This document shows positions 1 to 64,000 of a DNA stretch of 64,000 nucleotides, one piece after another. Position 1 is the stretch's first letter; the number at the start of each line of letters is the position of its first letter. The notes below the pieces were generated by a model. It ran no database searches and was not told where the DNA came from. It saw only the letters and a program-made list of their open reading frames with translations. This DNA comes from Clostridia bacterium. GTDB lineage: Bacteria; Bacillota; Clostridia; TANB77; CAG-508. The stretch lies in the NCBI GenBank assembly GCA_017512025.1, contig JAFWHH010000008.1, positions 1 to 64,000 of the forward strand. The letters are read 5' to 3'. The position numbers and the translations under genes were made by a program.

Positions 1-170
1 AAATCTTACGATTATAAAATCTAAGTTAACCAGAGTTTTAAGCTCTAAAATAAAAATTGTTTTTGTTTTAAGGTAGTACAATTCAACTACCGCTTCGATT
101 GGTTTCTCAAAGGTTTATTGTTTACTTTTCAATGTACTTTTGTCACAACTTTTCGCTGCGAACATTTTGT
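1..170 (-). other. Leader of a leftward rRNA-type operon (gene body lies beyond the left edge)
   Basis: This stretch has no plausible gene. Read on the minus strand it follows the third of three tandem strong promoters. It contains the phrase CATTGAAAAGTAAAC (about 127-141), which resembles the TTTGAAAACTAAAC-type motif of Firmicutes rRNA leaders and spacers. The 16S start is not in the window, so the rRNA identity is inferred from promoter strength and this motif; another stable-RNA operon is possible. Confidence 0.6.
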
Positions 171-199
171 ATTTTACTACTTTTAACATTCGATGTCAA
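171..199 (-). promoter_or_regulatory. Strong promoter, third of three in tandem (closest to the operon)
   Basis: Perfect TTGACA -35 (194-199), 17-base spacer, TAAAAT -10 (171-176), with an AT-rich tract upstream. The 16 bases ending in the -35, AAAAAATATGTTGACA, also occur at the middle promoter, as if one arose by duplication of the other. Confidence 0.85.
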
Positions 200-332
200 C
201 ATATTTTTTAAATATTTTTAAAAATATTTTTTGGTACAAAAAAATATAAATTAGTATATGTGCTCTCAAGCTGTATATTTACTAATTTACATACGCATTT
301 ATATGTATTTATCTCTTGCTAAGTACTTATCT

Positions 333-361
333 ATCATACCATTTTGATTAATCTTTGTCAA
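333..361 (-). promoter_or_regulatory. Strong promoter, second of three in tandem
   Basis: TTGACA -35 (356-361), 17-base spacer, TATGAT -10 (333-338). It is preceded by an A-rich tract suitable for an UP element. It is one of three promoters that all fire leftward with no gene between them. Confidence 0.85.
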
Positions 362-475
362 CATATTTTTTAAAGTTTTTTAAGATTTTTTTAACCCATT
401 TTTCCTCTAACACGCAGGGTAGATTTTTGTCTCATTTTAGCTTTAAAATTTATGTCCTAAAAATGGCACTTGGAC

Positions 476-504
476 ATAATAGCATAGCCCTAATATATTG
501 TCAA
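476..504 (-). promoter_or_regulatory. Strong promoter, first of three in tandem
   Basis: TTGACA -35 (499-504), 17-base spacer, TATTAT -10 (476-481). It starts just 12 bases past the stop codon of the DUF951 gene, so the array occupies the whole gap between that gene and the presumed rRNA operon. Confidence 0.8.
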
Positions 505-516
505 TATATTTCTTGT

Positions 517-696
517 CTAATCTTCCATTTTTTTAGTTATTGATTTTAGAGCTTTCTCTCTTGGTAAAGTAATAATATGTCCACAACCTTCACACTTTAA
601 TTTGAAGTCTACACCAACACGTATTATTTCCCATATTTTGCTTCCACATGGATGTTGCTTTTTAGTTCTTACTTTATCTCCAACTTCGAATTGCAT
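517..696 (-). CDS. DUF951 family small protein (YyzM-like)
   Basis: Encodes a 59-residue protein starting MQFEVGDKVRTKKQHPCGS. The family pattern is clear: GD at the start, KKxHPCG, then W-IIR-G-D and a C-x2-C pair (CEGCGH) followed by LPRE. The two cysteines with HPC may bind metal, but the family has no assigned function that I can state with certainty. AAAGGAGG lies 7 bases before the ATG. The gene sits between hisS and the rRNA-type promoter array. Family assignment is confident; function is unknown. Confidence 0.85.
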   Translation of the reverse strand: MQFEVGDKVRTKKQHPCGSKIWEIIRVGVDFKLKCEGCGHIITLPREKALKSITKKMED

Positions 697-720
697 ACTT
701 ATGCCTCCTTTATATACTAA

Positions 721-775
721 AATATGAAGAAAGATGGCAATATTTGTCGTAATATATTCCAGCTTTCTTCATATT
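721..775 (-). terminator. Long hairpin after hisS
   Basis: AATATGAAGAAAG pairs with CTTTCTTCATATT, continued inward by TGG/CCA and an AATAT/ATATT segment. The T-tract on the minus strand is short (TTTTAGT), so it may be a weak terminator or an mRNA stabiliser between hisS and the DUF951 gene. Confidence 0.55.
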
Positions 776-784
776 ATATATACT

Positions 785-2080
785 TTATTTATTTAACATA
801 TCCTTTACAGTATCTACTTTATCAAATGAAACTTCAATTTGCTCTTTATTATTCATATCTTTAATATAGAAAGAACCATTATTAATTTCATCTTCACCAA
901 GTATAATTACATATGGAATGTTTACTTTATTTGCATAGTCTAAACATTTCTTCATTTTTCTACCATTCATACTAACGTCTACATTGAATCCTTGTTTTCT
1001 TAATTCTATAGCAAGCTTTAAGCTTTCTTTTTCTGTTCCCATAGGAATGATATAGAAATCAAGTAGAGACTTTTGGTTAAGTTCAGCTCTGTCCTTTAAT
1101 ATTGCATATAAAGTTGTTAAACCAAAACTTACACCTACGGCAGGGTATACATTTCCATCATCAATAAAGTCTGTGATAATTTTGTCGTATCTACCACCAC
1201 CACCGATGCTACAATTTAATATTCCATTCTTTTCATATACTTCAAATACTGTTCCTGTATAGTAATCTTGTCCTCTTGCTAAAGAAGATGTGAATTTACA
1301 GTATCCTTGTAGATCAAGAGCTTTTAGATAATCATTTAAATCATTTAGCTCTTTTAATCCAACAGCTAATACTTCATTTTCTGTATTACCAAACATTTCA
1401 TTCATTTGCTCTAATGACATTGAGAAGTATTGTTGTAGTTTTTCTGATTGTTCAGCATTTACACCAACTTCTAATAAAGCCTTATTGAAGTCTTCTTTAG
1501 ATAGCTTTTCAATTTTATCTATTATAGTAATAGTTTTTGATGTTAGTTCATCTGGAACACCACATTCCAAAATTAAACCATTCATTAACTTTCTACTATT
1601 ATATTTAATTTCAACATCTATCTTTAATCTTTTAAATGCTTCTACATATAAACTAACAAGTTCAGCTTCTATCATTTGGCCTTCAATACCCACAACATCA
1701 ACATCACATTGAGTAAATTCTCTATCACGTCCAGCTTTGATTGGACCATCTCTAAATACTTTTGCTATTTCATATCTTTTGAAAGGCATTGTTAATCTGT
1801 TCTTATTAAGAGCTATTAATTTAGAAAAAGGAACTGTTAAATCATATCTAAGACCTAACTTTCTTTTTCCTTGATCTGTTAGTTTGTATATCTCATTTAA
1901 TAAATCGTTGCTCTCATCATATTTTCCAGCTAATATGTCGTAATAGCATAGTATTGGAGTTTCTATTGAACAATATCCATATTGTTCGAATACTTCCTTT
2001 AAAGTATCATTTATGTAGTTTCTGATATTTTGCTCTTCTGGTAAAAAATCATAACCACCTTTAACATTCTCTATTTCCAT
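785..2080 (-). CDS. hisS: Histidine--tRNA ligase
   Basis: Charges tRNA-His with histidine in the cytoplasm. Length (431 residues) is normal for bacterial HisRS. The class II core is visible: GGYDFLPEE at residues 8-16, RYDLTVPFSK near 78-87, FRDGPIKAGRDREFTQCD near 109-126, the HisRS-specific ARGQDYYTGTVFE near 268-280, and GGGGRYD at 293-299. A C-terminal anticodon-binding domain follows (about 340-431). The start is preceded by AAAAGGAGATTTTAATT. It lies downstream of gltX with an 84-base gap holding two hairpins, so it is probably cotranscribed with gltX. Confidence 0.97.
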   Translation of the reverse strand: MEIENVKGGYDFLPEEQNIRNYINDTLKEVFEQYGYCSIETPILCYYDILAGKYDESNDLLNEIYKLTDQGKRKLGLRYDLTVPFSKLIALNKNRLTMPFKRYEIAKVFRDGPIKAGRDREFTQCDVDVVGIEGQMIEAELVSLYVEAFKRLKIDVEIKYNSRKLMNGLILECGVPDELTSKTITIIDKIEKLSKEDFNKALLEVGVNAEQSEKLQQYFSMSLEQMNEMFGNTENEVLAVGLKELNDLNDYLKALDLQGYCKFTSSLARGQDYYTGTVFEVYEKNGILNCSIGGGGRYDKIITDFIDDGNVYPAVGVSFGLTTLYAILKDRAELNQKSLLDFYIIPMGTEKESLKLAIELRKQGFNVDVSMNGRKMKKCLDYANKVNIPYVIILGEDEINNGSFYIKDMNNKEQIEVSFDKVDTVKDMLNK

Positions 2081-2100
2081 AATTAAAATCTCCTTTTTTT

Positions 2101-2160
2101 GTAATTTTTCTAAAAAAATTACCTTAATGCTCGCCTTCGGCCAGGGCCCTCGAACCCCAC
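2101..2160 (-). other. Hairpin plus isolated GC-rich patch between gltX and hisS
   Basis: Bases 2101-2121 form an AT hairpin (GTAATTTTT against AAAAATTAC). Bases 2130-2160 are strikingly GC-rich for this genome and include GGGCCC and a CTTCGG tetraloop-type element. A GGTTCGA string recalls a tRNA T-loop, but no tRNA can be built around it. It may be a small repeat or mobile-element remnant. Confidence 0.4.
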
Positions 2161-2164
2161 TTTT

Positions 2165-3799
2165 TTAATGGAGTCTTCTCTTAACTTCCTCTGTACCAAG
2201 TACTTGCATTATTTCGTATAAATCTGGAGTATTTTGTCTTCCTGTTACTGTAACTCTTATAACTGTACTAATATCACCAACATGTCCAGGCCATTTTTCT
2301 GGCTCTGCTTTATATTCTTTAACTTCTCTTGCAAATCCTACTTCTTCAGCTAAGTCTTTCATCTTATCAAACCATGTTTGTTTATCATCGTTTGCATCGT
2401 AGTATTTATTTGCATATAAGTCTACTATTTTCTTAACTAGCTCTTTATCAGAAACAGTTCCATAATCAAACTCTGAAATCTTATCAAATTCTTGAGCATA
2501 CATATAAGAAATGTTTTCTTTTAAGTCAGACCATTTAGCAATATCTTTTCTAGGTTTTTGATTTCCTCTTTCAATTCCTATAACTTTAAGAGCATATTCT
2601 TTATCTTCTAATAACTTAACAAGCTCTTCGTCATATTTCTTAGCCCAAGCTAATCCATCATTATAAACTTTTTCTGCATCATATCTTGAAATAACAATTT
2701 TAGCTACATCAAATAATTTAACCATATCGAATAATGCACCACTTACGCTCATCTTGTTTAATTGGAAATCAAAGTCTTCTATTTTAGCATCTTTGTTTTG
2801 TCTTCTCCAGTTTTCAAATGTAGAGTTTGCTATATTTAATAAGTACTCTTTAACTGCGTCTGGTGGAACACCAAGTTCATCATAATATGAAACTGCAGCT
2901 TCTGGATCTTTTCTCTTACTTAATTTACGTTTGTTTCCATCATCATTTTTCATGATTGGAGCAATGTGACAATATTTAGGAGCTTTGAATCCAGCTTCTT
3001 TAAATAATTGTACATGTAGTGGAACTGATGAAAGCCACTCATCACTTCTAATAACATGAGTTGTTCTCATCAAATGATCGTCAACCATATGAGCAAAATG
3101 ATATGTTGGAAGTCCATCTGATTTAATAATAACAATATCTAAATCATTCTCTGGGAATGTTAACTTTCCTTTTATTCCATCAGACACTTGTATTTTTCTA
3201 TCTTCTCTTCCTGGTGATTTAAATCTTATGATATATGGCTCTCCTGCTTTAATCTTTTCAGCCATTTCTTCTAGTGAAAGAGCTCTACATTTAGCCCATA
3301 CTCCATAATATCCTGGTCTTATTTTTGCAGCAAGTTGAGCAGCTGTTCTTTTTTCGTCGTCTTCTGGTGTGCAGAAACATGGATATGCTTTTCCTTGTTC
3401 AATCATATATTTAGCATAAGCTTTGTATATGTCTCCTCTTTTTGATTGAATATATGGACCATATTCTCCTGTCCATTCTGTTTCAGTAACCATACCTTCA
3501 TCTGGAGCAAGTTCAAATACCTTTAGAGAATTAACTATATCTGTAACAGCATTATCAACTAGTCTTTTTTGATCAGTATCTTCAATTCTTAGATAGAAAA
3601 CTCCTCCTGATTTCTCAGCAGCCATTTTAGCAGCTAATGATTGGTATAAACCACCTATATGTACATAACCAGTTGGGCTTGGTGCAAATCTTGTTACAAC
3701 AGCTCCCTCTGGTAGATTTCTTTCTGGATATTTTTCCTCGTAATATGAAATGTCTTTTACATCTGGAAATATTAAATTCGCTAGCTCTTTATAATCCAT
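2165..3799 (-). CDS. gltX: Glutamate--tRNA ligase
   Basis: Class I synthetase charging tRNA-Glu (or tRNA-Gln where amidation is used). The HIGH-type motif is PSPTGYVHIGG near residues 40-50 and the KMSKS-type motif is KLSKRKD near 290. At about 544 residues it is longer than the common ~480-residue GltX; there are roughly 36 residues before the HIGH region and a long C-terminal anticodon-binding part. Two ATGs compete: the upstream one (3808) has its AGAAAGG only one base away, while the one used here has it at a normal 10 bases. The promoter is at 3838-3866. Confidence 0.93.
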   Translation of the reverse strand: MDYKELANLIFPDVKDISYYEEKYPERNLPEGAVVTRFAPSPTGYVHIGGLYQSLAAKMAAEKSGGVFYLRIEDTDQKRLVDNAVTDIVNSLKVFELAPDEGMVTETEWTGEYGPYIQSKRGDIYKAYAKYMIEQGKAYPCFCTPEDDEKRTAAQLAAKIRPGYYGVWAKCRALSLEEMAEKIKAGEPYIIRFKSPGREDRKIQVSDGIKGKLTFPENDLDIVIIKSDGLPTYHFAHMVDDHLMRTTHVIRSDEWLSSVPLHVQLFKEAGFKAPKYCHIAPIMKNDDGNKRKLSKRKDPEAAVSYYDELGVPPDAVKEYLLNIANSTFENWRRQNKDAKIEDFDFQLNKMSVSGALFDMVKLFDVAKIVISRYDAEKVYNDGLAWAKKYDEELVKLLEDKEYALKVIGIERGNQKPRKDIAKWSDLKENISYMYAQEFDKISEFDYGTVSDKELVKKIVDLYANKYYDANDDKQTWFDKMKDLAEEVGFAREVKEYKAEPEKWPGHVGDISTVIRVTVTGRQNTPDLYEIMQVLGTEEVKRRLH

Positions 3800-3837
3800 A
3801 ACATTCATTCCTTTCTAAATCTCGTTATTACTTAGCA

Positions 3838-3866
3838 ATTTTACCACAAATTAGTAAGCAAATCAA
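3838..3866 (-). promoter_or_regulatory. Promoter of gltX-hisS
   Basis: TTGATT -35 (3861-3866), 17-base spacer, TAAAAT -10 (3838-3843), placing transcription start about 30 bases before the gltX start codon. Confidence 0.6.
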
Positions 3867-3907
3867 TAATAAAACTAGTATACTAAGCTTTTTTTATACG
3901 CTTCTTT

Positions 3908-4903
3908 CTATAAGCCTGGGCCTTCTGAACATGATTTAACACTATGTCTTTTTAATTTATTTGCTCTACCTTTATTAGGAACTTCCAAACCATTTTGTGC
4001 TAAATATGCAAACTTTTCAGGAGATATCCTTTCAAAACGATTCTTTTCATTATTAAATAGGTATATTTTCTCACCTTTGAAACATGTAATTAGACAAATT
4101 ACATATTCTCTTTCACCATTAACTTCTCTATAGCAATCATATTTTTCAATTCTATTTACCGAAGTTCTACCTCTGATATCAACTCTCTCTCTTGGGAAAA
4201 AATGCTCAATCATTCTGTCATAGTAGTGTGTTCTAACAACGTAACCCATATTTCTTATATCTACATATTTATCTAAATTGTCTATTACAAATTCGAATAG
4301 ATCATCATCTGAGATTCTTTCATTACTAACAGCCTTGTCCATCATCCAAAGTATATCATCCATATATAAACCTTCTGGAATATAGCCAATTTCTTGGTCT
4401 ATTCTTCGAATTTCTTCTTCATCATATAGACATGTTTCTTCATCATATAAATCAACTGCAAATGATTTTGTTTTTGATCCAGTCTGTATAAACTCAAAAT
4501 CTTCAACCAAATCAATCACAAACTTTTTCCTATCTGAGAGTTCCACCATATTATAAACATGTGCTCTATTTCTCTTTTCTCCACGTTCATTTAATTCAAA
4601 TGTTACGTGACATTTAATTCCATATCTTGGAAGAATCATACTTAGCATGTATGCTAATGATTTACATATCGCTTCTTTTTTTTCGAGAACTTCATCAAAT
4701 TGCTCTTCACATGTAATTCTGTCATAAATTGATTGTTTCTGTCTTGAGTTTCCAAATGTATAATGTGGATCAAAGCCCATTTTTTGACCTAAATCAATAT
4801 AGATAAGCCTAACAATCTCAATATCTGGAACATCCCTTTTTCTACGTTTTAAGTCTTCAATTCTTTCATCTAAATGCTCTAAATACTCTGCAAATGCACC
4901 CAT
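3908..4903 (-). CDS. Transglutaminase-like (papain-fold) protein of unknown role
   Basis: About 331 residues with no signal peptide or membrane segment, so probably cytoplasmic. I see a possible Cys-His-Asp triad in transglutaminase order: Cys in EAICKSLAYML, His in RAHVYNMVEL and Asp in KFVIDLVEDF, all in the middle third. This family includes proteases and transferases, and the substrate cannot be told. The ATG at 4901-4903 is preferred because AAGGAG lies 8 bases upstream; the earlier GTG (4912) overlaps that ribosome binding site. It stands alone between gltX and the RNase J terminator; its own promoter may be embedded in that terminator (TTGCGC-17-TATAAT, 4941-4969). Confidence 0.6.
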   Translation of the reverse strand: MGAFAEYLEHLDERIEDLKRRKRDVPDIEIVRLIYIDLGQKMGFDPHYTFGNSRQKQSIYDRITCEEQFDEVLEKKEAICKSLAYMLSMILPRYGIKCHVTFELNERGEKRNRAHVYNMVELSDRKKFVIDLVEDFEFIQTGSKTKSFAVDLYDEETCLYDEEEIRRIDQEIGYIPEGLYMDDILWMMDKAVSNERISDDDLFEFVIDNLDKYVDIRNMGYVVRTHYYDRMIEHFFPRERVDIRGRTSVNRIEKYDCYREVNGEREYVICLITCFKGEKIYLFNNEKNRFERISPEKFAYLAQNGLEVPNKGRANKLKRHSVKSCSEGPGL

Positions 4904-4950
4904 ATGATTCACTCCTTTCTTTTTGGTATATTAGTGTATTATTATATAAC

Positions 4951-4990
4951 AAAAAAAAGACTTGCGCAATAATAATACGCAAGTCTTTTT
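4951..4990 (-). terminator. Terminator of the RNase J gene (bidirectional)
   Basis: AAAAAGACTTGCG pairs with CGCAAGTCTTTTT around an 11-base loop, with a T-run on both sides. Confidence 0.85.
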
Positions 4991-5009
4991 AAATTATGTT
5001 GATTTGTGA

Positions 5010-6878
5010 TTATATTTCCATTATAATTGGTAAAATCATTGGATTACGTTTTGTTTTTTGGAAAATGTATTCACGTAAGTCATCCTTTAATGTAGCTTTA
5101 ATTGTTGACCAATCTGTTACATTCTTTTCTTCGAATTTTCTTACTTCTTCACGGATTTCTCTCTTAACATCTTCCATTAAGTTCTCAGACTCTCTTACAT
5201 ATACGAAACCTCTAGAAATAACATCTGGTCCAGATACAATTTCTCCTGAGCTTCCATCCATCGTCATAACTATGATAATTAAACCATCTTGTGATAAATG
5301 TTGTCTATCTCTTAGAACTATATTTCCAACATCACCTACACCTAAACCATCAACAAGTATTTTTCCTGATGGAACTGCACCTGTTAATTTAGCTTCGTTT
5401 TCACTTAACTCAAGAATTCTACCATTCTTCATTATGAAGATATTCTCAGCAGGAATTCCCATTGATTGGGCTGTCTCGCTATGAGCAACTAATTGTCTAT
5501 ATTCACCATGAACTGGTATAAAATATTTTGGTTTAGCTAGAGCCATTATTAATTTTTGCTCTTCTTGGCAAGCATGTCCAGAAACGTGTACATCCTCTAA
5601 AGCACTATACACAACTTCTGCACCTATTTGCATTAAGTCATCTATAACTTTTGAAACAGACTTCTCATTTCCAGGAATTGGAGTAGCTGATATGATAATT
5701 AAATCATTCGGTGTTATAACAACCTTTCTATGCTCTCCAGAAGCCATTCTCTTTAATGCAGACATTGCCTCACCTTGGCTACCTGTTGTAATAATAACTA
5801 ATTGATCATCGTTATAATTCTTTATTAAGTCTATATCTATAAATGTGTTTTCTGGAACATTAATATATCCTAAATCAATAGCTGTTTCAATCATATTCAT
5901 CATACTTCTACCACAAACAGCAACTTTTCTTCCATGCTTAACAGCTGAACTTAAGATTTGTTGAACTCTGTGTACGTTTGATGCAAATGTTGCAACAACT
6001 ATTCTTTTTGTACATCCTTGGAATAACTTTTCAAAAACATCTCCAACTGTGCTTTCAGACATTGTATATCCTTTACGCTCAGCGTTTGTACTATCAGACA
6101 TTAATGCTAAAATTCCTTCGTTACCAAGTTCAGCAATTCTACCAAAGTCCATAACTTGACCATCTATTGGACTATGGTCAATCTTAAAGTCTCCTGTATG
6201 AAGAACTGTTCCGGCTGGTGTCTTAATTGCAAGCATTACTGAATCTGGAATACTGTGACAACTTCTAATAAATTCGACTTGAATTTTACCAAATTTAATT
6301 GTCTCACCTTGATTTACTGTAATTAATTTAGTTGTATTTAATAGTTTATGCTCTTCTAGTTTATTTTCTATTAATCCAATTGTTAGCTTTGTTGCATATA
6401 TTGGCATATTAACTTTCTTTAATACATATGGTATAGAACCAATGTGATCCTCATGACCATGAGTTACAACTAAACCTTTAACCTTATCTACATTCTTCTC
6501 TAAATATGTTACATCTGGTATAACCATATCTACACCAAGCATGTTTTCCTCTGGGAACTCTAAACCACAGTCTACTAATATAATCTCATCTTCATATTCA
6601 AATACTGTAATGTTCTTTCCAATTTCTTCAAGACCTCCAAGAGGTATAACTTTTAATTTAGATTTCTTAAATCTAAATTCTTGTTCGATGCTCTCCTTAA
6701 TATTGTTTTCCGTTCTTCTTTTTCCCATTTTTTTATTTGACTTATCGTTATAATTTGTGTAATCTTTTTTGTCTCTGTTTCCTCTTACATTTTTAACTTG
6801 AGCTTTTCCTCTGCTCTCTCTTCTAATGTTTTTAGAAATCTTCTCATTTTTCTCTTCAACTTTTGTTTCTTTTGTCAT
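5010..6878 (-). CDS. Ribonuclease J
   Basis: Metallo-beta-lactamase/beta-CASP ribonuclease that degrades and matures RNA with 5'-exonuclease and endonuclease activity. The zinc motif THGHEDHIG is near residues 140-148; downstream are GTVLHTGDFKID, the beta-CASP SDSTNAE stretch, and VSGHACQEEQ/FIPVHGEYRQL for the remaining ligands. The usual length is about 555; here roughly 75 extra residues at the N-terminus are rich in Lys, Arg and Asn and look disordered, plausibly RNA-binding. Start: the ATG at 6876-6878 has AAGGAG 11 bases upstream, whereas an in-frame GTG at 6890 overlaps that site. Promoter at 7146-7174 gives an unusually long leader. Confidence 0.93.
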   Translation of the reverse strand: MTKETKVEEKNEKISKNIRRESRGKAQVKNVRGNRDKKDYTNYNDKSNKKMGKRRTENNIKESIEQEFRFKKSKLKVIPLGGLEEIGKNITVFEYEDEIILVDCGLEFPEENMLGVDMVIPDVTYLEKNVDKVKGLVVTHGHEDHIGSIPYVLKKVNMPIYATKLTIGLIENKLEEHKLLNTTKLITVNQGETIKFGKIQVEFIRSCHSIPDSVMLAIKTPAGTVLHTGDFKIDHSPIDGQVMDFGRIAELGNEGILALMSDSTNAERKGYTMSESTVGDVFEKLFQGCTKRIVVATFASNVHRVQQILSSAVKHGRKVAVCGRSMMNMIETAIDLGYINVPENTFIDIDLIKNYNDDQLVIITTGSQGEAMSALKRMASGEHRKVVITPNDLIIISATPIPGNEKSVSKVIDDLMQIGAEVVYSALEDVHVSGHACQEEQKLIMALAKPKYFIPVHGEYRQLVAHSETAQSMGIPAENIFIMKNGRILELSENEAKLTGAVPSGKILVDGLGVGDVGNIVLRDRQHLSQDGLIIIVMTMDGSSGEIVSGPDVISRGFVYVRESENLMEDVKREIREEVRKFEEKNVTDWSTIKATLKDDLREYIFQKTKRNPMILPIIMEI

Positions 6879-7145
6879 TAAAAAATTCACTCCTTCTTCA
6901 AAATTTTATTTAAATCTATATCTCCCTAAATTTTAAATGTACAATTAACCGTTCATTTTGTCACATCAAAAAATTGCCCTAAAAAAGAGCCAAATCGTAA
7001 ATGCATACTCTCGATTATGCATTTTAAGTAATTTATTAAATTCTCCGAACTCACTTTTTTTATTAATATCCCACACCCTGAATACTAATTTAATATAAAT
7101 TTAAATCTCTTATCCTTGCCCTCTAAAAAGGCAATAACTTGTTAT
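6879..7145 (-). other. Long structured 5' leader of the RNase J mRNA
   Basis: There is no gene in this stretch. From the promoter at 7146-7174 the transcript would carry about 260 untranslated bases. It holds a hairpin near its 5' end (TTGCC/GGCAA, 7117-7135), a perfect hairpin AAATGCATA/TATGCATTT at 6999-7024, and a second element resembling the first followed by a T-run (6969-6993). I do not recognise it as a known riboswitch. Confidence 0.55.
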
Positions 7146-7174
7146 ATTATACTATTTTATTCAAAAAAAGTCAA
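7146..7174 (-). promoter_or_regulatory. Promoter of RNase J
   Basis: TTGACT -35 (7169-7174), 17-base spacer, TATAAT -10 (7146-7151). It directly follows the terminator of the GC-shifted gene upstream. Confidence 0.8.
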
Positions 7175-7197
7175 TACTATGCATTAAACCCAAAAGA

Positions 7198-7224
7198 AGA
7201 GCCATGCTATCACAGCATTGCTCC
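7198..7224 (-). terminator. Terminator of the GC-shifted gene at 7250-7849
   Basis: GAGCAATGCT pairs with AGCATGGCTC around GTGAT, followed on the minus strand by TTCTTTT. Confidence 0.75.
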
Positions 7225-7249
7225 CCTCCTGGACTTCGACAACATACTA

Positions 7250-7849
7250 TCACTCCCATTCGAGAAGATAGTCTTCTTTGCCGAATACGTTAATTGGCTC
7301 AATGTCAACAATTCTCAAGCCTTCAGTACGAGTAACATCATCAAACGCTCTGAACTTTGTAAGATTGATGTACAGTTTCGCACCGCAAAGAATCGTAGAC
7401 ATAACCTGTGCGGCAGTCAGGATGCGTTTACGGTCACCCTGTGTTGCACCTCCCTTCGTATTTTTCGGTACAACAACATATCTTGCCGGCACATTTGCAA
7501 TGTTTGCAAGGGCTTGCAATTCACATGACTTATCTTCGCTCATGTTGTAGCAATCCATGCAATACGTCTCCTTGCTCGTAGGACTCAGTCTCGTTACTTT
7601 TACAAGAACGTCACCCTCGGGCATCTTCAAAAACATCCCATTAATCCGATCATACGTGGTTTTCATGAGCTCCGGCTCATCTTTCCACTTTTCAAGAAGT
7701 GCATGCAGCCAGTCGAAATTTTTCGCAAAGTCAAGCCTTACGACAATTCCTCCCTTGAGCAGTTGCTTCATCTTCGGTCTGGGATCCGGTCTTTTGACGG
7801 TGTATTTCACACCATCAATGTGGTAGAACTCTTCGTGGTTCCAACCCAT
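7250..7849 (-). CDS. Unrecognised protein, GC-shifted single-gene unit
   Basis: 199 residues, start MGWNHEEFYHIDGVKYTVK, with AAAGGAG 9 bases before the ATG. I do not recognise a family. It has no signal peptide or membrane segment; a C-x2-C pair followed by another Cys (YCMDCYNMSEDKSC, middle of the protein) may bind metal. Its DNA is clearly richer in GC than its neighbours (27 of 60 bases in the line starting 7441, against roughly 30% in the flanks), and it has its own promoter and terminator. This suggests recent transfer, perhaps from a phage or another Clostridia lineage. Confidence 0.75.
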   Translation of the reverse strand: MGWNHEEFYHIDGVKYTVKRPDPRPKMKQLLKGGIVVRLDFAKNFDWLHALLEKWKDEPELMKTTYDRINGMFLKMPEGDVLVKVTRLSPTSKETYCMDCYNMSEDKSCELQALANIANVPARYVVVPKNTKGGATQGDRKRILTAAQVMSTILCGAKLYINLTKFRAFDDVTRTEGLRIVDIEPINVFGKEDYLLEWE

Positions 7850-7892
7850 TCAACATCGCTCCTTTCAAGAGTTTTTATAAAGACCAACTCCT

Positions 7893-7921
7893 ATTATACC
7901 TTATTTTTTTAATTATGTAAA
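7893..7921 (-). promoter_or_regulatory. Promoter of the gene at 7250-7849
   Basis: TTTACA -35 (7916-7921), 17-base spacer, TATAAT -10 (7893-7898). It follows the trmR terminator directly. Confidence 0.7.
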
Positions 7922-7936
7922 GTATTTTAAGTAAAT

Positions 7937-7970
7937 AAAAAAACGTACAATCAGGTGTTGTACGCTTTTC
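7937..7970 (-). terminator. Terminator of the typA-trmR operon
   Basis: CGTACAA (7944-7950) pairs with TTGTACG (7958-7964); on the minus strand the stem is followed by seven T. Confidence 0.85.
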
Positions 7971-7973
7971 TCT

Positions 7974-8564
7974 TTATTTTTTTAATCTACTAATTGCAAG
8001 TCCATCTCCGACTTCTAATATTTCAGTTTCAAGATTTGGATTTTCAGTAGTTTCTTTTATGTATTCTCTTAGATTTCTAACAGCTGTTCTTTGCTTATGT
8101 TTGTTATAATCGCTCATAACATATCCTTTATAAAGTATATTATCAGCAAATATTATGCCATCATCATTTAACATCCTTAATGCTTCTTTCAAGAAGAAAG
8201 GATACTTTCCTTTGGCTGCATCTATAAACACCATATCAAACTTACTATTTAATGTTGGTAATATTTCAACAGCATCACCTTCGTGAAGAATTACTTTATC
8301 AGCAACTTCTGCTCTTTTAAAATTTACTTTTGCTTCAGCAATTCTTTCTTCATCACGTTCAATTGTTTCAATAGTCCCGCCTTCAGCCAAATACTCTGTA
8401 AAACATATAGCAGAATATCCAACAGCAGCACCAATTTCTAATATTCTTTTTGGTTTATTATTGCTTAAAGTTTTCTCGATAACCTCTAATGTATCATCCA
8501 TTATAATTGGAATATGGTCTTCGAGAGCTTTTTCTTTTATTAACTTTAATTCCTCACGATTCAT
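7974..8564 (-). CDS. trmR: tRNA 5-hydroxyuridine methyltransferase (TrmR, class I SAM family)
   Basis: 196 residues of the O-methyltransferase family 3 fold. The SAM motif ILEIGAAVGYSAICF is near residues 40-54, IETIERDEER near 66-75, and the metal/SAM region DMVFIDAAKGKYP near 108-120 with DNILYKG near 140. In B. subtilis the orthologue YrrM/TrmR methylates 5-hydroxyuridine to 5-methoxyuridine at tRNA position 34. The partner that makes ho5U, a U32-family TrhP, is at 52256-53485. It is the last gene of the operon, 12 bases after the preceding unknown gene. A catechol-type O-methyltransferase role cannot be excluded, but the co-occurrence supports TrmR. Confidence 0.8.
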   Translation of the reverse strand: MNREELKLIKEKALEDHIPIIMDDTLEVIEKTLSNNKPKRILEIGAAVGYSAICFTEYLAEGGTIETIERDEERIAEAKVNFKRAEVADKVILHEGDAVEILPTLNSKFDMVFIDAAKGKYPFFLKEALRMLNDDGIIFADNILYKGYVMSDYNKHKQRTAVRNLREYIKETTENPNLETEILEVGDGLAISRLKK

Positions 8565-8576
8565 TTTTCCTCATCC

Positions 8577-9278
8577 TTATCTATCTGATGCATCCGGATC
8601 TGTTTGCTCAACAGTACTTTGTTTTTGCTTAAAACCAATTTCAGCTGCAACATTTCTCATAACTGTTCTTGTCTCTTCTCTAAGTTTGTCAAATTTTTGC
8701 TCTTCTTCAGGTAAACCATACAAATGTCTAACAACCCCTCTTACTCTGCAACGAATAGCCTTACCGCGCGACTCAAAGTCTTGCTCTTTATCAAGCTTTA
8801 ACACACTTATAATTTCTTGTGTGCTAATTCTTTTTTCTTTCATTCTCTCAGCTTCTGCTCTTACAAGAAATTCAATCATATATAGTAAGTATACTCTTTC
8901 AATTGTCTTACCTAAATTAATACCTGTAGAGTTAATTTTTGTTGTATGCTCCGGATTCTTATCAAATACTACAATTTTATTAGAAACTTCGCATACAATC
9001 TTATTCATCATTTCAACATCACACAACTCTTTAACAATAGCATACATATCTTTAGAATCAGAATTATTCTTATAATTAATCAAAGCGATTTGCTTCGTAA
9101 TCGAACTAAGTAACATTTCCTTTGTCTTTAAATCCTGAAACAACTTTGCTCTTCTCTTTGCATCTTCTTTAGCTCTATTGGCAGCAGATGCTGCTGAACT
9201 ACCAGCAATTTCTTGAACAAGTCTAATTGTATTTCTTAAATCTTTTTGAGTTGCTCTTGACTTTGGTATATGTGGCAT
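8577..9278 (-). CDS. Unrecognised basic protein in the typA-trmR operon
   Basis: 233 residues beginning MPHIPKSRATQKDLR, with GGGAGG 8 bases before the ATG. The first 60 residues are Ala/Arg/Lys-rich and helical (SSAASAANRAKEDAKRRAK), and the C-terminal part has a basic segment RCRVRGVVRHLYGLPEEEQ. I recognise no domain and see no signal peptide or membrane helix. The neighbours (27 bases after typA, 12 before trmR) and the basic character suggest a ribosome- or tRNA-related role, which is only inference. Confidence 0.65.
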   Translation of the reverse strand: MPHIPKSRATQKDLRNTIRLVQEIAGSSAASAANRAKEDAKRRAKLFQDLKTKEMLLSSITKQIALINYKNNSDSKDMYAIVKELCDVEMMNKIVCEVSNKIVVFDKNPEHTTKINSTGINLGKTIERVYLLYMIEFLVRAEAERMKEKRISTQEIISVLKLDKEQDFESRGKAIRCRVRGVVRHLYGLPEEEQKFDKLREETRTVMRNVAAEIGFKQKQSTVEQTDPDASDR

Positions 9279-9305
9279 AGGCTACACCTCCCAAAATACT
9301 AACAA

Positions 9306-11129
9306 TTAGTTAGCCATATTTCTTCTAGCTTCTCTTTCACGAGTCTTACTATCTAATATTTTCTTTCTTAATCTAATATTAAGTGGTGTTACTTCAACAA
9401 GCTCATCATCTTCAATAAACTCAATAGCTTTTTCTAGTGACATTTGAAGTGGTGGTACTAGACGAAGTGCATCATCTGAACCAGATGCTCTTGTATTTGT
9501 TAAGTGTTTTTCTTTACATACGTTGATAGCAATATCTTCATTTCTTGAGTTAATACCAACTATCATACCTTCGTATACTTCAACACCAGCACCGATTAAT
9601 AATTCTCCTCTTTCTTGAGCATTATATAATCCGTATGTGATTGATGTTCCTGCTTCGAAAGCTACTAAAACACCTCTTGTTCTTGCAGATATTTCACCTT
9701 TATATGGTTCATATCTATCAAAAACGCTGTTCATTGTTCCAACACCTTTTGTATCTGTTAAGAACTCTGTTCTGTATCCAATAAGACCTCTTGCTGGAAT
9801 GTCAAACTCAAGTTTTGTGTGACCCATTTCAGCTGGTTCCATGTTTTTCATTTCACCTTTACGTCTTCCAAGTTTTTCTATAACTGTTCCAATTGCATCA
9901 TCTGGTACATTACATACTAGTTTTTCAATTGGTTCGCATTTAACACCATCAATCTCTTTAAAGATAACCTTTGGTCTAGAAACTAATAATTCGAAACCTT
10001 CTCTTCTCATTGTTTCAATTAATACTGATAAGTGAAGCTCTCCACGTCCACATACTTCAAAGCTATCTGCAGAGTCAGTTTCTCTAACACGTAAACTTAC
10101 ATTTCTTTCAAGCTCTTTAAATAATCTATCTCTAATATGTCTTGAAGTAATAAATTTACCTTCTTTACCAGCTAAAGGTCCATCGTTAACACTAAATGTC
10201 ATAGAAACTGTTGGTTCGTCTATATCAACGAAATCAATCTTTTCTGGATGATCAAAATCACAAATTGTTTCACCAATGTTGATATCAGCAATACCTGATA
10301 ATGCAACCATATCACCAGCAGAAACTTCATCAACTTCTACTCTCTTTAATCCAACATATGTGAATAATTTAGCAATTTTACCTTGAACAACTTTGTCATC
10401 CTTCTTACATATAGAAATTGACATACCGTTTTTGATTGTTCCTCTTTCAACTCTACCTACAGCAATTCTTCCTAAATAATCATCATAGTCAATGTTTGAA
10501 ACTAACATTTGAGCTGTTCCATCCATATCACAATTTGGAGCTGAAATAGTATTGATAATTGTTTCAAATATACAATGAACATTATCTGTATCATCTTCTA
10601 AATTCATCTTAGCAATACCATTTTTAGCTGAAGCATATATAACTGGGAAGTCTAATTGCTCATCACTTGCATCAAGCTCGATAAATAACTCGATAACTTG
10701 ATCAACAACCTTTAATGGGTTTGCTCCTGGTCTATCTATTTTATTAATAACAACTATTGGTTTTAAGTTTAAAGCTAAAGCTTTCTTTAAAACTTCTCTT
10801 GTTTGAGGCATTGGTCCTTCAAAGGCATCAACTAATAGTAAAACACCATCAACTGTTTTAAGAACACGTTCAACTTCTCCACCGAAGTCAGCATGTCCTG
10901 GTGTGTCAACTATATTTATTTTTACATCATTGTACATAACAGATGTATTCTTTGAAAGGATTGTAATTCCTCTCTCTTTCTCTAAGTCGTTTGAGTCCAT
11001 TACTCTTTCTGCAACTTGTTCATTCTCTCTAAATATATGGCTTTGTCTTAATAAAGCATCAACAAGTGTTGTCTTTCCATGATCAACGTGAGCTATAATA
11101 GCTATATTTCTAATATTTTGGTTATTCAT
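9306..11129 (-). CDS. typA: Ribosome-associated translational GTPase TypA/BipA
   Basis: 607 residues, normal length for TypA. G1 is AHVDHGKTT near residues 13-21, followed by the RGITI switch, DTPGHADFGG (G3) and NKIDRP (G4). The EF-G-like domains and the TypA-specific C-terminal domain follow (ARGLIGYRTEFLTDT..GVGTMN near 455-480; CKEKHLTNTRASGSDDALRL near 540-560). TypA binds the ribosome and assists large-subunit assembly under stress or cold. GAAGGAG precedes the ATG. It sits downstream of the S1-protein gene across an 81-base gap with a hairpin. Confidence 0.96.
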   Translation of the reverse strand: MNNQNIRNIAIIAHVDHGKTTLVDALLRQSHIFRENEQVAERVMDSNDLEKERGITILSKNTSVMYNDVKINIVDTPGHADFGGEVERVLKTVDGVLLLVDAFEGPMPQTREVLKKALALNLKPIVVINKIDRPGANPLKVVDQVIELFIELDASDEQLDFPVIYASAKNGIAKMNLEDDTDNVHCIFETIINTISAPNCDMDGTAQMLVSNIDYDDYLGRIAVGRVERGTIKNGMSISICKKDDKVVQGKIAKLFTYVGLKRVEVDEVSAGDMVALSGIADINIGETICDFDHPEKIDFVDIDEPTVSMTFSVNDGPLAGKEGKFITSRHIRDRLFKELERNVSLRVRETDSADSFEVCGRGELHLSVLIETMRREGFELLVSRPKVIFKEIDGVKCEPIEKLVCNVPDDAIGTVIEKLGRRKGEMKNMEPAEMGHTKLEFDIPARGLIGYRTEFLTDTKGVGTMNSVFDRYEPYKGEISARTRGVLVAFEAGTSITYGLYNAQERGELLIGAGVEVYEGMIVGINSRNEDIAINVCKEKHLTNTRASGSDDALRLVPPLQMSLEKAIEFIEDDELVEVTPLNIRLRKKILDSKTREREARRNMAN

Positions 11130-11177
11130 TTTTTTACTCCTTCTATTATTATTTAAAACTTCTTAATCAGCTAGATA

Positions 11178-11200
11178 GCAGACAGTTTATCGCTGTCTGC
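11178..11200 (-). other. Hairpin between the S1-protein gene and typA
   Basis: GCAGACAG pairs with CTGTCTGC around TTTATCG. On the minus strand it is not followed by a T-run, so it is more likely an mRNA-stability or attenuation structure than a true terminator. Confidence 0.5.
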
Positions 11201-11210
11201 CATTCTTATA

Positions 11211-12551
11211 CTACTCTTCAGTTGTTGTTTCTTCTTCTTTTTGCTCCTCTTCTACTACATCTTCCTTAACTTCTTCAGTTTCAGTAGATTCTTCTACTGG
11301 TTCCTCTTTAACTTCTTCTGCTGCTTCTGGTACAGCTTCTTCTTTAACTTCTTCAACAGGAGCTACAGTCTTTTCAACTGTTTTTACTGTTTCTTCAGCT
11401 ACAGGAACCTCTGTATTTTCTTCAACTTTCTCCTCTACTTTTTCTTCTGGCTTTTCAGTTTCAAGTTCATCACTTGTTCCCTCAAGCTCTCTTATTGATA
11501 ATTCAATCTTTCTATTTTCTGCATCAATGCTTATAATCTTCGCATTAACTTTTTGTCCAATTTTTAATACTTCTTCAGGTTTAGTAATTCTCTTCTCACA
11601 AATTTGAGAAATGTGAATTAAACCTTCGATTCCTTTATCTATTTTAGCAAATGCTCCAAATGGTGCTAAGTTAGAGATCTTAACTGTAATAACATCTGCA
11701 ACATTATATTTTTCTTCTACTTTACTCCATGGGTCTGGACCTTTTTTATCGTATACAAGTTTGATTCTCTTATTCTCTTTATCAAGCTCTTTTACGCTAA
11801 CCTTAATTTCTTGACCAACTTTTAATATATCTTTTGGTTTCTTGTCTCTTTCCCATGTCATTTCAGAAATATGAAGTAATCCTTGAACAATACCTTGAAT
11901 ATCAACAAAAGCTCCATATTCACTTAAGCTTGTTACTATTCCAGTATATTGCTTTCCAACTTCTATAGCATCCCAGAATTCTTTTTGTTTAGCTTCTTTT
12001 TCTGCATCAAGTATTGCTCTTGCAGAACCGATTATTCTATTTGTTTCTGGATTGTATTCGATTACTTTAAACTTAATTTCTTTTCCTTTATATGTATGTG
12101 GATCTTCTGATCTTGGAATTCCAGAAAGTGATAATGGAATAAATATTCTTATTGTATTAAAGTTAACAATTAATCCTTTATCATTAACATCTGCTATTAT
12201 TGATTTAAATACTGTATCGTTATTAACCTTACTTTCAAATTCTTTAACATCAATTTCTTTTCTGGCTTTATTGTATGATAATAATACATTTCCTAAACCA
12301 TCATTTAATCTTACAACTACAGCTGTAATTCTATCTCCTATTTTGAATTTTGACTTAACTGTTTCACCAGCGTTTAATACATATTCGTTTGCAGGAATTA
12401 TACCATCTGCTTTGTAACCAATATCTATAAACACTTCGTCTTTTGGTGTTATTTCAATTACTGTTCCTGTAACTGTTTGACCAACTTTAATCTCTTTTAA
12501 AGTTTGATTTAATAATTCTTCAAATGTAACATTATCATTCATTTTTTCCAT
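11211..12551 (-). CDS. S1-domain RNA-binding protein (ribosomal protein S1 homologue)
   Basis: 446 residues with four S1 (OB-fold) repeats: VTGTVIEITPKDEVFIDIGY (about 20-40), FKSIIADVNDKGLIVNF (about 115-131), YTGIVTSLSEYGAFVDIQG (about 200-220) and ITVKISNLAPFGAFAKID (about 285-305). The last 95 residues are an acidic low-complexity tail of Glu, Val and Thr. It binds mRNA and may help translation initiation; Firmicutes S1 homologues are shorter than the six-repeat E. coli S1. It follows the Cmk-PlsC gene, the same neighbourhood as the cmk-plsC-ypfD genes of B. subtilis. Confidence 0.9.
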   Translation of the reverse strand: MEKMNDNVTFEELLNQTLKEIKVGQTVTGTVIEITPKDEVFIDIGYKADGIIPANEYVLNAGETVKSKFKIGDRITAVVVRLNDGLGNVLLSYNKARKEIDVKEFESKVNNDTVFKSIIADVNDKGLIVNFNTIRIFIPLSLSGIPRSEDPHTYKGKEIKFKVIEYNPETNRIIGSARAILDAEKEAKQKEFWDAIEVGKQYTGIVTSLSEYGAFVDIQGIVQGLLHISEMTWERDKKPKDILKVGQEIKVSVKELDKENKRIKLVYDKKGPDPWSKVEEKYNVADVITVKISNLAPFGAFAKIDKGIEGLIHISQICEKRITKPEEVLKIGQKVNAKIISIDAENRKIELSIRELEGTSDELETEKPEEKVEEKVEENTEVPVAEETVKTVEKTVAPVEEVKEEAVPEAAEEVKEEPVEESTETEEVKEDVVEEEQKEEETTTEE

Positions 12552-12589
12552 AACTTTTTTACCTACCTCACATGTTTTTAAATTATATA

Positions 12590-13897
12590 TTATTTGCTCT
12601 CATTTGTCAACTTAACAATATTGTCCATAATAATATCTGTTACTTTGTCTAAGGCATCTTTATCTTTCTCTTTTCCATAGTATTCAGAAAAGTCAAGTGG
12701 CTCTCCATAAACTAGTCTTACTTTAGTAAATGGTTTAAATGAACCTTGTATTCCTAAAGGAATTACTTTAACACCAGATTTAAGTGCAAAGAACGCTGCT
12801 CCATTCTTAGCTTTCATGTTCTTTTCCATTCCTTTTCTTGTCCCCTCAGGGAATATACCAAGTATATCTCCGTTCTTTAGACCTTTGATAATTCTCTTCA
12901 TTGCTTCAATATCATTTTTATCTCTATCGATTGGAATCGTATCGGCTGACTTTAATGCCCAAGCAAACCACTTATTTTTAAACATAGAATGTTTGCAAAC
13001 AAATCTTACTTTTCTTTTATTTGAACATACTACAGCTAATGCATCTAGCATATTAATATGATTTGCACATATTATATATGCTCCCTCTTTTGGAACTCTT
13101 TCCTTGTGTACAGATTTGATTCTATACACTGGTATATATAAGAATATCATCATAAACTTTTTAACTAAGTGTAATTGAAATGTTTTAAACCATGAATCTG
13201 GAGTTTCTTTATACACCTTTTCATTAATCTTTATTTCTTTTTTTTTTTCATTTATTATTTTAACAATTTTATCAACAACTTGGTCTATTGTTAAATCACT
13301 AGAATCAACATATATAGCATCTTCGGATCTAACTAGAGCTCCAAATTCTTTATGCATATCGTTGTAATCACGTGTCTTTATGCTTTCTAATATTTCTTCA
13401 TATGATGATTCAATGCCACTTTCTTGATTTTGTTTAAATCTTCTTTTAGCTCTTTCTTCAACACTTGCATCAAGATATATTTTTACATCAGCATTTGGAA
13501 ATACCACTGTTGTAATATCTCTTCCTTCCATAATTATATCTTTATCCTTTGCAATTTTTCTTTGCATTTCAACAAGCTTAATTCTAACTTCCTTAATTGA
13601 AGATGTATAAGATACATTATTTGTTACTTCTACACTTCTTATTTCACTTGTTACATCATCACCATTTAAGAATACTTTTTGTTTTTCCTCATCAAGTACT
13701 ATATCAATATCATCAAGTGTACTAATAACTCCTTCTGAATCCTTTGGGTCAATTCCCTTTCTTAGGGCGTTTAATGTAACACATCTGTACATAGCTCCTG
13801 TATCAATAGAGCTTAAATTCATCTTCTCTGCTATTATTTTTGTAATACTTCCTTTACCGCTTCCAGCAGGTCCATCAATCGCAACAATAAATGACAT
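12590..13897 (-). CDS. cmk: Cytidylate kinase fused to a PlsC-type acyltransferase
   Basis: 435 residues. Residues 1-220 are Cmk, which phosphorylates CMP/dCMP: Walker A GPAGSGKG near 9-16, DTGAMYR near 32-38, GRDITT near 120. Residues about 235-435 are 1-acyl-sn-glycerol-3-phosphate acyltransferase: the catalytic CANHINMLD (H-x4-D type), then the FPEGTR block and IPLGIQGS. A hydrophobic stretch LVKKFMMIFLYIPVY precedes the acyltransferase and may bring it to the membrane. Cmk and plsC are separate adjacent genes in several Firmicutes; here one frame runs through both without interruption. It starts 12 bases after the P-loop/Asp23-like gene. Confidence 0.92.
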   Translation of the reverse strand: MSFIVAIDGPAGSGKGSITKIIAEKMNLSSIDTGAMYRCVTLNALRKGIDPKDSEGVISTLDDIDIVLDEEKQKVFLNGDDVTSEIRSVEVTNNVSYTSSIKEVRIKLVEMQRKIAKDKDIIMEGRDITTVVFPNADVKIYLDASVEERAKRRFKQNQESGIESSYEEILESIKTRDYNDMHKEFGALVRSEDAIYVDSSDLTIDQVVDKIVKIINEKKKEIKINEKVYKETPDSWFKTFQLHLVKKFMMIFLYIPVYRIKSVHKERVPKEGAYIICANHINMLDALAVVCSNKRKVRFVCKHSMFKNKWFAWALKSADTIPIDRDKNDIEAMKRIIKGLKNGDILGIFPEGTRKGMEKNMKAKNGAAFFALKSGVKVIPLGIQGSFKPFTKVRLVYGEPLDFSEYYGKEKDKDALDKVTDIIMDNIVKLTNESK

Positions 13898-13909
13898 ATT
13901 TCTTTCCTC

Positions 13910-14767
13910 CTAATCTGTTAATTCAATATCTGTACCATCAACTCTAACTGCTCTAACATAAACTTCTACTTTTTGAACATTCATTGATGTAAGTTTTTCA
14001 ACTTCTTTTTTTACTTTTGCTTGGAATTTATTAATAGTATCTGGAATACTGCAGCCATACATTACAACTGCTTCCATATAAATATAAATTCCCTCACCAT
14101 ACTTATCTATTCTAATTCTTGATAGCTTTGCAATATTATGCTCTTTATCTCTTTTTAGTAATACTCTTATTATTTGTCTAAAGACTGTATCTGATATAGT
14201 AAAGTTTCCTATATAGCTAAAGGTTGGTCTAATGATAGATTTCTCTGCTATATATGGATCGTTACCACTACCTTTTGATTTAAATATTTGAAGTGGATCT
14301 AATAAGAATCCAGAAAAGTCTTTCTTTATTTCAAATGTTGGTACCGGAATTACATGTTTTCCTTCATGTACTCTCATTCTTCTAGCTTTTTGCATTTCTT
14401 CTTCAGTAGCAACTTCATTTATATATATTGTTTTACTTATTTTAGGTAATTGAAGATTTTCCACAATTTTTTCAACCATACCATCGGATGTACCAAGAAT
14501 TAATACAGCTTCTGGTTTTAGTCTTTCAAAAGCATCCCAAATAACTTTCTTTTCTGCTTCATTATTAAATAAAGCATGTTTTATAGTTTCAATCTTTGTA
14601 GGAGCTTTCTTAGCAGATGTTCCTGCAACAACTTCATTATCATCTATTAATAAACCATCATCAATAATGTATTTAATATTATTTTCTCCAGCAACTAATT
14701 GAGCTCTATAGCTTTTGCCTGTACCAGATGGACCAACAAATGCATATACTCTCATATTATCAAACAT
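13910..14767 (-). CDS. P-loop NTPase with C-terminal Asp23/Gls24-like domain
   Basis: 285 residues. Walker A is GPSGTGKS near residues 12-19, followed by DDGLLIDDNEV and a possible Walker B in EAVLILGTSDG near 86-96. The C-terminal 90 residues (LSRIRIDKYGEGIYIYMEAV, then INKFQAKVKKEVEKL and VEVYVRAV) match the alpha/beta pattern of the Asp23/Gls24 envelope-stress family. The function of this combination is not known to me. It is first in the operon with cmk-plsC, the S1 gene, typA, the unknown and trmR; GGAGG lies 9 bases before the ATG and a TATAAT -10 is at 14799-14804. Confidence 0.75.
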   Translation of the reverse strand: MFDNMRVYAFVGPSGTGKSYRAQLVAGENNIKYIIDDGLLIDDNEVVAGTSAKKAPTKIETIKHALFNNEAEKKVIWDAFERLKPEAVLILGTSDGMVEKIVENLQLPKISKTIYINEVATEEEMQKARRMRVHEGKHVIPVPTFEIKKDFSGFLLDPLQIFKSKGSGNDPYIAEKSIIRPTFSYIGNFTISDTVFRQIIRVLLKRDKEHNIAKLSRIRIDKYGEGIYIYMEAVVMYGCSIPDTINKFQAKVKKEVEKLTSMNVQKVEVYVRAVRVDGTDIELTD

Positions 14768-14877
14768 ATTTGCTTTCCTCCCAAAAACATTTGTATGTAT
14801 TATAACATTATTAGTATTAAAGAAAAAGGGGCTGCATACATTTTTTTGTATTTTTTTGCACCAAATTAATACAAAAT

Positions 14878-14914
14878 AGACAAGTATATGACTTATTATG
14901 CATATACTTGTCTA
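14878..14914 (-). terminator. Terminator-like hairpin after the MATE fusion gene
   Basis: AGACAAGTATATG pairs perfectly with CATATACTTGTCT around a 10-base loop; TATTTTGT follows on the minus strand. Confidence 0.7.
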
Positions 14915-14918
14915 CACA

Positions 14919-16910
14919 TTATTTACTCATTATAAAATTACATATTAAATCAGCAGATTTCTCTACTCCTAAAGTATCACTATTTATACACATATCATAA
15001 TTCCCAGTTTCTCCCCATTTTTTTCCAGTGTAATGTTTATAGTGATTTGCTCTCATTTTATCTGTATTCTTTATTATCTTCTCAGCTTCTTTTCTATCTA
15101 TACCATATCTATCAACAGCTCTATTAATTCTATTTTCCATATCACTATAGATAAATACATTTATAACATTTTCATTGTCTTTTAATATAAAGTCTGAACA
15201 TCTACCAATAATTACACAAGACTCTTTTTCTGCAAGCTCTTTAATTAACTCAGATTCCTTTACAAATAGTTCATCGGAATTTGATAAATTGAAATAGTAT
15301 CCATTATTTAAAGCATCTATACTATTTCTCTTTTGCTCATTGTTTTCAATATATTCTTCTGATAATCCTGTTTGTTTTGAAAGCTCAGTTACTAAATCTT
15401 TATCATAAAATTTAATTCCAAGTCTGTCTGCAATAAGTCTACCAACATATCTACCACCAGAGCCATATTCTCTTGCTATTGTAATTACTGTATGTTTTGA
15501 AAGTTTATTATCAGTACTTGTATCATCAACCAACAAATTCTTATCAATAGCGTTCTTCTTTCCAAGAGCTTTAATTTCAGCAATTAATAATATTGATGAA
15601 ATAACAAAAGCTAAAGCATCTGCCACTGGACCGGCGTATAGAACACCTTTAATTCCAAATACTTTTCCAAGTATAACCATTGCTGGAATCAAGAATGCGA
15701 TTTGTCTTGATAAAGATAAGATAACGCTCTTTATGCTTTTACCAATAGCTTGGAAGAATATTCCTGATGGAATTTGGATTCCATTAAATATACAAAGCAT
15801 TAGATATATTCTAAATGACATACATGCAAATTTAATATATTCTTCACTACCACTACCAAATGCAGCAATTAATTTTTCTGGTATTAATTGGAATAACGCA
15901 AATGCGATAGTACTTATAATTAAGCTTATTCCAAGTACATATTTTAAAGTCTTCTTAACTCTATCATAATTTTCTGCACCATAGTTAAATCCAATTATTG
16001 GTTGAGATCCAGCAGCAATACCAATTATGATACTATTTAAGATTTGACTTATCTTCATTACAATTCCAAGTACAGTAATTGGAATCTCTGCACCAAACTC
16101 TGATTCTGCTCCATACATACTTAATAAGTTGTTTTCAAAAGCCATTAATACAACAAAACTCATCTCTGTAATAAAGCTACTAATACCGAGTCCTGCAACA
16201 TTTTTCATTGTACTAAGTTTTAATTTGAAAATGCTCTTTGTACATTTAATAGACTTAAACTTTCTCATATAAGCAATATTAAATACGGCTGTAATTATTT
16301 GGCTTGTAATTGTTGCTATAGCTGCACCTTTTATTCCCATATTTAATGGATACATTAGTATGTAATCTAGAATAATGTTTAGAATTGCTCCAGATACCAT
16401 AGTAATCATTGCATATTTTGGACTACCATCAGCTCTAATTATTGAGTTTAATGTTGTTCCTACAATCATAAAAGGAACTCCAATTACAATTATATATCCA
16501 TAAGTTAATGCATATGGCTCAAGAACTGGTGTACTACCAAATAACTTTATTATTTGTGGCAAAAATACTAAACCAACTACACAAAGAATAATTGATGAAA
16601 TAATAGAAAGTGTTATACCATTTCCAACACCCTTACTTGCTTCATCAGGTTTCTTTTGCCCTAGTTTTAAACTTAAGAACGCAGAGCTACCATCACCAAA
16701 CATTAAAGCAATCGCTAAACAAATAATAACAATTGGAAATATTATATTTGTTGCTCCATTTCCCAAGTAACCTACTCTTTGACCTATAAAAATTTGATCA
16801 ACTATATTATAAAGTGAGTTAACAAGTAAAGATAAAATACATGGTACTGAAAACTTTCTTATTAACTTACCTATTTTTTCTTTTCCTAAAATATTCTCTT
16901 CCGGATTCAT
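14919..16910 (-). CDS. MATE-family efflux transporter fused to a cytidylate-kinase-like domain
   Basis: 663 residues from the ATG at 16908-16910, which has AGAGG 6 bases upstream; an ATG at 16949 would add 13 residues without a good ribosome binding site. Residues about 1-450 are a 12-helix MATE antiporter (NSLYNIVDQIFIGQRVG near the N-terminus, ADGSPKYAMI mid-protein). After a short linker, the last 200 residues form a cytidylate-kinase-like P-loop domain (TIAREYGSGGRYVGRLIA, FYDKDLV, VIIGRCSDFIL). MATE proteins export cations or drugs using Na+ or H+; the kinase-like domain has no assigned substrate. An inverted repeat AGCAATAC/GTATTGCT lies in the 5' region (16946-16966). Confidence 0.88.
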   Translation of the reverse strand: MNPEENILGKEKIGKLIRKFSVPCILSLLVNSLYNIVDQIFIGQRVGYLGNGATNIIFPIVIICLAIALMFGDGSSAFLSLKLGQKKPDEASKGVGNGITLSIISSIILCVVGLVFLPQIIKLFGSTPVLEPYALTYGYIIVIGVPFMIVGTTLNSIIRADGSPKYAMITMVSGAILNIILDYILMYPLNMGIKGAAIATITSQIITAVFNIAYMRKFKSIKCTKSIFKLKLSTMKNVAGLGISSFITEMSFVVLMAFENNLLSMYGAESEFGAEIPITVLGIVMKISQILNSIIIGIAAGSQPIIGFNYGAENYDRVKKTLKYVLGISLIISTIAFALFQLIPEKLIAAFGSGSEEYIKFACMSFRIYLMLCIFNGIQIPSGIFFQAIGKSIKSVILSLSRQIAFLIPAMVILGKVFGIKGVLYAGPVADALAFVISSILLIAEIKALGKKNAIDKNLLVDDTSTDNKLSKHTVITIAREYGSGGRYVGRLIADRLGIKFYDKDLVTELSKQTGLSEEYIENNEQKRNSIDALNNGYYFNLSNSDELFVKESELIKELAEKESCVIIGRCSDFILKDNENVINVFIYSDMENRINRAVDRYGIDRKEAEKIIKNTDKMRANHYKHYTGKKWGETGNYDMCINSDTLGVEKSADLICNFIMSK

Positions 16911-17023
16911 TTCTAACCTCTTTTCTTTTTTAGCAAAAATATAAAGCAATACTTAACGTATTGCTCTTAAATAGCTTTTCTATTATAACACATAATAAAA
17001 TGCATTTCAAATAAAAATTAAAC

Positions 17024-17455
17024 TTATACTCCAACATATCCGTTTAATTGTATTTGATTTTCCATTGAAGCTCTAACCTCTTCTTCAGATGGTTTACTTT
17101 CAATCGTTTTATATAATACATCATCACTTGACATTGTCATATTTAAACAATCACGAACAACAACATCATAGTGCTTTATTTGATTCACCTGATTAAATAG
17201 TTTAACAATTATATTGTTTTGAATTTCTTCTCTACAATCTTCAAGCTTAACAATTAAATCGTCAATACAAAGATAATTATTTTCTCTCTTTACTCTCCCC
17301 ATTCCAACAAGGCGCTCACCATTATAAACACTAACACATGCAATAGTATTTTCTAGCTCTGAAGCTAACTCAGAAACATCTATGTCTTCATATACTGTTC
17401 TTAATAAATCATAATAATCAACCTTGTTTGGTAAGTTGTTTGTATATTCTATCAT
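17024..17455 (-). CDS. GNAT-like N-acetyltransferase, divergent
   Basis: 143 residues. The N-terminus (NLPNKVDYYDLLRTVYEDID) and the central LVGMGRVKRENNYLCIDDLIVK follow the beta-strand order of small GNAT enzymes, and REEIQNNIIVKLFNQV sits where helix alpha-3 follows the acetyl-CoA loop. The usual R/Q-x-x-G-x-G/A loop is not clear, so the enzyme may be degenerate. Substrate unknown. It stands alone between the MATE gene and the ATPase. Confidence 0.55.
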   Translation of the reverse strand: MIEYTNNLPNKVDYYDLLRTVYEDIDVSELASELENTIACVSVYNGERLVGMGRVKRENNYLCIDDLIVKLEDCREEIQNNIIVKLFNQVNQIKHYDVVVRDCLNMTMSSDDVLYKTIESKPSEEEVRASMENQIQLNGYVGV

Positions 17456-17580
17456 TGCTAATAATCACCCTTCTTCATTTGTAATATTTACCTGTTATAT
17501 TTATATATATTAAACCTTTTTTATTTCTTTGTCACCATTTTTCGAAAAAATTCACAAAAAATTTGCAAAAGAAAAAATAG

Positions 17581-17616
17581 AGCCTGAAAAGCAATATATT
17601 AACTGCATTTCAGGCT
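17581..17616 (-). terminator. Terminator of the P-type ATPase gene
   Basis: AGCCTGAAA pairs with TTTCAGGCT, with inner GCA/TGC pairs, then TATTTTTTC on the minus strand. Confidence 0.8.
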
Positions 17617-17652
17617 TCACTTTATAAAAAAATATTTTACTTTTATTATAAA

Positions 17653-20460
17653 TTATTGCTCATCTTTAGCTGTATTAATTCTAAATAATTTAAATAACTC
17701 TACGATAACAATTGGAGCAAATACTAGACAAGCAATCTCTATTATATTTTCTGTTGGTAATACTGGTATACCAAAGATATGTCTTAGTCCAGGTATTAGT
17801 AATACAACAAATACAAGAGCAGATGCTAATGCAATTGCACCAAACAACCAATTGTTTCCACCAATTCCAGTTTTAAAAATTGATTTCTTATTGTTTCTAA
17901 TATTAAATACATGAACAAGTTCGCTTAATGCAAGAACAATAAATGCCATTGCTTGACCAATTTGAACCTTAATTTGTCCTTTATCAATCAATGTAGCTTT
18001 GTTCTCAGCAATTAATTTATCTGCATCTTGAACTTCTTCAATGCTATAAACTTTACCATCCATATTTACAAGTGTTGGTAACTTGTCATCTGGGGTTGCC
18101 ATACCAATTATAAATGCAGCAAGTGTCAACACACCAATCATTACACCTTGATATAGAATTCTCCAGCTCATACCTTTTGTAAATATACCTTTTTGCTTCT
18201 TGTTTGGCTTTCTATCCATAACATCTTTTTCAGCTGGGTCAACAGCTAATGCTAAAGCAGGTAACGAGTCTGTTACTAAGTTAATCCATAATATATGAAT
18301 TGGAAGTAATGGTGTGATTAAATTAATATCTACACCAAATTTACTGCTTAATAGTGGTGCAATTAGTATTGCAACAAATAATACTATAATTTCACCAACA
18401 TTACTTGATAATAAGAACTGAATAGCTTTTAAAATATTATCATATATACGTCTACCTTCTTCAACTGAAGAAACTATTGTAGCAAAGTTATCATCTGTTA
18501 AGATAACATCTGCTGCTTCTTTAGATACATCGGTACCAACTATACCCATTGCACAACCAATATCAGCTGTCTTTAACGCTGGCGCATCATTAACACCATC
18601 ACCAGTCATAGCAACTATCTCTCCATTAGCTTGCCATGCTTTTACGATTCTAACTTTGTGCTCTGGAGAAACACGAGCATATACTGAATATTTCCTAACA
18701 TTCTTTGTAAGCTCTTCATCAGACATTTCTTCAAGTTGAGCTCCTGTAATTGCTTCTTCACCTTCATTTAGAATTCCTAAATCTTTAGCAATAGCAACCG
18801 CAGTAGCTTTATGGTCACCAGTTATCATAACAGTTCTAATACCTGCAGTTTTACATTTTTGAACAGCAAGTTTAACTTCTTCTCTTGGTGGATCTATCAT
18901 ACCAACCATACCAACATATATTAAATCATTTTCAATTGTTTTCATCTCTTCATCAGATGGTTCGTGATCTAATACTTTATAAGCCATGGCTAAAACTCTT
19001 AAAGCTTTATCAGCCATTTCACTGTTGTATTTGTCTATATCTTTTCTATAGTTATCAATATCTGTTTTGATTTCACCATTCATTCTGTATGATTTACATA
19101 CCTTAAGAAGTTCGTCAATACCACCTTTAGTAAATACATAATATTTACCATCTCTTTGGTTAACTGTTGACATTAACTTTCTTTCAGAATCAAATGGAAC
19201 TTCTTTAATACGTGGCCATTCAGCAAGTACAGCTGGATTAAAATCTAATTTAAATCCCATGTCAATAAGAGCTGTTTCTGTTGGATCACCAGTTAATTTC
19301 TTATCAGCACCAACTTTTGTATCATTACACATCATACTGATGTATATAAGCTCTTCTAAGTCTTTATCGATGTTATCTCCAATATCTTCCATTTTTACAA
19401 GCTTTCCATTATAGAAGACTTGTTTAACCGTCATTTTATTTTGTGTTAAAGTACCAGTTTTATCTGAACAAATAACACTTGCACTACCTAATGTTTCAAC
19501 AGCTGGTAATTTTTTAACAATAGCATGACGTTTAACCATTCTTTGAACACCAATAGCAAGAACTATTGTAGATACTGCGGCTAAACCTTCTGGTATAGCT
19601 GCAACAGCTAAACTAACAGCTGTCATAAACATCTCAAGCGGATCTTTATGATATAGAAGACCCATTACAAAAATTATTCCGCAAATTACTAACGCAGCAA
19701 TACCAAGTGTTTTTCCAAGTTTATTTAATTTTGTTTGAAGTGGTGTTTCATTATCTTGTGTGTTACTGATAATACCAGCTATTTTACCAACTTCTGTATT
19801 CATACCAGTTTCAACAACGATACCTTTTCCACGACCATATGTAACAAGTGATGATGAAAATAACATATTGCTTCTATCACCAATACCAATTTTTTCATGG
19901 TCAATTTTATTTGCCATCTTTTCAACTGGAACTGATTCACCTGTTAATGATGCTTCTTGTGATTTCAAATTAACAGCTTCAATAATTCTTAAATCTGCTG
20001 GAACAAAATCACCAGTATCAAGAACTACTATATCTCCAGGAACTAATTCCTTAGATGGAACAACTATTACTTCGCCATTTCTTATAACCTTAGCAACGTG
20101 ATCACTTAGTTTTTGTAAAGCCTCTAGCGATTTTTCAGCCTTGCTTTCTTGAGCAACGCCAACAATTGCATTAACAATAATTACAATAAATATAATTATT
20201 GAATCTGTAACTCCCTCGCCTTGCATATAACCAACGACACCAGAAATAATTGCTGCAATGATTAATATAATAATCATAAAATCTTTAAATTGCTCTAAAA
20301 ATTTAATAAACAAACTCTTTTTCTTCTGAGCTTGAAGCTCATTTAATCCATATTTTTCTCTAGAGCTTTGAACACCTTCGTTTGAAAGTCCAGACTCAAT
20401 ATTTGTATTTAATTCTTTTGCTGTTTCTTCAACAGACAAATTATACCAATTCTTTTCCAT
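17653..20460 (-). CDS. P-type cation-transporting ATPase (P2A family), probable Mn2+/Ca2+ exporter
   Basis: 935 residues with full P2-type architecture: N-terminal cation-ATPase domain, TGES actuator motif (ASLTGESVPVEK), PEGL in helix 4 (AIPEGLAAV), the phosphorylated DKTGTLTQNKM near residue 330, nucleotide-binding KGGID, TGDHKATA, and GDGVNDAPALK. Helix 6 carries NLVTDSLPALALA. The family is annotated as Ca2+ ATPase, but the gene sits behind a yybP-ykoY riboswitch, which is established as Mn2+-sensing, so Mn2+ export (as proposed for lactococcal YoaB) is the more likely job. AAGGAG precedes the ATG. Confidence 0.93.
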   Translation of the reverse strand: MEKNWYNLSVEETAKELNTNIESGLSNEGVQSSREKYGLNELQAQKKKSLFIKFLEQFKDFMIIILIIAAIISGVVGYMQGEGVTDSIIIFIVIIVNAIVGVAQESKAEKSLEALQKLSDHVAKVIRNGEVIVVPSKELVPGDIVVLDTGDFVPADLRIIEAVNLKSQEASLTGESVPVEKMANKIDHEKIGIGDRSNMLFSSSLVTYGRGKGIVVETGMNTEVGKIAGIISNTQDNETPLQTKLNKLGKTLGIAALVICGIIFVMGLLYHKDPLEMFMTAVSLAVAAIPEGLAAVSTIVLAIGVQRMVKRHAIVKKLPAVETLGSASVICSDKTGTLTQNKMTVKQVFYNGKLVKMEDIGDNIDKDLEELIYISMMCNDTKVGADKKLTGDPTETALIDMGFKLDFNPAVLAEWPRIKEVPFDSERKLMSTVNQRDGKYYVFTKGGIDELLKVCKSYRMNGEIKTDIDNYRKDIDKYNSEMADKALRVLAMAYKVLDHEPSDEEMKTIENDLIYVGMVGMIDPPREEVKLAVQKCKTAGIRTVMITGDHKATAVAIAKDLGILNEGEEAITGAQLEEMSDEELTKNVRKYSVYARVSPEHKVRIVKAWQANGEIVAMTGDGVNDAPALKTADIGCAMGIVGTDVSKEAADVILTDDNFATIVSSVEEGRRIYDNILKAIQFLLSSNVGEIIVLFVAILIAPLLSSKFGVDINLITPLLPIHILWINLVTDSLPALALAVDPAEKDVMDRKPNKKQKGIFTKGMSWRILYQGVMIGVLTLAAFIIGMATPDDKLPTLVNMDGKVYSIEEVQDADKLIAENKATLIDKGQIKVQIGQAMAFIVLALSELVHVFNIRNNKKSIFKTGIGGNNWLFGAIALASALVFVVLLIPGLRHIFGIPVLPTENIIEIACLVFAPIVIVELFKLFRINTAKDEQ

Positions 20461-20550
20461 AAATTATCTCCTTAATTTTATATCTGTATTTTATATTTAA
20501 ATATAAATAAAAACAACCTTTTTTTCTTTTATTTTTTTGTTGCAAATGCA

Positions 20551-20604
20551 ACAAAAAAGACTTTTAAAGAATTACATGTCTACCACCCTTTCTTTAAAAG
20601 TCTT
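20551..20604 (-). terminator. Expression-platform terminator of the Mn2+ riboswitch
   Basis: TTCTTTAAAAGTCTT (20590-20604, 5' arm on the RNA as AAGACTTTTAAAGAA) pairs with its perfect complement at 20557-20571 and is followed by six T. The 5' arm overlaps the closing P1 strand of the aptamer, so ligand binding should prevent the terminator. A second palindrome TTGTTGC/GCAACAA follows at 20537-20554. Confidence 0.88.
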
Positions 20605-20680
20605 GCTTACCTATTAGGTTATTAACCAGATATAAATCGCGTTTGTTGGTTAATAGTTTTTAAGCTACTCCCTTTTCAAT
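20596..20680 (-). promoter_or_regulatory. yybP-ykoY (manganese) riboswitch aptamer
   Basis: On the minus strand the RNA begins GAAAAGGGAGTAGC, carries internal helices TATTAACCA/TGGTTAATA and ACCT/AGGT, and ends AAGCAAGACTTTT. The paired conserved loops GGGAGTAGC and AGCAAGAC with the closing AAAAG/CTTTT stem are diagnostic of this class. It regulates the P-type ATPase by transcription antitermination and is predicted to be an ON switch. Confidence 0.92.
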
Positions 20681-20687
20681 ATTGATT

Positions 20688-20716
20688 ATTATAATATATC
20701 CTTTTTTAAATATCAA
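20688..20716 (-). promoter_or_regulatory. Promoter of the riboswitch-ATPase unit
   Basis: TTGATA -35 (20711-20716), 17-base spacer, TATAAT -10 (20688-20693); the expected start falls exactly at the first bases of the aptamer. Confidence 0.8.
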
Positions 20717-20722
20717 TATCTT

Positions 20723-22510
20723 TTATTTTATTTTTATTATAATAATTCCAAATACAATAATTATACAAATAAACCATATTATATACTTTACACCCTCATT
20801 AATACCAGTATCTGGTGGTGTGTCACCATCAATAAAATTATATCTTACTTTTATTGTAGCACCATCTTGCATTAAAGATGCATCATATGTTATTTGTGCA
20901 TTGTATGGTATTCCACCTCCCTGTGTTGTTGGTGATGAAAATCCTGTATCAGCAGTTACAAGCTGTAAATCACAATATGTGATATTAGGATTATAGTACC
21001 CATCAAGTATTATACTTATCGTTCCTTGTGCATTTGGTGCAACGGTAATCGGAACAGTAATACAATTCAAATCATCTGCTACACCTGATAGAGTGTTTGT
21101 TCCTTGTGAAATCCAGTTTGCAGCCACCTCATAGTTATGAGAAACACCAGATTTCTCATTTTGTAGTATTTTTATATAAATTGTTATGTCTTCTCCTGGA
21201 CCAGGTGGAACATATGGTGCATAGTTGATATATGCACGACCATTATTTCCCGTAATACTACTTCCGTCATAATCTGATACAAATCCATCAATTGGAACTT
21301 CAGCGCTTGTTATAATACTTGTAATAGCAAATTCAACGTTATCTCCGGACATATCTTCCCCAATAACGCTTATTCCAACATTAGCACTACTTGTTGGAAC
21401 ATAGTTTATATATGTCGTTGTTGGATTAACAATATTTAAGTTGCTATTATTTCCTGTACTTGTTACTGTCCAGCTGTTATCAAATGTACAACCATTTTTG
21501 TTTCCAGTTATTGTTGAATCTTCATAAATACGAACATAACTACTTTGTCCCGATGCCTGTAAAACACCTGATACATCTCCAGCAGAATAGTTGTTTGAAA
21601 TGTTAATATTTCCCCCGGTAAGTACTGCACTTCCGATATCTATGCACTCACTTGAATATATTGTTTCTCCACCAGTTGTTGCATTAACAGCTGCACATCC
21701 AGTAACAGTAATATTATCTATTCTTAAACCATAATCGTTAGCATCTACATAAATTGCACTTGTAGTAATTCCTGTTGAATTCGTCGAATAACAATTTGTA
21801 ACTGTAGCACTGTGACAATTAATAACATTTGTGCTTTTTATTGCACCGGCATATGTTGATGCACAGTTATTTATTGTAACACCTGTTAGATTTAGTGCAC
21901 CATTTGCAATTATAGCACCACCACCATCTACCGAAGTATTATAGTTGTTTTCTATCTCAACGTTTTCCATATTAAGCTCAGTTGTTGAACTAATTACAGG
22001 TCCACTAGCTGTAGTTCCAGTATGATTACTGCCCCAGCCACCATCAATTTTAATATCTGATATATCATTGAAATAATTCGTAATACTAATCATCGTACCA
22101 GTACATCCGCTTCCACGAGTAATTGTAGCGGTATCACCACTTTGAAGCAAATCTGATGATGTGGTAATGTTTGTACCATTTGGCAATGTTATTGTACTAT
22201 TTATTTCAACACTAAGCTGAGTTAGCTCTATCGTTTTATTTGAAACGGTTCCAGTATCATTACAAGCATCTTCTATGGAATCATAATACTTATATGGTAT
22301 GTTAATATGATCACTTGTGTCCGGGTCAATTACTTCGAATGGACCATATACCCTACATACAGTTGATGCTGTTTCTTCGTACTCTGGACCATATACAGCA
22401 TATGTTGTATCGTATGCTTTTGTCCTAGCTATATATAAACGTATTGCGCAAATTAAGGAAAGGGCGATAATAATTAAATAAAATGGAACTTTTATTTTCT
22501 TTCTATTCAT
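20723..22510 (-). CDS. Sortase-anchored beta-helix surface protein, probable pilus tip adhesin
   Basis: About 595 residues. A signal-anchor hydrophobic stretch (FYLIIIALSLICAI) lies near residues 10-25. The middle 350 residues are Asn/Thr/Ser-rich with recurring strands of right-handed parallel beta-helix type (NLTGVTINNC, ATVTNCYSTN, ITVTGCAAV). The C-terminus has the sorting signal PPDTG, a hydrophobic helix (YIIWFICIIIVFGIIII) and a short KIK tail. Start: the ATG at 22508-22510 with GGGGG 9 bases upstream, rather than the in-frame TTG before it. It is last in the pilus operon. No terminator is visible before the ATPase riboswitch, so read-through would stop at the riboswitch terminator. 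Confidence 0.85.
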   Translation of the reverse strand: MNRKKIKVPFYLIIIALSLICAIRLYIARTKAYDTTYAVYGPEYEETASTVCRVYGPFEVIDPDTSDHINIPYKYYDSIEDACNDTGTVSNKTIELTQLSVEINSTITLPNGTNITTSSDLLQSGDTATITRGSGCTGTMISITNYFNDISDIKIDGGWGSNHTGTTASGPVISSTTELNMENVEIENNYNTSVDGGGAIIANGALNLTGVTINNCASTYAGAIKSTNVINCHSATVTNCYSTNSTGITTSAIYVDANDYGLRIDNITVTGCAAVNATTGGETIYSSECIDIGSAVLTGGNINISNNYSAGDVSGVLQASGQSSYVRIYEDSTITGNKNGCTFDNSWTVTSTGNNSNLNIVNPTTTYINYVPTSSANVGISVIGEDMSGDNVEFAITSIITSAEVPIDGFVSDYDGSSITGNNGRAYINYAPYVPPGPGEDITIYIKILQNEKSGVSHNYEVAANWISQGTNTLSGVADDLNCITVPITVAPNAQGTISIILDGYYNPNITYCDLQLVTADTGFSSPTTQGGGIPYNAQITYDASLMQDGATIKVRYNFIDGDTPPDTGINEGVKYIIWFICIIIVFGIIIIKIK

Positions 22511-22536
22511 ATGCAATATCCCCCTTTCTCTTTTGT

Positions 22537-23526
22537 TTAACTTTTTTTATCATCATCTTTTTTTACTTCTTTATTCTCAGCAATTCTAGTTCTTTTATTA
22601 TTTTTTTTCTTTCTCTTATTCTTTTCTATTGCTCTTATTAAAGCAACAATAAAGATTATCAATACTATTAATGTTATAATAGATAATACTTTTTGTCTTC
22701 TAGTAAGTACTATTTTGTTTCTTGTACCTTCGTTATTTTCTACACTTACAACACTATCAGTATTAGATTTAATTTGAATAACATTACTTAGCTCATCATG
22801 CTCTTCTAGTGTTGCAAGAACTACAATACGATTACTTGTTCCTGCTGATTCACATGTTGATAACGCAACCAATTTATCTTCATAGTTAATATCTATATTC
22901 GATGTATTTCTTGAATGACTTTTTATATTTTCTATTACTTCTTTATTATTATTCTTGTTATAAAAACTCATATCGTATACTTTGGCATCTCTTGAGTCAA
23001 CTTCAGCTACAGCATAAATATTCATTTTATATACACAATTTTCTGTATAAATTAGTCCAGATGTATGGCTATTAAAAAAGTCTTTATCTATATATTTCTT
23101 CAACTCAGAAAACATCCTATCACCAGCCATATTGTGACCATATAGTACGGAATAATCATCATTGAAATTCTTATCATTTTTATAATCTAAAAATATGCTT
23201 CCCGATGCAGCATAGTCTTTCTTATAATCTTTGCTTATATATATTAGATTATCTTTTCCTTGCAAAATCGGATAATCAATATTAGTTTCATCTATTCTTA
23301 TCCAGCCTCGAATATCTGGATTGATTTCCTGGAGTCTTTTAACCGAAAAATCTCTCGTTCCAGGTTTTAGCTCTGCAAGCTCTTCTGATAAACTCGCATT
23401 GTTATATACCAAATACACGTCGAATAAGGCAGTTCCCCCTAACACAAGAGCAAAAACTACCATCGCACTAAGTATAACATTTATAACACCATTTAAAAAT
23501 TTAACAAAACCATTTAAAAATCTCAT
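22537..23526 (-). CDS. Class B sortase, pilus-polymerising type
   Basis: 329 residues. An N-terminal membrane helix (about 15-40) is followed by the class B core: NPDIRGWIRIDETNIDYPI near 69-87, catalytic His131 in YGHNM, Cys225 in LSTCES and Arg233 in NRIVV. Unusually there is a second membrane helix at about 280-300 followed by a long Lys/Arg/Asn tail, so it probably spans the membrane twice. Class B sortases assemble FCT-type pili in Streptococcus pyogenes, and the neighbours (pilin, SipA-like protein) match that arrangement. Confidence 0.92.
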   Translation of the reverse strand: MRFLNGFVKFLNGVINVILSAMVVFALVLGGTALFDVYLVYNNASLSEELAELKPGTRDFSVKRLQEINPDIRGWIRIDETNIDYPILQGKDNLIYISKDYKKDYAASGSIFLDYKNDKNFNDDYSVLYGHNMAGDRMFSELKKYIDKDFFNSHTSGLIYTENCVYKMNIYAVAEVDSRDAKVYDMSFYNKNNNKEVIENIKSHSRNTSNIDINYEDKLVALSTCESAGTSNRIVVLATLEEHDELSNVIQIKSNTDSVVSVENNEGTRNKIVLTRRQKVLSIITLIVLIIFIVALIRAIEKNKRKKKNNKRTRIAENKEVKKDDDKKS

Positions 23527-23543
23527 AACTTCACATCTTATCT

Positions 23544-24062
23544 TTATATATTTCTTGTTCGAACAACGCTTACAACTTTACCAACAATCGACTTTGTCTC
23601 AATTGCACCAAAGTATCTTGAATCATCATCCTCATATCTATTATCATTCATAACAAAAACTTTTCCAGGTTCGACAACATATGGATATGTTATATTTGAA
23701 TTTTCTGCAGGGTATGTCTTATAAACCGTTTCTCTATTTTCTGGCCATCCATCTATAATCAAGTTACCTGACTCAGACATAGAAATAACTTGTCCTTCCT
23801 TAGCAATTATTCTAAGTACATATTTTTTATTATCCTTTTTAAACATAATAACATCGCCAATGGTATAATTTCCTTTTTTCTTATATACAAGGGCCAGATC
23901 TCCATCATAGACATATGGTTGCATGCCATTAGTGTTAATACGAGTTACTTCAAAAAAGTATTTTGTAACTACAAAAATTACTATAGATAAGAATATAATT
24001 TTTTCAATCAAAATTATTGTATTTTTAATTGTCGTTTTCTTTAATTCATCATTATTACTCAT
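23544..24062 (-). CDS. SipA-like signal peptidase homologue lacking both catalytic residues
   Basis: 172 residues from the ATG at 24060-24062 (AAGGATGAG upstream); an upstream ATG at 24095 would add 11 residues. The fold is signal peptidase I: one N-terminal membrane helix, box B NGMQPYVYDGDLALV, then GDVIMFK, KYVLRIIAKEG, and the C-terminal GKVFVMNDNRYEDDDSRYFG. Where active enzymes have Ser before Met and Lys before Arg, this protein has Gly46 (NGM) and Leu83 (VLR). The true LepB at 58745-59395 keeps both (GESM, VKR). SipA of S. pyogenes pili is also reported to lack these residues and acts as an assembly factor. An active protease is very unlikely. Confidence 0.88.
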   Translation of the reverse strand: MSNNDELKKTTIKNTIILIEKIIFLSIVIFVVTKYFFEVTRINTNGMQPYVYDGDLALVYKKKGNYTIGDVIMFKKDNKKYVLRIIAKEGQVISMSESGNLIIDGWPENRETVYKTYPAENSNITYPYVVEPGKVFVMNDNRYEDDDSRYFGAIETKSIVGKVVSVVRTRNI

Positions 24063-24093
24063 TAAAAACTCATCCTTATATCTTATACTACGC

Positions 24094-24138
24094 AACGAGA
24101 CTTATAACCTAAATAGAGATTTAGATTATAAGTCCGTT
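24094..24138 (-). other. Long hairpin between the major pilin gene and the sipA-like gene
   Basis: GACTTATAA pairs with TTATAAGTC, extended outward by AACG/CGTT and inward by CTAAAT/ATTTAG, with a CTC loop. It begins 10 bases after the pilin stop codon. There is no T-run on the minus strand, so it probably protects the abundant pilin mRNA or partly limits downstream expression. Confidence 0.65.
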
Positions 24139-24147
24139 ACAAAATAA

Positions 24148-25173
24148 TTATTTTACTGTGTTTTTCTTAATGATTACAATTCCAACAATAGCTAAAACAA
24201 CTAAGCATATATATGGAGCTATATCCAATAAGATACCTGTTACAGATTCAGAACCTTTATTATTTCTGAATGTTACATGGTTATCAGCATCAGTTGTACT
24301 TACTGTTGTAGTAACAGAACTTCCACTTGTCTCTGTTCCTGATGATCCTTGTGTATAGTATACTGTATATCCACTTGAGCTATTTCCATCCTCAGTTACA
24401 GTATATGTTGTTCCTGGAAGGATTTGATTTGTTCCACTTGATTGTCCAAATGTAATTGTTTCTCCTGATTTTAAATAGAATGTTGTGCTTTGATTTCCTG
24501 TAACTGTTGAAGGGTTACTTGAATGAGAACCTCCTGAAACAGCATAAGTTCCTGCTGCAGCAATATTTATTGTGTATTGGAAATATTTATTTGGATCAGC
24601 AGTAGCACCTGTAACATTTTTTGTTACTTGAATGCACTCTAAATCAGCTGCACTTGTAAATAAAATATCATTCTTTTGGTTATTTTTGTCAATTGCTTGG
24701 CCTAATACTGTAGCAACAAAGTTTCCCGTTGGTTGATTATTGTTATCAAGTTCATTTTCTACACTAATAACAATGTCAAAGTAATCTGAAGAATCTACAG
24801 GATAAGCATTATTATTTGTTGATGTTTCTGTAATTCTATATTTATAAGTACCAACTGAACTAAATGATAAACCAGATAAATCAACACTTGAAGTTGCTGT
24901 TGCAGTTCCTGATGAAGGAGTAACATTGTTAAATGTTACTGATGGAGCTGGAATACTTCCTGAAACACCACCTGCTGGGTTGTTTGAGTCAGCCGTTACT
25001 GTATATCCGAATGTAACACCATTAACATTGTTTGTTACACCTGTTATTGTTCTTGAAATTGGAATACTTGATGTACTACTTGTCCAACTTGTAGAAGCTT
25101 CTACCTTTGAAAAGCATGCCATTACTCCTAATATAGCAATAGCAAATATTGTCGATAATAAAATTTTTCTCAT
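24148..25173 (-). CDS. Major pilin of the FctA/Spy0128 type
   Basis: 341 residues with a signal peptide (ILLSTIFAIAILGVMACFSKVEAS). Two Ig-like domains follow: about 30-165 (GTYKYRITETSTNNN...YFDIVISVENE) and about 175-300 (IQVTKNVTGATADPNKYFQYTI..., YTVTEDGNSS). The second has the Lys and Glu arrangement expected for an intramolecular isopeptide bond; in the first, Arg stands in ISRTITG where the family usually has Lys. The sorting signal is SVTG followed by ILLDIAPY, a hydrophobic helix and KKNTVK, like the xVPTG-xxxxAPY ending of streptococcal FctA. It has its own promoter (25208-25236). Confidence 0.9.
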   Translation of the reverse strand: MRKILLSTIFAIAILGVMACFSKVEASTSWTSSTSSIPISRTITGVTNNVNGVTFGYTVTADSNNPAGGVSGSIPAPSVTFNNVTPSSGTATATSSVDLSGLSFSSVGTYKYRITETSTNNNAYPVDSSDYFDIVISVENELDNNNQPTGNFVATVLGQAIDKNNQKNDILFTSAADLECIQVTKNVTGATADPNKYFQYTINIAAAGTYAVSGGSHSSNPSTVTGNQSTTFYLKSGETITFGQSSGTNQILPGTTYTVTEDGNSSSGYTVYYTQGSSGTETSGSSVTTTVSTTDADNHVTFRNNKGSESVTGILLDIAPYICLVVLAIVGIVIIKKNTVK

Positions 25174-25207
25174 AATTATTCTCTCCTTTTTGTCATATGT
25201 TAAGATA

Positions 25208-25236
25208 ACTATACCTTATAGTATTTACAAATTCAA
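25208..25236 (-). promoter_or_regulatory. Promoter of the major pilin gene
   Basis: TTGAAT -35 (25231-25236), 17-base spacer, TATAGT -10 (25208-25213). It sits after the terminator of the minor pilin gene, so the shaft pilin can be made separately and in excess. Confidence 0.75.
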
Positions 25237-25285
25237 CAAAAAAACGCAATGTAATATATTTGTATTTTTTTTGTAATATAAGTGT

Positions 25286-25320
25286 AAAAAAGCACTTCCT
25301 TGATATAAGAAATGCTTTTT
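25286..25320 (-). terminator. Terminator of the minor pilin gene
   Basis: AAAAAGCATTTC pairs with GGAAGTGCTTTTTT around ATATCAAG-type loop, followed by six T on the minus strand. Confidence 0.8.
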
Positions 25321-25324
25321 ATTA

Positions 25325-26083
25325 TTAATTATTTTTTTTGTCATCATTACTATCGTTAGTATTGTTTTTGCTCTTCTTTTTTATAATCAAAACAACTATT
25401 ACAAAAACAACAGCTATTGATAATCCAATACTATACCAAATAACATTATCTCCCGTTTTTGGTGAAATACTTTTAATAATCTTTTTTATTGTACTCTCTT
25501 CTTTATCATTTTTTTCTTCTGTATTCTTTTCCTCTTTTTTATCCTCTTGTTCGTCTTTATTTACTTTTTCAGTGCAAAACTCTATAGATGTCTTTTCATT
25601 TTGATCAACATCTGATACATAGTGCTCTGCAGGACCAATTAATGTAGCTTTTTCTACCCCTGATTCATTAGAAACTACAATAAATACTTCATATGAATTT
25701 TTTGTATCAACAAGATAAACCTCATCATTGCTAGATGATACTTCCTTTATTTTAAATTTGTATGTTCCTCTTTCTGGAAAATTAGCATTTGATAAGTCAA
25801 CAGAAATTGTTGCATTTGCAACATCTTCTGTGTATTCATCGTTAAATTCTATAAAAAACTCTTTTGGCATATTTTCAACTGCAGAAGGATTACCATCTAC
25901 TGGAGTAATGCTATATTTGAATTTATTCTCTACTTTTCCACTAATAGCAGTTATCTTTCTTTCGACAAATATAACTGTTGGCTCTTCGCTAATTCTAACT
26001 GCATAAGCTTTATTTCCATATATCGAGCATCCAATAAAATATATTATTAGTAGTGCTACTGCACATTTCACAATCTTTTTCAT
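25325..26083 (-). CDS. Minor/basal pilin with one FctA-type domain and SPKTG anchor
   Basis: 252 residues from the ATG at 26081-26083, with AGGTGG 7 bases upstream; the open frame extends upstream but has no comparable site. Signal peptide (CAVALLIIYFIGCSIYGNKAYA), one Ig-like domain whose closing half (GTYKFKIKEVSSSNDEVYLVD) parallels the major pilin, then a 35-residue Lys/Glu/Asp spacer, the sorting motif SPKTGD, a hydrophobic helix (IGLSIAVVFVIVVLII) and a KKK tail. The charged spacer and a motif differing from the shaft pilin fit a subunit at the pilus base or linked to the wall. Confidence 0.85.
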   Translation of the reverse strand: MKKIVKCAVALLIIYFIGCSIYGNKAYAVRISEEPTVIFVERKITAISGKVENKFKYSITPVDGNPSAVENMPKEFFIEFNDEYTEDVANATISVDLSNANFPERGTYKFKIKEVSSSNDEVYLVDTKNSYEVFIVVSNESGVEKATLIGPAEHYVSDVDQNEKTSIEFCTEKVNKDEQEDKKEEKNTEEKNDKEESTIKKIIKSISPKTGDNVIWYSIGLSIAVVFVIVVLIIKKKSKNNTNDSNDDKKNN

Positions 26084-26114
26084 AAAAATCCCACCTAATA
26101 CTAGTAATTCATCC

Positions 26115-26768
26115 TTAAACGTTTGTTGTTGCCTGTGTTGGTTGATAACTACCTTGATATTTTGAACTTCCAAATCCAATTATTAGTATAAAGATGTTTG
26201 GAATTAAAATCATACCTGCAATAGTTCCTCCACCAAGACCATAAGCCTTTGAAATATTGATTGCAAATAGAATACTAATTACAAATACAGCTATACCAAA
26301 TAATGAATTTAACATGCTAAATATTATAAGTCCAATAGACATACTGCCTAATGACTCTAATAATTCTTCTCCATCTTCTACAGTTGCTTTATCAACAGAT
26401 GTTGTTACTTTCTTTCCATTCTTTGTAGTAGTTGTTGTTGTCTTTATTGAATTACTACTAATAGAATTGTTAACAATATTATCTGCTTTTTCAGAAATAT
26501 CTTGAACATACGCAAATGTAAAACTCAAATAAACAATTGCTATTACTATGTATATAATTTTAAATATAATTAAAAAGCTTTTTAAATTAACAATTTTAAA
26601 CATTGTATACTCGTTATAAATTGGAACCCATGCTTTCCATGTAGCCTCTCCAGCTTTTTTCATACATCCCATGTAACCTAAAGCATTTAATAAATAATTA
26701 ACAAAAAATGCAAAAAATACAATTGCAAACATCATAACAGTAAAAACTGATGTTATACTTGAAATCAT
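26115..26768 (-). CDS. DUF5684-type membrane protein
   Basis: 217 residues with four to five hydrophobic helices. The DUF5684 pattern is clear: KAGEATWKAWVPIYNEYTMFKIV near residues 37-58, then a C-terminal INISKAYGLGGGTIAGMILIPNIFILIIGFGSSKYQGSY. A Thr/Ser/Lys-rich extracellular or cytoplasmic insert (about 105-125) splits the helices. It is the first gene of the pilus cluster, 31 bases before the minor pilin gene. DUF5684 proteins often neighbour secretion and signal-peptidase genes, so a role in pilin handling at the membrane is possible but unproven. Confidence 0.75.
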   Translation of the reverse strand: MISSITSVFTVMMFAIVFFAFFVNYLLNALGYMGCMKKAGEATWKAWVPIYNEYTMFKIVNLKSFLIIFKIIYIVIAIVYLSFTFAYVQDISEKADNIVNNSISSNSIKTTTTTTKNGKKVTTSVDKATVEDGEELLESLGSMSIGLIIFSMLNSLFGIAVFVISILFAINISKAYGLGGGTIAGMILIPNIFILIIGFGSSKYQGSYQPTQATTNV

Positions 26769-26848
26769 TTTATATTCCTCCTTTAATTTTTTATTTCACA
26801 GATATTATACACATATCTACCTAAAAATACTAGTACTAAAAACAAAAT

Positions 26849-26880
26849 GACTGCAAAAGTGTTTTCACACCTTTGCAGTC
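26849..26880 (-). terminator. Terminator of the 27-28 kb GC-shifted pair
   Basis: GACTGCAAA pairs with TTTGCAGTC, extended by GTG/CAC around the loop; ATTTTGTTTTT follows on the minus strand. Confidence 0.85.
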
Positions 26881-26891
26881 AAATCTTGCAA

Positions 26892-27173
26892 TCATTCCTC
26901 GCCCATGATGCTCATCAAAAGTCGTACTCTACGTGCTTTCTCGTCCGGTTCAAATTCACATACTTCAGTCACAACACCATTTTCATGGATGACAGAAAAA
27001 ATATCACCAGCAACCGGATAATAGCCTTTTTGTCTGAACAAATCTCCGCTTATGTATGCATCAAAGCAGTCAAAGACTATTTCTCCTTCCCGTCTTTCTG
27101 ACACATCACAATTTTCCACTTCGCATTTGATCAGATTGCCGTAGCCCTCTTCAACACTTGCGTAGCTTCTCAT
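26892..27173 (-). CDS. Unrecognised small protein downstream of the metallo-beta-lactamase gene
   Basis: 93 residues from the ATG at 27171-27173, which follows the upstream stop codon by 4 bases and has AAAGGAG 7 bases before it; an ORF start at 27212 would overlap the upstream gene with no site. The sequence is acidic with three Cys (IKCEVENCDVS, VCEFEPDE) and alternating strands (YYPVAGDIFSVIHENG) suggesting a small beta-barrel. No family recognised. The DNA is GC-shifted relative to the neighbouring pilus locus. Confidence 0.65.
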   Translation of the reverse strand: MRSYASVEEGYGNLIKCEVENCDVSERREGEIVFDCFDAYISGDLFRQKGYYPVAGDIFSVIHENGVVTEVCEFEPDEKARRVRLLMSIMGEE

Positions 27174-27177
27174 AAGC

Positions 27178-28188
27178 TCACTCCTTTCGCGCATTTGCAA
27201 CAGCAATACCATCCTTGTAATTCCCTGGTTTGGTGCTAAATGTTATATCACTACCAGTAACGGTAAGCACAACACTTCCACACTCATCTGTCCGGTACAC
27301 CTTAACTTTTTCTTTCTTAAGCTGATCCATAGTAGTAGTACATGGATGTTCATATTTGTTGCCTACACCACATGATATTAAACCAAACTCTGGATCAAGA
27401 GCATCAAGAAATTCTTTGCAAGTAGATGTATCGGAACCATGATGTCCAACCTTAAGAACTTCACAATCCGGTATTTTTTGCAAATCTAATATTTGTCGTT
27501 CCACTTTTGTCTCCGCATCGCCTGTAAATACAAAGTCCATTTGTCCGTACGAGACATGAAACACCGTTGAATAATTATTAACATTGTTTCCTGCCTCCGT
27601 CTGAGATAGCTGACCAATAACTGTAAACTTTGCCTCTCCTAAGAAGAAAGAATCATCAAGCTTAGGGTTTATCACCTTAATCTTGTCTTTCTTAATCTTA
27701 CTCATGAGTTGCAAGTACCAGTTAGCGGTTACAGTGTCATTTTTAATTTTAGGCATATATATTGTGTCGCACTTAAAATTAGAAATAACCTCGTACATTC
27801 CGCCCATATGGTCATCGTGCTGGTGTGTCCCCACAATAAACTCAAGCTTATCAACATGCTCCTTATTTAAGTAATCAACAACTTCATCAGCTGAAGACCG
27901 CGTTCCACAGTCTATCATTGCATACTTGCCGTTACTTTCAAATAAAAAACAGTCTCCTTGCCCACAGTCAATCATGTGGATGTGCATTGCCCCCTCTACT
28001 TCTGTCGTTTCACTCTCATGTTCCTCATCCGTCGTAGAGCTCTCCTGAACAACAATTGGAATATCGTATTCTGGTTGGTGCGTTGATTGGTAGTACAAAT
28101 AGCCAAAGTAAATGATTGCTAAAAACAAAATAACAAAAAATCTCTTGTCAAAATGCCGCTTTGTCCGTTTCTTTTTGTCAGTTGCCAT
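27178..28188 (-). CDS. Membrane-anchored metallo-beta-lactamase-fold hydrolase (ComEC C-terminal type)
   Basis: 336 residues. A basic N-terminus and one membrane helix (FFVILFLAIIYFGYLYYQ, about 17-34) place the catalytic domain outside. The fold is the ComEC/Rec2-like MBL type: MIDCGQGDCFLFESNGKYAMIDCG, the zinc motif GTHQHDDHMGG, VFTGDAE, and LKVGHHGSDTST. In ComEC this domain is thought to act on DNA; free-standing relatives are uncharacterised. There is no late-competence gene nearby. It is paired with the small downstream gene and has its own promoter divergent from the plus-strand gene at 28334. Confidence 0.85.
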   Translation of the reverse strand: MATDKKKRTKRHFDKRFFVILFLAIIYFGYLYYQSTHQPEYDIPIVVQESSTTDEEHESETTEVEGAMHIHMIDCGQGDCFLFESNGKYAMIDCGTRSSADEVVDYLNKEHVDKLEFIVGTHQHDDHMGGMYEVISNFKCDTIYMPKIKNDTVTANWYLQLMSKIKKDKIKVINPKLDDSFFLGEAKFTVIGQLSQTEAGNNVNNYSTVFHVSYGQMDFVFTGDAETKVERQILDLQKIPDCEVLKVGHHGSDTSTCKEFLDALDPEFGLISCGVGNKYEHPCTTTMDQLKKEKVKVYRTDECGSVVLTVTGSDITFSTKPGNYKDGIAVANARKE

Positions 28189-28221
28189 AAAAGAATCACT
28201 CCCAACTTATAGAATAGCGGC

Positions 28222-28250
28222 ATTATATCAAATAAATATTGATTTATCAA
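28222..28250 (-). promoter_or_regulatory. Promoter of the metallo-beta-lactamase gene
   Basis: TTGATA -35 (28245-28250), 17-base spacer, TATAAT -10 (28222-28227). It is back to back with the plus-strand promoter at 28273. Confidence 0.75.
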
Positions 28251-28272
28251 TACTTTGCACCAATTACGATTA

Positions 28273-28302
28273 TTGACATCCGCAAATTTCCCATGATATA
28301 AT
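28273..28302 (+). promoter_or_regulatory. Promoter of the plus-strand gene
   Basis: TTGACA -35 (28273-28278), 18-base spacer, TATAAT -10 (28297-28302), 31 bases before the ATG. Confidence 0.8.
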
Positions 28303-28333
28303 TAAATCATACTAATGAAGGGGGGAACCCGAG

Positions 28334-28660
28334 ATGGCAAAGGTTTCGAGAGGGCATCGCCATCACCGGATAACCCAGGAAATGTCTGATAGTAAAGTTC
28401 TGCTTACTATGGCTGCGGGAAAACCTGCTGCAATAGCCCTGCTTTCAAAGCTCTATCAAGCAGACAAAGGACCCTTCATGTACGCACTTTATGTTCTTGA
28501 CAGCATTGGTATCTATGGATCAAATATCTTTCGTCTATACGCAGATGTTTGTGATGAAGATATCAACAAGTTCTATGACGTAATTCATAAAGTTGCAGTG
28601 TCAGAGGAGGAAATCCTGAATCTCAAGACTACCCTGGGTCACGGTTGGGTGGACGACTAA
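28334..28660 (+). CDS. Unrecognised 108-residue protein; the only plus-strand gene
   Basis: AAGGGGGG lies 8 bases before the ATG, and the gene is framed by its own consensus promoter and a strong terminator, so it is real. The protein starts with a basic segment (KVSRGHRHHRITQEMS) and contains AAGKPAAIALLSKLYQ and ALYVLDSIGIYGSNIFRLYADVC. The pattern of a gly-asn/lys-pro 'leave it or not' segment followed by LDxxGIYGSxIxxLYxD is, from memory, like small conserved hypothetical proteins of phages and their hosts; I cannot confirm that here. GC content and orientation differ from the surroundings. Confidence 0.7.
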   Translation: MAKVSRGHRHHRITQEMSDSKVLLTMAAGKPAAIALLSKLYQADKGPFMYALYVLDSIGIYGSNIFRLYADVCDEDINKFYDVIHKVAVSEEEILNLKTTLGHGWVDD

Positions 28661-28677
28661 TATGCCAAAACAGAAAC

Positions 28678-28720
28678 TCCGGCGTGTAATGGATAATTAT
28701 TTCCTACACGCCGGTACTTT
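28678..28720 (+). terminator. Terminator of the plus-strand gene
   Basis: CCGGCGTGTA pairs perfectly with TACACGCCGG across a 16-base loop, then TACTTTTATTTT. Confidence 0.9.
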
Positions 28721-28750
28721 TATTTTCTATATATTTTTATGTAATATGAA

Positions 28751-28778
28751 AAAATCGCTAGATTGCTCTAGCGATTTT
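28751..28778 (-). terminator. Terminator of rplU-rpmA
   Basis: AAAATCGCTAGA pairs with TCTAGCGATTTT around a GC-containing tetraloop, with a T-run on the minus strand. Confidence 0.85.
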
Positions 28779-28794
28779 ATGATTTTACTTTAAA

Positions 28795-29061
28795 TTATGC
28801 ATTTTCCTCAACTGGATAAACACTTACTTTTTTCTTGTCTTTTCCTAGTCTTTCAAATTTTACTCTTCCAGTTACTTTTGCATATAATGTATCATCACTA
28901 CCGATTCCAACATTAGTTCCTGGGTGAACTTTAGTTCCTCTTTGTCTAACTAAGATATTTCCTGCTGGAACGATTTGTCCGTCAGCTCTTTTTAGTCCTA
29001 AACGCTTAGACTCACTGTCTCTACCGTTCTTGGTACTACCTTGCCCTTTATGATGTGCCAT
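28795..29061 (-). CDS. rpmA: 50S ribosomal protein L27, without the Firmicutes N-terminal extension
   Basis: 88 residues starting [24 protein letters not shown], the mature L27 N-terminus that reaches toward the peptidyl-transferase centre. The usual L27 signature follows ([21 protein letters not shown]). Most Firmicutes make L27 with an N-terminal extension ending in a FFAS-type site, cut off by the cysteine protease Prp encoded between rplU and rpmA. Here neither the extension nor a prp gene is present: the gap to rplU is only 43 bases. Cotranscribed with rplU. Confidence 0.96.
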
Positions 29062-29104
29062 TATTTTTCACCTTCCTTTATTCTGATTTTTTTATTCTAC
29101 AGCA

Positions 29105-29419
29105 TTAAGCCATTTTTATACTACTAATTTCAACCTTTGTATATGGTTGTCTGTGTCCTTGTGTTCTTCTGTAGTTTTTCTTTGCTTTATATTTGTAAAC
29201 TAAAACTTTTTTAGCTTTACCATTAGCAACTACTGTTCCTTCTACAGAAACACCTTTTACGTATGGAGCACCAACTTCGATTTTCTTTCCGTCAGATACT
29301 AATACTACGTTATCAAATTTAACTGTATCACCAGCTTCTGAGTTTAATTTTTCGAAGAATACTACATCACCTTCAGCAACTTTGTATTGCTTTCCACATG
29401 TTTCAATTACTGCGTACAT
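29105..29419 (-). CDS. rplU: 50S ribosomal protein L21
   Basis: 104 residues, normal length. The N-terminal [19 protein letters not shown] and the C-terminal [23 protein letters not shown] are diagnostic; the basic C-terminal loop binds 23S rRNA. AGGAGG precedes the ATG. It is led by a structured leader and a consensus promoter, and followed by rpmA. Confidence 0.97.
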
Positions 29420-29451
29420 TTAAGTACACCTCCTCTTTTTTGTATACTCGC

Positions 29452-29514
29452 TAAGCATAAAATACTAGGTAGCTAAACTTAATTAGCCTTTATGAACCCG
29501 ACCTAGGCGGCTTA
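29452..29514 (-). promoter_or_regulatory. L21 leader RNA (autoregulatory structure)
   Basis: On the minus strand a single long hairpin forms from nested pairs TAAGC/GCTTA, CTAGGT/ACCTAG and GCTAA/TTAGC with a TTAAGT loop. It lies between the rplU promoter and start codon, the position of the known L21 leader of Firmicutes, thought to be bound by L21. Confidence 0.8.
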
Positions 29515-29523
29515 CGATTTCAT

Positions 29524-29552
29524 ATTCTATCATAGTTTACAATATTTGTCAA
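29524..29552 (-). promoter_or_regulatory. Promoter of rplU-rpmA
   Basis: TTGACA -35 (29547-29552), 17-base spacer, TAGAAT -10 (29524-29529). Confidence 0.8.
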
Positions 29553-29590
29553 TCATTATTTTATTATTTAATAACCTAAACCAAGAGCTC

Positions 29591-29624
29591 AAAGAGATTC
29601 CCGGTTTCAGTCGGAAATCTCTTT
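29591..29624 (-). terminator. Hairpin after the small membrane protein pair
   Basis: AAAGAGATT pairs with AATCTCTTT, with CC/GG inner pairs; it falls 9 bases after the stop codon. The T-run is weak. Confidence 0.6.
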
Positions 29625-29632
29625 AAATCATC

Positions 29633-29833
29633 TTATTCGCTATCTGACTTTGCGCCAAATGCATAAGCCACTATGAATACAAAGAACACTAATACAGCTT
29701 CCTTGAAGATCACATACTGCCACGGCAGCATCCCGCCTGGAGTATAATAAATCCGAATCACTGTCGGAATTATTGCTCCTAAAGTAGCAGCCAGCGCACA
29801 CCCAATCATTTGGAGTACTTTTTCTTTTTTCAT
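29633..29833 (-). CDS. Small two-helix membrane protein, unknown
   Basis: 66 residues from the ATG at 29831-29833, which is 7 bases after AGGAGG; an ATG two codons earlier would be only one base from it. Helix 1 spans MIGCALAATLGAIIPTVI and helix 2 YVIFKEAVLVFFVFIVAY; the end is SDSE. Small hydrophobic proteins of this kind can be toxins, holin-like or subunits, but nothing here decides. It is GC-shifted and paired with the gene at 29894, each preceded by a similar leader segment. Confidence 0.6.
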   Translation of the reverse strand: MKKEKVLQMIGCALAATLGAIIPTVIRIYYTPGGMLPWQYVIFKEAVLVFFVFIVAYAFGAKSDSE

Positions 29834-29893
29834 ATACATGCCTCCTGTAACACGAAAGACATTGCCGCTGCTATCAGCATATTGCTCTTATAT

Positions 29894-30106
29894 TCACAAA
29901 TCTATCTTACGTCTATCTGCTTTCTTTGCAGAAGTAGCTGCTGTTCTGTATCCAGCACAAAATGCAATAAATGCTGCCGGAATCGCTACTGCTATCTCAG
30001 TTTCTATATTCTCGCTATGGAAAAAAAGATTGACAAATAGCATTACAAAAACAAGAATTACGACGTAAATCACCGCGCAAATCGCGCATTTTATCGTTGA
30101 ATTCAT
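29894..30106 (-). CDS. Small two-helix membrane protein, unknown
   Basis: 70 residues, GAGGAGG 7 bases before the ATG. Helix 1 is CAICAVIYVVILVFVMLFVNLF and helix 2 is IAVAIPAAFIAFCAGY, followed by a basic tail TAATSAKKADRRKIDL, giving a likely cytoplasmic C-terminus. No family recognised. First gene of a two-gene unit driven by the promoter at 30244-30272. Confidence 0.6.
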   Translation of the reverse strand: MNSTIKCAICAVIYVVILVFVMLFVNLFFHSENIETEIAVAIPAAFIAFCAGYRTAATSAKKADRRKIDL

Positions 30107-30243
30107 CTGAAAGCCTCCTCATAAAGACTACATAGGCATTGCCACAGTGAATCACCATGGCTCTTATATATTCACATTTGTTCTGAAACAGGAACCAAGC
30201 GGTTCAACAAACGCGAAACAGGCATTTGCCATTCAACGATACT
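30107..30243 (-). other. Leader of the small membrane protein pair, with a 22-codon ORF and a repeated unit
   Basis: The 136-base leader holds a GAACC/GGTTC hairpin and an ORF starting MANACFAFVEPLG without a good ribosome binding site. The end of that ORF and what follows (GTGAATATATAAGAGC to GGCAATG, up to GGAGGC) resembles the gap between the two downstream genes (29834-29893), as if a unit had been duplicated or an upstream gene lost. Confidence 0.45.
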
Positions 30244-30272
30244 ATTATATCATATTGCTTTACATAATTCAA
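30244..30272 (-). promoter_or_regulatory. Promoter of the small membrane protein pair
   Basis: TTGAAT -35 (30267-30272), 17-base spacer, TATAAT -10 (30244-30249), just past the stop codon of the ArsC/Spx-like gene. Confidence 0.7.
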
Positions 30273-30276
30273 GTTA

Positions 30277-30633
30277 CTACTTTAAGTTGGCTATCCATTC
30301 CTTCTCTTTAAATCCTGGACAAGCCCATTTGTCAGTTACAACAACTGGTCTTTTTACGAGCATACCATCAGATGCAAGAAGTTTAATCTTATCTCCATCA
30401 CTCATTCCATCTAGCTTATCCTTTAAATTAAGCTCTCTATATTTCATTCCAGTAGTATTGAACCATTTTCTAACATCTAGATTACTCCTCTTAATCCAAT
30501 CCTTTAATTCTTTTTCATTTGGATTGTTCTCAACAATATGTCTATCATCAAAATCTACCTTATTGTCAACAAGCCACTTCTTTGCTTTTTGGCATGTTGT
30601 ACACTTTGGATATTCTACAAATAATAACTTCAT
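30277..30633 (-). CDS. ArsC/Spx-family thioredoxin-fold protein
   Basis: 118 residues. The redox motif CTTC is at residues 11-14 (EYPKCTTCQKAKKWL), followed by the family pattern FDDRHIVENNP, VRKWFNTTGMKYRELNLKDKL and KRPVVVTD. The family includes glutaredoxin-dependent arsenate reductases, YffB-like proteins and Spx-type RNA polymerase regulators. The C-x-x-C and the KRPVV ending fit an ArsC/YffB-like oxidoreductase rather than Spx, which usually is about 130 residues with a basic tail. There is no arsenic-resistance gene nearby. Confidence 0.85.
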   Translation of the reverse strand: MKLLFVEYPKCTTCQKAKKWLVDNKVDFDDRHIVENNPNEKELKDWIKRSNLDVRKWFNTTGMKYRELNLKDKLDGMSDGDKIKLLASDGMLVKRPVVVTDKWACPGFKEKEWIANLK

Positions 30634-30713
30634 GTAAATACCTCCTATCTTTCCTAGATATTTATATCACAAATATTATTATTTATCTATAAAAAACAAT
30701 TAAACAAAATGAA

Positions 30714-30743
30714 GACCCCCTCCGAAATGAATCGAAGGGGGCC
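30714..30743 (-). terminator. Terminator of the GC-rich gene at 30806-31363
   Basis: GGCCCCCTTCG pairs with CGGAGGGGGTC across ATTCATTT, followed by TTCATTTTG on the minus strand. Confidence 0.8.
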
Positions 30744-30805
30744 ACCTAACGAGTTGGCTAATGAAACCTCATTGCTAGGATTTTGGATTGCCATGTGACT
30801 GGGTT

Positions 30806-31363
30806 TTACTCGCTGAGCCAGTCACCCAACTTCTGCTCCGTGATGTTTCCATCCTCGTCGCAGACGAAGTACTGTTTAGCAGACTCCGAGTCCAGATCCA
30901 GCAGCGCATACGTGCCATCCTCATATGCGAGGTACATGTAGCACTGACCCGGTACAGCCGTCTGGTCACCCCACGCAGCGTGGAGGACCACCTCGCCAGC
31001 CGGACCACGGTCGATCTGAGCGCCGGTCATGAACTCCGGAACCGGCTCGTCAAAGTCGATGACCTGAGCCTTCACCGGTTTGGTGCGCTCGAAGTACTCG
31101 CCATTGACGATGTCGATGGTGTCGAAGCCGTTGGACTTGCACCACGCATTGAAGCCCGTACCGGTCTTCTCGCTGGTTTCCCAAGCGATGAACTGACCGA
31201 ACTCCACGACCTCACGTCCCTCGGTGCACTCGAGTCTCATCTTGCCGTCTTCAACGGTGATGGTACCTCTGAGGAACTCCGGGATGTCAGCCTCGGTGTG
31301 GACGAGGGCGATGTTGTCACGACGACCGCCCAGCTTCTTGATGATGATCTGCTCCTTCTTCAT
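30806..31363 (-). CDS. Unrecognised protein in a strongly GC-rich insert
   Basis: 185 residues, MKKEQIIIKKLGGRRDNIALV at the start, with AAAGGA 7 bases before the ATG. The sequence is acidic, rich in strands (GEVVLHAAWGD, QCYMYLAYEDGTYALLDLDSES) and ends NITEQKLGDWLSE. No family recognised and no export signal seen. The DNA is about 60% GC (37 of 60 bases in the line at 31021), twice the background, so the gene is almost certainly a recent arrival. A long opposite-strand frame exists but lacks a ribosome binding site and gives a protein of improbable composition. Confidence 0.75.
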   Translation of the reverse strand: MKKEQIIIKKLGGRRDNIALVHTEADIPEFLRGTITVEDGKMRLECTEGREVVEFGQFIAWETSEKTGTGFNAWCKSNGFDTIDIVNGEYFERTKPVKAQVIDFDEPVPEFMTGAQIDRGPAGEVVLHAAWGDQTAVPGQCYMYLAYEDGTYALLDLDSESAKQYFVCDEDGNITEQKLGDWLSE

Positions 31364-31449
31364 AGCAAGATCCTTTCTTGGCCACTATTGCAGCAGCCAT
31401 TGCCCGATTAGGGGACTTTTGATATAGGCATATTTCAGCCCGTAACTTT

Positions 31450-31478
31450 ATTTTAACACTTTATGTAAATAATGTCAA
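31450..31478 (-). promoter_or_regulatory. Promoter of the GC-rich gene
   Basis: TTGACA -35 (31473-31478), 17-base spacer, TAAAAT -10 (31450-31455). The promoter is AT-rich like the host while the gene is not. Confidence 0.8.
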
Positions 31479-31508
31479 CATATAAAAGCACCTTTTTGTG
31501 ATCCTTAT

Positions 31509-32387
31509 TTAAATATATATTCTTTTTAGTTTTGTTAGCTTCTCATCATCTATTTCAAATAGATAATCTTTGTATGGATTCTTATTTACAAATACTTGCT
31601 TAGCTTTAACATTTTCAATAAAGTAATAAGCTTTCTTTGTATCTTTAGTAAATATAACAGCTGCATAATTATCTAAATTCTTATTTATTCTTTCAACCGC
31701 TTCTTCTACATCTACTTCTTTTATCAAATCAAGCTCGATATTATTATTAAAAACATATTCATCCATTCTTAGTAATTCGTCTTTAAGATTCTTATCATCT
31801 AAATATAAACTCATTGTTCCATAAGAGCTATATATAACATTTTTATCTTTTACTTTATCTGTGAATTTAAAATATTTTTCAATATTGTTAACAAATATAA
31901 ATGTTTCAAATTTATCAGCATAGTCATATAATTCTTTAAAATCTTTATATTCGCAATAGTCTATATATGTATTATATTTCTCTTCTTTACACACATTATT
32001 AACAATCTCAATTATCTTCTTAGTAACTTCATGAATTTTATCCTCAACAAAAAGTACTAATCTATTATGTGTTTTAAGAGCTTTTAAAATAAGATATAGA
32101 CTAACGTCAGATACATCATTAGATATAACTCCAATACTTCCTAATCCTTCATATATTGTAGTCTTAGAATTATTATCCATTATCCAATCTTCTTTTTTAG
32201 CTCTTGAAATTGTATCTAATAACTTGCTATATTCTTGAGTTTCAGAAAACTCTTTATTATCTTCAGAAACAGCCATATGTAGTGGTCCAACTTTTGATTT
32301 AAATTCTTTCTCTATTTTTTCAAATATTTCTTTAACTACTTTTGTATTAAATTTACTTTGCTCTTTTTCTAATTTCTTAACATCCAT
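31509..32387 (-). CDS. Degenerate aldehyde-dehydrogenase-fold protein without a catalytic Cys
   Basis: 292 residues. The layout follows the ALDH/ProA superfamily: GLGSIGVISNDVSDVSLYLILKALKTHNRLVLF (about 82-114) matches the cofactor-domain PxGVIG..ALKTGN..I pattern, and VEEAVERINKNLDNYAAVIFTKDTKKAYYFIENVKAKQVFVN (about 230-270) matches the late domain. It is shorter than a true ALDH (about 410-480) and I see no catalytic Cys in the expected position. A structural or regulatory role is more likely than dehydrogenase activity. It is last in the VanZ-like/SDR operon. Confidence 0.6.
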   Translation of the reverse strand: MDVKKLEKEQSKFNTKVVKEIFEKIEKEFKSKVGPLHMAVSEDNKEFSETQEYSKLLDTISRAKKEDWIMDNNSKTTIYEGLGSIGVISNDVSDVSLYLILKALKTHNRLVLFVEDKIHEVTKKIIEIVNNVCKEEKYNTYIDYCEYKDFKELYDYADKFETFIFVNNIEKYFKFTDKVKDKNVIYSSYGTMSLYLDDKNLKDELLRMDEYVFNNNIELDLIKEVDVEEAVERINKNLDNYAAVIFTKDTKKAYYFIENVKAKQVFVNKNPYKDYLFEIDDEKLTKLKRIYI

Positions 32388-32432
32388 ATTTAATCTCCTA
32401 AATATTGTTATATTTATATATACATAGCTATT

Positions 32433-33194
32433 TTATTTTTTACTTTCAGTATGTGAATAAGCAAAACTTGCCATTAAATTATCTGGAAGTATTTTACATA
32501 TATGTCTTAATGCTCTTACAGCATATCCTGGTATTATATAAAACTTTTTCTTCTTTAATTTTTTTATAGTATATTTCGCTACATATTCACTAGTTAGTGG
32601 CTTACTATTAAACTTAACTTTAGCAACATTATTAAAGTTTGTATCAACTGGTCCAGGGCAAAGAACTGATATACTAACATTTGATTTATCTTTTCTAAGC
32701 TCCTCTTTTATTCCTTGAGACAATCTAATTACATATGCTTTAGACGCATAATAAGCTGACATTAATGGTCCTGGTAAGAAACCTGCTATAGAAGCAACAT
32801 TTAGTATTTGTCCTTTATTTTTTTCTTTCATATCTTTTAAGAATAATTTTGTAAGAACATGTACTGCACTTATATTCGTATCAATAAGTCTAAGCTCCGT
32901 ACCTAAATCAACATCTTCAAACTTACCATACGTTCCAAACCCAGCATTATTAATTAATAAATCAATTTGATTTTTATATTGTTCATATAAACTTTTGCAA
33001 TTATCAACATTGCTCAAATCCTTTTGAACAACATCTATGTTTCGGTTAAGATTTAATTTATCAATTTCATCTTTTAATTCATTTAGCTTATCTACGCTTC
33101 TTGCAACAATAACTATATCATAACCTTCTTTTGCAAGATTAATTGCTAAATCTCTTCCAATACCGGAAGAAGCTCCTGTAATTAATGCCCTCAT
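32433..33194 (-). CDS. Short-chain dehydrogenase/reductase (classical SDR)
   Basis: 253 residues. Cofactor motif TGASSGIG at residues 6-13, NNAG near 87-90, the catalytic Ser in VASIAG near 138, and YYASK (Tyr-x3-Lys) near 152-156, followed by CPGPVDTNF. The R at the end of the second strand (VARSVDKL) suggests NADP(H). The substrate is unknown; the closing segment with PGYAVRALRHICKILPDNLM resembles SDRs acting on lipids or ketoacyl groups. It overlaps the VanZ-like gene by four bases (ATGA), so they are translationally coupled. Confidence 0.88.
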   Translation of the reverse strand: MRALITGASSGIGRDLAINLAKEGYDIVIVARSVDKLNELKDEIDKLNLNRNIDVVQKDLSNVDNCKSLYEQYKNQIDLLINNAGFGTYGKFEDVDLGTELRLIDTNISAVHVLTKLFLKDMKEKNKGQILNVASIAGFLPGPLMSAYYASKAYVIRLSQGIKEELRKDKSNVSISVLCPGPVDTNFNNVAKVKFNSKPLTSEYVAKYTIKKLKKKKFYIIPGYAVRALRHICKILPDNLMASFAYSHTESKK

Positions 33195-33700
33195 GCATTC
33201 TCTCCTTTTTCTATTTCTTTATTCTTTCTATGAAATAAATTCTTAATTATCAAACAAGCAAGTACAACTAACAAGCAACCAAATGCTACTCCACTTGTAT
33301 CAATTAAAATGTCTCTTATCTCTTGGCTTCGTCCACCAACAAAGCTTTGATGAAATTCATCTGATGTGGCATATATAAAACCAAATAATACACATATAAT
33401 CCACTTTCTCTTTTTCGTAATATCAAATGTATTTGCTTCATTCATAAGCCAAATACCAAGTATCGTATATATAGTAAAATGTGCAGTTTTCCTAACGTAA
33501 AATGTAACTCTATCTCTTAAGGTCGGATCCTTCTTTGCTTTTTTATTCTTCCTCTCAATCGTATTAACAACTCTTTCAACAACTACATCACTTTGTTTAC
33601 TTGAGTTTTCTGAATTTTGTGAAGAAAAGTTAAAAATAACCACACAATTTATAATTATTAAAATAGCAAATATTATTCTTTTTATTATTCTTATGTTCAT
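33191..33700 (-). CDS. VanZ-like membrane protein
   Basis: 169 residues from the ATG at 33698-33700 (CTGGAGG upstream); an upstream ATG at 33730 lacks a site. Four hydrophobic helices and the VanZ-like signature: VIFNFSSQNSENSSKQSD near the N-terminus, RKTAHFTIYTILGIWL in the middle and YATSDEFHQSFVGGRSQEIRDILIDTSGVAFG near the end. VanZ of enterococci gives low-level teicoplanin resistance; most relatives have unknown envelope roles. First gene of an operon with the SDR and the ALDH-like protein. Confidence 0.88.
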   Translation of the reverse strand: MNIRIIKRIIFAILIIINCVVIFNFSSQNSENSSKQSDVVVERVVNTIERKNKKAKKDPTLRDRVTFYVRKTAHFTIYTILGIWLMNEANTFDITKKRKWIICVLFGFIYATSDEFHQSFVGGRSQEIRDILIDTSGVAFGCLLVVLACLIIKNLFHRKNKEIEKGENA

Positions 33701-33733
33701 TTTGAGCCTCCAGTTCTTTTGTCTACGCATATA

Positions 33734-33762
33734 ATAATAACATACGTATTAAAATTCTTCAA
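33734..33762 (-). promoter_or_regulatory. Promoter of the VanZ-like operon
   Basis: TTGAAG -35 (33757-33762), 17-base spacer, TATTAT -10 (33734-33739). Confidence 0.6.
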
Positions 33763-33766
33763 TAAA

Positions 33767-33804
33767 AAAGAAACCATATAACAAATGTTATATGGTTTCT
33801 TTCT
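33767..33804 (-). terminator. Terminator of the Lys-rich protein gene
   Basis: AAAGAAACCATATAAC pairs perfectly with GTTATATGGTTTCTTT around a four-base loop; six T follow on the minus strand. Confidence 0.9.
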
Positions 33805-33851
33805 ATCAAAAATTCAATAAGGTAATGATTATTTGCTTTCTTTTTTAGTAG

Positions 33852-34688
33852 CTACTTTTTTGTAGTTGTTTTTGTAGATTTAGAAGTTGTTTTCTTCGTT
33901 TCTGTCTTTTTAGGCTCGCTCTTCTTTGTCTCTACTTTCTTAGTTGAAGTAGCTTTCTTAGTTTCAGTTTTTTTAGGCTCTGCTTTTTTTGTTGTAGTCT
34001 TTTTAGTATCTTCTTTCTTATCATCTTTTTTTGTTACTGTTTTCTTTGTTGTAGTTTTAGTAGTAGCCTTTTTTGATGCTGCAGCAGCTTTTCTCTTAGC
34101 TTTTCTTTTTTGTTTTTCTTCACTTTCTTTTAAAGCATTAAGAACACCTAAGAAATCCTCTGCTTTTGGCTCAGGTAATTTAGATTTATTTTTAACACTA
34201 TAAACAGAATTGTTATATAACTCCATATGTTGATTATATGATTTATAAAACTCATCTGGTAATTTAATAATGTTTTTATCAATCTTCTCAAAAGCCTTTG
34301 CATATACTTCATTCTCTTGATAAATCTTAAATTGATTTTCAATTTCTTTTTCAAGTTCAGAATTATGCATTTCAGCTGCATATTTCTTTTTATTATTAAC
34401 TTTAACTTCATTAGTCATTTTCTTAATTTGTTTCTTAATATCTTTAATTTCTTTTCTGATACTAATAAACTCTTTTAAGTTTTTGATTGAAGTTTGTGTT
34501 TTTATTGTTTCATTCTTTTTGTTATTATTTGTTAATACTTTAATCTCTTTTTCATTCTTTTTTATAATGTTTTTTGCATTAGATTGTACTTCTAAGTTTC
34601 CTTTAATAATTGTTACTATTGACTTATCAGCTTTATTAGCTTTGATAAGCTCTCTTAAATTATCATTATAACCTGATTTACTAAACAT
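33852..34688 (-). CDS. Coiled-coil protein with a histone-H1-like Lys/Thr tail
   Basis: 278 residues. The first 190 form charged helices and coiled coils (KEFISIRKEIKDIKKQIKKM). The last 85 residues are an almost pure Lys/Thr/Ala/Glu repeat (KKATTKTTTKKTVTKK, then KKAEPKKTETKK units), as in DNA- or nucleoid-binding tails. The frame ends at a TAG directly after a run of six A; with one more A the repeat would continue as KKVATKKESK to a TAA at 33829-33831. Homopolymer slippage or a sequencing error may therefore have trimmed the tail. A similar Lys-rich linker occurs in the ParB-like protein at 55014-57167. Confidence 0.7.
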   Translation of the reverse strand: MFSKSGYNDNLRELIKANKADKSIVTIIKGNLEVQSNAKNIIKKNEKEIKVLTNNNKKNETIKTQTSIKNLKEFISIRKEIKDIKKQIKKMTNEVKVNNKKKYAAEMHNSELEKEIENQFKIYQENEVYAKAFEKIDKNIIKLPDEFYKSYNQHMELYNNSVYSVKNKSKLPEPKAEDFLGVLNALKESEEKQKRKAKRKAAAASKKATTKTTTKKTVTKKDDKKEDTKKTTTKKAEPKKTETKKATSTKKVETKKSEPKKTETKKTTSKSTKTTTKK

Positions 34689-34771
34689 TTAAAATAACCC
34701 CTTTATAAACAAATTATGTTATTTATTATAACACCTATTATGTCAATTGTCTATACTTTGTGGCAAAATAA

Positions 34772-34803
34772 AAGGAACAAACCTTTATTTTTCGGCTTGT
34801 TCC
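34772..34803 (-). terminator. Terminator of the deoB-CmpB-like operon
   Basis: GGAACAA pairs with TTGTTCC across a 17-base loop with internal pairing; the minus strand then reads TTTTATTTTG. Confidence 0.65.
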
Positions 34804-34809
34804 CATATT

Positions 34810-35598
34810 TTATTCTTTATTTTTGAATTTTTCAGCACTTTCTTTTAGGTGATCCATCACTTCATCTATATGCTCTGAAGCAGATTCAGCAACCTTTGCA
34901 ACAGATTCTTTAACTTGCTCTGTTGTTTCTTTTATACGTTTCTTAACATCCTCTATACTAATCTTAGGGAAGGCTTTAATAAGTCTTCGATCAAGAGCAG
35001 ATTTACTGCTAAGAAGTATTTCCTTAACTTTGCTAGTTATTTCTTCTGTATTATCTGTAGTCTCATTTTTGTTAACTTCTTTAACTGTTTTTCTAAGTCT
35101 TGATATAACCGTAAATGAAATAATAAAATCCATTATAAATATTATTAAGCAAGTAACGAAAGATACTTGAAGAGCATCTTCAGACATGCTCTCTAATAAT
35201 CCAATGAATAATGGATTTGTTCCATATAAAATCATACAACTTAGTAGCCCAAATGGAATTATTGTTTCCAAACATACTCTACCATTAATATTAAACTTTC
35301 TTTTCTTATAATCCCACCATCTTGCTTTAAATATCTTTTCCATAATGTAACTCGTCAAGTATTCTAGAACACCACAAATTACAATAGACATACAAAATAT
35401 TGCAAAAGGATTATCTGTATGGTCACTTAAACATAAAGTAATAAGTAGTCCTCCACATCCATATATTGGACAATATGGACCAATTAAGAATCCACGGTTA
35501 ACCCACTTCTTGGTTTGGATAAATCCCCAAATTACCTCCATTACCCAGCCCATCATGGCATATATTAAAAATAAAAAGAAATACATTCTAAAATCCAT
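34810..35598 (-). CDS. Putative permease of the CmpB-like membrane family
   Basis: 262 residues with five membrane helices in the first 175 residues, beginning FFLFLIYAMMGWVMEVIWGF. The conserved RWWDYKKRKFNINGRVCLE block (about 93-111) identifies the family annotated as ABC_trans_CmpB, whose real function is unproven. The last 90 residues are cytoplasmic and helical with repeating KESVAKVAESASEH-type segments. It follows deoB by 36 bases and ends at a terminator. Confidence 0.8.
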   Translation of the reverse strand: MDFRMYFFLFLIYAMMGWVMEVIWGFIQTKKWVNRGFLIGPYCPIYGCGGLLITLCLSDHTDNPFAIFCMSIVICGVLEYLTSYIMEKIFKARWWDYKKRKFNINGRVCLETIIPFGLLSCMILYGTNPLFIGLLESMSEDALQVSFVTCLIIFIMDFIISFTVISRLRKTVKEVNKNETTDNTEEITSKVKEILLSSKSALDRRLIKAFPKISIEDVKKRIKETTEQVKESVAKVAESASEHIDEVMDHLKESAEKFKNKE

Positions 35599-35634
35599 TA
35601 ATTCATTTCCTTTCTTGGCAATTGCTCTCTTTTG

Positions 35635-36816
35635 TTATTTTAATATCTCATTTTTAAAACTTGTACCAGTTAGCTTTTCCATATTAAACATATCGAGTAT
35701 TGTAGCTGAAATATCTGCAAACGTTTTTCTTGTTCCTAAGTTTATATTTTCTTTAATTTGCTTTCCATATACAAGAATTGGAGTATATTCTCTTGAATGA
35801 TCTGTACTTGGTGTCGTTGGATCATTACCATGATCAGAAGTTATTATAAGAACATCATCATCTTTTAAATTACTCATTATCTCTGGTAATTTACTATCAA
35901 AATACTCTAGAGCTTCTCCATATCCTTGAACATTATTTCTATGTCCATATAGCATATCTGTATCAACTAAGTTAGTAAAAATAAGACCCTTTGAATCTTT
36001 TTTGATATATTCAATTGTTTTATCAATACCATCTGCGTTTCCATTTGTATGAATAGCCTCAGTTATTCCTCTTCCAGAGAATAAATCCTCTATCTTTCCA
36101 ATAGCAACTACTTCCGCTTCTTTATCACTTTCTGTTATTACATCAAGCATAGTTCTTCCAAATGTTGGACATTCAAAGTCTTTTCTATTGTAGGTTCTCT
36201 TAAAATTTTCAGCTTTATCTCCAACAAAAGGTCTAGCAATTACTGTTCCAACATTATACTCTGGATTATCTAATATTCTTCTTGCAATTTGGCACATTTC
36301 ATATAGCTTTGGGACTGGTATTATATCTTCATGAGCTTCAATTTGAAATACACTATCAGCTGATGTATATATAATTGGATATCCTGTTCTCATATGCTCT
36401 TCACCAAAACGTTTCAATATTTCAGTACCAGAGCCTACTTCGTTACATAGAATATTTCCACAACCAGTTTCTTTTATAAACTCATCAATCATTTCTTTTG
36501 GAAATGCATTTGGATATGTTGTAAATCCTGGATGTTTAATGTATCCACTTATTTCCCAATGTCCAACTGGGCTATTTTTTCCATCGCATTGTTCCATAGC
36601 TTTGCCATATGCACCAGAAGTTTTTTCCTCTTTATCAGCTATTTCAATATCATCAATATTATAAAGTCCTAATTTCTTCATGTTTGGTAGATTTGGATGT
36701 ACTTGATTATAAATATTAACTAGTGTATTGCTACCTACATCTCCATATTTATCAGCATCTGGAGCTTCTCCAACACCAAATCCATCAATAACCATTATAA
36801 TTGCTCTATTTATCAT
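35635..36816 (-). CDS. deoB: Phosphopentomutase
   Basis: 393 residues. Interconverts ribose- or deoxyribose-1-phosphate and the 5-phosphates during nucleoside salvage. The alkaline-phosphatase-like metal sites are visible: MVIDGFGVGEAPDA near residues 8-21, GSNTL (catalytic Thr) near 28-32, GHWEISG, IYTSADSVFQIEAHED, and the C-terminal TSDHGNDPTTPSTDHSREY. AGGAGG precedes the ATG and the upstream gene ends 9 bases before, so the two are coupled. Confidence 0.96.
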   Translation of the reverse strand: MINRAIIMVIDGFGVGEAPDADKYGDVGSNTLVNIYNQVHPNLPNMKKLGLYNIDDIEIADKEEKTSGAYGKAMEQCDGKNSPVGHWEISGYIKHPGFTTYPNAFPKEMIDEFIKETGCGNILCNEVGSGTEILKRFGEEHMRTGYPIIYTSADSVFQIEAHEDIIPVPKLYEMCQIARRILDNPEYNVGTVIARPFVGDKAENFKRTYNRKDFECPTFGRTMLDVITESDKEAEVVAIGKIEDLFSGRGITEAIHTNGNADGIDKTIEYIKKDSKGLIFTNLVDTDMLYGHRNNVQGYGEALEYFDSKLPEIMSNLKDDDVLIITSDHGNDPTTPSTDHSREYTPILVYGKQIKENINLGTRKTFADISATILDMFNMEKLTGTSFKNEILK

Positions 36817-36825
36817 ATGTGCCTC

Positions 36826-38124
36826 CTAATCATCACTTATATCTTTATCGCTCTTGTTACCTGAATCAGAAACATCAGATCCAGATTGACCAGCTTTTCT
36901 TTTAACTAAAAGCTCTCTTCTCTTTATTATTATAGCTCTCATTTTTCTTATTTCAGACATAAATTCAAATTGAATATCTCTTAATGTCAATGCCTCATTA
37001 TTAATGTCCATTACACCTTCACTTACATCATCAATAATATCTGATCTATCTTGTCCTTCAATAGCTTGTCCATCACGAGTAACAATGAAATGACTGTCGT
37101 CCATTATAAACTCGTCAGATTCAAGCTCAGTTGTTTCACTATATGATCCTTCTTCTTCGTCATACACGCCATCTTCTCCGTCAGCATCATCATAATCACT
37201 ATCTATTGTTGGGTCAGATTCATCATAATCTTTTGCATCGTCGTCACTTGGTCCTGTTGAATAAACCACATCACTTACTTCAGTATATGGTTCATCATCT
37301 CCTTTGATAAACTTTTGATAATCAAAATCTTCTATTCTATCTGGATAATTACCTCTATTATATGGAGCATCTCCATATTGCGCTAAAAATACATTATCAA
37401 TAGAATAGTCAATATCAAAAATATCTGATCCTTGATCATCTGTAACATATGCATCTATTTCATCAAGTTCCTTTTGAGAAAACTCACTACTTAAAACTGG
37501 ATGATCTAATTCATCCATGTCATTGGCACTAACCTCTTCAAGAAGCTCCATAACTTTTTCTGTAGGAGTTAATCCTTCAGATCTTTCTCTCTCATAATCT
37601 TCTGCAATTTGCATTTGTTCTTGCATATATTCGATTAATTCATCATCAGAATAATCTTTCGTTTTTGTATTTGTGACTGTTGTTTTGCCAAATTCATCGT
37701 GAGCACAATACTCAAGTAATATTGTCATTGAACCACATAACAAGAATTTATAATACTCTGAAGAATCTCCAACTTTTCTATAGACTATCTTTTCAAAAAC
37801 AACTTCATTTAGCTTTCTTTCGCTGTAGTAGTATTCAATTCCTAGAGGCTTTAATCTATATACAAAATTTCCACCATCTTTTGTTACAAATATTGGGTTG
37901 AAATTCGTTCCGTCCCAATTAATTTGAATTAGATTTTTACCACAAACACAAGAAATTGTCCCATGATTAAAGCTCTCTATATTGAGATAGTTAACCGGTT
38001 TTAATTTTCCTTGCTCATCAAAAAAATTTAATCCTGTTGCTCTAATTTTGCCATCAAGAATAGCTACGCATTCATTTAAATAAAATTCATTTGCGGTTAA
38101 TTTTTTACGGTCTTCTAGTTTCAT
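36826..38124 (-). CDS. Unrecognised acidic protein upstream of deoB
   Basis: 432 residues from the ATG at 38122-38124, 11 bases after AAGGA; an ATG four codons earlier lies on top of that site. Residues 1-155 look like a folded domain with strands and a Cys pair (SCVCGKNLIQINWDG). Residues about 180-370 are extremely rich in Asp and Glu (for example SDDDAKDYDESDPTIDSDYDD) and probably disordered. The C-terminal 60 residues return to a basic helix (MSEIRKMRAIIIKRRELL). No family recognised, no export signal. It may be read from the thrS promoter past the weak hairpin at 38143 or from its own unseen promoter. Confidence 0.6.
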   Translation of the reverse strand: MKLEDRKKLTANEFYLNECVAILDGKIRATGLNFFDEQGKLKPVNYLNIESFNHGTISCVCGKNLIQINWDGTNFNPIFVTKDGGNFVYRLKPLGIEYYYSERKLNEVVFEKIVYRKVGDSSEYYKFLLCGSMTILLEYCAHDEFGKTTVTNTKTKDYSDDELIEYMQEQMQIAEDYERERSEGLTPTEKVMELLEEVSANDMDELDHPVLSSEFSQKELDEIDAYVTDDQGSDIFDIDYSIDNVFLAQYGDAPYNRGNYPDRIEDFDYQKFIKGDDEPYTEVSDVVYSTGPSDDDAKDYDESDPTIDSDYDDADGEDGVYDEEEGSYSETTELESDEFIMDDSHFIVTRDGQAIEGQDRSDIIDDVSEGVMDINNEALTLRDIQFEFMSEIRKMRAIIIKRRELLVKRKAGQSGSDVSDSGNKSDKDISDD

Positions 38125-38142
38125 ATAATCCCACATCCTTCA

Positions 38143-38172
38143 TAAAGAGAGATAGCAAAAGCTATCTCTTTT
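38143..38172 (-). terminator. Terminator of thrS
   Basis: AAAGAGAGATAGC pairs with GCTATCTCTTT around a four-base loop, 8 bases after the thrS stop codon. Confidence 0.8.
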
Positions 38173-38179
38173 TATTAAA

Positions 38180-40123
38180 TTAATCTTTATCAATAACGAA
38201 ATTATCTATCTCATATTTTATCTTAGACTTAAAGTCATCTAAGCTCATAGCACCTTCTTCACCATTCTTATGTGATCTTACACCAACTGCATTATTTTCT
38301 ATTTCTTTATCACCTATAACAAGCATATATGGTACTTTTTCAAGTTGTGCTTCACGAATCTTATACCCAATCTTTTCATTTCTATCATCAACGTTTGCTC
38401 TTACTTGTATTTTTAGTAATTCTTCTCTAACTTTCTTTGCATATTCTATATGTGCATCAGAAATTGGAAGGATTTTAACTTGTGTTGGAGCAAGCCATGT
38501 TGGAAGATTTCCTTTTGTTTCTTCTAGTAAGAAAGAAATAAATCTATCAGATGATCCGAGAATAGCTCTGTGGATAACAACTGGTCTATGATCCTTACCA
38601 TCTTCTCCAACATATGTTAAATCAAATCTCTCTGGTAAAGCAAAGTCTAATTGACATGTTGGAATAGTAATATCATGATTTAACGCTGTTTTAATTTGAA
38701 TATCAATCTTTGGTCCGTAGAAAGCAGCTTCACCTTCAGCTTCATAGAAGTCAATATTTAACTCTTTTAATATTGCTCTTAATTGGTTTTCTGCTGTCTC
38801 CCACATTTCATCATTATCAATATATTTTTCAGTATTTGCTTTATCTCTTAGAGAAAGTCTATATTTAAATGAATCAGCTGAGAATCCAAAGTCTTTTTGA
38901 TAAACTTCTTTTATTAAATTTAGTACTTTTCCAACTTCTTCTTTAATTTGATCTGGTCTTACGAATAAGTGAGCATCATTTTGGCACATTTGTCTAACAC
39001 GCTCTAAACCACAAACAGCACCACTGTTTTCCCATCTAAAGTCATGAGCTAGCTCACCAATCTTTATTGGTAAATCTTTATATGAACGAAGTTCATTTTT
39101 GTATATTAGCATATGATGTGGACAGTTCATTGGTCTTAGAACTAATTCTTCATTATCCATTTTCATTGGTGGGAACATATCATCTTTATAGTGATCCCAG
39201 TGACCACTTGTTTTATATAATTCAACGTTTGCTAAAGATGGTGTATAAACATGCCAGTATCCTAGAGCAAGCTCTTTATCTTGAATATATCTTTCAAGAG
39301 TTCTTCTAATTGTAGCACCATTTGGTAAGTACATTGGAAGTCCAGCACCTACTAATTTATGTGTCATAAATAATTTTAAATCTTTACCAATTTTTCTATG
39401 ATCACGCTCTTTAGCCTCTTCTTGTAATTTAACAAATTCCTCTAATTGACTAGCTTTTGGGAAAGAAACAGCATATATTCTTTGAAGCATTTTATTCTTT
39501 TCGCTTCCTCTCCAGTAAGCACCTGAATTAGAAAGTAATTTAACAGATTTAACTTTTCCTGTGCTTTCTAAGTGTGGTCCAGCACAAAGATCAGTAAATT
39601 CACCTTGTTTATAGAAAGAGATTTCTTCTCCTTCTGCTAAGTCATTGATTAATTCTACTTTATATGGTTCATCAGCCATTAATTTTAAAGCTTCATCTTT
39701 TGGTAAAGAAAATCTTTCGATTGGTAAATCTTCTTTAATAATTTTCTTCATTTCAGCTTCAATCTTTTCCATATCAGCATCATTAAATGATTCTGATGAA
39801 TCAAAATCATAATAGAAACCTTCATCAATTGCAGGTCCTATTGCAAGTTTTGTATCTGGCCATAATCTTTTAACAGCTTGAGCCATTATATGTGAAGTTG
39901 TATGCCAATAAGCTTTTTTTCCATCTAAGTCTGAATCAAAAGTTAAGATTTCAAGCTTACAGTCTTCTTTAAGCTCAAATCTAATATCAACAACTTCTCC
40001 ATTAACGCGTCCAGCAGTAGCCATTCTAGCTAGCCCCTCGCTAATTTTCTTAGCAACATCCATAACACTGCTGCTTTGCTCTACTTCTAATATAGAGCCA
40101 TCCTTTAGTTCAACTTTAATCAT
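38180..40123 (-). CDS. thrS: Threonine--tRNA ligase
   Basis: 647 residues, normal full length: N-terminal TGS domain (about 1-60), the second additional editing domain (HTTSHIMAQAVKRLW near 75, with HxxxH and a later CAGPH for removal of mischarged Ser), class II catalytic core (RPMNCPHHMLIYK with zinc-binding Cys, FRWENSGAVCGLERVRQM, GPKIDIQIK, HRAILGSSDRF) and C-terminal anticodon domain (QVKILPISD onward). Expression is controlled by the T-box leader directly upstream. Confidence 0.98.
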   Translation of the reverse strand: MIKVELKDGSILEVEQSSSVMDVAKKISEGLARMATAGRVNGEVVDIRFELKEDCKLEILTFDSDLDGKKAYWHTTSHIMAQAVKRLWPDTKLAIGPAIDEGFYYDFDSSESFNDADMEKIEAEMKKIIKEDLPIERFSLPKDEALKLMADEPYKVELINDLAEGEEISFYKQGEFTDLCAGPHLESTGKVKSVKLLSNSGAYWRGSEKNKMLQRIYAVSFPKASQLEEFVKLQEEAKERDHRKIGKDLKLFMTHKLVGAGLPMYLPNGATIRRTLERYIQDKELALGYWHVYTPSLANVELYKTSGHWDHYKDDMFPPMKMDNEELVLRPMNCPHHMLIYKNELRSYKDLPIKIGELAHDFRWENSGAVCGLERVRQMCQNDAHLFVRPDQIKEEVGKVLNLIKEVYQKDFGFSADSFKYRLSLRDKANTEKYIDNDEMWETAENQLRAILKELNIDFYEAEGEAAFYGPKIDIQIKTALNHDITIPTCQLDFALPERFDLTYVGEDGKDHRPVVIHRAILGSSDRFISFLLEETKGNLPTWLAPTQVKILPISDAHIEYAKKVREELLKIQVRANVDDRNEKIGYKIREAQLEKVPYMLVIGDKEIENNAVGVRSHKNGEEGAMSLDDFKSKIKYEIDNFVIDKD

Positions 40124-40171
40124 AAAAAATCCTCCTTTTAGCCCTTGGAGTTTTCCAATGTTTTAGACATC

Positions 40172-40392
40172 AAAAAACTCCTAAAGACTATCTAATAATA
40201 ATCTTTAGGAGTGCTTATAATGGCACGGTTCCATCCTATTTTTTACTTAATTCTACTTTTAACGCAAGCTACACGACCAACTTTTAATTGGCAACAATGA
40301 GGTAGTTTTTCAAATATATTTTTAAGATTAGCTTTCAGCAGGTATGCTAATCCTCTCTGATAAAAAGGGATATTCTACTTTGTCTCATTTAC
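40172..40392 (-). promoter_or_regulatory. thrS: T-box leader of thrS
   Basis: No gene lies in this 360-base gap. The minus strand shows stem I (AATGAG/CTCATT with the AGTA-type bulge, about 40295-40392), the T-box sequence GGATGGAACCGTGCC at 40221-40236, and a terminator ACTCCTAAAGA/TCTTTAGGAGT with a T-run (40172-40212). The specifier loop reads AAAACUACC, giving ACU or ACC, both Thr codons. Uncharged tRNA-Thr should antiterminate. Confidence 0.92.
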
Positions 40393-40407
40393 GTTTTTGA
40401 TGTTTCT

Positions 40408-40435
40408 ATTATATAACTTTTTAAAGAAAAGTCAA
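40408..40435 (-). promoter_or_regulatory. Promoter of the thrS T-box
   Basis: TTGACT -35 (40430-40435), 16-base spacer, TATAAT -10 (40408-40413). Confidence 0.75.
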
Positions 40436-40462
40436 TACATAACAATAACTTTTTGTAAACTA

Positions 40463-40486
40463 AAAAGGCAGGTTCCCCTGCCTTTT
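40463..40486 (-). terminator. Terminator of the queA-tgt operon
   Basis: AAAAAGGCAGG pairs with CCTGCCTTTT around GGAA-type loop, directly after the stop codon of the WG-repeat gene, with TTTTT on the minus strand. Confidence 0.85.
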
Positions 40487-40487
40487 G

Positions 40488-41939
40488 TTATATCTCTGTA
40501 CGAACATTTAATGTATGTGCTTTAGATGTTAATCTATCAATTATATGGTTAACATAGTAGTTTTCTTCTCCATTTTCAACTTTTTTGAATACTTCTGTTA
40601 AAGAAACTGCTATTCTTTCACCAGTATCGGCATTATATAATCCATAGAAAGCTTTAGCTCTATTGTACATAAATACAATTCCTGTTATACCTTCTCTAAT
40701 ATTTGGAATTATAACAACACTATCACCACTTTGTGCTAGATTACATCCAACTTCTTCATATTGTGGTTCAATTATTTTCTTTCCATTAATATTATATAAT
40801 CCCCATTTACCATTTAATTTTACTGGTACATACTTATCTTCTAAAATATATCTACATGTTAAGTCTGAGTATTCCTCTTCTTTAACACCAATTTCTTCGA
40901 AAGCAACTGGTAAAACAGTTTTACCTTCTGAATTTATTATTCCATATTTACCATCTTGTTTTACTAAGAAATAACTAAAATCATCAGTAATTTCTTTAAT
41001 TCCTTGATATTCTGAAGTAACATTCTTTTCTACACTTTGTTCAGCCATATTTAAATACAATATACCTGCTTTTTTATCTAAGTTTGTTATTGTAGATAAT
41101 GTTGAATTTGCTTCATTAAAATCAATGTCTGAATACTTGCAACTTGCAATAAATGTTCCACTTTTATCACTTCTTGTATAACTTGCTACTCCATAATTAC
41201 CTTGAGTATCTTTAACTACAACCATACCATATTTTAATAATCTCTTATCTTTGTAGCTATACTCTGAAGATGGAGCATAATCTGTTCTAGCTTCTTTGGC
41301 TTTATTCTCTAGATAATCTAATGTACAGATTGATAATGTATTGCTTTTTTCATCATATTGAATAGCAATATCAAATCCAATTTGTGCAGCTTCAATAGTT
41401 GCATATAATTCACCATTTTCAATTCTTACATTATCTTCTAGTGTAAAATACTCAAATTCAACTTTCTTCGCTTCCTCAATATCTTGAAAATCATCTTGGT
41501 TATTATTTGAGTTATTATTACCCTCATCTTTATTTAAAACTATTGCTCTATAGATTTTATTTGATCCAGCAATATATGATGTATAAATGTTATTAACTTG
41601 AATTTGGCATTTAGATTTATCTTCGCCTTTTTTCTTATATTCACTATTATAGAATTGGTATCCTAATGTATTTGAAAGCTCTCTTAAAGAAACAAATACC
41701 TTTCCATTTTCAATAAATACTTTCCCTTTACTATCCTTGTATAGTAAATTAGAGCTTACTGCTGTATTTTGCTTACCATCAATAACGCATTTAAACTCTT
41801 TCTTTTTAGCAATCATTCTGTATACCAATAACACAGCAATGATTAAAACTAAAACTATAATTGTTCTAATTATTGTTTTTACTATTTTTTGTTTCCTCTC
41901 TTGTTCGTTTCTTAAATCTCTTTCATCTACTAAAGTCAT
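40488..41939 (-). CDS. Membrane-anchored WG-repeat protein with copper-amine-oxidase-N-like domain
   Basis: 483 residues. A cytoplasmic basic N-terminus and one membrane helix (TIIRTIIVLVLIIAVLLVYRMI, about 22-43) put the rest outside. Residues about 50-215 resemble the 'copper amine oxidase N-terminal-like' wall domain (ENGKVFVSLRELSNTLGYQF and ENGELYATIEAAQIGFDIA). WG-type repeats follow (KYGIINSEGKTVLPVAFEEI, KWGLYNINGKKIIEPQYEEV). A paralogue with the same layout is at 50514-52182. Probably an envelope protein of unknown function. Last gene of the protease-queA-tgt operon. Confidence 0.75.
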   Translation of the reverse strand: MTLVDERDLRNEQERKQKIVKTIIRTIIVLVLIIAVLLVYRMIAKKKEFKCVIDGKQNTAVSSNLLYKDSKGKVFIENGKVFVSLRELSNTLGYQFYNSEYKKKGEDKSKCQIQVNNIYTSYIAGSNKIYRAIVLNKDEGNNNSNNNQDDFQDIEEAKKVEFEYFTLEDNVRIENGELYATIEAAQIGFDIAIQYDEKSNTLSICTLDYLENKAKEARTDYAPSSEYSYKDKRLLKYGMVVVKDTQGNYGVASYTRSDKSGTFIASCKYSDIDFNEANSTLSTITNLDKKAGILYLNMAEQSVEKNVTSEYQGIKEITDDFSYFLVKQDGKYGIINSEGKTVLPVAFEEIGVKEEEYSDLTCRYILEDKYVPVKLNGKWGLYNINGKKIIEPQYEEVGCNLAQSGDSVVIIPNIREGITGIVFMYNRAKAFYGLYNADTGERIAVSLTEVFKKVENGEENYYVNHIIDRLTSKAHTLNVRTEI

Positions 41940-41976
41940 TTTAACATCCTTTCTAAGAAAAATTATTCTCTATATA

Positions 41977-43137
<1,161 letters not shown>

Positions 43138-43145
43138 TTAATTTA

Positions 43146-44171
43146 TTATTCAATAAACATAGCATCTCCAAAGCTAAAGAATCTATATTTTTCCTCTACA
43201 GCCTTTTTATAGCTATCTAGAACAAAGTCTCTACCAGCTAAAGCTGATACAAGCATAACTAATGTTGATTCTGGTAAATGGAAATTTGTAATTAAAGCAT
43301 CAACACATTTAAAAGTATATCCTGGATAAATATATATATTTGTATCACCTTCAACAGCTTTAACCATTCCATTGTCATCTGATACAGACTCTAAAACTCT
43401 ACAAGATGTTGTACCAACTGCAATGATACGTCCACCATTTTGTCTTGTTTTATTAATCTTTTCAGCGTCCTCTTCTTTGATGTAATAGTGCTCTGTATGC
43501 ATATCATGATCTTCAATGTTCTCTTCTTTTACTGGTCTAAATGTACCAATACCAACATGAAGTGTAACATTTGCAATCTCAACACCTTTTGCTCTGATTT
43601 GCTCAAGTAAATCTTCTGTAAAATGAAGACCTGCTGTTGGAGCAGCTGCTGAACCTTCATATTTAGCATATACTGTTTGATACATTTCTTTCTTTTCAAG
43701 CTTCTCTTTTATATATGGTGGAAGAGGCATTAACCCAATTTGATCAAGTATTTCATTGAATATTCCGTCATATTCAAATTTAACTTTTCTATTTCCACCT
43801 TCCATTTTATCAATTACTTCTGCTTTTAATAAACCATCACCAAAGCTTACTCTTGCTCCTGGCATTAACTTTTTACCAGGTCTAACCATTACTTCCCAAG
43901 TGTCTCCTTCAATTCTATTTAGTAATAAGAATTCAACATTTGCTCCAGTAACTTCTTTAACTCCATATAATCTAGCAGGTATAACTTTAGTGTTATTTCT
44001 AACTAAGCAATCACCTGGTTTTAAATAGTCTAAAATATCTTTAAAAATTTTATGCTCAACACTTTTATCGCTTCTATGTAAAACCATAAGTCTTGCTTCA
44101 TCTCTTTTTTCAATTGGAGTTTGCGCAATTAATTCCTTTGGTAATTCGTAATCAAAATCTGATAATTTCAT
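43146..44171 (-). CDS. queA: S-adenosylmethionine:tRNA ribosyltransferase-isomerase
   Basis: 341 residues. Transfers and rearranges the ribose of SAM onto preQ1-tRNA to make epoxyqueuosine. Typical opening [16 protein letters not shown], then [24 protein letters not shown], the [13 protein letters not shown] block near residue 170, [12 protein letters not shown] and [18 protein letters not shown]. It follows the metalloprotease-like gene by 23 bases. I see no preQ1 riboswitch in front of the operon. Confidence 0.98.
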
Positions 44172-44194
44172 TAAAAATTCATATCCTTTCAGTA

Positions 44195-45514
44195 TTAGTT
44201 GATAATTCCATCACGCATAGTCTTAATTACAAGCTTTAATCTTTCTAGGATATTCTTAACATCCTCAAACTCATCAAGCTTTTTAGCGTTTGAAAAATTA
44301 TTATCATTTAATGGTTTAAGATTGTATATTCTACTATCTAGTCCTAATCCTTCTTTTCCGATTGATTTTGTCATATATGCTTTATACCAATCATATAAAC
44401 CATTTAGATTATTCTCCATATATCCATAGACTTCATTATCATGAAGTGCTGGAATTTCAAATCCATATTTCTTACTATTTCTTTCAAGTGTATGTAGAAA
44501 TTCGTGTATAAAAACTTCTTCCGGAAATATATTTTCTTGTTCGATATACATATATTGCGAACTTCCCTCTTCTGTTGGCATTCTTATATTTGAAAAACCT
44601 ATTCCCTTATATTCCATACTACCAAGACCAATCCAGTTCTTGTTTGGAATACTAGAGTTTTCATCATTAAGTCTTGCACATACAAATATGTGGTCGAAGC
44701 TTTCTACATCTAAATATTTATCTATTAGCTTAGAAACATCCTTTGGATCAATATAATAACCTTTAGATTCATCATATGATAACTGTGTTATTGGTTCGTC
44801 TATCTCAATTACTTTATATGATACAGTCATTTGATGATTACTCATCTCATAGCAACTATTTTTAAATCTCTCCATGTTAGACCTAATTTGATTGATATCC
44901 TTTTCAGTCATAGAATACTTATAATCCATATCAAATAGCTTCACATTAACATTCTTAAAAACAAAACATGCAAAGTTCCAGTTATTATCTTCATCTAAAC
45001 ATCCTTCTTCGATTTTTAGATCAGAAAACCATGCTGTTCCCTTTACATTTCCTGAGTCAGAATCACCACCTAACATGAAACCAATATCAAGCTCCTCATT
45101 TTGCTTAGAATTAAACATTAAAGTAACTTTTGTCCAATCCTTAGTTCCTATTATAGCCTCTGATTGTTCATCAGACCCCATAATATAAATCTTAGCTCCA
45201 CTGTTCTCATATCTCTTGTTTAAAACTTCAACATCTTCAGTTTTAATCATACATGTTACTCTATAAGGTGTATTTTTATTTAATTTAACTGTTTTATAAA
45301 AAGTCGCGTTGTTATAATCTTTATTTTCGATTTTATAACTATTCATATCTGAATACTTTATAGTGTTATCTCTTGTAAAGAATGTAACTCCAGATCTAGA
45401 AAGTGCCTTTTTAAAATAACCATAGCCAATTTGCTTATATAGAGTATTCATAACTACTATTCCTATAAGAGCAAAAAGAGCTAAAAAAAGTACATTTTTT
45501 AGAAATCTTTTCAT
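44195..45514 (-). CDS. Secreted zincin-like metalloprotease with a jelly-roll domain
   Basis: 439 residues. An N-terminal signal or anchor ([18 protein letters not shown]) is followed by a carbohydrate-binding-like beta-sandwich (about 55-170: [39 protein letters not shown]). The C-terminal half has the zinc motif HEFLH at 337-341 in [13 protein letters not shown], with a likely third ligand further on. The substrate is unknown. It is first in the operon with queA and tgt, an odd partner for tRNA modification. Promoter at 45545-45573; GGGGGA precedes the ATG. Confidence 0.75.
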
Positions 45515-45544
45515 AAATCCCCCAAAATAATCATTATGTCATCT

Positions 45545-45573
45545 ATTATACTAAATTTTTCTTAAAATTTCAA
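45545..45573 (-). promoter_or_regulatory. Promoter of the metalloprotease-queA-tgt operon
   Basis: TTGAAA -35 (45568-45573), 17-base spacer, TATAAT -10 (45545-45550). Confidence 0.75.
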
Positions 45574-45622
45574 GCCTTTAGGGACTTTTTGATATCTTGG
45601 AATATAATTAGATAAAAGACGC

Positions 45623-45648
45623 AAAAAAACCATCCAAAGATGGTTTTT
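45623..45648 (-). terminator. Terminator of greA
   Basis: AAAAACCATC pairs with GATGGTTTTT around a short loop; the minus strand has seven T. Confidence 0.85.
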
Positions 45649-45684
45649 CATTATTATCTTATTTTTTATAATTCATCTATTAAA

Positions 45685-46164
45685 TTATTTAGTAATAGAT
45701 AGAATCTTGTATTGAACAACACCAGCTGGAGCTTCTACATCAATCACTTGATCTTTCTTTGCTCCTAATAAAGCTTTACCTATAGGTGATTCATTAGAAA
45801 TTCTGTTTTGAGCTAAATCAACCTCTGTTGATCCAACTATTGTATAAGCAATTTCCTCATCAAATTCGATATCTAATAACTTTACAGTGTTTCCTACTTG
45901 TACAGTTTTTGTATCGATTTCTGATTCATCTATAATCTTAGCATATCTAATCTTGTTCTCTAATTCATTTATTAAATTTTCATTTTCAGCTTGAGCATTT
46001 TTAGCTTCATCATATTCAGAGTTTTCTGATAAATCTCCAAATCCTAATGCAATTTTTATACGCTCTGAAATTTCTGCTCTTTTTTCAGTTTTTAAATATT
46101 CTAATTCTTTCTCTAAATTCTCAAATCCTTCTTGAGTTAATATTACCTCTTTGTTTTCCTCCAT
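45685..46164 (-). CDS. greA: Transcription elongation factor GreA
   Basis: 159 residues from the ATG at 46162-46164; the frame extends to an upstream TTG (46173), but GGAAGGA sits 9 bases before the ATG. Rescues stalled RNA polymerase by stimulating transcript cleavage. N-terminal coiled coil with the acidic tip LGFGDLSENSEYDEAKNAQ (about 40-58) and C-terminal FKBP-like domain (ESPIGKALLGAKKDQVIDVEAPAG). Last gene of the operon starting with the GH18 protein. Confidence 0.97.
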   Translation of the reverse strand: MEENKEVILTQEGFENLEKELEYLKTEKRAEISERIKIALGFGDLSENSEYDEAKNAQAENENLINELENKIRYAKIIDESEIDTKTVQVGNTVKLLDIEFDEEIAYTIVGSTEVDLAQNRISNESPIGKALLGAKKDQVIDVEAPAGVVQYKILSITK

Positions 46165-46214
46165 ATGTCTCAATCCTTCCTATGTTAAATTTAAGCTCAT
46201 AAGTCCAAGTTATC

Positions 46215-47132
46215 TTAATCCATTTTTCTTGTTTTGTCAAGCTTTATTGAACTATTTGTATAATTATTAATAATTTCATCATTCGGTATAATTCCCCTAA
46301 TACCAATTAAATCCATTATTTTACAATTATCACTTTCAATACAATTAACTGCATCTTTATAACTAAAATCTTGAATAAAGCTATTATATAAATTCACTTT
46401 ATCGTATTTATCCTTGTTTATATAGTCTCTATATCTATTTTTAAAGTCGATTTGTATGGAATCTATAATACTACCTTGAAAGCTACTTTTCAAGCATATT
46501 TGGCTATTTTTCAAATTAATAATTAGACAATTTCTATTGATGCAAAATTCATTTATTAATTCATTATCAAAGTCCAAGTTAATTAATATCTTTGCTCTCT
46601 TAAGAGCCTTCCTTTTGTTATTAGAAATAGATATAACTGCATCATTTCGATTAACTATACTTTTTTCTAATCTTCTCATATATCCAATTCTAGTTGTAGC
46701 AATATTTATGCACTTAAACCAATCCAGTATTCCGATTAAAATTTCTTTATTATTTTCATCTTGCATCGTTAAATGAACACATTCATTTCTTAAGTCTATA
46801 TTCAAAACCTTTTCTATATAATCCAGAATACCCTGTAGATTAGCTTTCATCACATATTTTTCTCTTGGAACATATTTGATATGATTAATACATTCAATTA
46901 TTTCAATATCTTTTACAATTAATGCATTGCTCTTCAAAATATCTAAATTATGTTTAATTAGATACTTGTTAATTTTCTTATAAGCACTTTGATTAATATA
47001 TTTTTTATTAATATATATACACTCTTTATTGTTATCTATGTTGATAACAGAAAACCTATAAAACATTTTATCAACTATTCTTTTTAGCGATTTCTTTTGT
47101 CCATTTTCTTTATAATCAATGTAATAAGTCAT
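46215..47132 (-). CDS. Unrecognised protein between greA and the GH18 gene
   Basis: 305 residues from the ATG at 47130-47132, 5 bases after TAGGTG; the open frame extends to 47159 without a ribosome binding site. Rich in Ile, Asn and Lys. A middle part (NIATTRIGYMRRLEKS, then NDAVISISNNKRKALKRAKILINLDF, then NRNCLIINLKN) looks like a Rossmann-type alpha/beta domain. No motif allows a function to be given; I have the impression that similar proteins occur near greA in other Clostridia but cannot verify it. Confidence 0.6.
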   Translation of the reverse strand: MTYYIDYKENGQKKSLKRIVDKMFYRFSVINIDNNKECIYINKKYINQSAYKKINKYLIKHNLDILKSNALIVKDIEIIECINHIKYVPREKYVMKANLQGILDYIEKVLNIDLRNECVHLTMQDENNKEILIGILDWFKCINIATTRIGYMRRLEKSIVNRNDAVISISNNKRKALKRAKILINLDFDNELINEFCINRNCLIINLKNSQICLKSSFQGSIIDSIQIDFKNRYRDYINKDKYDKVNLYNSFIQDFSYKDAVNCIESDNCKIMDLIGIRGIIPNDEIINNYTNSSIKLDKTRKMD

Positions 47133-47173
47133 AAAAACACCTACATAAATTCTATGCAAGTGTTTTTATTTTA

Positions 47174-48910
47174 TTAAAATAATTTCTGTTCAACAACGTT
47201 CCATATATTCTCTGTCTCACAGCCTTTTTCCCAGAAAGCTACACCACCGAGATTATATTGCTCTACTAAATCCAATTTTTTACTAACTGATTCTTCATCT
47301 TCTACCCACATCTTATACGTGAAACCATTTTCCACATATTCAATGTAGTTTTGGCAAGCATCTGCAAGCCATTCTTTCTTTGTTGCTTTTGCCAAATACT
47401 TATCTTGTTTGTTCATATTAATATCAAAGCTTCCAGCTGATGTTCCATCGCTATTTACCTTCCACATTCTTGAAAAGAATGGTATAGCAACTATTATCTT
47501 TCTAGAATCAACTTCGTTATTCTTAATAAACTTATTTATATTGTTTTCAACCCATTCAATTGAAGCATTGCTTCCAACTCTACTACCATTCTTTGATGTT
47601 TGATCATAGGCCATAAATACAATATAATCTGCAACGTCACCTATTGTCTTTCTATCGTAACAAAGTGACCAGTTTGGGCTTCCATCTGGAGCAGTTACAT
47701 CAACAGATAATTTCATTCCTAGACTTTCAAGTCTTGGTTTTAGCTCAATTATTAACCTTGAAAAATATTCTTTATCACTTTGATTAATATTTTCCATATC
47801 AATATTTACGCCATTAAAGCTATATTTTTGACATATTTGAATAATTTGATTTATTAAACTTTCTCTCTTTTTATAATCAGAAAGCATACTTCTCATATTA
47901 TCAGTCAATAAGTTATCACATTTAACCATAGACCATATTTCATAGCCCTTTGATTTTGCCCATGAAATATAATTTAATCCCGAATCACCAACATTTTCCT
48001 TTATGTTTCCGTTTTCATCAACAAACATAAATGATGGAGAAACAACATTTATTCCTTTGTATGTTGTATTTGAATCATTCTTTGGTGTTGCGATTGTATT
48101 TTCAAAGTAATCCCAAACCAAACTTACCTTTGCTTTTTCAACTTCTTTAGCAGCTTCTCTAACAACCTTTATATCTCCTAAAGATTTTTTATTTACATAT
48201 CCGATTGTTCCATTTTCTGTTCTTACAGTAACCCAATCCTTAGACATTTTTTTCTTCATGTTGTTATACCATCTAATTATTTTTCCTTTTAATGTTTGAG
48301 GCTCTGGAGTTGAATCTGTGTTTTCAGATTCTGCTACTTCTTTAACATACACTGTCGATCCTTTATCAACTTTTTCTAAAGTTCTTGAAAAATTGGTTTG
48401 TTTACTCTTAATTGAAACTTTAGTGTTTGTTGTAGCAGCCTTAAGCTCTGTATTAGTTGATTCTATCGCTACGATATTTGTGCTTTCATTATATTTTACT
48501 TTAATATCATAAAAATCTTCTAACAAATTAATTGGTATGTATTTTAGATTATCCTTTTCGATAATCTTTGCATTTACAGTATTATTATCAATCTTAACTG
48601 TACCTGCATTAATATCAAAACAAGCTATATGACCATTTCCTGTTGCAATAATGTAATTGTATTTTGAATCATAATATGTATATCTATCAAAATAATTATT
48701 TATATCGTCTAAAGAAACATACTCATAACCATTTTCTCTTATAACTTCGCCCTTCATCGTTCCAGTTACATTTCTAAAGTTTATAACTAAATTTGTTCTA
48801 TCTTCATAACCACTTTTCTTATAATTCGGTGCTATACATATACAAAAACCTATTACTCCAAGAAGTAATAAAACTAAAATTACTATAATTATATTTCTAA
48901 CTATCTTCAT
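47174..48910 (-). CDS. Envelope GH18-family glycosidase with copper-amine-oxidase-N-like and SH3 domains
   Basis: 578 residues. Membrane anchor (NIIIVILVLLLLGVIGFCICIA, about 6-27), two copper-amine-oxidase-N-like modules (about 40-150), an SH3-like region around YVKEVAES and WVTVRTENGTIGYVNKKSLG (about 185-245), and a C-terminal GH18 barrel (about 280-578) with the catalytic strand FNGVNIDMEN, then MAYDQTSKNGSRVGS and a terminal GGVAFWEKG. This layout resembles spore and wall N-acetylglucosaminidases (YaaH/SleL or YdhD type) acting on peptidoglycan. First gene of the operon with the unknown gene and greA. Confidence 0.85.
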   Translation of the reverse strand: MKIVRNIIIVILVLLLLGVIGFCICIAPNYKKSGYEDRTNLVINFRNVTGTMKGEVIRENGYEYVSLDDINNYFDRYTYYDSKYNYIIATGNGHIACFDINAGTVKIDNNTVNAKIIEKDNLKYIPINLLEDFYDIKVKYNESTNIVAIESTNTELKAATTNTKVSIKSKQTNFSRTLEKVDKGSTVYVKEVAESENTDSTPEPQTLKGKIIRWYNNMKKKMSKDWVTVRTENGTIGYVNKKSLGDIKVVREAAKEVEKAKVSLVWDYFENTIATPKNDSNTTYKGINVVSPSFMFVDENGNIKENVGDSGLNYISWAKSKGYEIWSMVKCDNLLTDNMRSMLSDYKKRESLINQIIQICQKYSFNGVNIDMENINQSDKEYFSRLIIELKPRLESLGMKLSVDVTAPDGSPNWSLCYDRKTIGDVADYIVFMAYDQTSKNGSRVGSNASIEWVENNINKFIKNNEVDSRKIIVAIPFFSRMWKVNSDGTSAGSFDINMNKQDKYLAKATKKEWLADACQNYIEYVENGFTYKMWVEDEESVSKKLDLVEQYNLGGVAFWEKGCETENIWNVVEQKLF

Positions 48911-48944
48911 AAAAACCTCTATTCTATATTTTCATCATGTATTT

Positions 48945-48973
48945 ATGATAGCAAAAAAACATTTAGCTATCAA
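48945..48973 (-). promoter_or_regulatory. Promoter of the GH18-greA operon
   Basis: TTGATA -35 (48968-48973), 17-base spacer, TATCAT -10 (48945-48950). Confidence 0.6.
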
Positions 48974-49006
48974 GTATATTTTATATCAAATTATTTTAAA
49001 AAGTAA

Positions 49007-49038
49007 AAGAAAAGTCTACACAATGTAGACTTTTCTTT
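49007..49038 (-). terminator. Terminator of pgi
   Basis: AGAAAAGTCTACA pairs with TGTAGACTTTTCT around a short CAAT-type loop. Confidence 0.85.
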
Positions 49039-49079
49039 ATATTGTTAAAATTATCATTTTAAATACTATTATTTATATT

Positions 49080-50381
49080 TTACATGAACTCACCTATTTT
49101 ATTTTTACCAAGAAGTTCATACATATTATTCTTATATTTTTCAACACCTGGTTGATTAAATGGATTTACTCCTAGAAGCATTCCAGACATAGCACAAGCC
49201 TTCTCAAAGAAGTATATTAAATGACCGATTGCTTTTTCATTTAGAGAATCAATATCAATAACTATATTTGGAACATCACCATCAACATGTGCTGTTATTG
49301 TTGCTTCCATAGCTTTTTGATTTACAAAAGAAAGATTCTTTCCAGCAATATAATTTAATTCATCTAAGTTTTCATTATCATAACCGATAACTATATCTGT
49401 TTCAGACTTTTCTACATTTAATACTGTTTCAAATAAATTTCTTCTTCCATCTTGCACATATTGTCCAAGTGAGTGTAAATCAGTTGTATATGTAACTGAT
49501 GCTGGGAAAATACCCTTAAAGTCTTTTCCTTCGCTTTCTCCATATAATTGTTTCCACCATTCAGCTAAATAAAATAATTTTGGTTCATATGATGCAAGTA
49601 TTTCTATATTCTTTTCGTTTCCATATAAAATGTTCCTTACAACAGCATATTTGTAACAATCATTATTTCTTAGATCATCATTATTATATTCTTCAGCTGC
49701 TTCTCTTGCACCTTCCATTAATTTATCAATGTTTAATCCAGCAACAGCAATTGGTAGTATTCCAACAGCTGTTAATACTGAATATCTTCCTCCAATATTC
49801 TCTGGAATATTTAACTTAACATATTTTTCTTGAAGAGCAATTTTATACAAAGCTCCTTTTCTCTTTGTAGTTGTAACAAAAATTCTTTTTCTAGCTTCAT
49901 CAACTCCATACTTATCTTCCATTAGATTTCTAAATATTCTAAATGCGATAGCTGGTTCAGTTGTTTTTCCAGATTTAGAAATAACATTTAATGATATATC
50001 TTTGTCAGATACATATTCAATAATTTCATTTATATAATTTGGATTTAAATTGTTACCAACATATATAATTTCTGTTCCTTTTCTTTCAAATTGATTTGTT
50101 AATGATTCAATTACAGATCTAGCACCTAAATATGAACCACCAATACCAATTACAATAAGTACATCAGAATCAGTTCTAACTTTGCTTGCAATCTTTTTTA
50201 TTTTCTCAAATTCAGTTTTATCATAGTTTATAGGCCATTCAATCCATCCTGTAAACTTTGTATCGTCATTTAATCCTTTGTTTAACTCCTTGTGAGCTTT
50301 CTTTACTTGGTCTGCGTATGCACTAATCTCATTAGCTGGAATCCCTGCATATTTTAAATTTAGTTTGATATCTTTTTTCAT
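49080..50381 (-). CDS. pgi: Glucose-6-phosphate isomerase
   Basis: 433 residues, the usual length for Firmicutes/Clostridia PGI. Interconverts glucose-6-phosphate and fructose-6-phosphate in glycolysis. Signature features: GIGGSYLGARSVIE near residues 81-94, NVISKSGKTTEPAIAFR near 140-156, NIGGRYSVLTAVGILP near 196-211, and the C-terminal FNQPGVEKYKNNM. Single-gene unit with promoter and terminator. Confidence 0.97.
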   Translation of the reverse strand: MKKDIKLNLKYAGIPANEISAYADQVKKAHKELNKGLNDDTKFTGWIEWPINYDKTEFEKIKKIASKVRTDSDVLIVIGIGGSYLGARSVIESLTNQFERKGTEIIYVGNNLNPNYINEIIEYVSDKDISLNVISKSGKTTEPAIAFRIFRNLMEDKYGVDEARKRIFVTTTKRKGALYKIALQEKYVKLNIPENIGGRYSVLTAVGILPIAVAGLNIDKLMEGAREAAEEYNNDDLRNNDCYKYAVVRNILYGNEKNIEILASYEPKLFYLAEWWKQLYGESEGKDFKGIFPASVTYTTDLHSLGQYVQDGRRNLFETVLNVEKSETDIVIGYDNENLDELNYIAGKNLSFVNQKAMEATITAHVDGDVPNIVIDIDSLNEKAIGHLIYFFEKACAMSGMLLGVNPFNQPGVEKYKNNMYELLGKNKIGEFM

Positions 50382-50417
50382 GCATTACACTCCTTTCTGT
50401 CTTCCGTTTTCATTTAT

Positions 50418-50446
50418 ATAATATATTATTACCACAGATATTTCAA
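50418..50446 (-). promoter_or_regulatory. Promoter of pgi
   Basis: TTGAAA -35 (50441-50446), 17-base spacer, TATTAT -10 (50418-50423). Confidence 0.65.
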
Positions 50447-50481
50447 GATTTTTTTATGTTTTACGACATTATATTGCATAC

Positions 50482-50512
50482 AAAAAAAGTATAGCATAAG
50501 CTATACTTTTTT
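50482..50512 (-). terminator. Terminator of the frameshifted WG-repeat gene
   Basis: AAAAAAGTATAGC pairs perfectly with GCTATACTTTTTT around a four-base loop; seven T follow on the minus strand. Confidence 0.9.
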
Positions 50513-50513
50513 A

Positions 50514-52182
50514 TTAATTATTTGTAGTTGTGTTTGTTACTGTGTTTGTAGGTTCAGTTGTTGTATTTGTGGTATTTGTTGTGTTTTTTACTGTATTTGT
50601 ATTGTTATTTCCTGTTCCTGATGTTGCATTAACCTTATTCGCTCTAGCTGGTTCCATATAAGCATCATATATATTAATTCTATGTGTGCTACCATCTGTA
50701 GCAACAATTTTCATTACATATTCTCTTTCATTATTTATAGTTGTTGAATATATTTCTTCTGCATCAAAACCAATCTTTTGCTTTGTTTCAGCATTTACAA
50801 GACAATATACATATTTTTGATTGTCATTATTATCATTTTGAACTGGTGCATTTGGGTCTGTCGTTGTTGGAGTAGATCCAAATATAATTCCTGCAACACC
50901 ATTCTTTAAGTTTGGTACGCATATTGCAGGTTTTCCACCTTCACCACTATTACATCCAATCTTTTCGTATTGAGGAACTATTGATAACTTACCATCTAGT
51001 GTAGCAATTCCCCACTTATCATCTCTTTTTACAGGAATGTATTTACTATCAATTAGATAACGATTCTCCATTTCCTCATAATCGCTATAGTTTTCTATAC
51101 CAATTGTTTGATATTCACATTTTAACACGGTTTCCGCTTTACCTTCAGAAATCTTTAATAAACCATATTTATCACTTTGTTTAACACCATATAATGATCC
51201 ATCATCTGCTATTTGATTTATTTCTTGATATACTGGATCAACTAATGTTTCAACACTTCTTACATCAACATTAAGTTTTAAAATACCCATTTCATGCTTA
51301 TCAGATGTTGTTACTATTAAGCATTTTAAACCTTCAATAAACTTTATATCTGAATATTTACAACTTAATACGTAATTTCCCTCTTGATATGAATTGTAAT
51401 CTTGTATACCATAATCACCACTTGAACTTCTAACTAGCGCATATCCATACTTAAGTAATTTTTTATTGTAATATGCTATATTCTCCGTAACAACTGTATC
51501 TCCTATTATTCCAGCAGCTACATTGCTCAATCCATCAAGTGTATATATCTTAACTGTCTTATTCTTCTCATCAACTAGTACTCTAACGTTAAATCCAAGC
51601 TCAATTGCACTTTGCGTAGCATATATTTCATTGTTTTCATATATTACTCCACCTTCGATATTGAAATATTCATATTCATAATCGCTAAGCATAAGCTCTT
51701 TTTTATCATTACCGCATATTCTTTTTTATTTCTTCGTTTTCTGCTTTGTTGTCCCTTACTTTGTATATTGCAGATGAACCAGCAACATATGAGGTATACT
51801 CATTTTCAGTTTTTATATGACACTTAGTAACATCTTCACCCTTACCTCTGTATTCATCATTAAAGTATGATACTCTTCTTGAATCATTATCTTCAAGGCC
51901 ATTATTCAACACATTAGTTAGCTCTCTAACAGAAATATATATTTCACCACTTTCAGATTTTCTAAAGTGTTTCTTATCTTGCATTAAGAACAGAGAAGAA
52001 TTAAATGATTTCTTTTCATCATTAACAGTAACTGTCATCGTATTTTTCTTCTTAATCACTGAATAAACTAATATCACAATCACAAGTGCAACTAATACCG
52101 CAATTGCAATTATTATAAGTTTCGTGACCTTCTTTTGCTTCTCTTCAGACTCTTTTTCGATATTTTCGTCAATTAAATTCAT
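50514..52182 (-). pseudogene. WG-repeat surface protein paralogue interrupted by a +1 frameshift in an A6 run
   Basis: Two consecutive frames (51709-52182, 157 residues; 50514-51692, 392 residues) together reproduce the whole layout of the protein at 40488-41939: membrane helix, copper-amine-oxidase-N-like domain, WG-type repeats (KYGLLKISEGKAETVLKCEYQTIG, KWGIATLDGKLSIVPQYEKIG), then a Thr/Asn-rich tail unique to this copy. Removing one A from the six-A run at 51722-51727 joins the frames in place (EEIKRICGNDKKELML). No good ribosome binding site precedes the second part. It may be a pseudogene, a slippage-controlled gene or a sequencing error. Promoter at 52218-52246. Confidence 0.75.
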
Positions 52183-52217
52183 AATTATACTCCTTCTCTT
52201 CAGTCTTTTTCACAATT

Positions 52218-52246
52218 ATTTTATCGAATTGAATTTTCTTTGTCAA
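52218..52246 (-). promoter_or_regulatory. Promoter of the frameshifted WG-repeat gene
   Basis: TTGACA -35 (52241-52246), 17-base spacer, TAAAAT -10 (52218-52223). A consensus promoter in front of a broken gene suggests that the break is recent or tolerated. Confidence 0.75.
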
Positions 52247-52255
52247 TAATTTTAA

Positions 52256-53485
52256 CTATTTCTTTCTACGTAAAATCCAACCATTTTTAACATCAATTGG
52301 AATAATCATTTTAACGCTTTGACCAGCCTTCCCAGGATTTACACATTCAATACTTTCGTCTGTTTCTGTGTCCCATAATTCAGCTATTGTAAACTCAAAT
52401 GGCTCAAGTTTTCCTGGAATAAGAACTTCCATTACATCTCCGACTTTAAGTTTATTCTTAATCTCGATTACTACTTTTTCACCAGAATCATCTACAACTT
52501 TACCACCATACTCAAAGTTTGGATTATATTGTTTTCCTTCAAATTCTTGGAAATCCTTATTGTTTCTATCGTTGAAATAAAAAGTAGTTAATCCTCTTGT
52601 TTTAACTTTATCAAGCTCTTTTAAATACTTTGTATAATCATAGTGCTCTGGATCTGCCATATAATCATCAAGAGCATTTCTGTATGCACTAACAACTGAT
52701 GCTAAATAATATTCTGTCTTTAGTCTTCCTTCAATTTTTAAGCTATCAATACCCATTTCAACTATCTCAGGTATCTCTTTTATTAAGCATAAATCTTTTG
52801 AAGAAAAGATATATGTTCCTTTATCGTCATACTCAACAGGCATTAGGTTACCTGGATTATTATGCTCCTCAACGTACACATTATAAGCCCATCTACAACT
52901 TTGAGCACAATCACCTAAGTTAGCACTTCTACCAGCTAAGAAATCACTTAAGAAGCATCTTCCAGAATATCCAAAACAAATTGCACCATGAACAAAAATC
53001 TCTGTCTCAAGATCATCTGGTGTAATTTTGATAAGCTCTTTAATTTGATCTTTATTTAATTCTCTTGCAAGAATAACACGTTTAGCACCATTTCTATACC
53101 AGAAATTTGCAGTATGTCCACTTACAATATTAGCTTGAGTACTAATGTGAATATCCACATCAGGAGCTTCTTCCTTAACAATATCAAGTATTCCACCATC
53201 AGCTAGAATAATCGCATCAACTTTTAGTTTTTGAAGCATTCTAGCTTGTTTTTTTACTTCCTCATAGCTCTCATCCCAAGCATAAATATTTATAGTTGTA
53301 TATACTTTCTTTCCAATACTATGTGCATATTCAATTGTTTTAGCTAGTGACTCATCATCCATTTCAGCTCTTGTTCTTAATGATAAAGATGATGTTCCTG
53401 CATAAACAGCATCAGCTCCATATAAAAATGCAGTCTTTGCTTTTTCAAAAGATCCAACTGGTGCTAAAATTTCTGGTTTCTTCAT
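52256..53485 (-). CDS. trhP: U32-family protein, tRNA 5-hydroxyuridine synthase (TrhP-like)
   Basis: 409 residues. U32 signature EIFVHGAICFGYSGRCFLSDFLAGRSANLGDCAQSCRW region (about 160-200; quoted in part: HGAICFGYSGRC), with the conserved Cys that bind iron-sulphur, and the opening ILAPVGSFEKAKTAFLYGADAVY. Formerly called a collagenase-like peptidase, the subgroup with this length makes 5-hydroxyuridine at tRNA position 34 using prephenate in E. coli and B. subtilis. TrmR at 7974-8564 would methylate that product. AAAGGAG precedes the ATG. Confidence 0.85.
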   Translation of the reverse strand: MKKPEILAPVGSFEKAKTAFLYGADAVYAGTSSLSLRTRAEMDDESLAKTIEYAHSIGKKVYTTINIYAWDESYEEVKKQARMLQKLKVDAIILADGGILDIVKEEAPDVDIHISTQANIVSGHTANFWYRNGAKRVILARELNKDQIKELIKITPDDLETEIFVHGAICFGYSGRCFLSDFLAGRSANLGDCAQSCRWAYNVYVEEHNNPGNLMPVEYDDKGTYIFSSKDLCLIKEIPEIVEMGIDSLKIEGRLKTEYYLASVVSAYRNALDDYMADPEHYDYTKYLKELDKVKTRGLTTFYFNDRNNKDFQEFEGKQYNPNFEYGGKVVDDSGEKVVIEIKNKLKVGDVMEVLIPGKLEPFEFTIAELWDTETDESIECVNPGKAGQSVKMIIPIDVKNGWILRRKK

Positions 53486-53576
53486 TTTAATTCTCCTTTA
53501 TTTATCACAAATAATTATCATATTCGCTATTATAACACATTTTTTATATAATATCTACACCATTAAACACTTTTAA

Positions 53577-53841
53577 CTACTGAATTTTATGCATATTTAT
53601 ATACTTCATTTTAGTAGCGAGTCCTCCTCTAATATGTCTTTCTGCTTTATTTTCATCAAGAATTGCTCTTACTTCTCCGGCAAGACCTGGATTAATTCCG
53701 AATTAGTCTTTCTGAAACATCCTTATGTACAGTACTTTTACTAACACCATACTTAGCTGCAGTTCCTCTAACAGTATCCTTTGAATCTATAATATATTTA
53801 GCAAGCATAACTGCTCTGTCCTCAATTGTTAAATCCTTCAT
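53577..53841 (-). pseudogene. spoIIID: Frameshifted sporulation regulator SpoIIID
   Basis: From the ATG at 53839-53841 (GGAGG upstream) the protein reads MKDLTIEDRAVMLAKYIID, then TVRGTAAKYGVSKSTVHKD and VSERL, the helix-turn-helix of SpoIIID, and stops prematurely after IRN. In the next frame it continues INPGLAGEVRAILDENKAER and HIRGGLATKMKY to a stop at 53577-53579, the SpoIIID C-terminus. One extra base near 53700 explains the break. SpoIIID is a mother-cell regulator at stage III of sporulation; the usual protein has about 85-93 residues, as here when repaired. Either the gene is dead or there is an assembly error. Confidence 0.88.
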
Positions 53842-53937
53842 AAAAACCTCCAACGAATAATTTTGTTTAATTCTATTCGCTAGAAATCACATTAGAACGA
53901 AGACTTAATCTTTATATATTGAGGACAACAGACAAAC

Positions 53938-53964
53938 AAAAAGAGCAGCTCACGCTGCTCTTTA
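53938..53964 (-). terminator. Terminator of the G5-domain protein gene
   Basis: AAAGAGCAGC pairs with GCTGCTCTTT around a four-base loop, T-run on the minus strand. Confidence 0.85.
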
Positions 53965-53978
53965 ATTTCTGTTTTTTA

Positions 53979-54839
53979 TTACCATGTAACGGCGATATCT
54001 AGTGCACCACTTGGACAGTAGTCAACTACATATCCCATACCTAATGTTGTTGGGATATAACTTCCCTTTGGATATTTACTTAAGTTTGGTGAAGCAACCA
54101 TAACGTATCCGTTATAAGTTTTAACACCATCGCTTCTTACTCCATATCCATCGCTATCTAATCCCATTGCTCTTAAACATCCATTCATGTTTAAGTTGTA
54201 GTAAGTTTCTCTATATCCAGAAGGTGTTTCTGAAGCTCTAACAACTCCGGCGCTTTTTGTAAGCTTTGTTCCAGACCATGAAGAATCTTCGTCTCCTGAA
54301 TATCCACCCTCGTCGTCTCCATCTTCATCAACAGATGATGAAGATCTGGCAGTTACGACCGGTACTTCTTTATCTTTTATTTCTTTTACACAATTAACTG
54401 GCTCTTCAATTACATTTTCTGCAATTTGGATTTTGTCTTGTTCAGTTCCACCGATAAAAGTGATTTTATAAACAATTTCCTTTGTTCCTTCAGAACCATT
54501 TTGTACTACTCTTTCAACTTTTTCACCATCACCAGTAGACTTATCTTTAGTCTCTGTTTCATATGGTATTTTTTCTTGCTCTTTTACTACTTTTTCAGTT
54601 ACAGTAGTATAATTTTCAAGTTCACTTTGTAGTGAATCTTCATTATCAGCCTCGTTTACACTTCCTAGTAGTATTTCATCGCTTTGTGCAATTTCAATTC
54701 TGTCTGCACCAACAATTTTAACACCACCAAGTTTTACACTAACAAATGTAACTACCATACCACTTAATAATAATATAGCAGCAATTACAATTAGTATTAT
54801 TTTTTTGAATGAAATCGACGCTTCATTATCTTTATTCAT
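53979..54839 (-). CDS. G5-domain wall protein with a C-terminal RlpA/3D-like barrel
   Basis: 286 residues. N-terminal membrane helix (IILIVIAAILLLSGMVVTFVS), a G5 domain (about 80-155: VTEKVVKEQEKIPYETETK to KIQIAENVIEEPV) which binds glycan, an acidic Ser/Gly linker, and a C-terminal segment (about 205-286: YRETYYNLNMNGC, GVRSDGVKTYNG, LGMGYVVDYCPSGALDIA) like the double-psi beta-barrel of YabE/Rpf-type proteins. The DxA-type ending (ALDIA) is kept but other 3D motif Asp are unclear. It lies just upstream of broken spoIIID; such proteins remodel peptidoglycan. Confidence 0.75.
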   Translation of the reverse strand: MNKDNEASISFKKIILIVIAAILLLSGMVVTFVSVKLGGVKIVGADRIEIAQSDEILLGSVNEADNEDSLQSELENYTTVTEKVVKEQEKIPYETETKDKSTGDGEKVERVVQNGSEGTKEIVYKITFIGGTEQDKIQIAENVIEEPVNCVKEIKDKEVPVVTARSSSSVDEDGDDEGGYSGDEDSSWSGTKLTKSAGVVRASETPSGYRETYYNLNMNGCLRAMGLDSDGYGVRSDGVKTYNGYVMVASPNLSKYPKGSYIPTTLGMGYVVDYCPSGALDIAVTW

Positions 54840-54877
54840 AATTTTTTATCCTCTCCTTTTAAAAACAGAACATATAC

Positions 54878-54906
54878 ATTATACCATCTTTTTATATAAA
54901 AGTCAA
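54878..54906 (-). promoter_or_regulatory. Promoter of the G5-domain protein gene
   Basis: TTGACT -35 (54901-54906), 17-base spacer, TATAAT -10 (54878-54883). Confidence 0.75.
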
Positions 54907-54959
54907 ATTTTGACATGTTTTTCAATTATCTTAAAATGCTTCAAGATGCTGTAAAATCA

Positions 54960-54992
54960 ATAAAAGCAAGCATTGATCTGCTTGCTTTTATA
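54960..54992 (-). terminator. Terminator of the lepB-DnaB-like-ParB-like operon
   Basis: AAAAGCAAGC pairs with GCTTGCTTTT across ATTGATCT; TATTGATTTTA follows on the minus strand. Confidence 0.8.
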
Positions 54993-55013
54993 TTTATAAA
55001 AATACTACTCAAT

Positions 55014-57167
55014 TTAGTCTTTTTGATTCTTTAAAGATGTATCAATTTGACTTAAATTATTTATGAATTTTCTAACAGCTTTAGTTGATTTAATATTACC
55101 TAAAGTAGGAATTAAACCAGTATTTTGCATCTTTAAGGAGTTAGCTCTATTTATTTGAATAACACGTTTAAGTTCGTTATTCTTTTCTTGCACCATATTA
55201 ATCTGTGCTTTACTAAATAAACGTTTCTTCTCCTTAGATAACACAAGCTGTGGCAAATTCCTTTGTTGATCAATCTTTTCACGTGTTTTCTTTGTTAGCT
55301 TTTCTTGATTAATCATTTCCTTTATTTGGTTATTTGTTTCAACATTTCTTAAATAAATCTTTACATCAGAAACACAAGATGCATCTTCTTCAGTCTTAAT
55401 AAATGCATATATATCTGATAATCCATCTTCTAAAGTAGAATATGAATTGCTTGAAAATTGTGATTCTGTTAATATTAATTGCTCTTTTAGATTAATATTA
55501 TCTAATCTTGCTTGTTTTAACTTTGCTTTACCAATCAATTTGCTAAAGAATGAACACTTTTCACCTTCAACTTCTTTTCTTTGTTTATCAAGTTTCTTTA
55601 ACTTAGCATCAGTAATCATCTTTCTAGCATTTTTATTGAAACATGCCATATAGATGCTCTTCATTTCTTCGCCATACTCATCTACGATACTCTTATCAGC
55701 AGAAAGTGTTTTTAAATCTGATAAAAAGTCATTGTTACAATTAAGTTCATCTAATTTATTAATTAGATCAATCTTTTTCTTAACTTCAAATGAATTAGCC
55801 TTGATAGAATTAATGTTAGAATTGATTGAAGCATCACTGATTTTATCAATGTTCATTTCTATTCCAGTACTATTAGCTAAATCTAAAGATTTTGCTTCTT
55901 CAGTTTTAAGCTTATAATATGTCATCTCAATATTATTAACAATATTTGAAATACTACTTGCAGCTACTTCTTTAGCCTTCTTGATTTTTTGGTTTAGCAC
56001 TTCTTCTTTATCTTTTGTATCAATTATCTTTTCAGGAGCTTTTTGAACAGCTTTCACTTGAGAAGACTTCTTAACTTCCTTCTCCTCTACTTTCTTTGGT
56101 ATTTTAGTAGATTTTGCTGTCTCTTTTTTAGCAACCGTCTTTTTTGTAGCACTTTTACTTACATTCTCTTTAGATTCTGTTTTACTCATATTAATCTCTT
56201 CTTGTTTTACAATTTTTATCAATTTCTTCAAAACATCATCATATGTAATATTGTTTATATCAAGTTTAAGAACAAAATCATCCTCTATTTCGTACTGAAT
56301 TACTTTTTTATAATACTTGATGAAAACTTCATAATTTGGAAATAGTTTTCCCATTAGTAAAAATTGATCAACAAGGTCCTCACTTTCATCATTCTCTTTA
56401 TATTCAAAACCAATTTTAGCAACATTCCTAAGTCGTAGTTTGAGCTTATCGTAGCTCTTAAATTCTTTTGGTAAATATACATTTTTTATGAATGTTTCGA
56501 AATCCTTTTTTGAATTAATTTCTACTTTCTTTTCATCAATTTTCATTATAAACTTGCATTCATCTTCATTGCCTAATCTTTTTAATCTAAACTTTGAACC
56601 ATACAAGTCAGATATCATGTTAATTAAATACATGATATCTCTATCTGCCGGAGTTGATCTAACAACAGCAGCAAAAACATATTGCTTATTAATCATGGCT
56701 TTTTCTTCTTTAGATTGTGCTCTAGACATCTCTAACAAGTATTTAATCATCATTAAAGAAACCCTAGCGACACCATCCTTTACGAAGAATTTTCCATTAT
56801 CCTCATAAAGCTCTATGCTACCGTTATGCTTCAGTCCAGCTTGATTCAATTGTTTTAAATCCTTATAGTAGTAATTTGGATTTTTAAAATATAACTTTAT
56901 TATTTCATCTGTTTTCTCATTGTTGTCAAAAATCTCAATCCATGTTTTGTTATCAAAATCTGCATTATCTGTGCCAAATAGATTTTTAAGCCTAAACGCT
57001 TTTTCTTGTGGAATCGTCCAATCTTTTTGCGTTAAAAACTTAACGCTCTCTTTTGGCAATTTGGTTTGCATACTATTTGATTTAATTTGTAATTCTGGAG
57101 GCAAATTATTAGTATCAAGGCCGATACTATTAAAAAAGCTCCTTTTCTGTAAAGATATTTTTTGCAT
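55014..57167 (-). CDS. Large coiled-coil protein with a ParB-like N-terminal domain
   Basis: 717 residues, no export signal. Residues about 70-210 hold a ParB/Srx-like segment: IELYEDNGKFFVKDGVARVS at 118-137 matches the beta-strand plus DG-x-x-R motif of ParB-like nucleotide-binding domains, with Ala where His or Glu is common. Residues about 335-395 are a Lys/Glu/Ala low-complexity linker (KKTVAKKETAKSTKIPKK), then long coiled coils rich in Lys, Asn and Ser to the end. It starts 13 bases after the DnaB-like gene. The pair suggests a DNA replication, partition or defence function, which is inference. Confidence 0.65.
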   Translation of the reverse strand: MQKISLQKRSFFNSIGLDTNNLPPELQIKSNSMQTKLPKESVKFLTQKDWTIPQEKAFRLKNLFGTDNADFDNKTWIEIFDNNEKTDEIIKLYFKNPNYYYKDLKQLNQAGLKHNGSIELYEDNGKFFVKDGVARVSLMMIKYLLEMSRAQSKEEKAMINKQYVFAAVVRSTPADRDIMYLINMISDLYGSKFRLKRLGNEDECKFIMKIDEKKVEINSKKDFETFIKNVYLPKEFKSYDKLKLRLRNVAKIGFEYKENDESEDLVDQFLLMGKLFPNYEVFIKYYKKVIQYEIEDDFVLKLDINNITYDDVLKKLIKIVKQEEINMSKTESKENVSKSATKKTVAKKETAKSTKIPKKVEEKEVKKSSQVKAVQKAPEKIIDTKDKEEVLNQKIKKAKEVAASSISNIVNNIEMTYYKLKTEEAKSLDLANSTGIEMNIDKISDASINSNINSIKANSFEVKKKIDLINKLDELNCNNDFLSDLKTLSADKSIVDEYGEEMKSIYMACFNKNARKMITDAKLKKLDKQRKEVEGEKCSFFSKLIGKAKLKQARLDNINLKEQLILTESQFSSNSYSTLEDGLSDIYAFIKTEEDASCVSDVKIYLRNVETNNQIKEMINQEKLTKKTREKIDQQRNLPQLVLSKEKKRLFSKAQINMVQEKNNELKRVIQINRANSLKMQNTGLIPTLGNIKSTKAVRKFINNLSQIDTSLKNQKD

Positions 57168-57180
57168 AAATTCTACAACC

Positions 57181-58722
57181 TCATTTCAACTTTTGTTTCA
57201 TTCTTAAGTACCCAAGTTCAAACCATTCGTTGTATGCAAGGTTTAGTCTAAATAACAAATTAGGTTTTGCACCAGCTCTGTTCTTATCAACTACGCATGC
57301 ATAGTATCTAACATCTGGATCACTATAATACTCTAGGTCCTTATACTTTTCTGCTTCTTCAGTTTCTGAATATTCATAGTCATTATATGTTTCTTTTGTA
57401 ATTTGTTTAAACAGACACAATGTATCCAAAACTTCTTTTACTGTTCTACTCGCTGCCATATCATTAATTGTTAAATTAAGTGGAGTTGTACTATTTTCAA
57501 GCAATTGCAATGTTGATCCAATAAACATCTTATATTGTTGTGCCATAGTAGATAATATTGTTGCTGTCTTTTTAATCTCATCCCCATCACCAATATGTGC
57601 AATATCATTCTTTAATGTATCGTAGAATACATATTCTACACCTTCTTTATAGTAATAGTTTAAGATTATTTTGTATAAATCTTCATTTGTATGCTCAGCT
57701 ATATGCATAAAGCAAATTGGATTGTTTCTTTGATTTTGTAGCCAATCTGTTGCTTTGATAACATTATTAAATTCAGAAGAATACTTTTTAAGTTTAGCTA
57801 CAAATTGTTCGTGCGTTTCTCCTTCTTCCTTTAATATATAGCCTTTATCATCAGTTTTAACTGCCTTTTTATTATCTGGTCTGTATTTAAATTCTAGTAA
57901 TTCCCCTTCAGATACTCTTATCTTGCAGCCAATTTCTTTTTGTAGTCTTGAATTGTTTATAATTGTTGTTATTAAACATAGTTTCATTTTTTCTTCAGAC
58001 ATTTCATTTGAAATAATTAAAACTTTCTTTTTCTCAACGAAAGCCATATGTGCAGCCATATTGATTGTAAATCTACTCTTACCACAGTTGGATGGCATAG
58101 AGAAGGCCATTGTTTCTCCAAGTCTTATTCCTTTAAAAACATCTGTAAGAATTGGGAATGGCAAACTAATTCCGCTTGTTAAAGTACTTTCTCCTGCTAG
58201 AAGAAAATCAGTAACACCTTTATTTAATCTACCTTCGCTAATTCCTCTTTTTATGCCAACTTCAGATACTATATTTTCAAGTTCTTCAATTGTCATTTCT
58301 TTATATCTTTTGAAACTTTTTATTTCTAAAACATCTTGTTGTATTTTCTTTGTTGGTGCATTTATATAATATTTTTTTAATAAAAACAACTTTTTTATCT
58401 TAATAAATATATTTTCTATATTATATTTTTTCTCTTGAGCCTCTTGTTTAAGCTTTTGTTTTAAACGATATATCTCATCGGAGGTTTTTGGATAAGTAAA
58501 TGCTCTCTTAATTTTCTCTGGAGCAAATTTACCACCCTCAGTGAATAAAATACTTTTATATAAATTTAGAGCCATTTCATCTGAGAATTGAGCATCCTCA
58601 AATGATAAATAATATTTTTGAATTGATTTTGGATTATCAAGTAGTAAGGCAACATAAGCGTACTCTAACTTAATATTTGTTAATTCAATTGGATACTTTT
58701 CTTCTTCTTTTTTTACACCCAA
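57181..58722 (-). CDS. DnaB-like replicative-helicase homologue with a TTG start
   Basis: 513 residues. Residues 15-75 resemble the DnaB N-terminal domain (LEYAYVALLLDNPKSI). The RecA-like core has Walker A FSMPSNCGKSRFTI (Lys-Ser 215-216), then KVLIISNEMSEEKMKLCLI as in DnaB (IFSLEMSxEQL), Walker B-like YVFYDTLKND and DMAASRTVKEVLDTLCLF. Compared with DnaB there is a long insert after the first core strands. Start: TTG at 58720-58722, 8 bases after AAGGAGG, no ATG nearby. It is probably not the main replicative helicase, being divergent and placed between lepB and a ParB-like gene. Confidence 0.7.
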   Translation of the reverse strand: MGVKKEEEKYPIELTNIKLEYAYVALLLDNPKSIQKYYLSFEDAQFSDEMALNLYKSILFTEGGKFAPEKIKRAFTYPKTSDEIYRLKQKLKQEAQEKKYNIENIFIKIKKLFLLKKYYINAPTKKIQQDVLEIKSFKRYKEMTIEELENIVSEVGIKRGISEGRLNKGVTDFLLAGESTLTSGISLPFPILTDVFKGIRLGETMAFSMPSNCGKSRFTINMAAHMAFVEKKKVLIISNEMSEEKMKLCLITTIINNSRLQKEIGCKIRVSEGELLEFKYRPDNKKAVKTDDKGYILKEEGETHEQFVAKLKKYSSEFNNVIKATDWLQNQRNNPICFMHIAEHTNEDLYKIILNYYYKEGVEYVFYDTLKNDIAHIGDGDEIKKTATILSTMAQQYKMFIGSTLQLLENSTTPLNLTINDMAASRTVKEVLDTLCLFKQITKETYNDYEYSETEEAEKYKDLEYYSDPDVRYYACVVDKNRAGAKPNLLFRLNLAYNEWFELGYLRMKQKLK

Positions 58723-58744
58723 TTTAAAATCCTCCTTAGTTAAT

Positions 58745-59395
58745 CTATTTCTTTAAACTTTTCCATTTGTTTAGTGGCCAGAATCTTAATACTGCTCTTC
58801 CTTCAATTTTATCGATTGGAATACATCCAAATCTTCTACTATCTGTTGAGTTATTTCTATTATCTCCTAAAACATATACGTAGCCATCTGGAACAACAAT
58901 ATCAATAAATAAACCGCTCTCAGGCTCTGTACGTTTTCCTTCATCTAAATATGGTTCATCTAATTTTTCACCATTTAAGTATACAGCACCATCTTTTATT
59001 TCAACATGATCTCCTGGCAAACCAATTACTCTTTTTACGAAGTCAGTTTTTCCAAATATTGACACGGCTGAAATAAATTTTTGTAGTAGATTTTTCTTCT
59101 TTTCATTATATTTAGCAACTGGATTATTTAAATCAGCTTCAACCTTTGATTGGTATAAATGATTTTGATCCGGTGCTTCAAATGTTATAATATCTCCTCT
59201 TTCAGGATATTTATTTATCTTAACACCTATTCTGCTAATCCATAGGCGTTGACCATCTCTTAATGTTGAGTCCATTGATTCTCCACTTACAACTGTTGGG
59301 AAACCAACAAAAGTCTTAATACAAGCAACTATAATAAGGGCTATAAGTATACATACAAGCCATTCAAATACTTCCTTACTTTTTTTAGATTCCAT
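58745..59395 (-). CDS. lepB: Signal peptidase I
   Basis: 216 residues from the ATG at 59393-59395, preceded by AAAGGAAGAG; the frame extends to 59470 with no site. One N-terminal membrane helix (WLVCILIALIIVACIKTFVG), catalytic Ser40 in VVSGESMDSTL, catalytic Lys121 in FVKRVIGLPGD, and the C-terminal VLGDNRNNSTDSRRFG. Cleaves signal peptides of exported proteins. It heads the operon with the DnaB-like and ParB-like genes, an unexpected partnership. Confidence 0.96.
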   Translation of the reverse strand: MESKKSKEVFEWLVCILIALIIVACIKTFVGFPTVVSGESMDSTLRDGQRLWISRIGVKINKYPERGDIITFEAPDQNHLYQSKVEADLNNPVAKYNEKKKNLLQKFISAVSIFGKTDFVKRVIGLPGDHVEIKDGAVYLNGEKLDEPYLDEGKRTEPESGLFIDIVVPDGYVYVLGDNRNNSTDSRRFGCIPIDKIEGRAVLRFWPLNKWKSLKK

Positions 59396-59441
59396 AAATC
59401 TCTTCCTTTCAATTTTCCGTTGTGCATTATAAAGCAAACTT

Positions 59442-59470
59442 ATTATACACTTAAATTTATCGATAGACAA
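59442..59470 (-). promoter_or_regulatory. Promoter of the lepB operon
   Basis: TTGTCT -35 (59465-59470), 17-base spacer, TATAAT -10 (59442-59447). Confidence 0.65.
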
Positions 59471-59515
59471 TATTAAATATTTAAAATTTTAGGGTTTTCA
59501 CAAAATATTCATAAA

Positions 59516-59547
59516 CAAAAAAATGGCCCGAAAATCGAACCATTTTT
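59516..59547 (-). terminator. Terminator of the Rsm22-acyl-CoA ligase-dgkA operon
   Basis: AAAAATGG pairs with CCATTTTT, with inner TCGA-type pairs in the loop; seven T follow on the minus strand. Confidence 0.8.
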
Positions 59548-59584
59548 ATGTTATTTTTTGTATGTTTTTTATGGAGTTTTAAGA

Positions 59585-59959
59585 CTATTTATTTATTATA
59601 TCAACAACTTTTGGAATAAAGATTATCAGCCCAATAATAGCAACATTTATTGATAAGATAAACACTGCACCCGCAGAAATATCTTTAGCTCTTTCAGCTT
59701 GTTTATTCTTCTCCCTAGTATATAAGTCAACTACAGCTTCAACAGCTGTATTCATAAGCTCTGCAAAAAGCATTACACCAATTGCAAGAATGCATACAAT
59801 CCACTCAACCATATTAATTCTGAAGAAAAAACCACACGCAATAATTATTATTGCTACTAAAATATCAAACTTAAGATTTGCTTCAGTTTTAATTGCCTCT
59901 TTTATTCCCCTTGCAGCACATACAAATGCATTGCTACATTTTTCATTTTCTAATTTCAT
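59585..59959 (-). CDS. dgkA: Undecaprenol/diacylglycerol kinase (DgkA family)
   Basis: 124 residues with three membrane helices. The family signature AELMNTAVEAVVDLYTRE is near 68-85, followed by AERAKDISAGAVFI (AKDxxAGAV), and an N-terminal amphipathic helix (FVCAARGIKEAIKTEANLK). In Gram-positive bacteria this enzyme phosphorylates undecaprenol for cell-wall lipid carrier recycling. It is the last gene of the operon, 19 bases after the acyl-CoA ligase. Confidence 0.95.
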   Translation of the reverse strand: MKLENEKCSNAFVCAARGIKEAIKTEANLKFDILVAIIIIACGFFFRINMVEWIVCILAIGVMLFAELMNTAVEAVVDLYTREKNKQAERAKDISAGAVFILSINVAIIGLIIFIPKVVDIINK

Positions 59960-59978
59960 ATAAATCTCCTCAAATTAA

Positions 59979-61826
59979 CTAAACATCTTTTTGAATCTCT
60001 TTATATCTCTTTATTTTCATTGTTGTTGTCATTTCAAAGTCATCTGTTTTAATTTCCAAGCTCTTAATAGCTTTGTATGAAGTAAGAGTCTTGTTAACTT
60101 CTTTTATAATTTTCCAAATAATATCATATATTTCTTCATCAGAAATATTTTTATCTTTTCCAAGCTTTTCTTGAATTTCTGGCATATCAGGAAGAACTCT
60201 TGCAGTAATTGTAAGCTCCTTAGAATCATCTTGATTCTTTCCATATATCATACACTCTTTAATCTCTGGATAATTCTTTAAAATACTTTCAATCTCTTCC
60301 GGATATATATTCTTACCATTTTGAGTAACAATAACATTTTTACTTCTACCAGTTATGTATAAATATCCATCTTTATCTAGATATCCAACGTCACCTGAAT
60401 TAAACCATCCATCCTCTGAAATAGCCTCTTTAGTTGCCTCTTCGTCTTCATAATATCCAAGCATCAAAGTATCGCTCTTTATTAGGATTTCACCTTCGCC
60501 CTTTTCATTTGGATTCTTTATTTTTATTTCTGCACAGTTAACAGCTTTACCAACAGAGCCAACCCTTGGATCGTAATCTGGAGTTAATGCTGAGATAGGT
60601 GCAGTCTCTGTTAGACCATATCCTTGTATCATTGCAATTCCGATATCTTGAACCCATTTTGCAATTTTACGATCAAGTGGTGCAGCTGCAGATACAATCA
60701 TTCTTAGCTTTCCACCAAAGTTATCAAATACTTCTTTAAATACTTTTTTCTTTAAGTCAATTCCTACAGTCTTAATAGCATTTGTTACATGAATCATTGA
60801 ATTAACAACTGCTGCCTTACCACTTTTTTCAATAGATTTATTTACATTTTTATGTATATTTTCAACAAGAATTGGTACGCATAAAACAGCTGTTGGCTTA
60901 CTTTCTTGCATATTTGGTAATATGTATTTTAATCCTTCACATACAGCAATAGATGCACCAACTTCAAATGGTACTAAGAAACCAATTGTTGATTCATATG
61001 AATGATGTAGTGGAAGAACTGAAAACCATCTATCATTTGGCCTCATATCAATATAAGCTTCACAAGCATTTATGTTTGCAGCTAAATTTCTGTTGCATAA
61101 CATTACACCTTTTGATTGAGAAGTTGTTCCTGAAGTAAAGAATAAAACTTTAAACTCATCTGGATCAATTTGAATATTCTCGAAAGAATTATCACCCTTT
61201 TCTATAAGTTTCTTTCCTTCATCCATTACACGGTTTAATCCGACATCTCTTCCTTTTACTTTATCGTCAGAATTCATTTCGATAAAGTATTTAACCATTG
61301 GGACGCTATCTTTAACTTTGTCAATAAGATCTTTTTTCTTTGAAGAATATATAACAGCACTTGCTTTTGATCTTACAATTAAATTCTCTATTTCATTAAC
61401 TGGAAGCTCTTTGTCGATTGGAACAGCTATACCAGCTCCACAAAGAATTGCCATGTAAGAAATATACCAACCATATGTTGTTTCACCAATAATAATTATT
61501 CTTTCATCTTTTAGATTTAAGTACTTCGTTAATCCTGTACCAAGATTTATAACATCATCACCAAATTCTCTATATTTAATCTCTTTGTATGGTGCTTTAT
61601 GCTCTGGTTTTTCTAATATAAATACATTGTCAGGATATTTTTCCATACTATAGTTGAATACTTCTTTAATTGTTTTAAACTCCGGCGCTGTATATTGTTT
61701 CTTGTCCTTTTTTTGCTTCTCTGTTTTCTCTTTTTCTTTCTCTATATTAATATCTTCAACATTATCCATTTCCTTGAATTTAAATTTTGGAAATTTAAAC
61801 TTTGGTATTTTAATATCTAATCCCAT
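59979..61826 (-). CDS. AMP-binding acyl-CoA synthetase (long-chain type)
   Basis: 615 residues. The adenylation P-loop FFTSGTTSQSKGVML is near 230-244, then HHSYESTIGFL, the YGLTETAP motif near 415, GDVGYLDKDGYLYITGR near 495, and TQNGKNIYPEEIE near 515. Activates a fatty or aromatic acid to its CoA or carrier thioester via the adenylate. The first 40 residues are a Lys/Pro/Phe-rich extension (KIPKFKFPKFKFKEM) not typical of the family. It lies between the Rsm22-like gene and dgkA. Confidence 0.92.
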   Translation of the reverse strand: MGLDIKIPKFKFPKFKFKEMDNVEDINIEKEKEKTEKQKKDKKQYTAPEFKTIKEVFNYSMEKYPDNVFILEKPEHKAPYKEIKYREFGDDVINLGTGLTKYLNLKDERIIIIGETTYGWYISYMAILCGAGIAVPIDKELPVNEIENLIVRSKASAVIYSSKKKDLIDKVKDSVPMVKYFIEMNSDDKVKGRDVGLNRVMDEGKKLIEKGDNSFENIQIDPDEFKVLFFTSGTTSQSKGVMLCNRNLAANINACEAYIDMRPNDRWFSVLPLHHSYESTIGFLVPFEVGASIAVCEGLKYILPNMQESKPTAVLCVPILVENIHKNVNKSIEKSGKAAVVNSMIHVTNAIKTVGIDLKKKVFKEVFDNFGGKLRMIVSAAAPLDRKIAKWVQDIGIAMIQGYGLTETAPISALTPDYDPRVGSVGKAVNCAEIKIKNPNEKGEGEILIKSDTLMLGYYEDEEATKEAISEDGWFNSGDVGYLDKDGYLYITGRSKNVIVTQNGKNIYPEEIESILKNYPEIKECMIYGKNQDDSKELTITARVLPDMPEIQEKLGKDKNISDEEIYDIIWKIIKEVNKTLTSYKAIKSLEIKTDDFEMTTTMKIKRYKEIQKDV

Positions 61827-61850
61827 AATACTTTCCTTTCTTGGTTCTTG

Positions 61851-62813
61851 TTATATATTCAAACTATCTCCTGCAGACTTTTTCTTAGCCTCTTTATATT
61901 TAGCTCCGTCTTTCTTTGATAGCTTGACATTTTTTATTCCATCTTTACTACATACTTTATATTCTGAATATCCTTTATTTATAATTGGATGTCTTAGTAT
62001 TCTATTATCAGAGCTTTCACAATCCAACTTTGAAAAAGCAATATACGAATACTTTTCATCCTCAAATGGAGAACTACCATCCTTTAGAATCTTATGTATT
62101 TTACTTCTTTGAACTCTACATGTAAATTGGCACCAGTCATCTTCTGGCAGTGGACATTCTTCTCCATGTGGGCAAGGAGCTATTATCTTTGCACCATTTT
62201 TAGAAAGTAAACTCCTCATTTGCTTTATATTTGAATATCCATTTGGTGTTCCTGGCTCTATTATTAATAATATTTTGTTGGTGGCTTTCCACAACTTTTC
62301 CACTACATTCTTGATTTGATCCTTTGGAAGTTCATTTATCATATAAGAAACAACAATCAAATCATATTTTTCTTCTATACTATCATTCACTGCATCAAAC
62401 TTTGTCCATTTTGCGATATCTGAAAGTTCAGAATTTTTCATCAATTCATTACCGATACCTATCATTGCATCTTCTCGTTCAAAGCATGAATAGTTCTTTT
62501 TATCGAAGAAACTAAATAGCGCCCAAGTTGCTGCACCAGTTCCAGCACCAACATCTAGTACAGAATCAATATCAAAGTTATTTTTTTCAAATACATTCTT
62601 TAAACAATCTAAAACAGACTCATATGTTGCTGGCATTCTTGACAAAGCATAAGCAACCGCTTCTTTGTTACTAGTAACTAGTCTGTTACCATCATTATTG
62701 TTATCCCTGTACCTTTTACTAATTTCTTTGCTATCTATATTTATATCGTTAAAAGAAATCTCTCCTTCTAACAAATTATCTAAAGCTTCTGTAAGTTCAT
62801 TTGGTAGTGCCAT
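61851..62813 (-). CDS. Rsm22-family methyltransferase-like protein
   Basis: 320 residues. SAM-binding motif VLDVGAGTGAATWALF near residues 90-105, then YDLIVVSYMINELP near 150 and LLIIEPGTPNGY near 185. A Cys cluster CPHGEECPLPEDDWCQFTCRVQR (about 215-235, quoted in part as CPHGEEC and DDWCQFTC) is the Rsm22 mark and in homologues binds an iron-sulphur cluster. The mitochondrial relative is a small-subunit assembly factor; bacterial members are poorly known. First gene of its operon, promoter at 62831-62860. Confidence 0.85.
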   Translation of the reverse strand: MALPNELTEALDNLLEGEISFNDINIDSKEISKRYRDNNNDGNRLVTSNKEAVAYALSRMPATYESVLDCLKNVFEKNNFDIDSVLDVGAGTGAATWALFSFFDKKNYSCFEREDAMIGIGNELMKNSELSDIAKWTKFDAVNDSIEEKYDLIVVSYMINELPKDQIKNVVEKLWKATNKILLIIEPGTPNGYSNIKQMRSLLSKNGAKIIAPCPHGEECPLPEDDWCQFTCRVQRSKIHKILKDGSSPFEDEKYSYIAFSKLDCESSDNRILRHPIINKGYSEYKVCSKDGIKNVKLSKKDGAKYKEAKKKSAGDSLNI

Positions 62814-62830
62814 AATTCTCTCCTTTCAGA

Positions 62831-62860
62831 ATTTTAACACAAATTTATATCTATTATCAA
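62831..62860 (-). promoter_or_regulatory. Promoter of the Rsm22-like operon
   Basis: TTGATA -35 (62855-62860), 18-base spacer, TAAAAT -10 (62831-62836). Confidence 0.6.
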
Positions 62861-62907
62861 GTAATTAAATAAACTTGACCAATAATTCAAACTTTGATAA
62901 AAATACT

Positions 62908-62937
62908 TAAAACACTAGCAAAAATCTAGTGTTTTAA
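62908..62937 (-). terminator. Terminator of the DUF4190 gene
   Basis: AAAACACTAG pairs with CTAGTGTTTT across a seven-base loop; TAAGTATTTTT on the minus strand. Confidence 0.85.
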
Positions 62938-62957
62938 GTACCTTTAATATTTAACTT

Positions 62958-63230
62958 TTAGATGTACCACTTTGGAACCATGAAAATATTTAAATCCCAA
63001 ACTTCTAATACTAAGAAAAGTACAATTGTTATTGTAATACTTATTAATCCAAGTACTAGACCTGTGATTTTTAATTTATTCTTTTTCTCAAAAATAATAC
63101 TTAGTATACCAAATATAATTGCTAGAATTCCAAAGAATACTGATATTACGATAAAGCACATTGTTGCAAGTGATATTATACCAAATATCATCGCTGTAAC
63201 ACCTAATGCTACTCTCTCTTCATTTTCCAT
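62958..63230 (-). CDS. DUF4190-type small membrane protein
   Basis: 90 residues with two or three hydrophobic helices: ALGVTAMIFGIISLATMCFIVISVFFGILAIIFG-type pairs with Gly spacing (quoted in part), a basic loop KKNKLK, and a third helix ISITITIVLFLVLEV. The GxxSL-x(n)-GILAIIFGILS pattern fits DUF4190. No known function. Single-gene unit with promoter and terminator. Confidence 0.75.
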   Translation of the reverse strand: MENEERVALGVTAMIFGIISLATMCFIVISVFFGILAIIFGILSIIFEKKNKLKITGLVLGLISITITIVLFLVLEVWDLNIFMVPKWYI

Positions 63231-63264
63231 ATCGAAATCCTCCTTTGTTATAAACTCTATAATT

Positions 63265-63293
63265 ATTATATAAAATTAGTATACCAATGTCAA
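63265..63293 (-). promoter_or_regulatory. Promoter of the DUF4190 gene
   Basis: TTGACA -35 (63288-63293), 17-base spacer, TATAAT -10 (63265-63270), immediately after the helicase stop codon. Confidence 0.8.
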
Positions 63294-63294
63294 A

Positions 63295-64000
63295 TTATGA
63301 ATTTGCTACCTCAATACTTACTTTCTTACCTTTTATTGTATTTCCATTCATACAAGAAATAATCTCTTCAACGTAATTACTTGGAACTTCAACAAATGAA
63401 AAATTATCTAAAATATTAATCTTTCCAATGTCGCTACCAGATACAGCTGTGTTAGCTGCAATGCTTCCTATAACATCTTTAGCCATTAATTTATCCTTCT
63501 TACCTAGACTAAAGAATAGCTTAATATATCCATTTTCATCTGCTTGGTAATGAGCTTCCTCGTCTCTTCCATTTATAATAGAAAACATTGATCTAGCTAG
63601 CTCTTTTAAATCTGTATTTTCATCATTGATTAGGTTCTCAAATAAATCGGATTTTACATATGATTTAGAATTCATTAAATTTCCAATTTTACTTACAAGC
63701 TCTGCATCCTTAGCTTCATTTATTTCAGTAACTGTTGGTATTTTTTTAAACTTGATTTTAGTCTTAGCAAAAGCTTCAATTTCTTCTAGCTTATTCTTTT
63801 CCTTACCAACAACATATGTTATTGATTTACCAACATTATTATTTCTTCCGGTTCTACCAATTCTGTGGACATAGTACTCGTTTTCTTGTGGAATATCATA
63901 ATTGATTACTAAATCTAAATTTGCAACGTCAATACCTCTTGCTGCGACATCAGTTGCAATTAATATTTTAATATCTCCATTTTTAAACTTCTTGATTGTT
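63295..64000 (-). CDS. DEAD-box RNA helicase, C-terminal part (5' end beyond the window)
   Basis: The reading frame is open to the right edge, so only the last 235 residues are seen. Helicase motifs V and VI are clear: [12 protein letters not shown] and VHRIGRTGR. The end ([50 protein letters not shown]) is a DbpA-type RNA-binding domain, as in CshA/DbpA/YxiN relatives that act on rRNA or mRNA. The apparent internal start at 63675 is not a real start, since the frame continues upstream. No terminator is visible before the DUF4190 promoter. Confidence 0.92.

Follow-up and report, generated by a model that had tools for sequence, protein, structure and literature searches.

A putatively domesticated phage-type DnaB helicase in an order of Clostridia and its coiled-coil partner in one clade

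Outside its bacterial order, the closest named homologues of hel, the helicase described here, are those of Geobacillus virus E3 (gp100; 29% identity) and Fusobacterium phage Fnu1 (phrog_19). The phage proteins and hel are alike in having DnaB-type N- and C-terminal domains. The phage genes lie in a replication module with a primase (in E3 also with an exonuclease and Pol III), whereas hel is chromosomal and away from any such module. Host DnaB (TIGR00665) shares its fold and ATPase motifs with hel but forms a separate clade, and host dnaB lies elsewhere in the genome with conserved neighbours. Ban of phage P1 is a DnaB-type helicase of phage origin that is present beside host DnaB. It is carried on a prophage-plasmid, whereas hel is chromosomal and largely vertically inherited. 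That phage versions have taken the place of host replication proteins is reportedly a long-standing proposal of Forterre. The product of par, the gene downstream of hel, shares a short GxxR motif in its N-terminal domain with ParB/sulfiredoxin-like proteins, but no detectable sequence-profile or fold match. Our literature search found no description of the hel family.

We analysed a stretch of 64,000 nucleotides from a Clostridia bacterium (the window; contig JAFWHH010000008.1). The features used below are as follows, with the basis of each in brackets.

57181..58722, minus strand: hel, phage-type DnaB-like helicase of 513 aa with a TTG start (open reading frame, Pfam, PHROG, alignment, fold, tree)
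55014..57167, minus strand: par, modular coiled-coil protein of 717 aa, gene downstream of hel (open reading frame)
57168-57180, minus strand: gap of 13 bases between hel and par (sequence)
58730..58737, minus strand: Shine-Dalgarno of hel, AAGGAGGA, 7 bases 5' of the TTG start (sequence)
57178..57182, minus strand: Shine-Dalgarno of par, GAGGT, overlapping the hel stop codon (sequence)
58072..58092, minus strand: Walker A of hel, SNCGKSR, residues 211-217 (alignment)
56193..57167, minus strand: par N-terminal domain, residues 1-325, restricted to the order (homologue searches)
56754..56792, minus strand: ParB/sulfiredoxin-like motif region of par, KFFVKDGVARVSL, residues 126-138 (alignment of relatives)
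55017..55955, minus strand: par C-terminal helical domain, residues 405-717, fused to different N-terminal domains in other genomes (homologue searches)
58745..59392, minus strand: lepB2, second lepB paralogue, on the strand of hel and 22 bases upstream of it (domain match, synteny)

Both reading frames were found where the original prediction had placed them, with the TTG start, gap and par length that it had given. Upstream of hel lie lepB2, dagK and the AMP-binding and Rsm22 genes, and downstream a G5-domain gene. We found no integrase, rep or parA in the flanks of hel in the window, where the neighbours are ordinary chromosomal genes, and no ParA-like gene next to the hel-par pair. With these chromosomal flanks, hel does not lie within a phage replication module. 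Its identity as a prophage gene was likewise rejected.

By domain match, the lepB gene upstream of hel encodes a signal peptidase, as had been predicted. It is, however, a second paralogue, and the usual copy of the genome (walK-lepB-holB) lies separately, at C21. Among the genus genomes searched, members with hel had two lepB genes and those without hel had one. The lepB2 gene at 58745-59392 was restricted to hel-carrying genus members among the genomes searched. The gene order lepB2-hel-par was conserved among the hel carriers of the genus (8/8 genomes). Judged from its layout, the predicted "lepB operon" of the window is lepB2-hel-par, and the three genes would be co-transcribed.

The description of hel as a divergent DnaB homologue held. 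The protein marginally passed the curated Pfam cut-off for DnaB_C (27.3 bits; cut-off 27) and matched phrog_19 over nearly its full length (residues 11-504, E = 1.8e-25; PHROGs). Against the host-DnaB equivalog TIGR00665 it scored 27.5 bits, where the cut-off is 385.25 (NCBIfam). On this score, its separate clade and the host dnaB elsewhere in the genome, we rejected hel as the host replicative DnaB. The AlphaFold model (mean pLDDT 78.6) matched full-length DnaB chains in Foldseek, with both the N-terminal and the C-terminal DnaB fold recovered (best match 4esv, E = 8.9e-14 over 521 columns). Motif roles were assigned by analogy with DnaB. We observed that the relatives of hel kept GKS of Walker A (80/80), NEM with the catalytic Glu (80/80), YDTL of Walker B (78/80) and DKNRAG of the arginine finger (79/80). 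The predicted insert was also found; it comprises ~60 residues between NEM and Walker B and is present in every aligned family member. These domain, motif and fold data suggest that hel is a DnaB-type (SF4) helicase, predicted to form a hexamer with ssDNA-dependent unwinding activity.

Within the genus, dN/dS of hel was ~0.04-0.17, with synonymous sites near saturation. Selection on hel is strongly purifying. Several hel relatives (L082, L095, L116, L121, L108 and others) were extended at the N terminus by up to 494 residues; these extensions are often made of repeats, with Asp+Glu contents of up to 76%. An extension with at least 30% Asp+Glu was present in 32/80 relatives and absent from hel of the window. 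Such acidic tails probably regulate DNA or partner binding in the many relatives that have them.

To place hel, a tree of 34 rows was used, which included chromosomal hels, phage helicases, dnaB and one copy from a viral-labelled contig. All chromosomal hels and the viral-labelled-contig copy formed one clade (100/99). This clade was nested in a larger one with phage helicases, apart from dnaB (100/100), and its neighbours on the phage side were replication helicases of large Firmicutes phages. Because several phage rows stood on long branches, the phage donor cannot be named. Genes of the phage relatives adjoin those for primase, an exonuclease (RecJ-type) and Pol III, as in Geobacillus virus E3, and also Sak4-like genes. 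Inside the order, the trees of hel and dnaB agreed on the families save for one genome. That genome, of another family, was nested in the family of the window (AU P = 0.00013), pointing to at least one transfer.

The surroundings of hel were not stable. A neighbour of hel was shared in 8/156 between-clade genome pairs, compared to 150/152 for dnaB. Across ~98 loci, no conserved neighbour was common to genera and there was no pathway link. The best fit to these data is a gene of considerable age, mostly vertically inherited, with changes of location and frequent losses. At L073, L074, L076, L078, L079, L080, L082, L084, L095, L103, L110, L116 and L121, hel adjoins sigE/sigG-like genes in what reads as the spoIIG sporulation locus. 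One viral-labelled contig ends with a hel copy of 56% identity (L142:6295-8076), and a phage amidase gene precedes it by ~2.3 kb. This copy may be a prophage edge or phage-borne.

We found hel in 217/385 genomes of the order, nearly always in single copy. It is absent from 44% of these genomes and is therefore dispensable. High-score matches occurred in 21/57 relatives of the genome. In a sample of the class, 13/391 genomes had a match and 12 of these lay inside the order; outside the order, the single match among ~373 sampled class genomes was a phage replication module. At that locus (L283, in G624), a Sak4-like gene, the hel relative, primase, a RecJ-like gene and Pol III make up what reads as the module. 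The GTDB genomes contained 353 hel loci, and among the 80 matches listed all were from Clostridia. Plasmids and named phages had no hel relative above 35% identity. Searches elsewhere in the genome of the window found both canonical dnaB and canonical parB. Canonical dnaB was also present in 54/57 relatives. In the other three, one hel carrier and two non-carriers, dnaB gave no strong match, and because both kinds are affected these are likely assembly gaps.

The distribution of par was much narrower. It adjoined hel in 8/8 carrier genomes of one clade of the genus, with a gap of 13 bases each time. Since the hel carriers within the genus form one clade on the dnaB tree, the 8/8 pairing counts as one event. 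The pairing proved to be no general system but a feature of one clade of one genus, and hel occurs in 23/48 genera of the order, mostly without par.

The ParB-like domain that had been read into par reduced to a resemblance of motif. Its N-terminal domain has a degenerate GxxR-type motif, preceded by a K-[YF]-x-[VI] strand and resembling ParB/sulfiredoxin; par of the window has DGVAR where its relatives have GGNNR or NGNHR. No ParB match, PF02195 included, was obtained in Pfam, NCBIfam, PHROG or PDB sequences. In hhalign, par scored 14.4 against a canonical ParB profile, compared to 15.8 for the lepB control. Local par-ParB runs gave a probability of 1.7, compared to at most 0.6 for column shuffles, but they aligned the wrong regions and were set aside. 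Structure prediction, which gave hel its DnaB fold, yielded for par a low-confidence model (N-terminal part mostly at pLDDT <50) with no fold match. We rejected par as a ParB on the lack of family and profile matches; a model of this confidence speaks neither for nor against the fold. A YefM antitoxin identity for residues 188-256 was also not trusted (weak match, E = 0.013-0.05). More broadly, par had no Pfam, NCBIfam, PHROG or PADLOC match and was not found in viral contigs, phages or plasmids.

Full or partial relatives of the par N-terminal domain occurred in seven further genomes of the order and nowhere else in the class sample. Wherever both were located, these relatives and hel were on different contigs. 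Outside the genus, the nearest relative of par (L170:11156-13474, in G216) lies ~1.6 kb downstream of a gene for a TraG/VirD4-type coupling ATPase. Genomes with the par-type C-terminal domain had hel in 13/13 cases. This co-occurrence is not proof, because three of the 13 come from the clade with linked genes and hel is common in the remaining genera. At five loci (L296:5467-7437, L297:4964-6934, L298:5655-7589, L299:4678-6675 and L300:4806-6779), in housekeeping surroundings, the C-terminal domain forms a fusion with an N-terminal region that carries the motifs R (RG), STS and ExE. The three fusions scanned had no Pfam match, and by motif the region reads like an ADP-ribosyltransferase. Overall, par appears to belong to a family of modular proteins that is specific to the order.

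The explanation that we favour, with about even confidence, is that hel is a replicative helicase of phage origin, domesticated long ago and retained in an accessory role, and that par is a later, order-specific, adaptor-like partner. At the level of sequence, the data show the fold, the motifs, the phage-sided phylogeny, the single clade, purifying selection, the retained dnaB and the changing location. The ancestor of the order would have taken hel from a large Firmicutes phage and kept it as a second chromosomal helicase beside host DnaB. The protein would form a hexamer, be loaded on single-stranded DNA and unwind it 5'-3' with ATP. In the host it would have an accessory role at forks, in replication restart or in recombination, and would not serve to replicate an element. 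Within the genus, one clade would have hel in an operon with lepB2 and par, where par may act as an adaptor or loader of hel, as the constant gene order suggests. Most genomes with hel lack par, so that this role cannot be general. The original prediction had spoken of a possible domesticated replicon module. Domestication is supported by the phage-helicase clade, chromosomal neighbours, purifying selection and order-wide occurrence of hel; a general pairing is not.

The chief rival to an accessory helicase is that captured hel poisons the replication of an incoming phage by titrating its primase, loader or Sak4 partner. Descent from phage replication helicases, the patchy and dispensable presence of hel and its changes of location would suit such a role, as would the exchangeable N-terminal domains of modular par, one of them ADP-ribosyltransferase-like by motif. 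However, hel keeps all of its ATPase motifs, which a decoy could lose, and at family level it is mostly inherited vertically. No defence genes were noted beside hel and PADLOC gave no match. This rival appears unlikely to us, and the defence system suggested earlier gained no positive evidence. We consider it quite unlikely that hel travels on an unrecognised mobile or replicon element, with the helicase as the only conserved gene and par as partition-like cargo. The neighbourhood of hel does differ in nearly every genus, at least one copy moved to another family (AU P = 0.00013), and a 56% identical copy lies downstream of an amidase gene on a viral-labelled contig. Against this, the window has ordinary flanks lacking integrase, rep and parA, hel is almost always single-copy, its tree otherwise matches that of dnaB, and plasmids and named phages yielded no relative above 35% identity.

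A developmental role in sporulation, with hel as an additional helicase of the forespore or mother cell, is suggested by ~13 loci in which sigE- and sigG-like genes adjoin hel; on contigs that extend far enough, ftsZ and spoIIGA-like genes lie upstream. Most hel loci lie elsewhere, however, and spoIIGA was present in 72/80 genomes regardless of hel, which leaves this role very improbable. The least probable reading, and one with no positive evidence and no parA neighbour, is the chromosome-segregation device of the original prediction, in which par would bind DNA through a ParB-like domain and hel would move or open it. The GxxR-type motif (GGNNR, NGNHR in relatives), the coiled coil of par and the constant gene order are consistent with it. 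They are set against a par protein with no ParB family match, a profile comparison no better than the lepB control, a model with no fold match, a canonical parB elsewhere in the genome and a pairing limited to one clade.

We offer a wider possibility tentatively and regard it as doubtful. This gut Clostridia order may run a standing second replicative-type helicase, ancient, of phage origin and mostly vertical, with hyper-acidic N-terminal tails in many lineages. It would act in a chromosome-maintenance or phage-control step for which no described bacterium is known to use a DnaB homologue. Host and phage-type helicase versions coexist across one order, and about half of its genomes are natural knock-outs. 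This coexistence makes it testable why a cell keeps a second replicative-type helicase, and whether that helicase would work at host forks or against phages.
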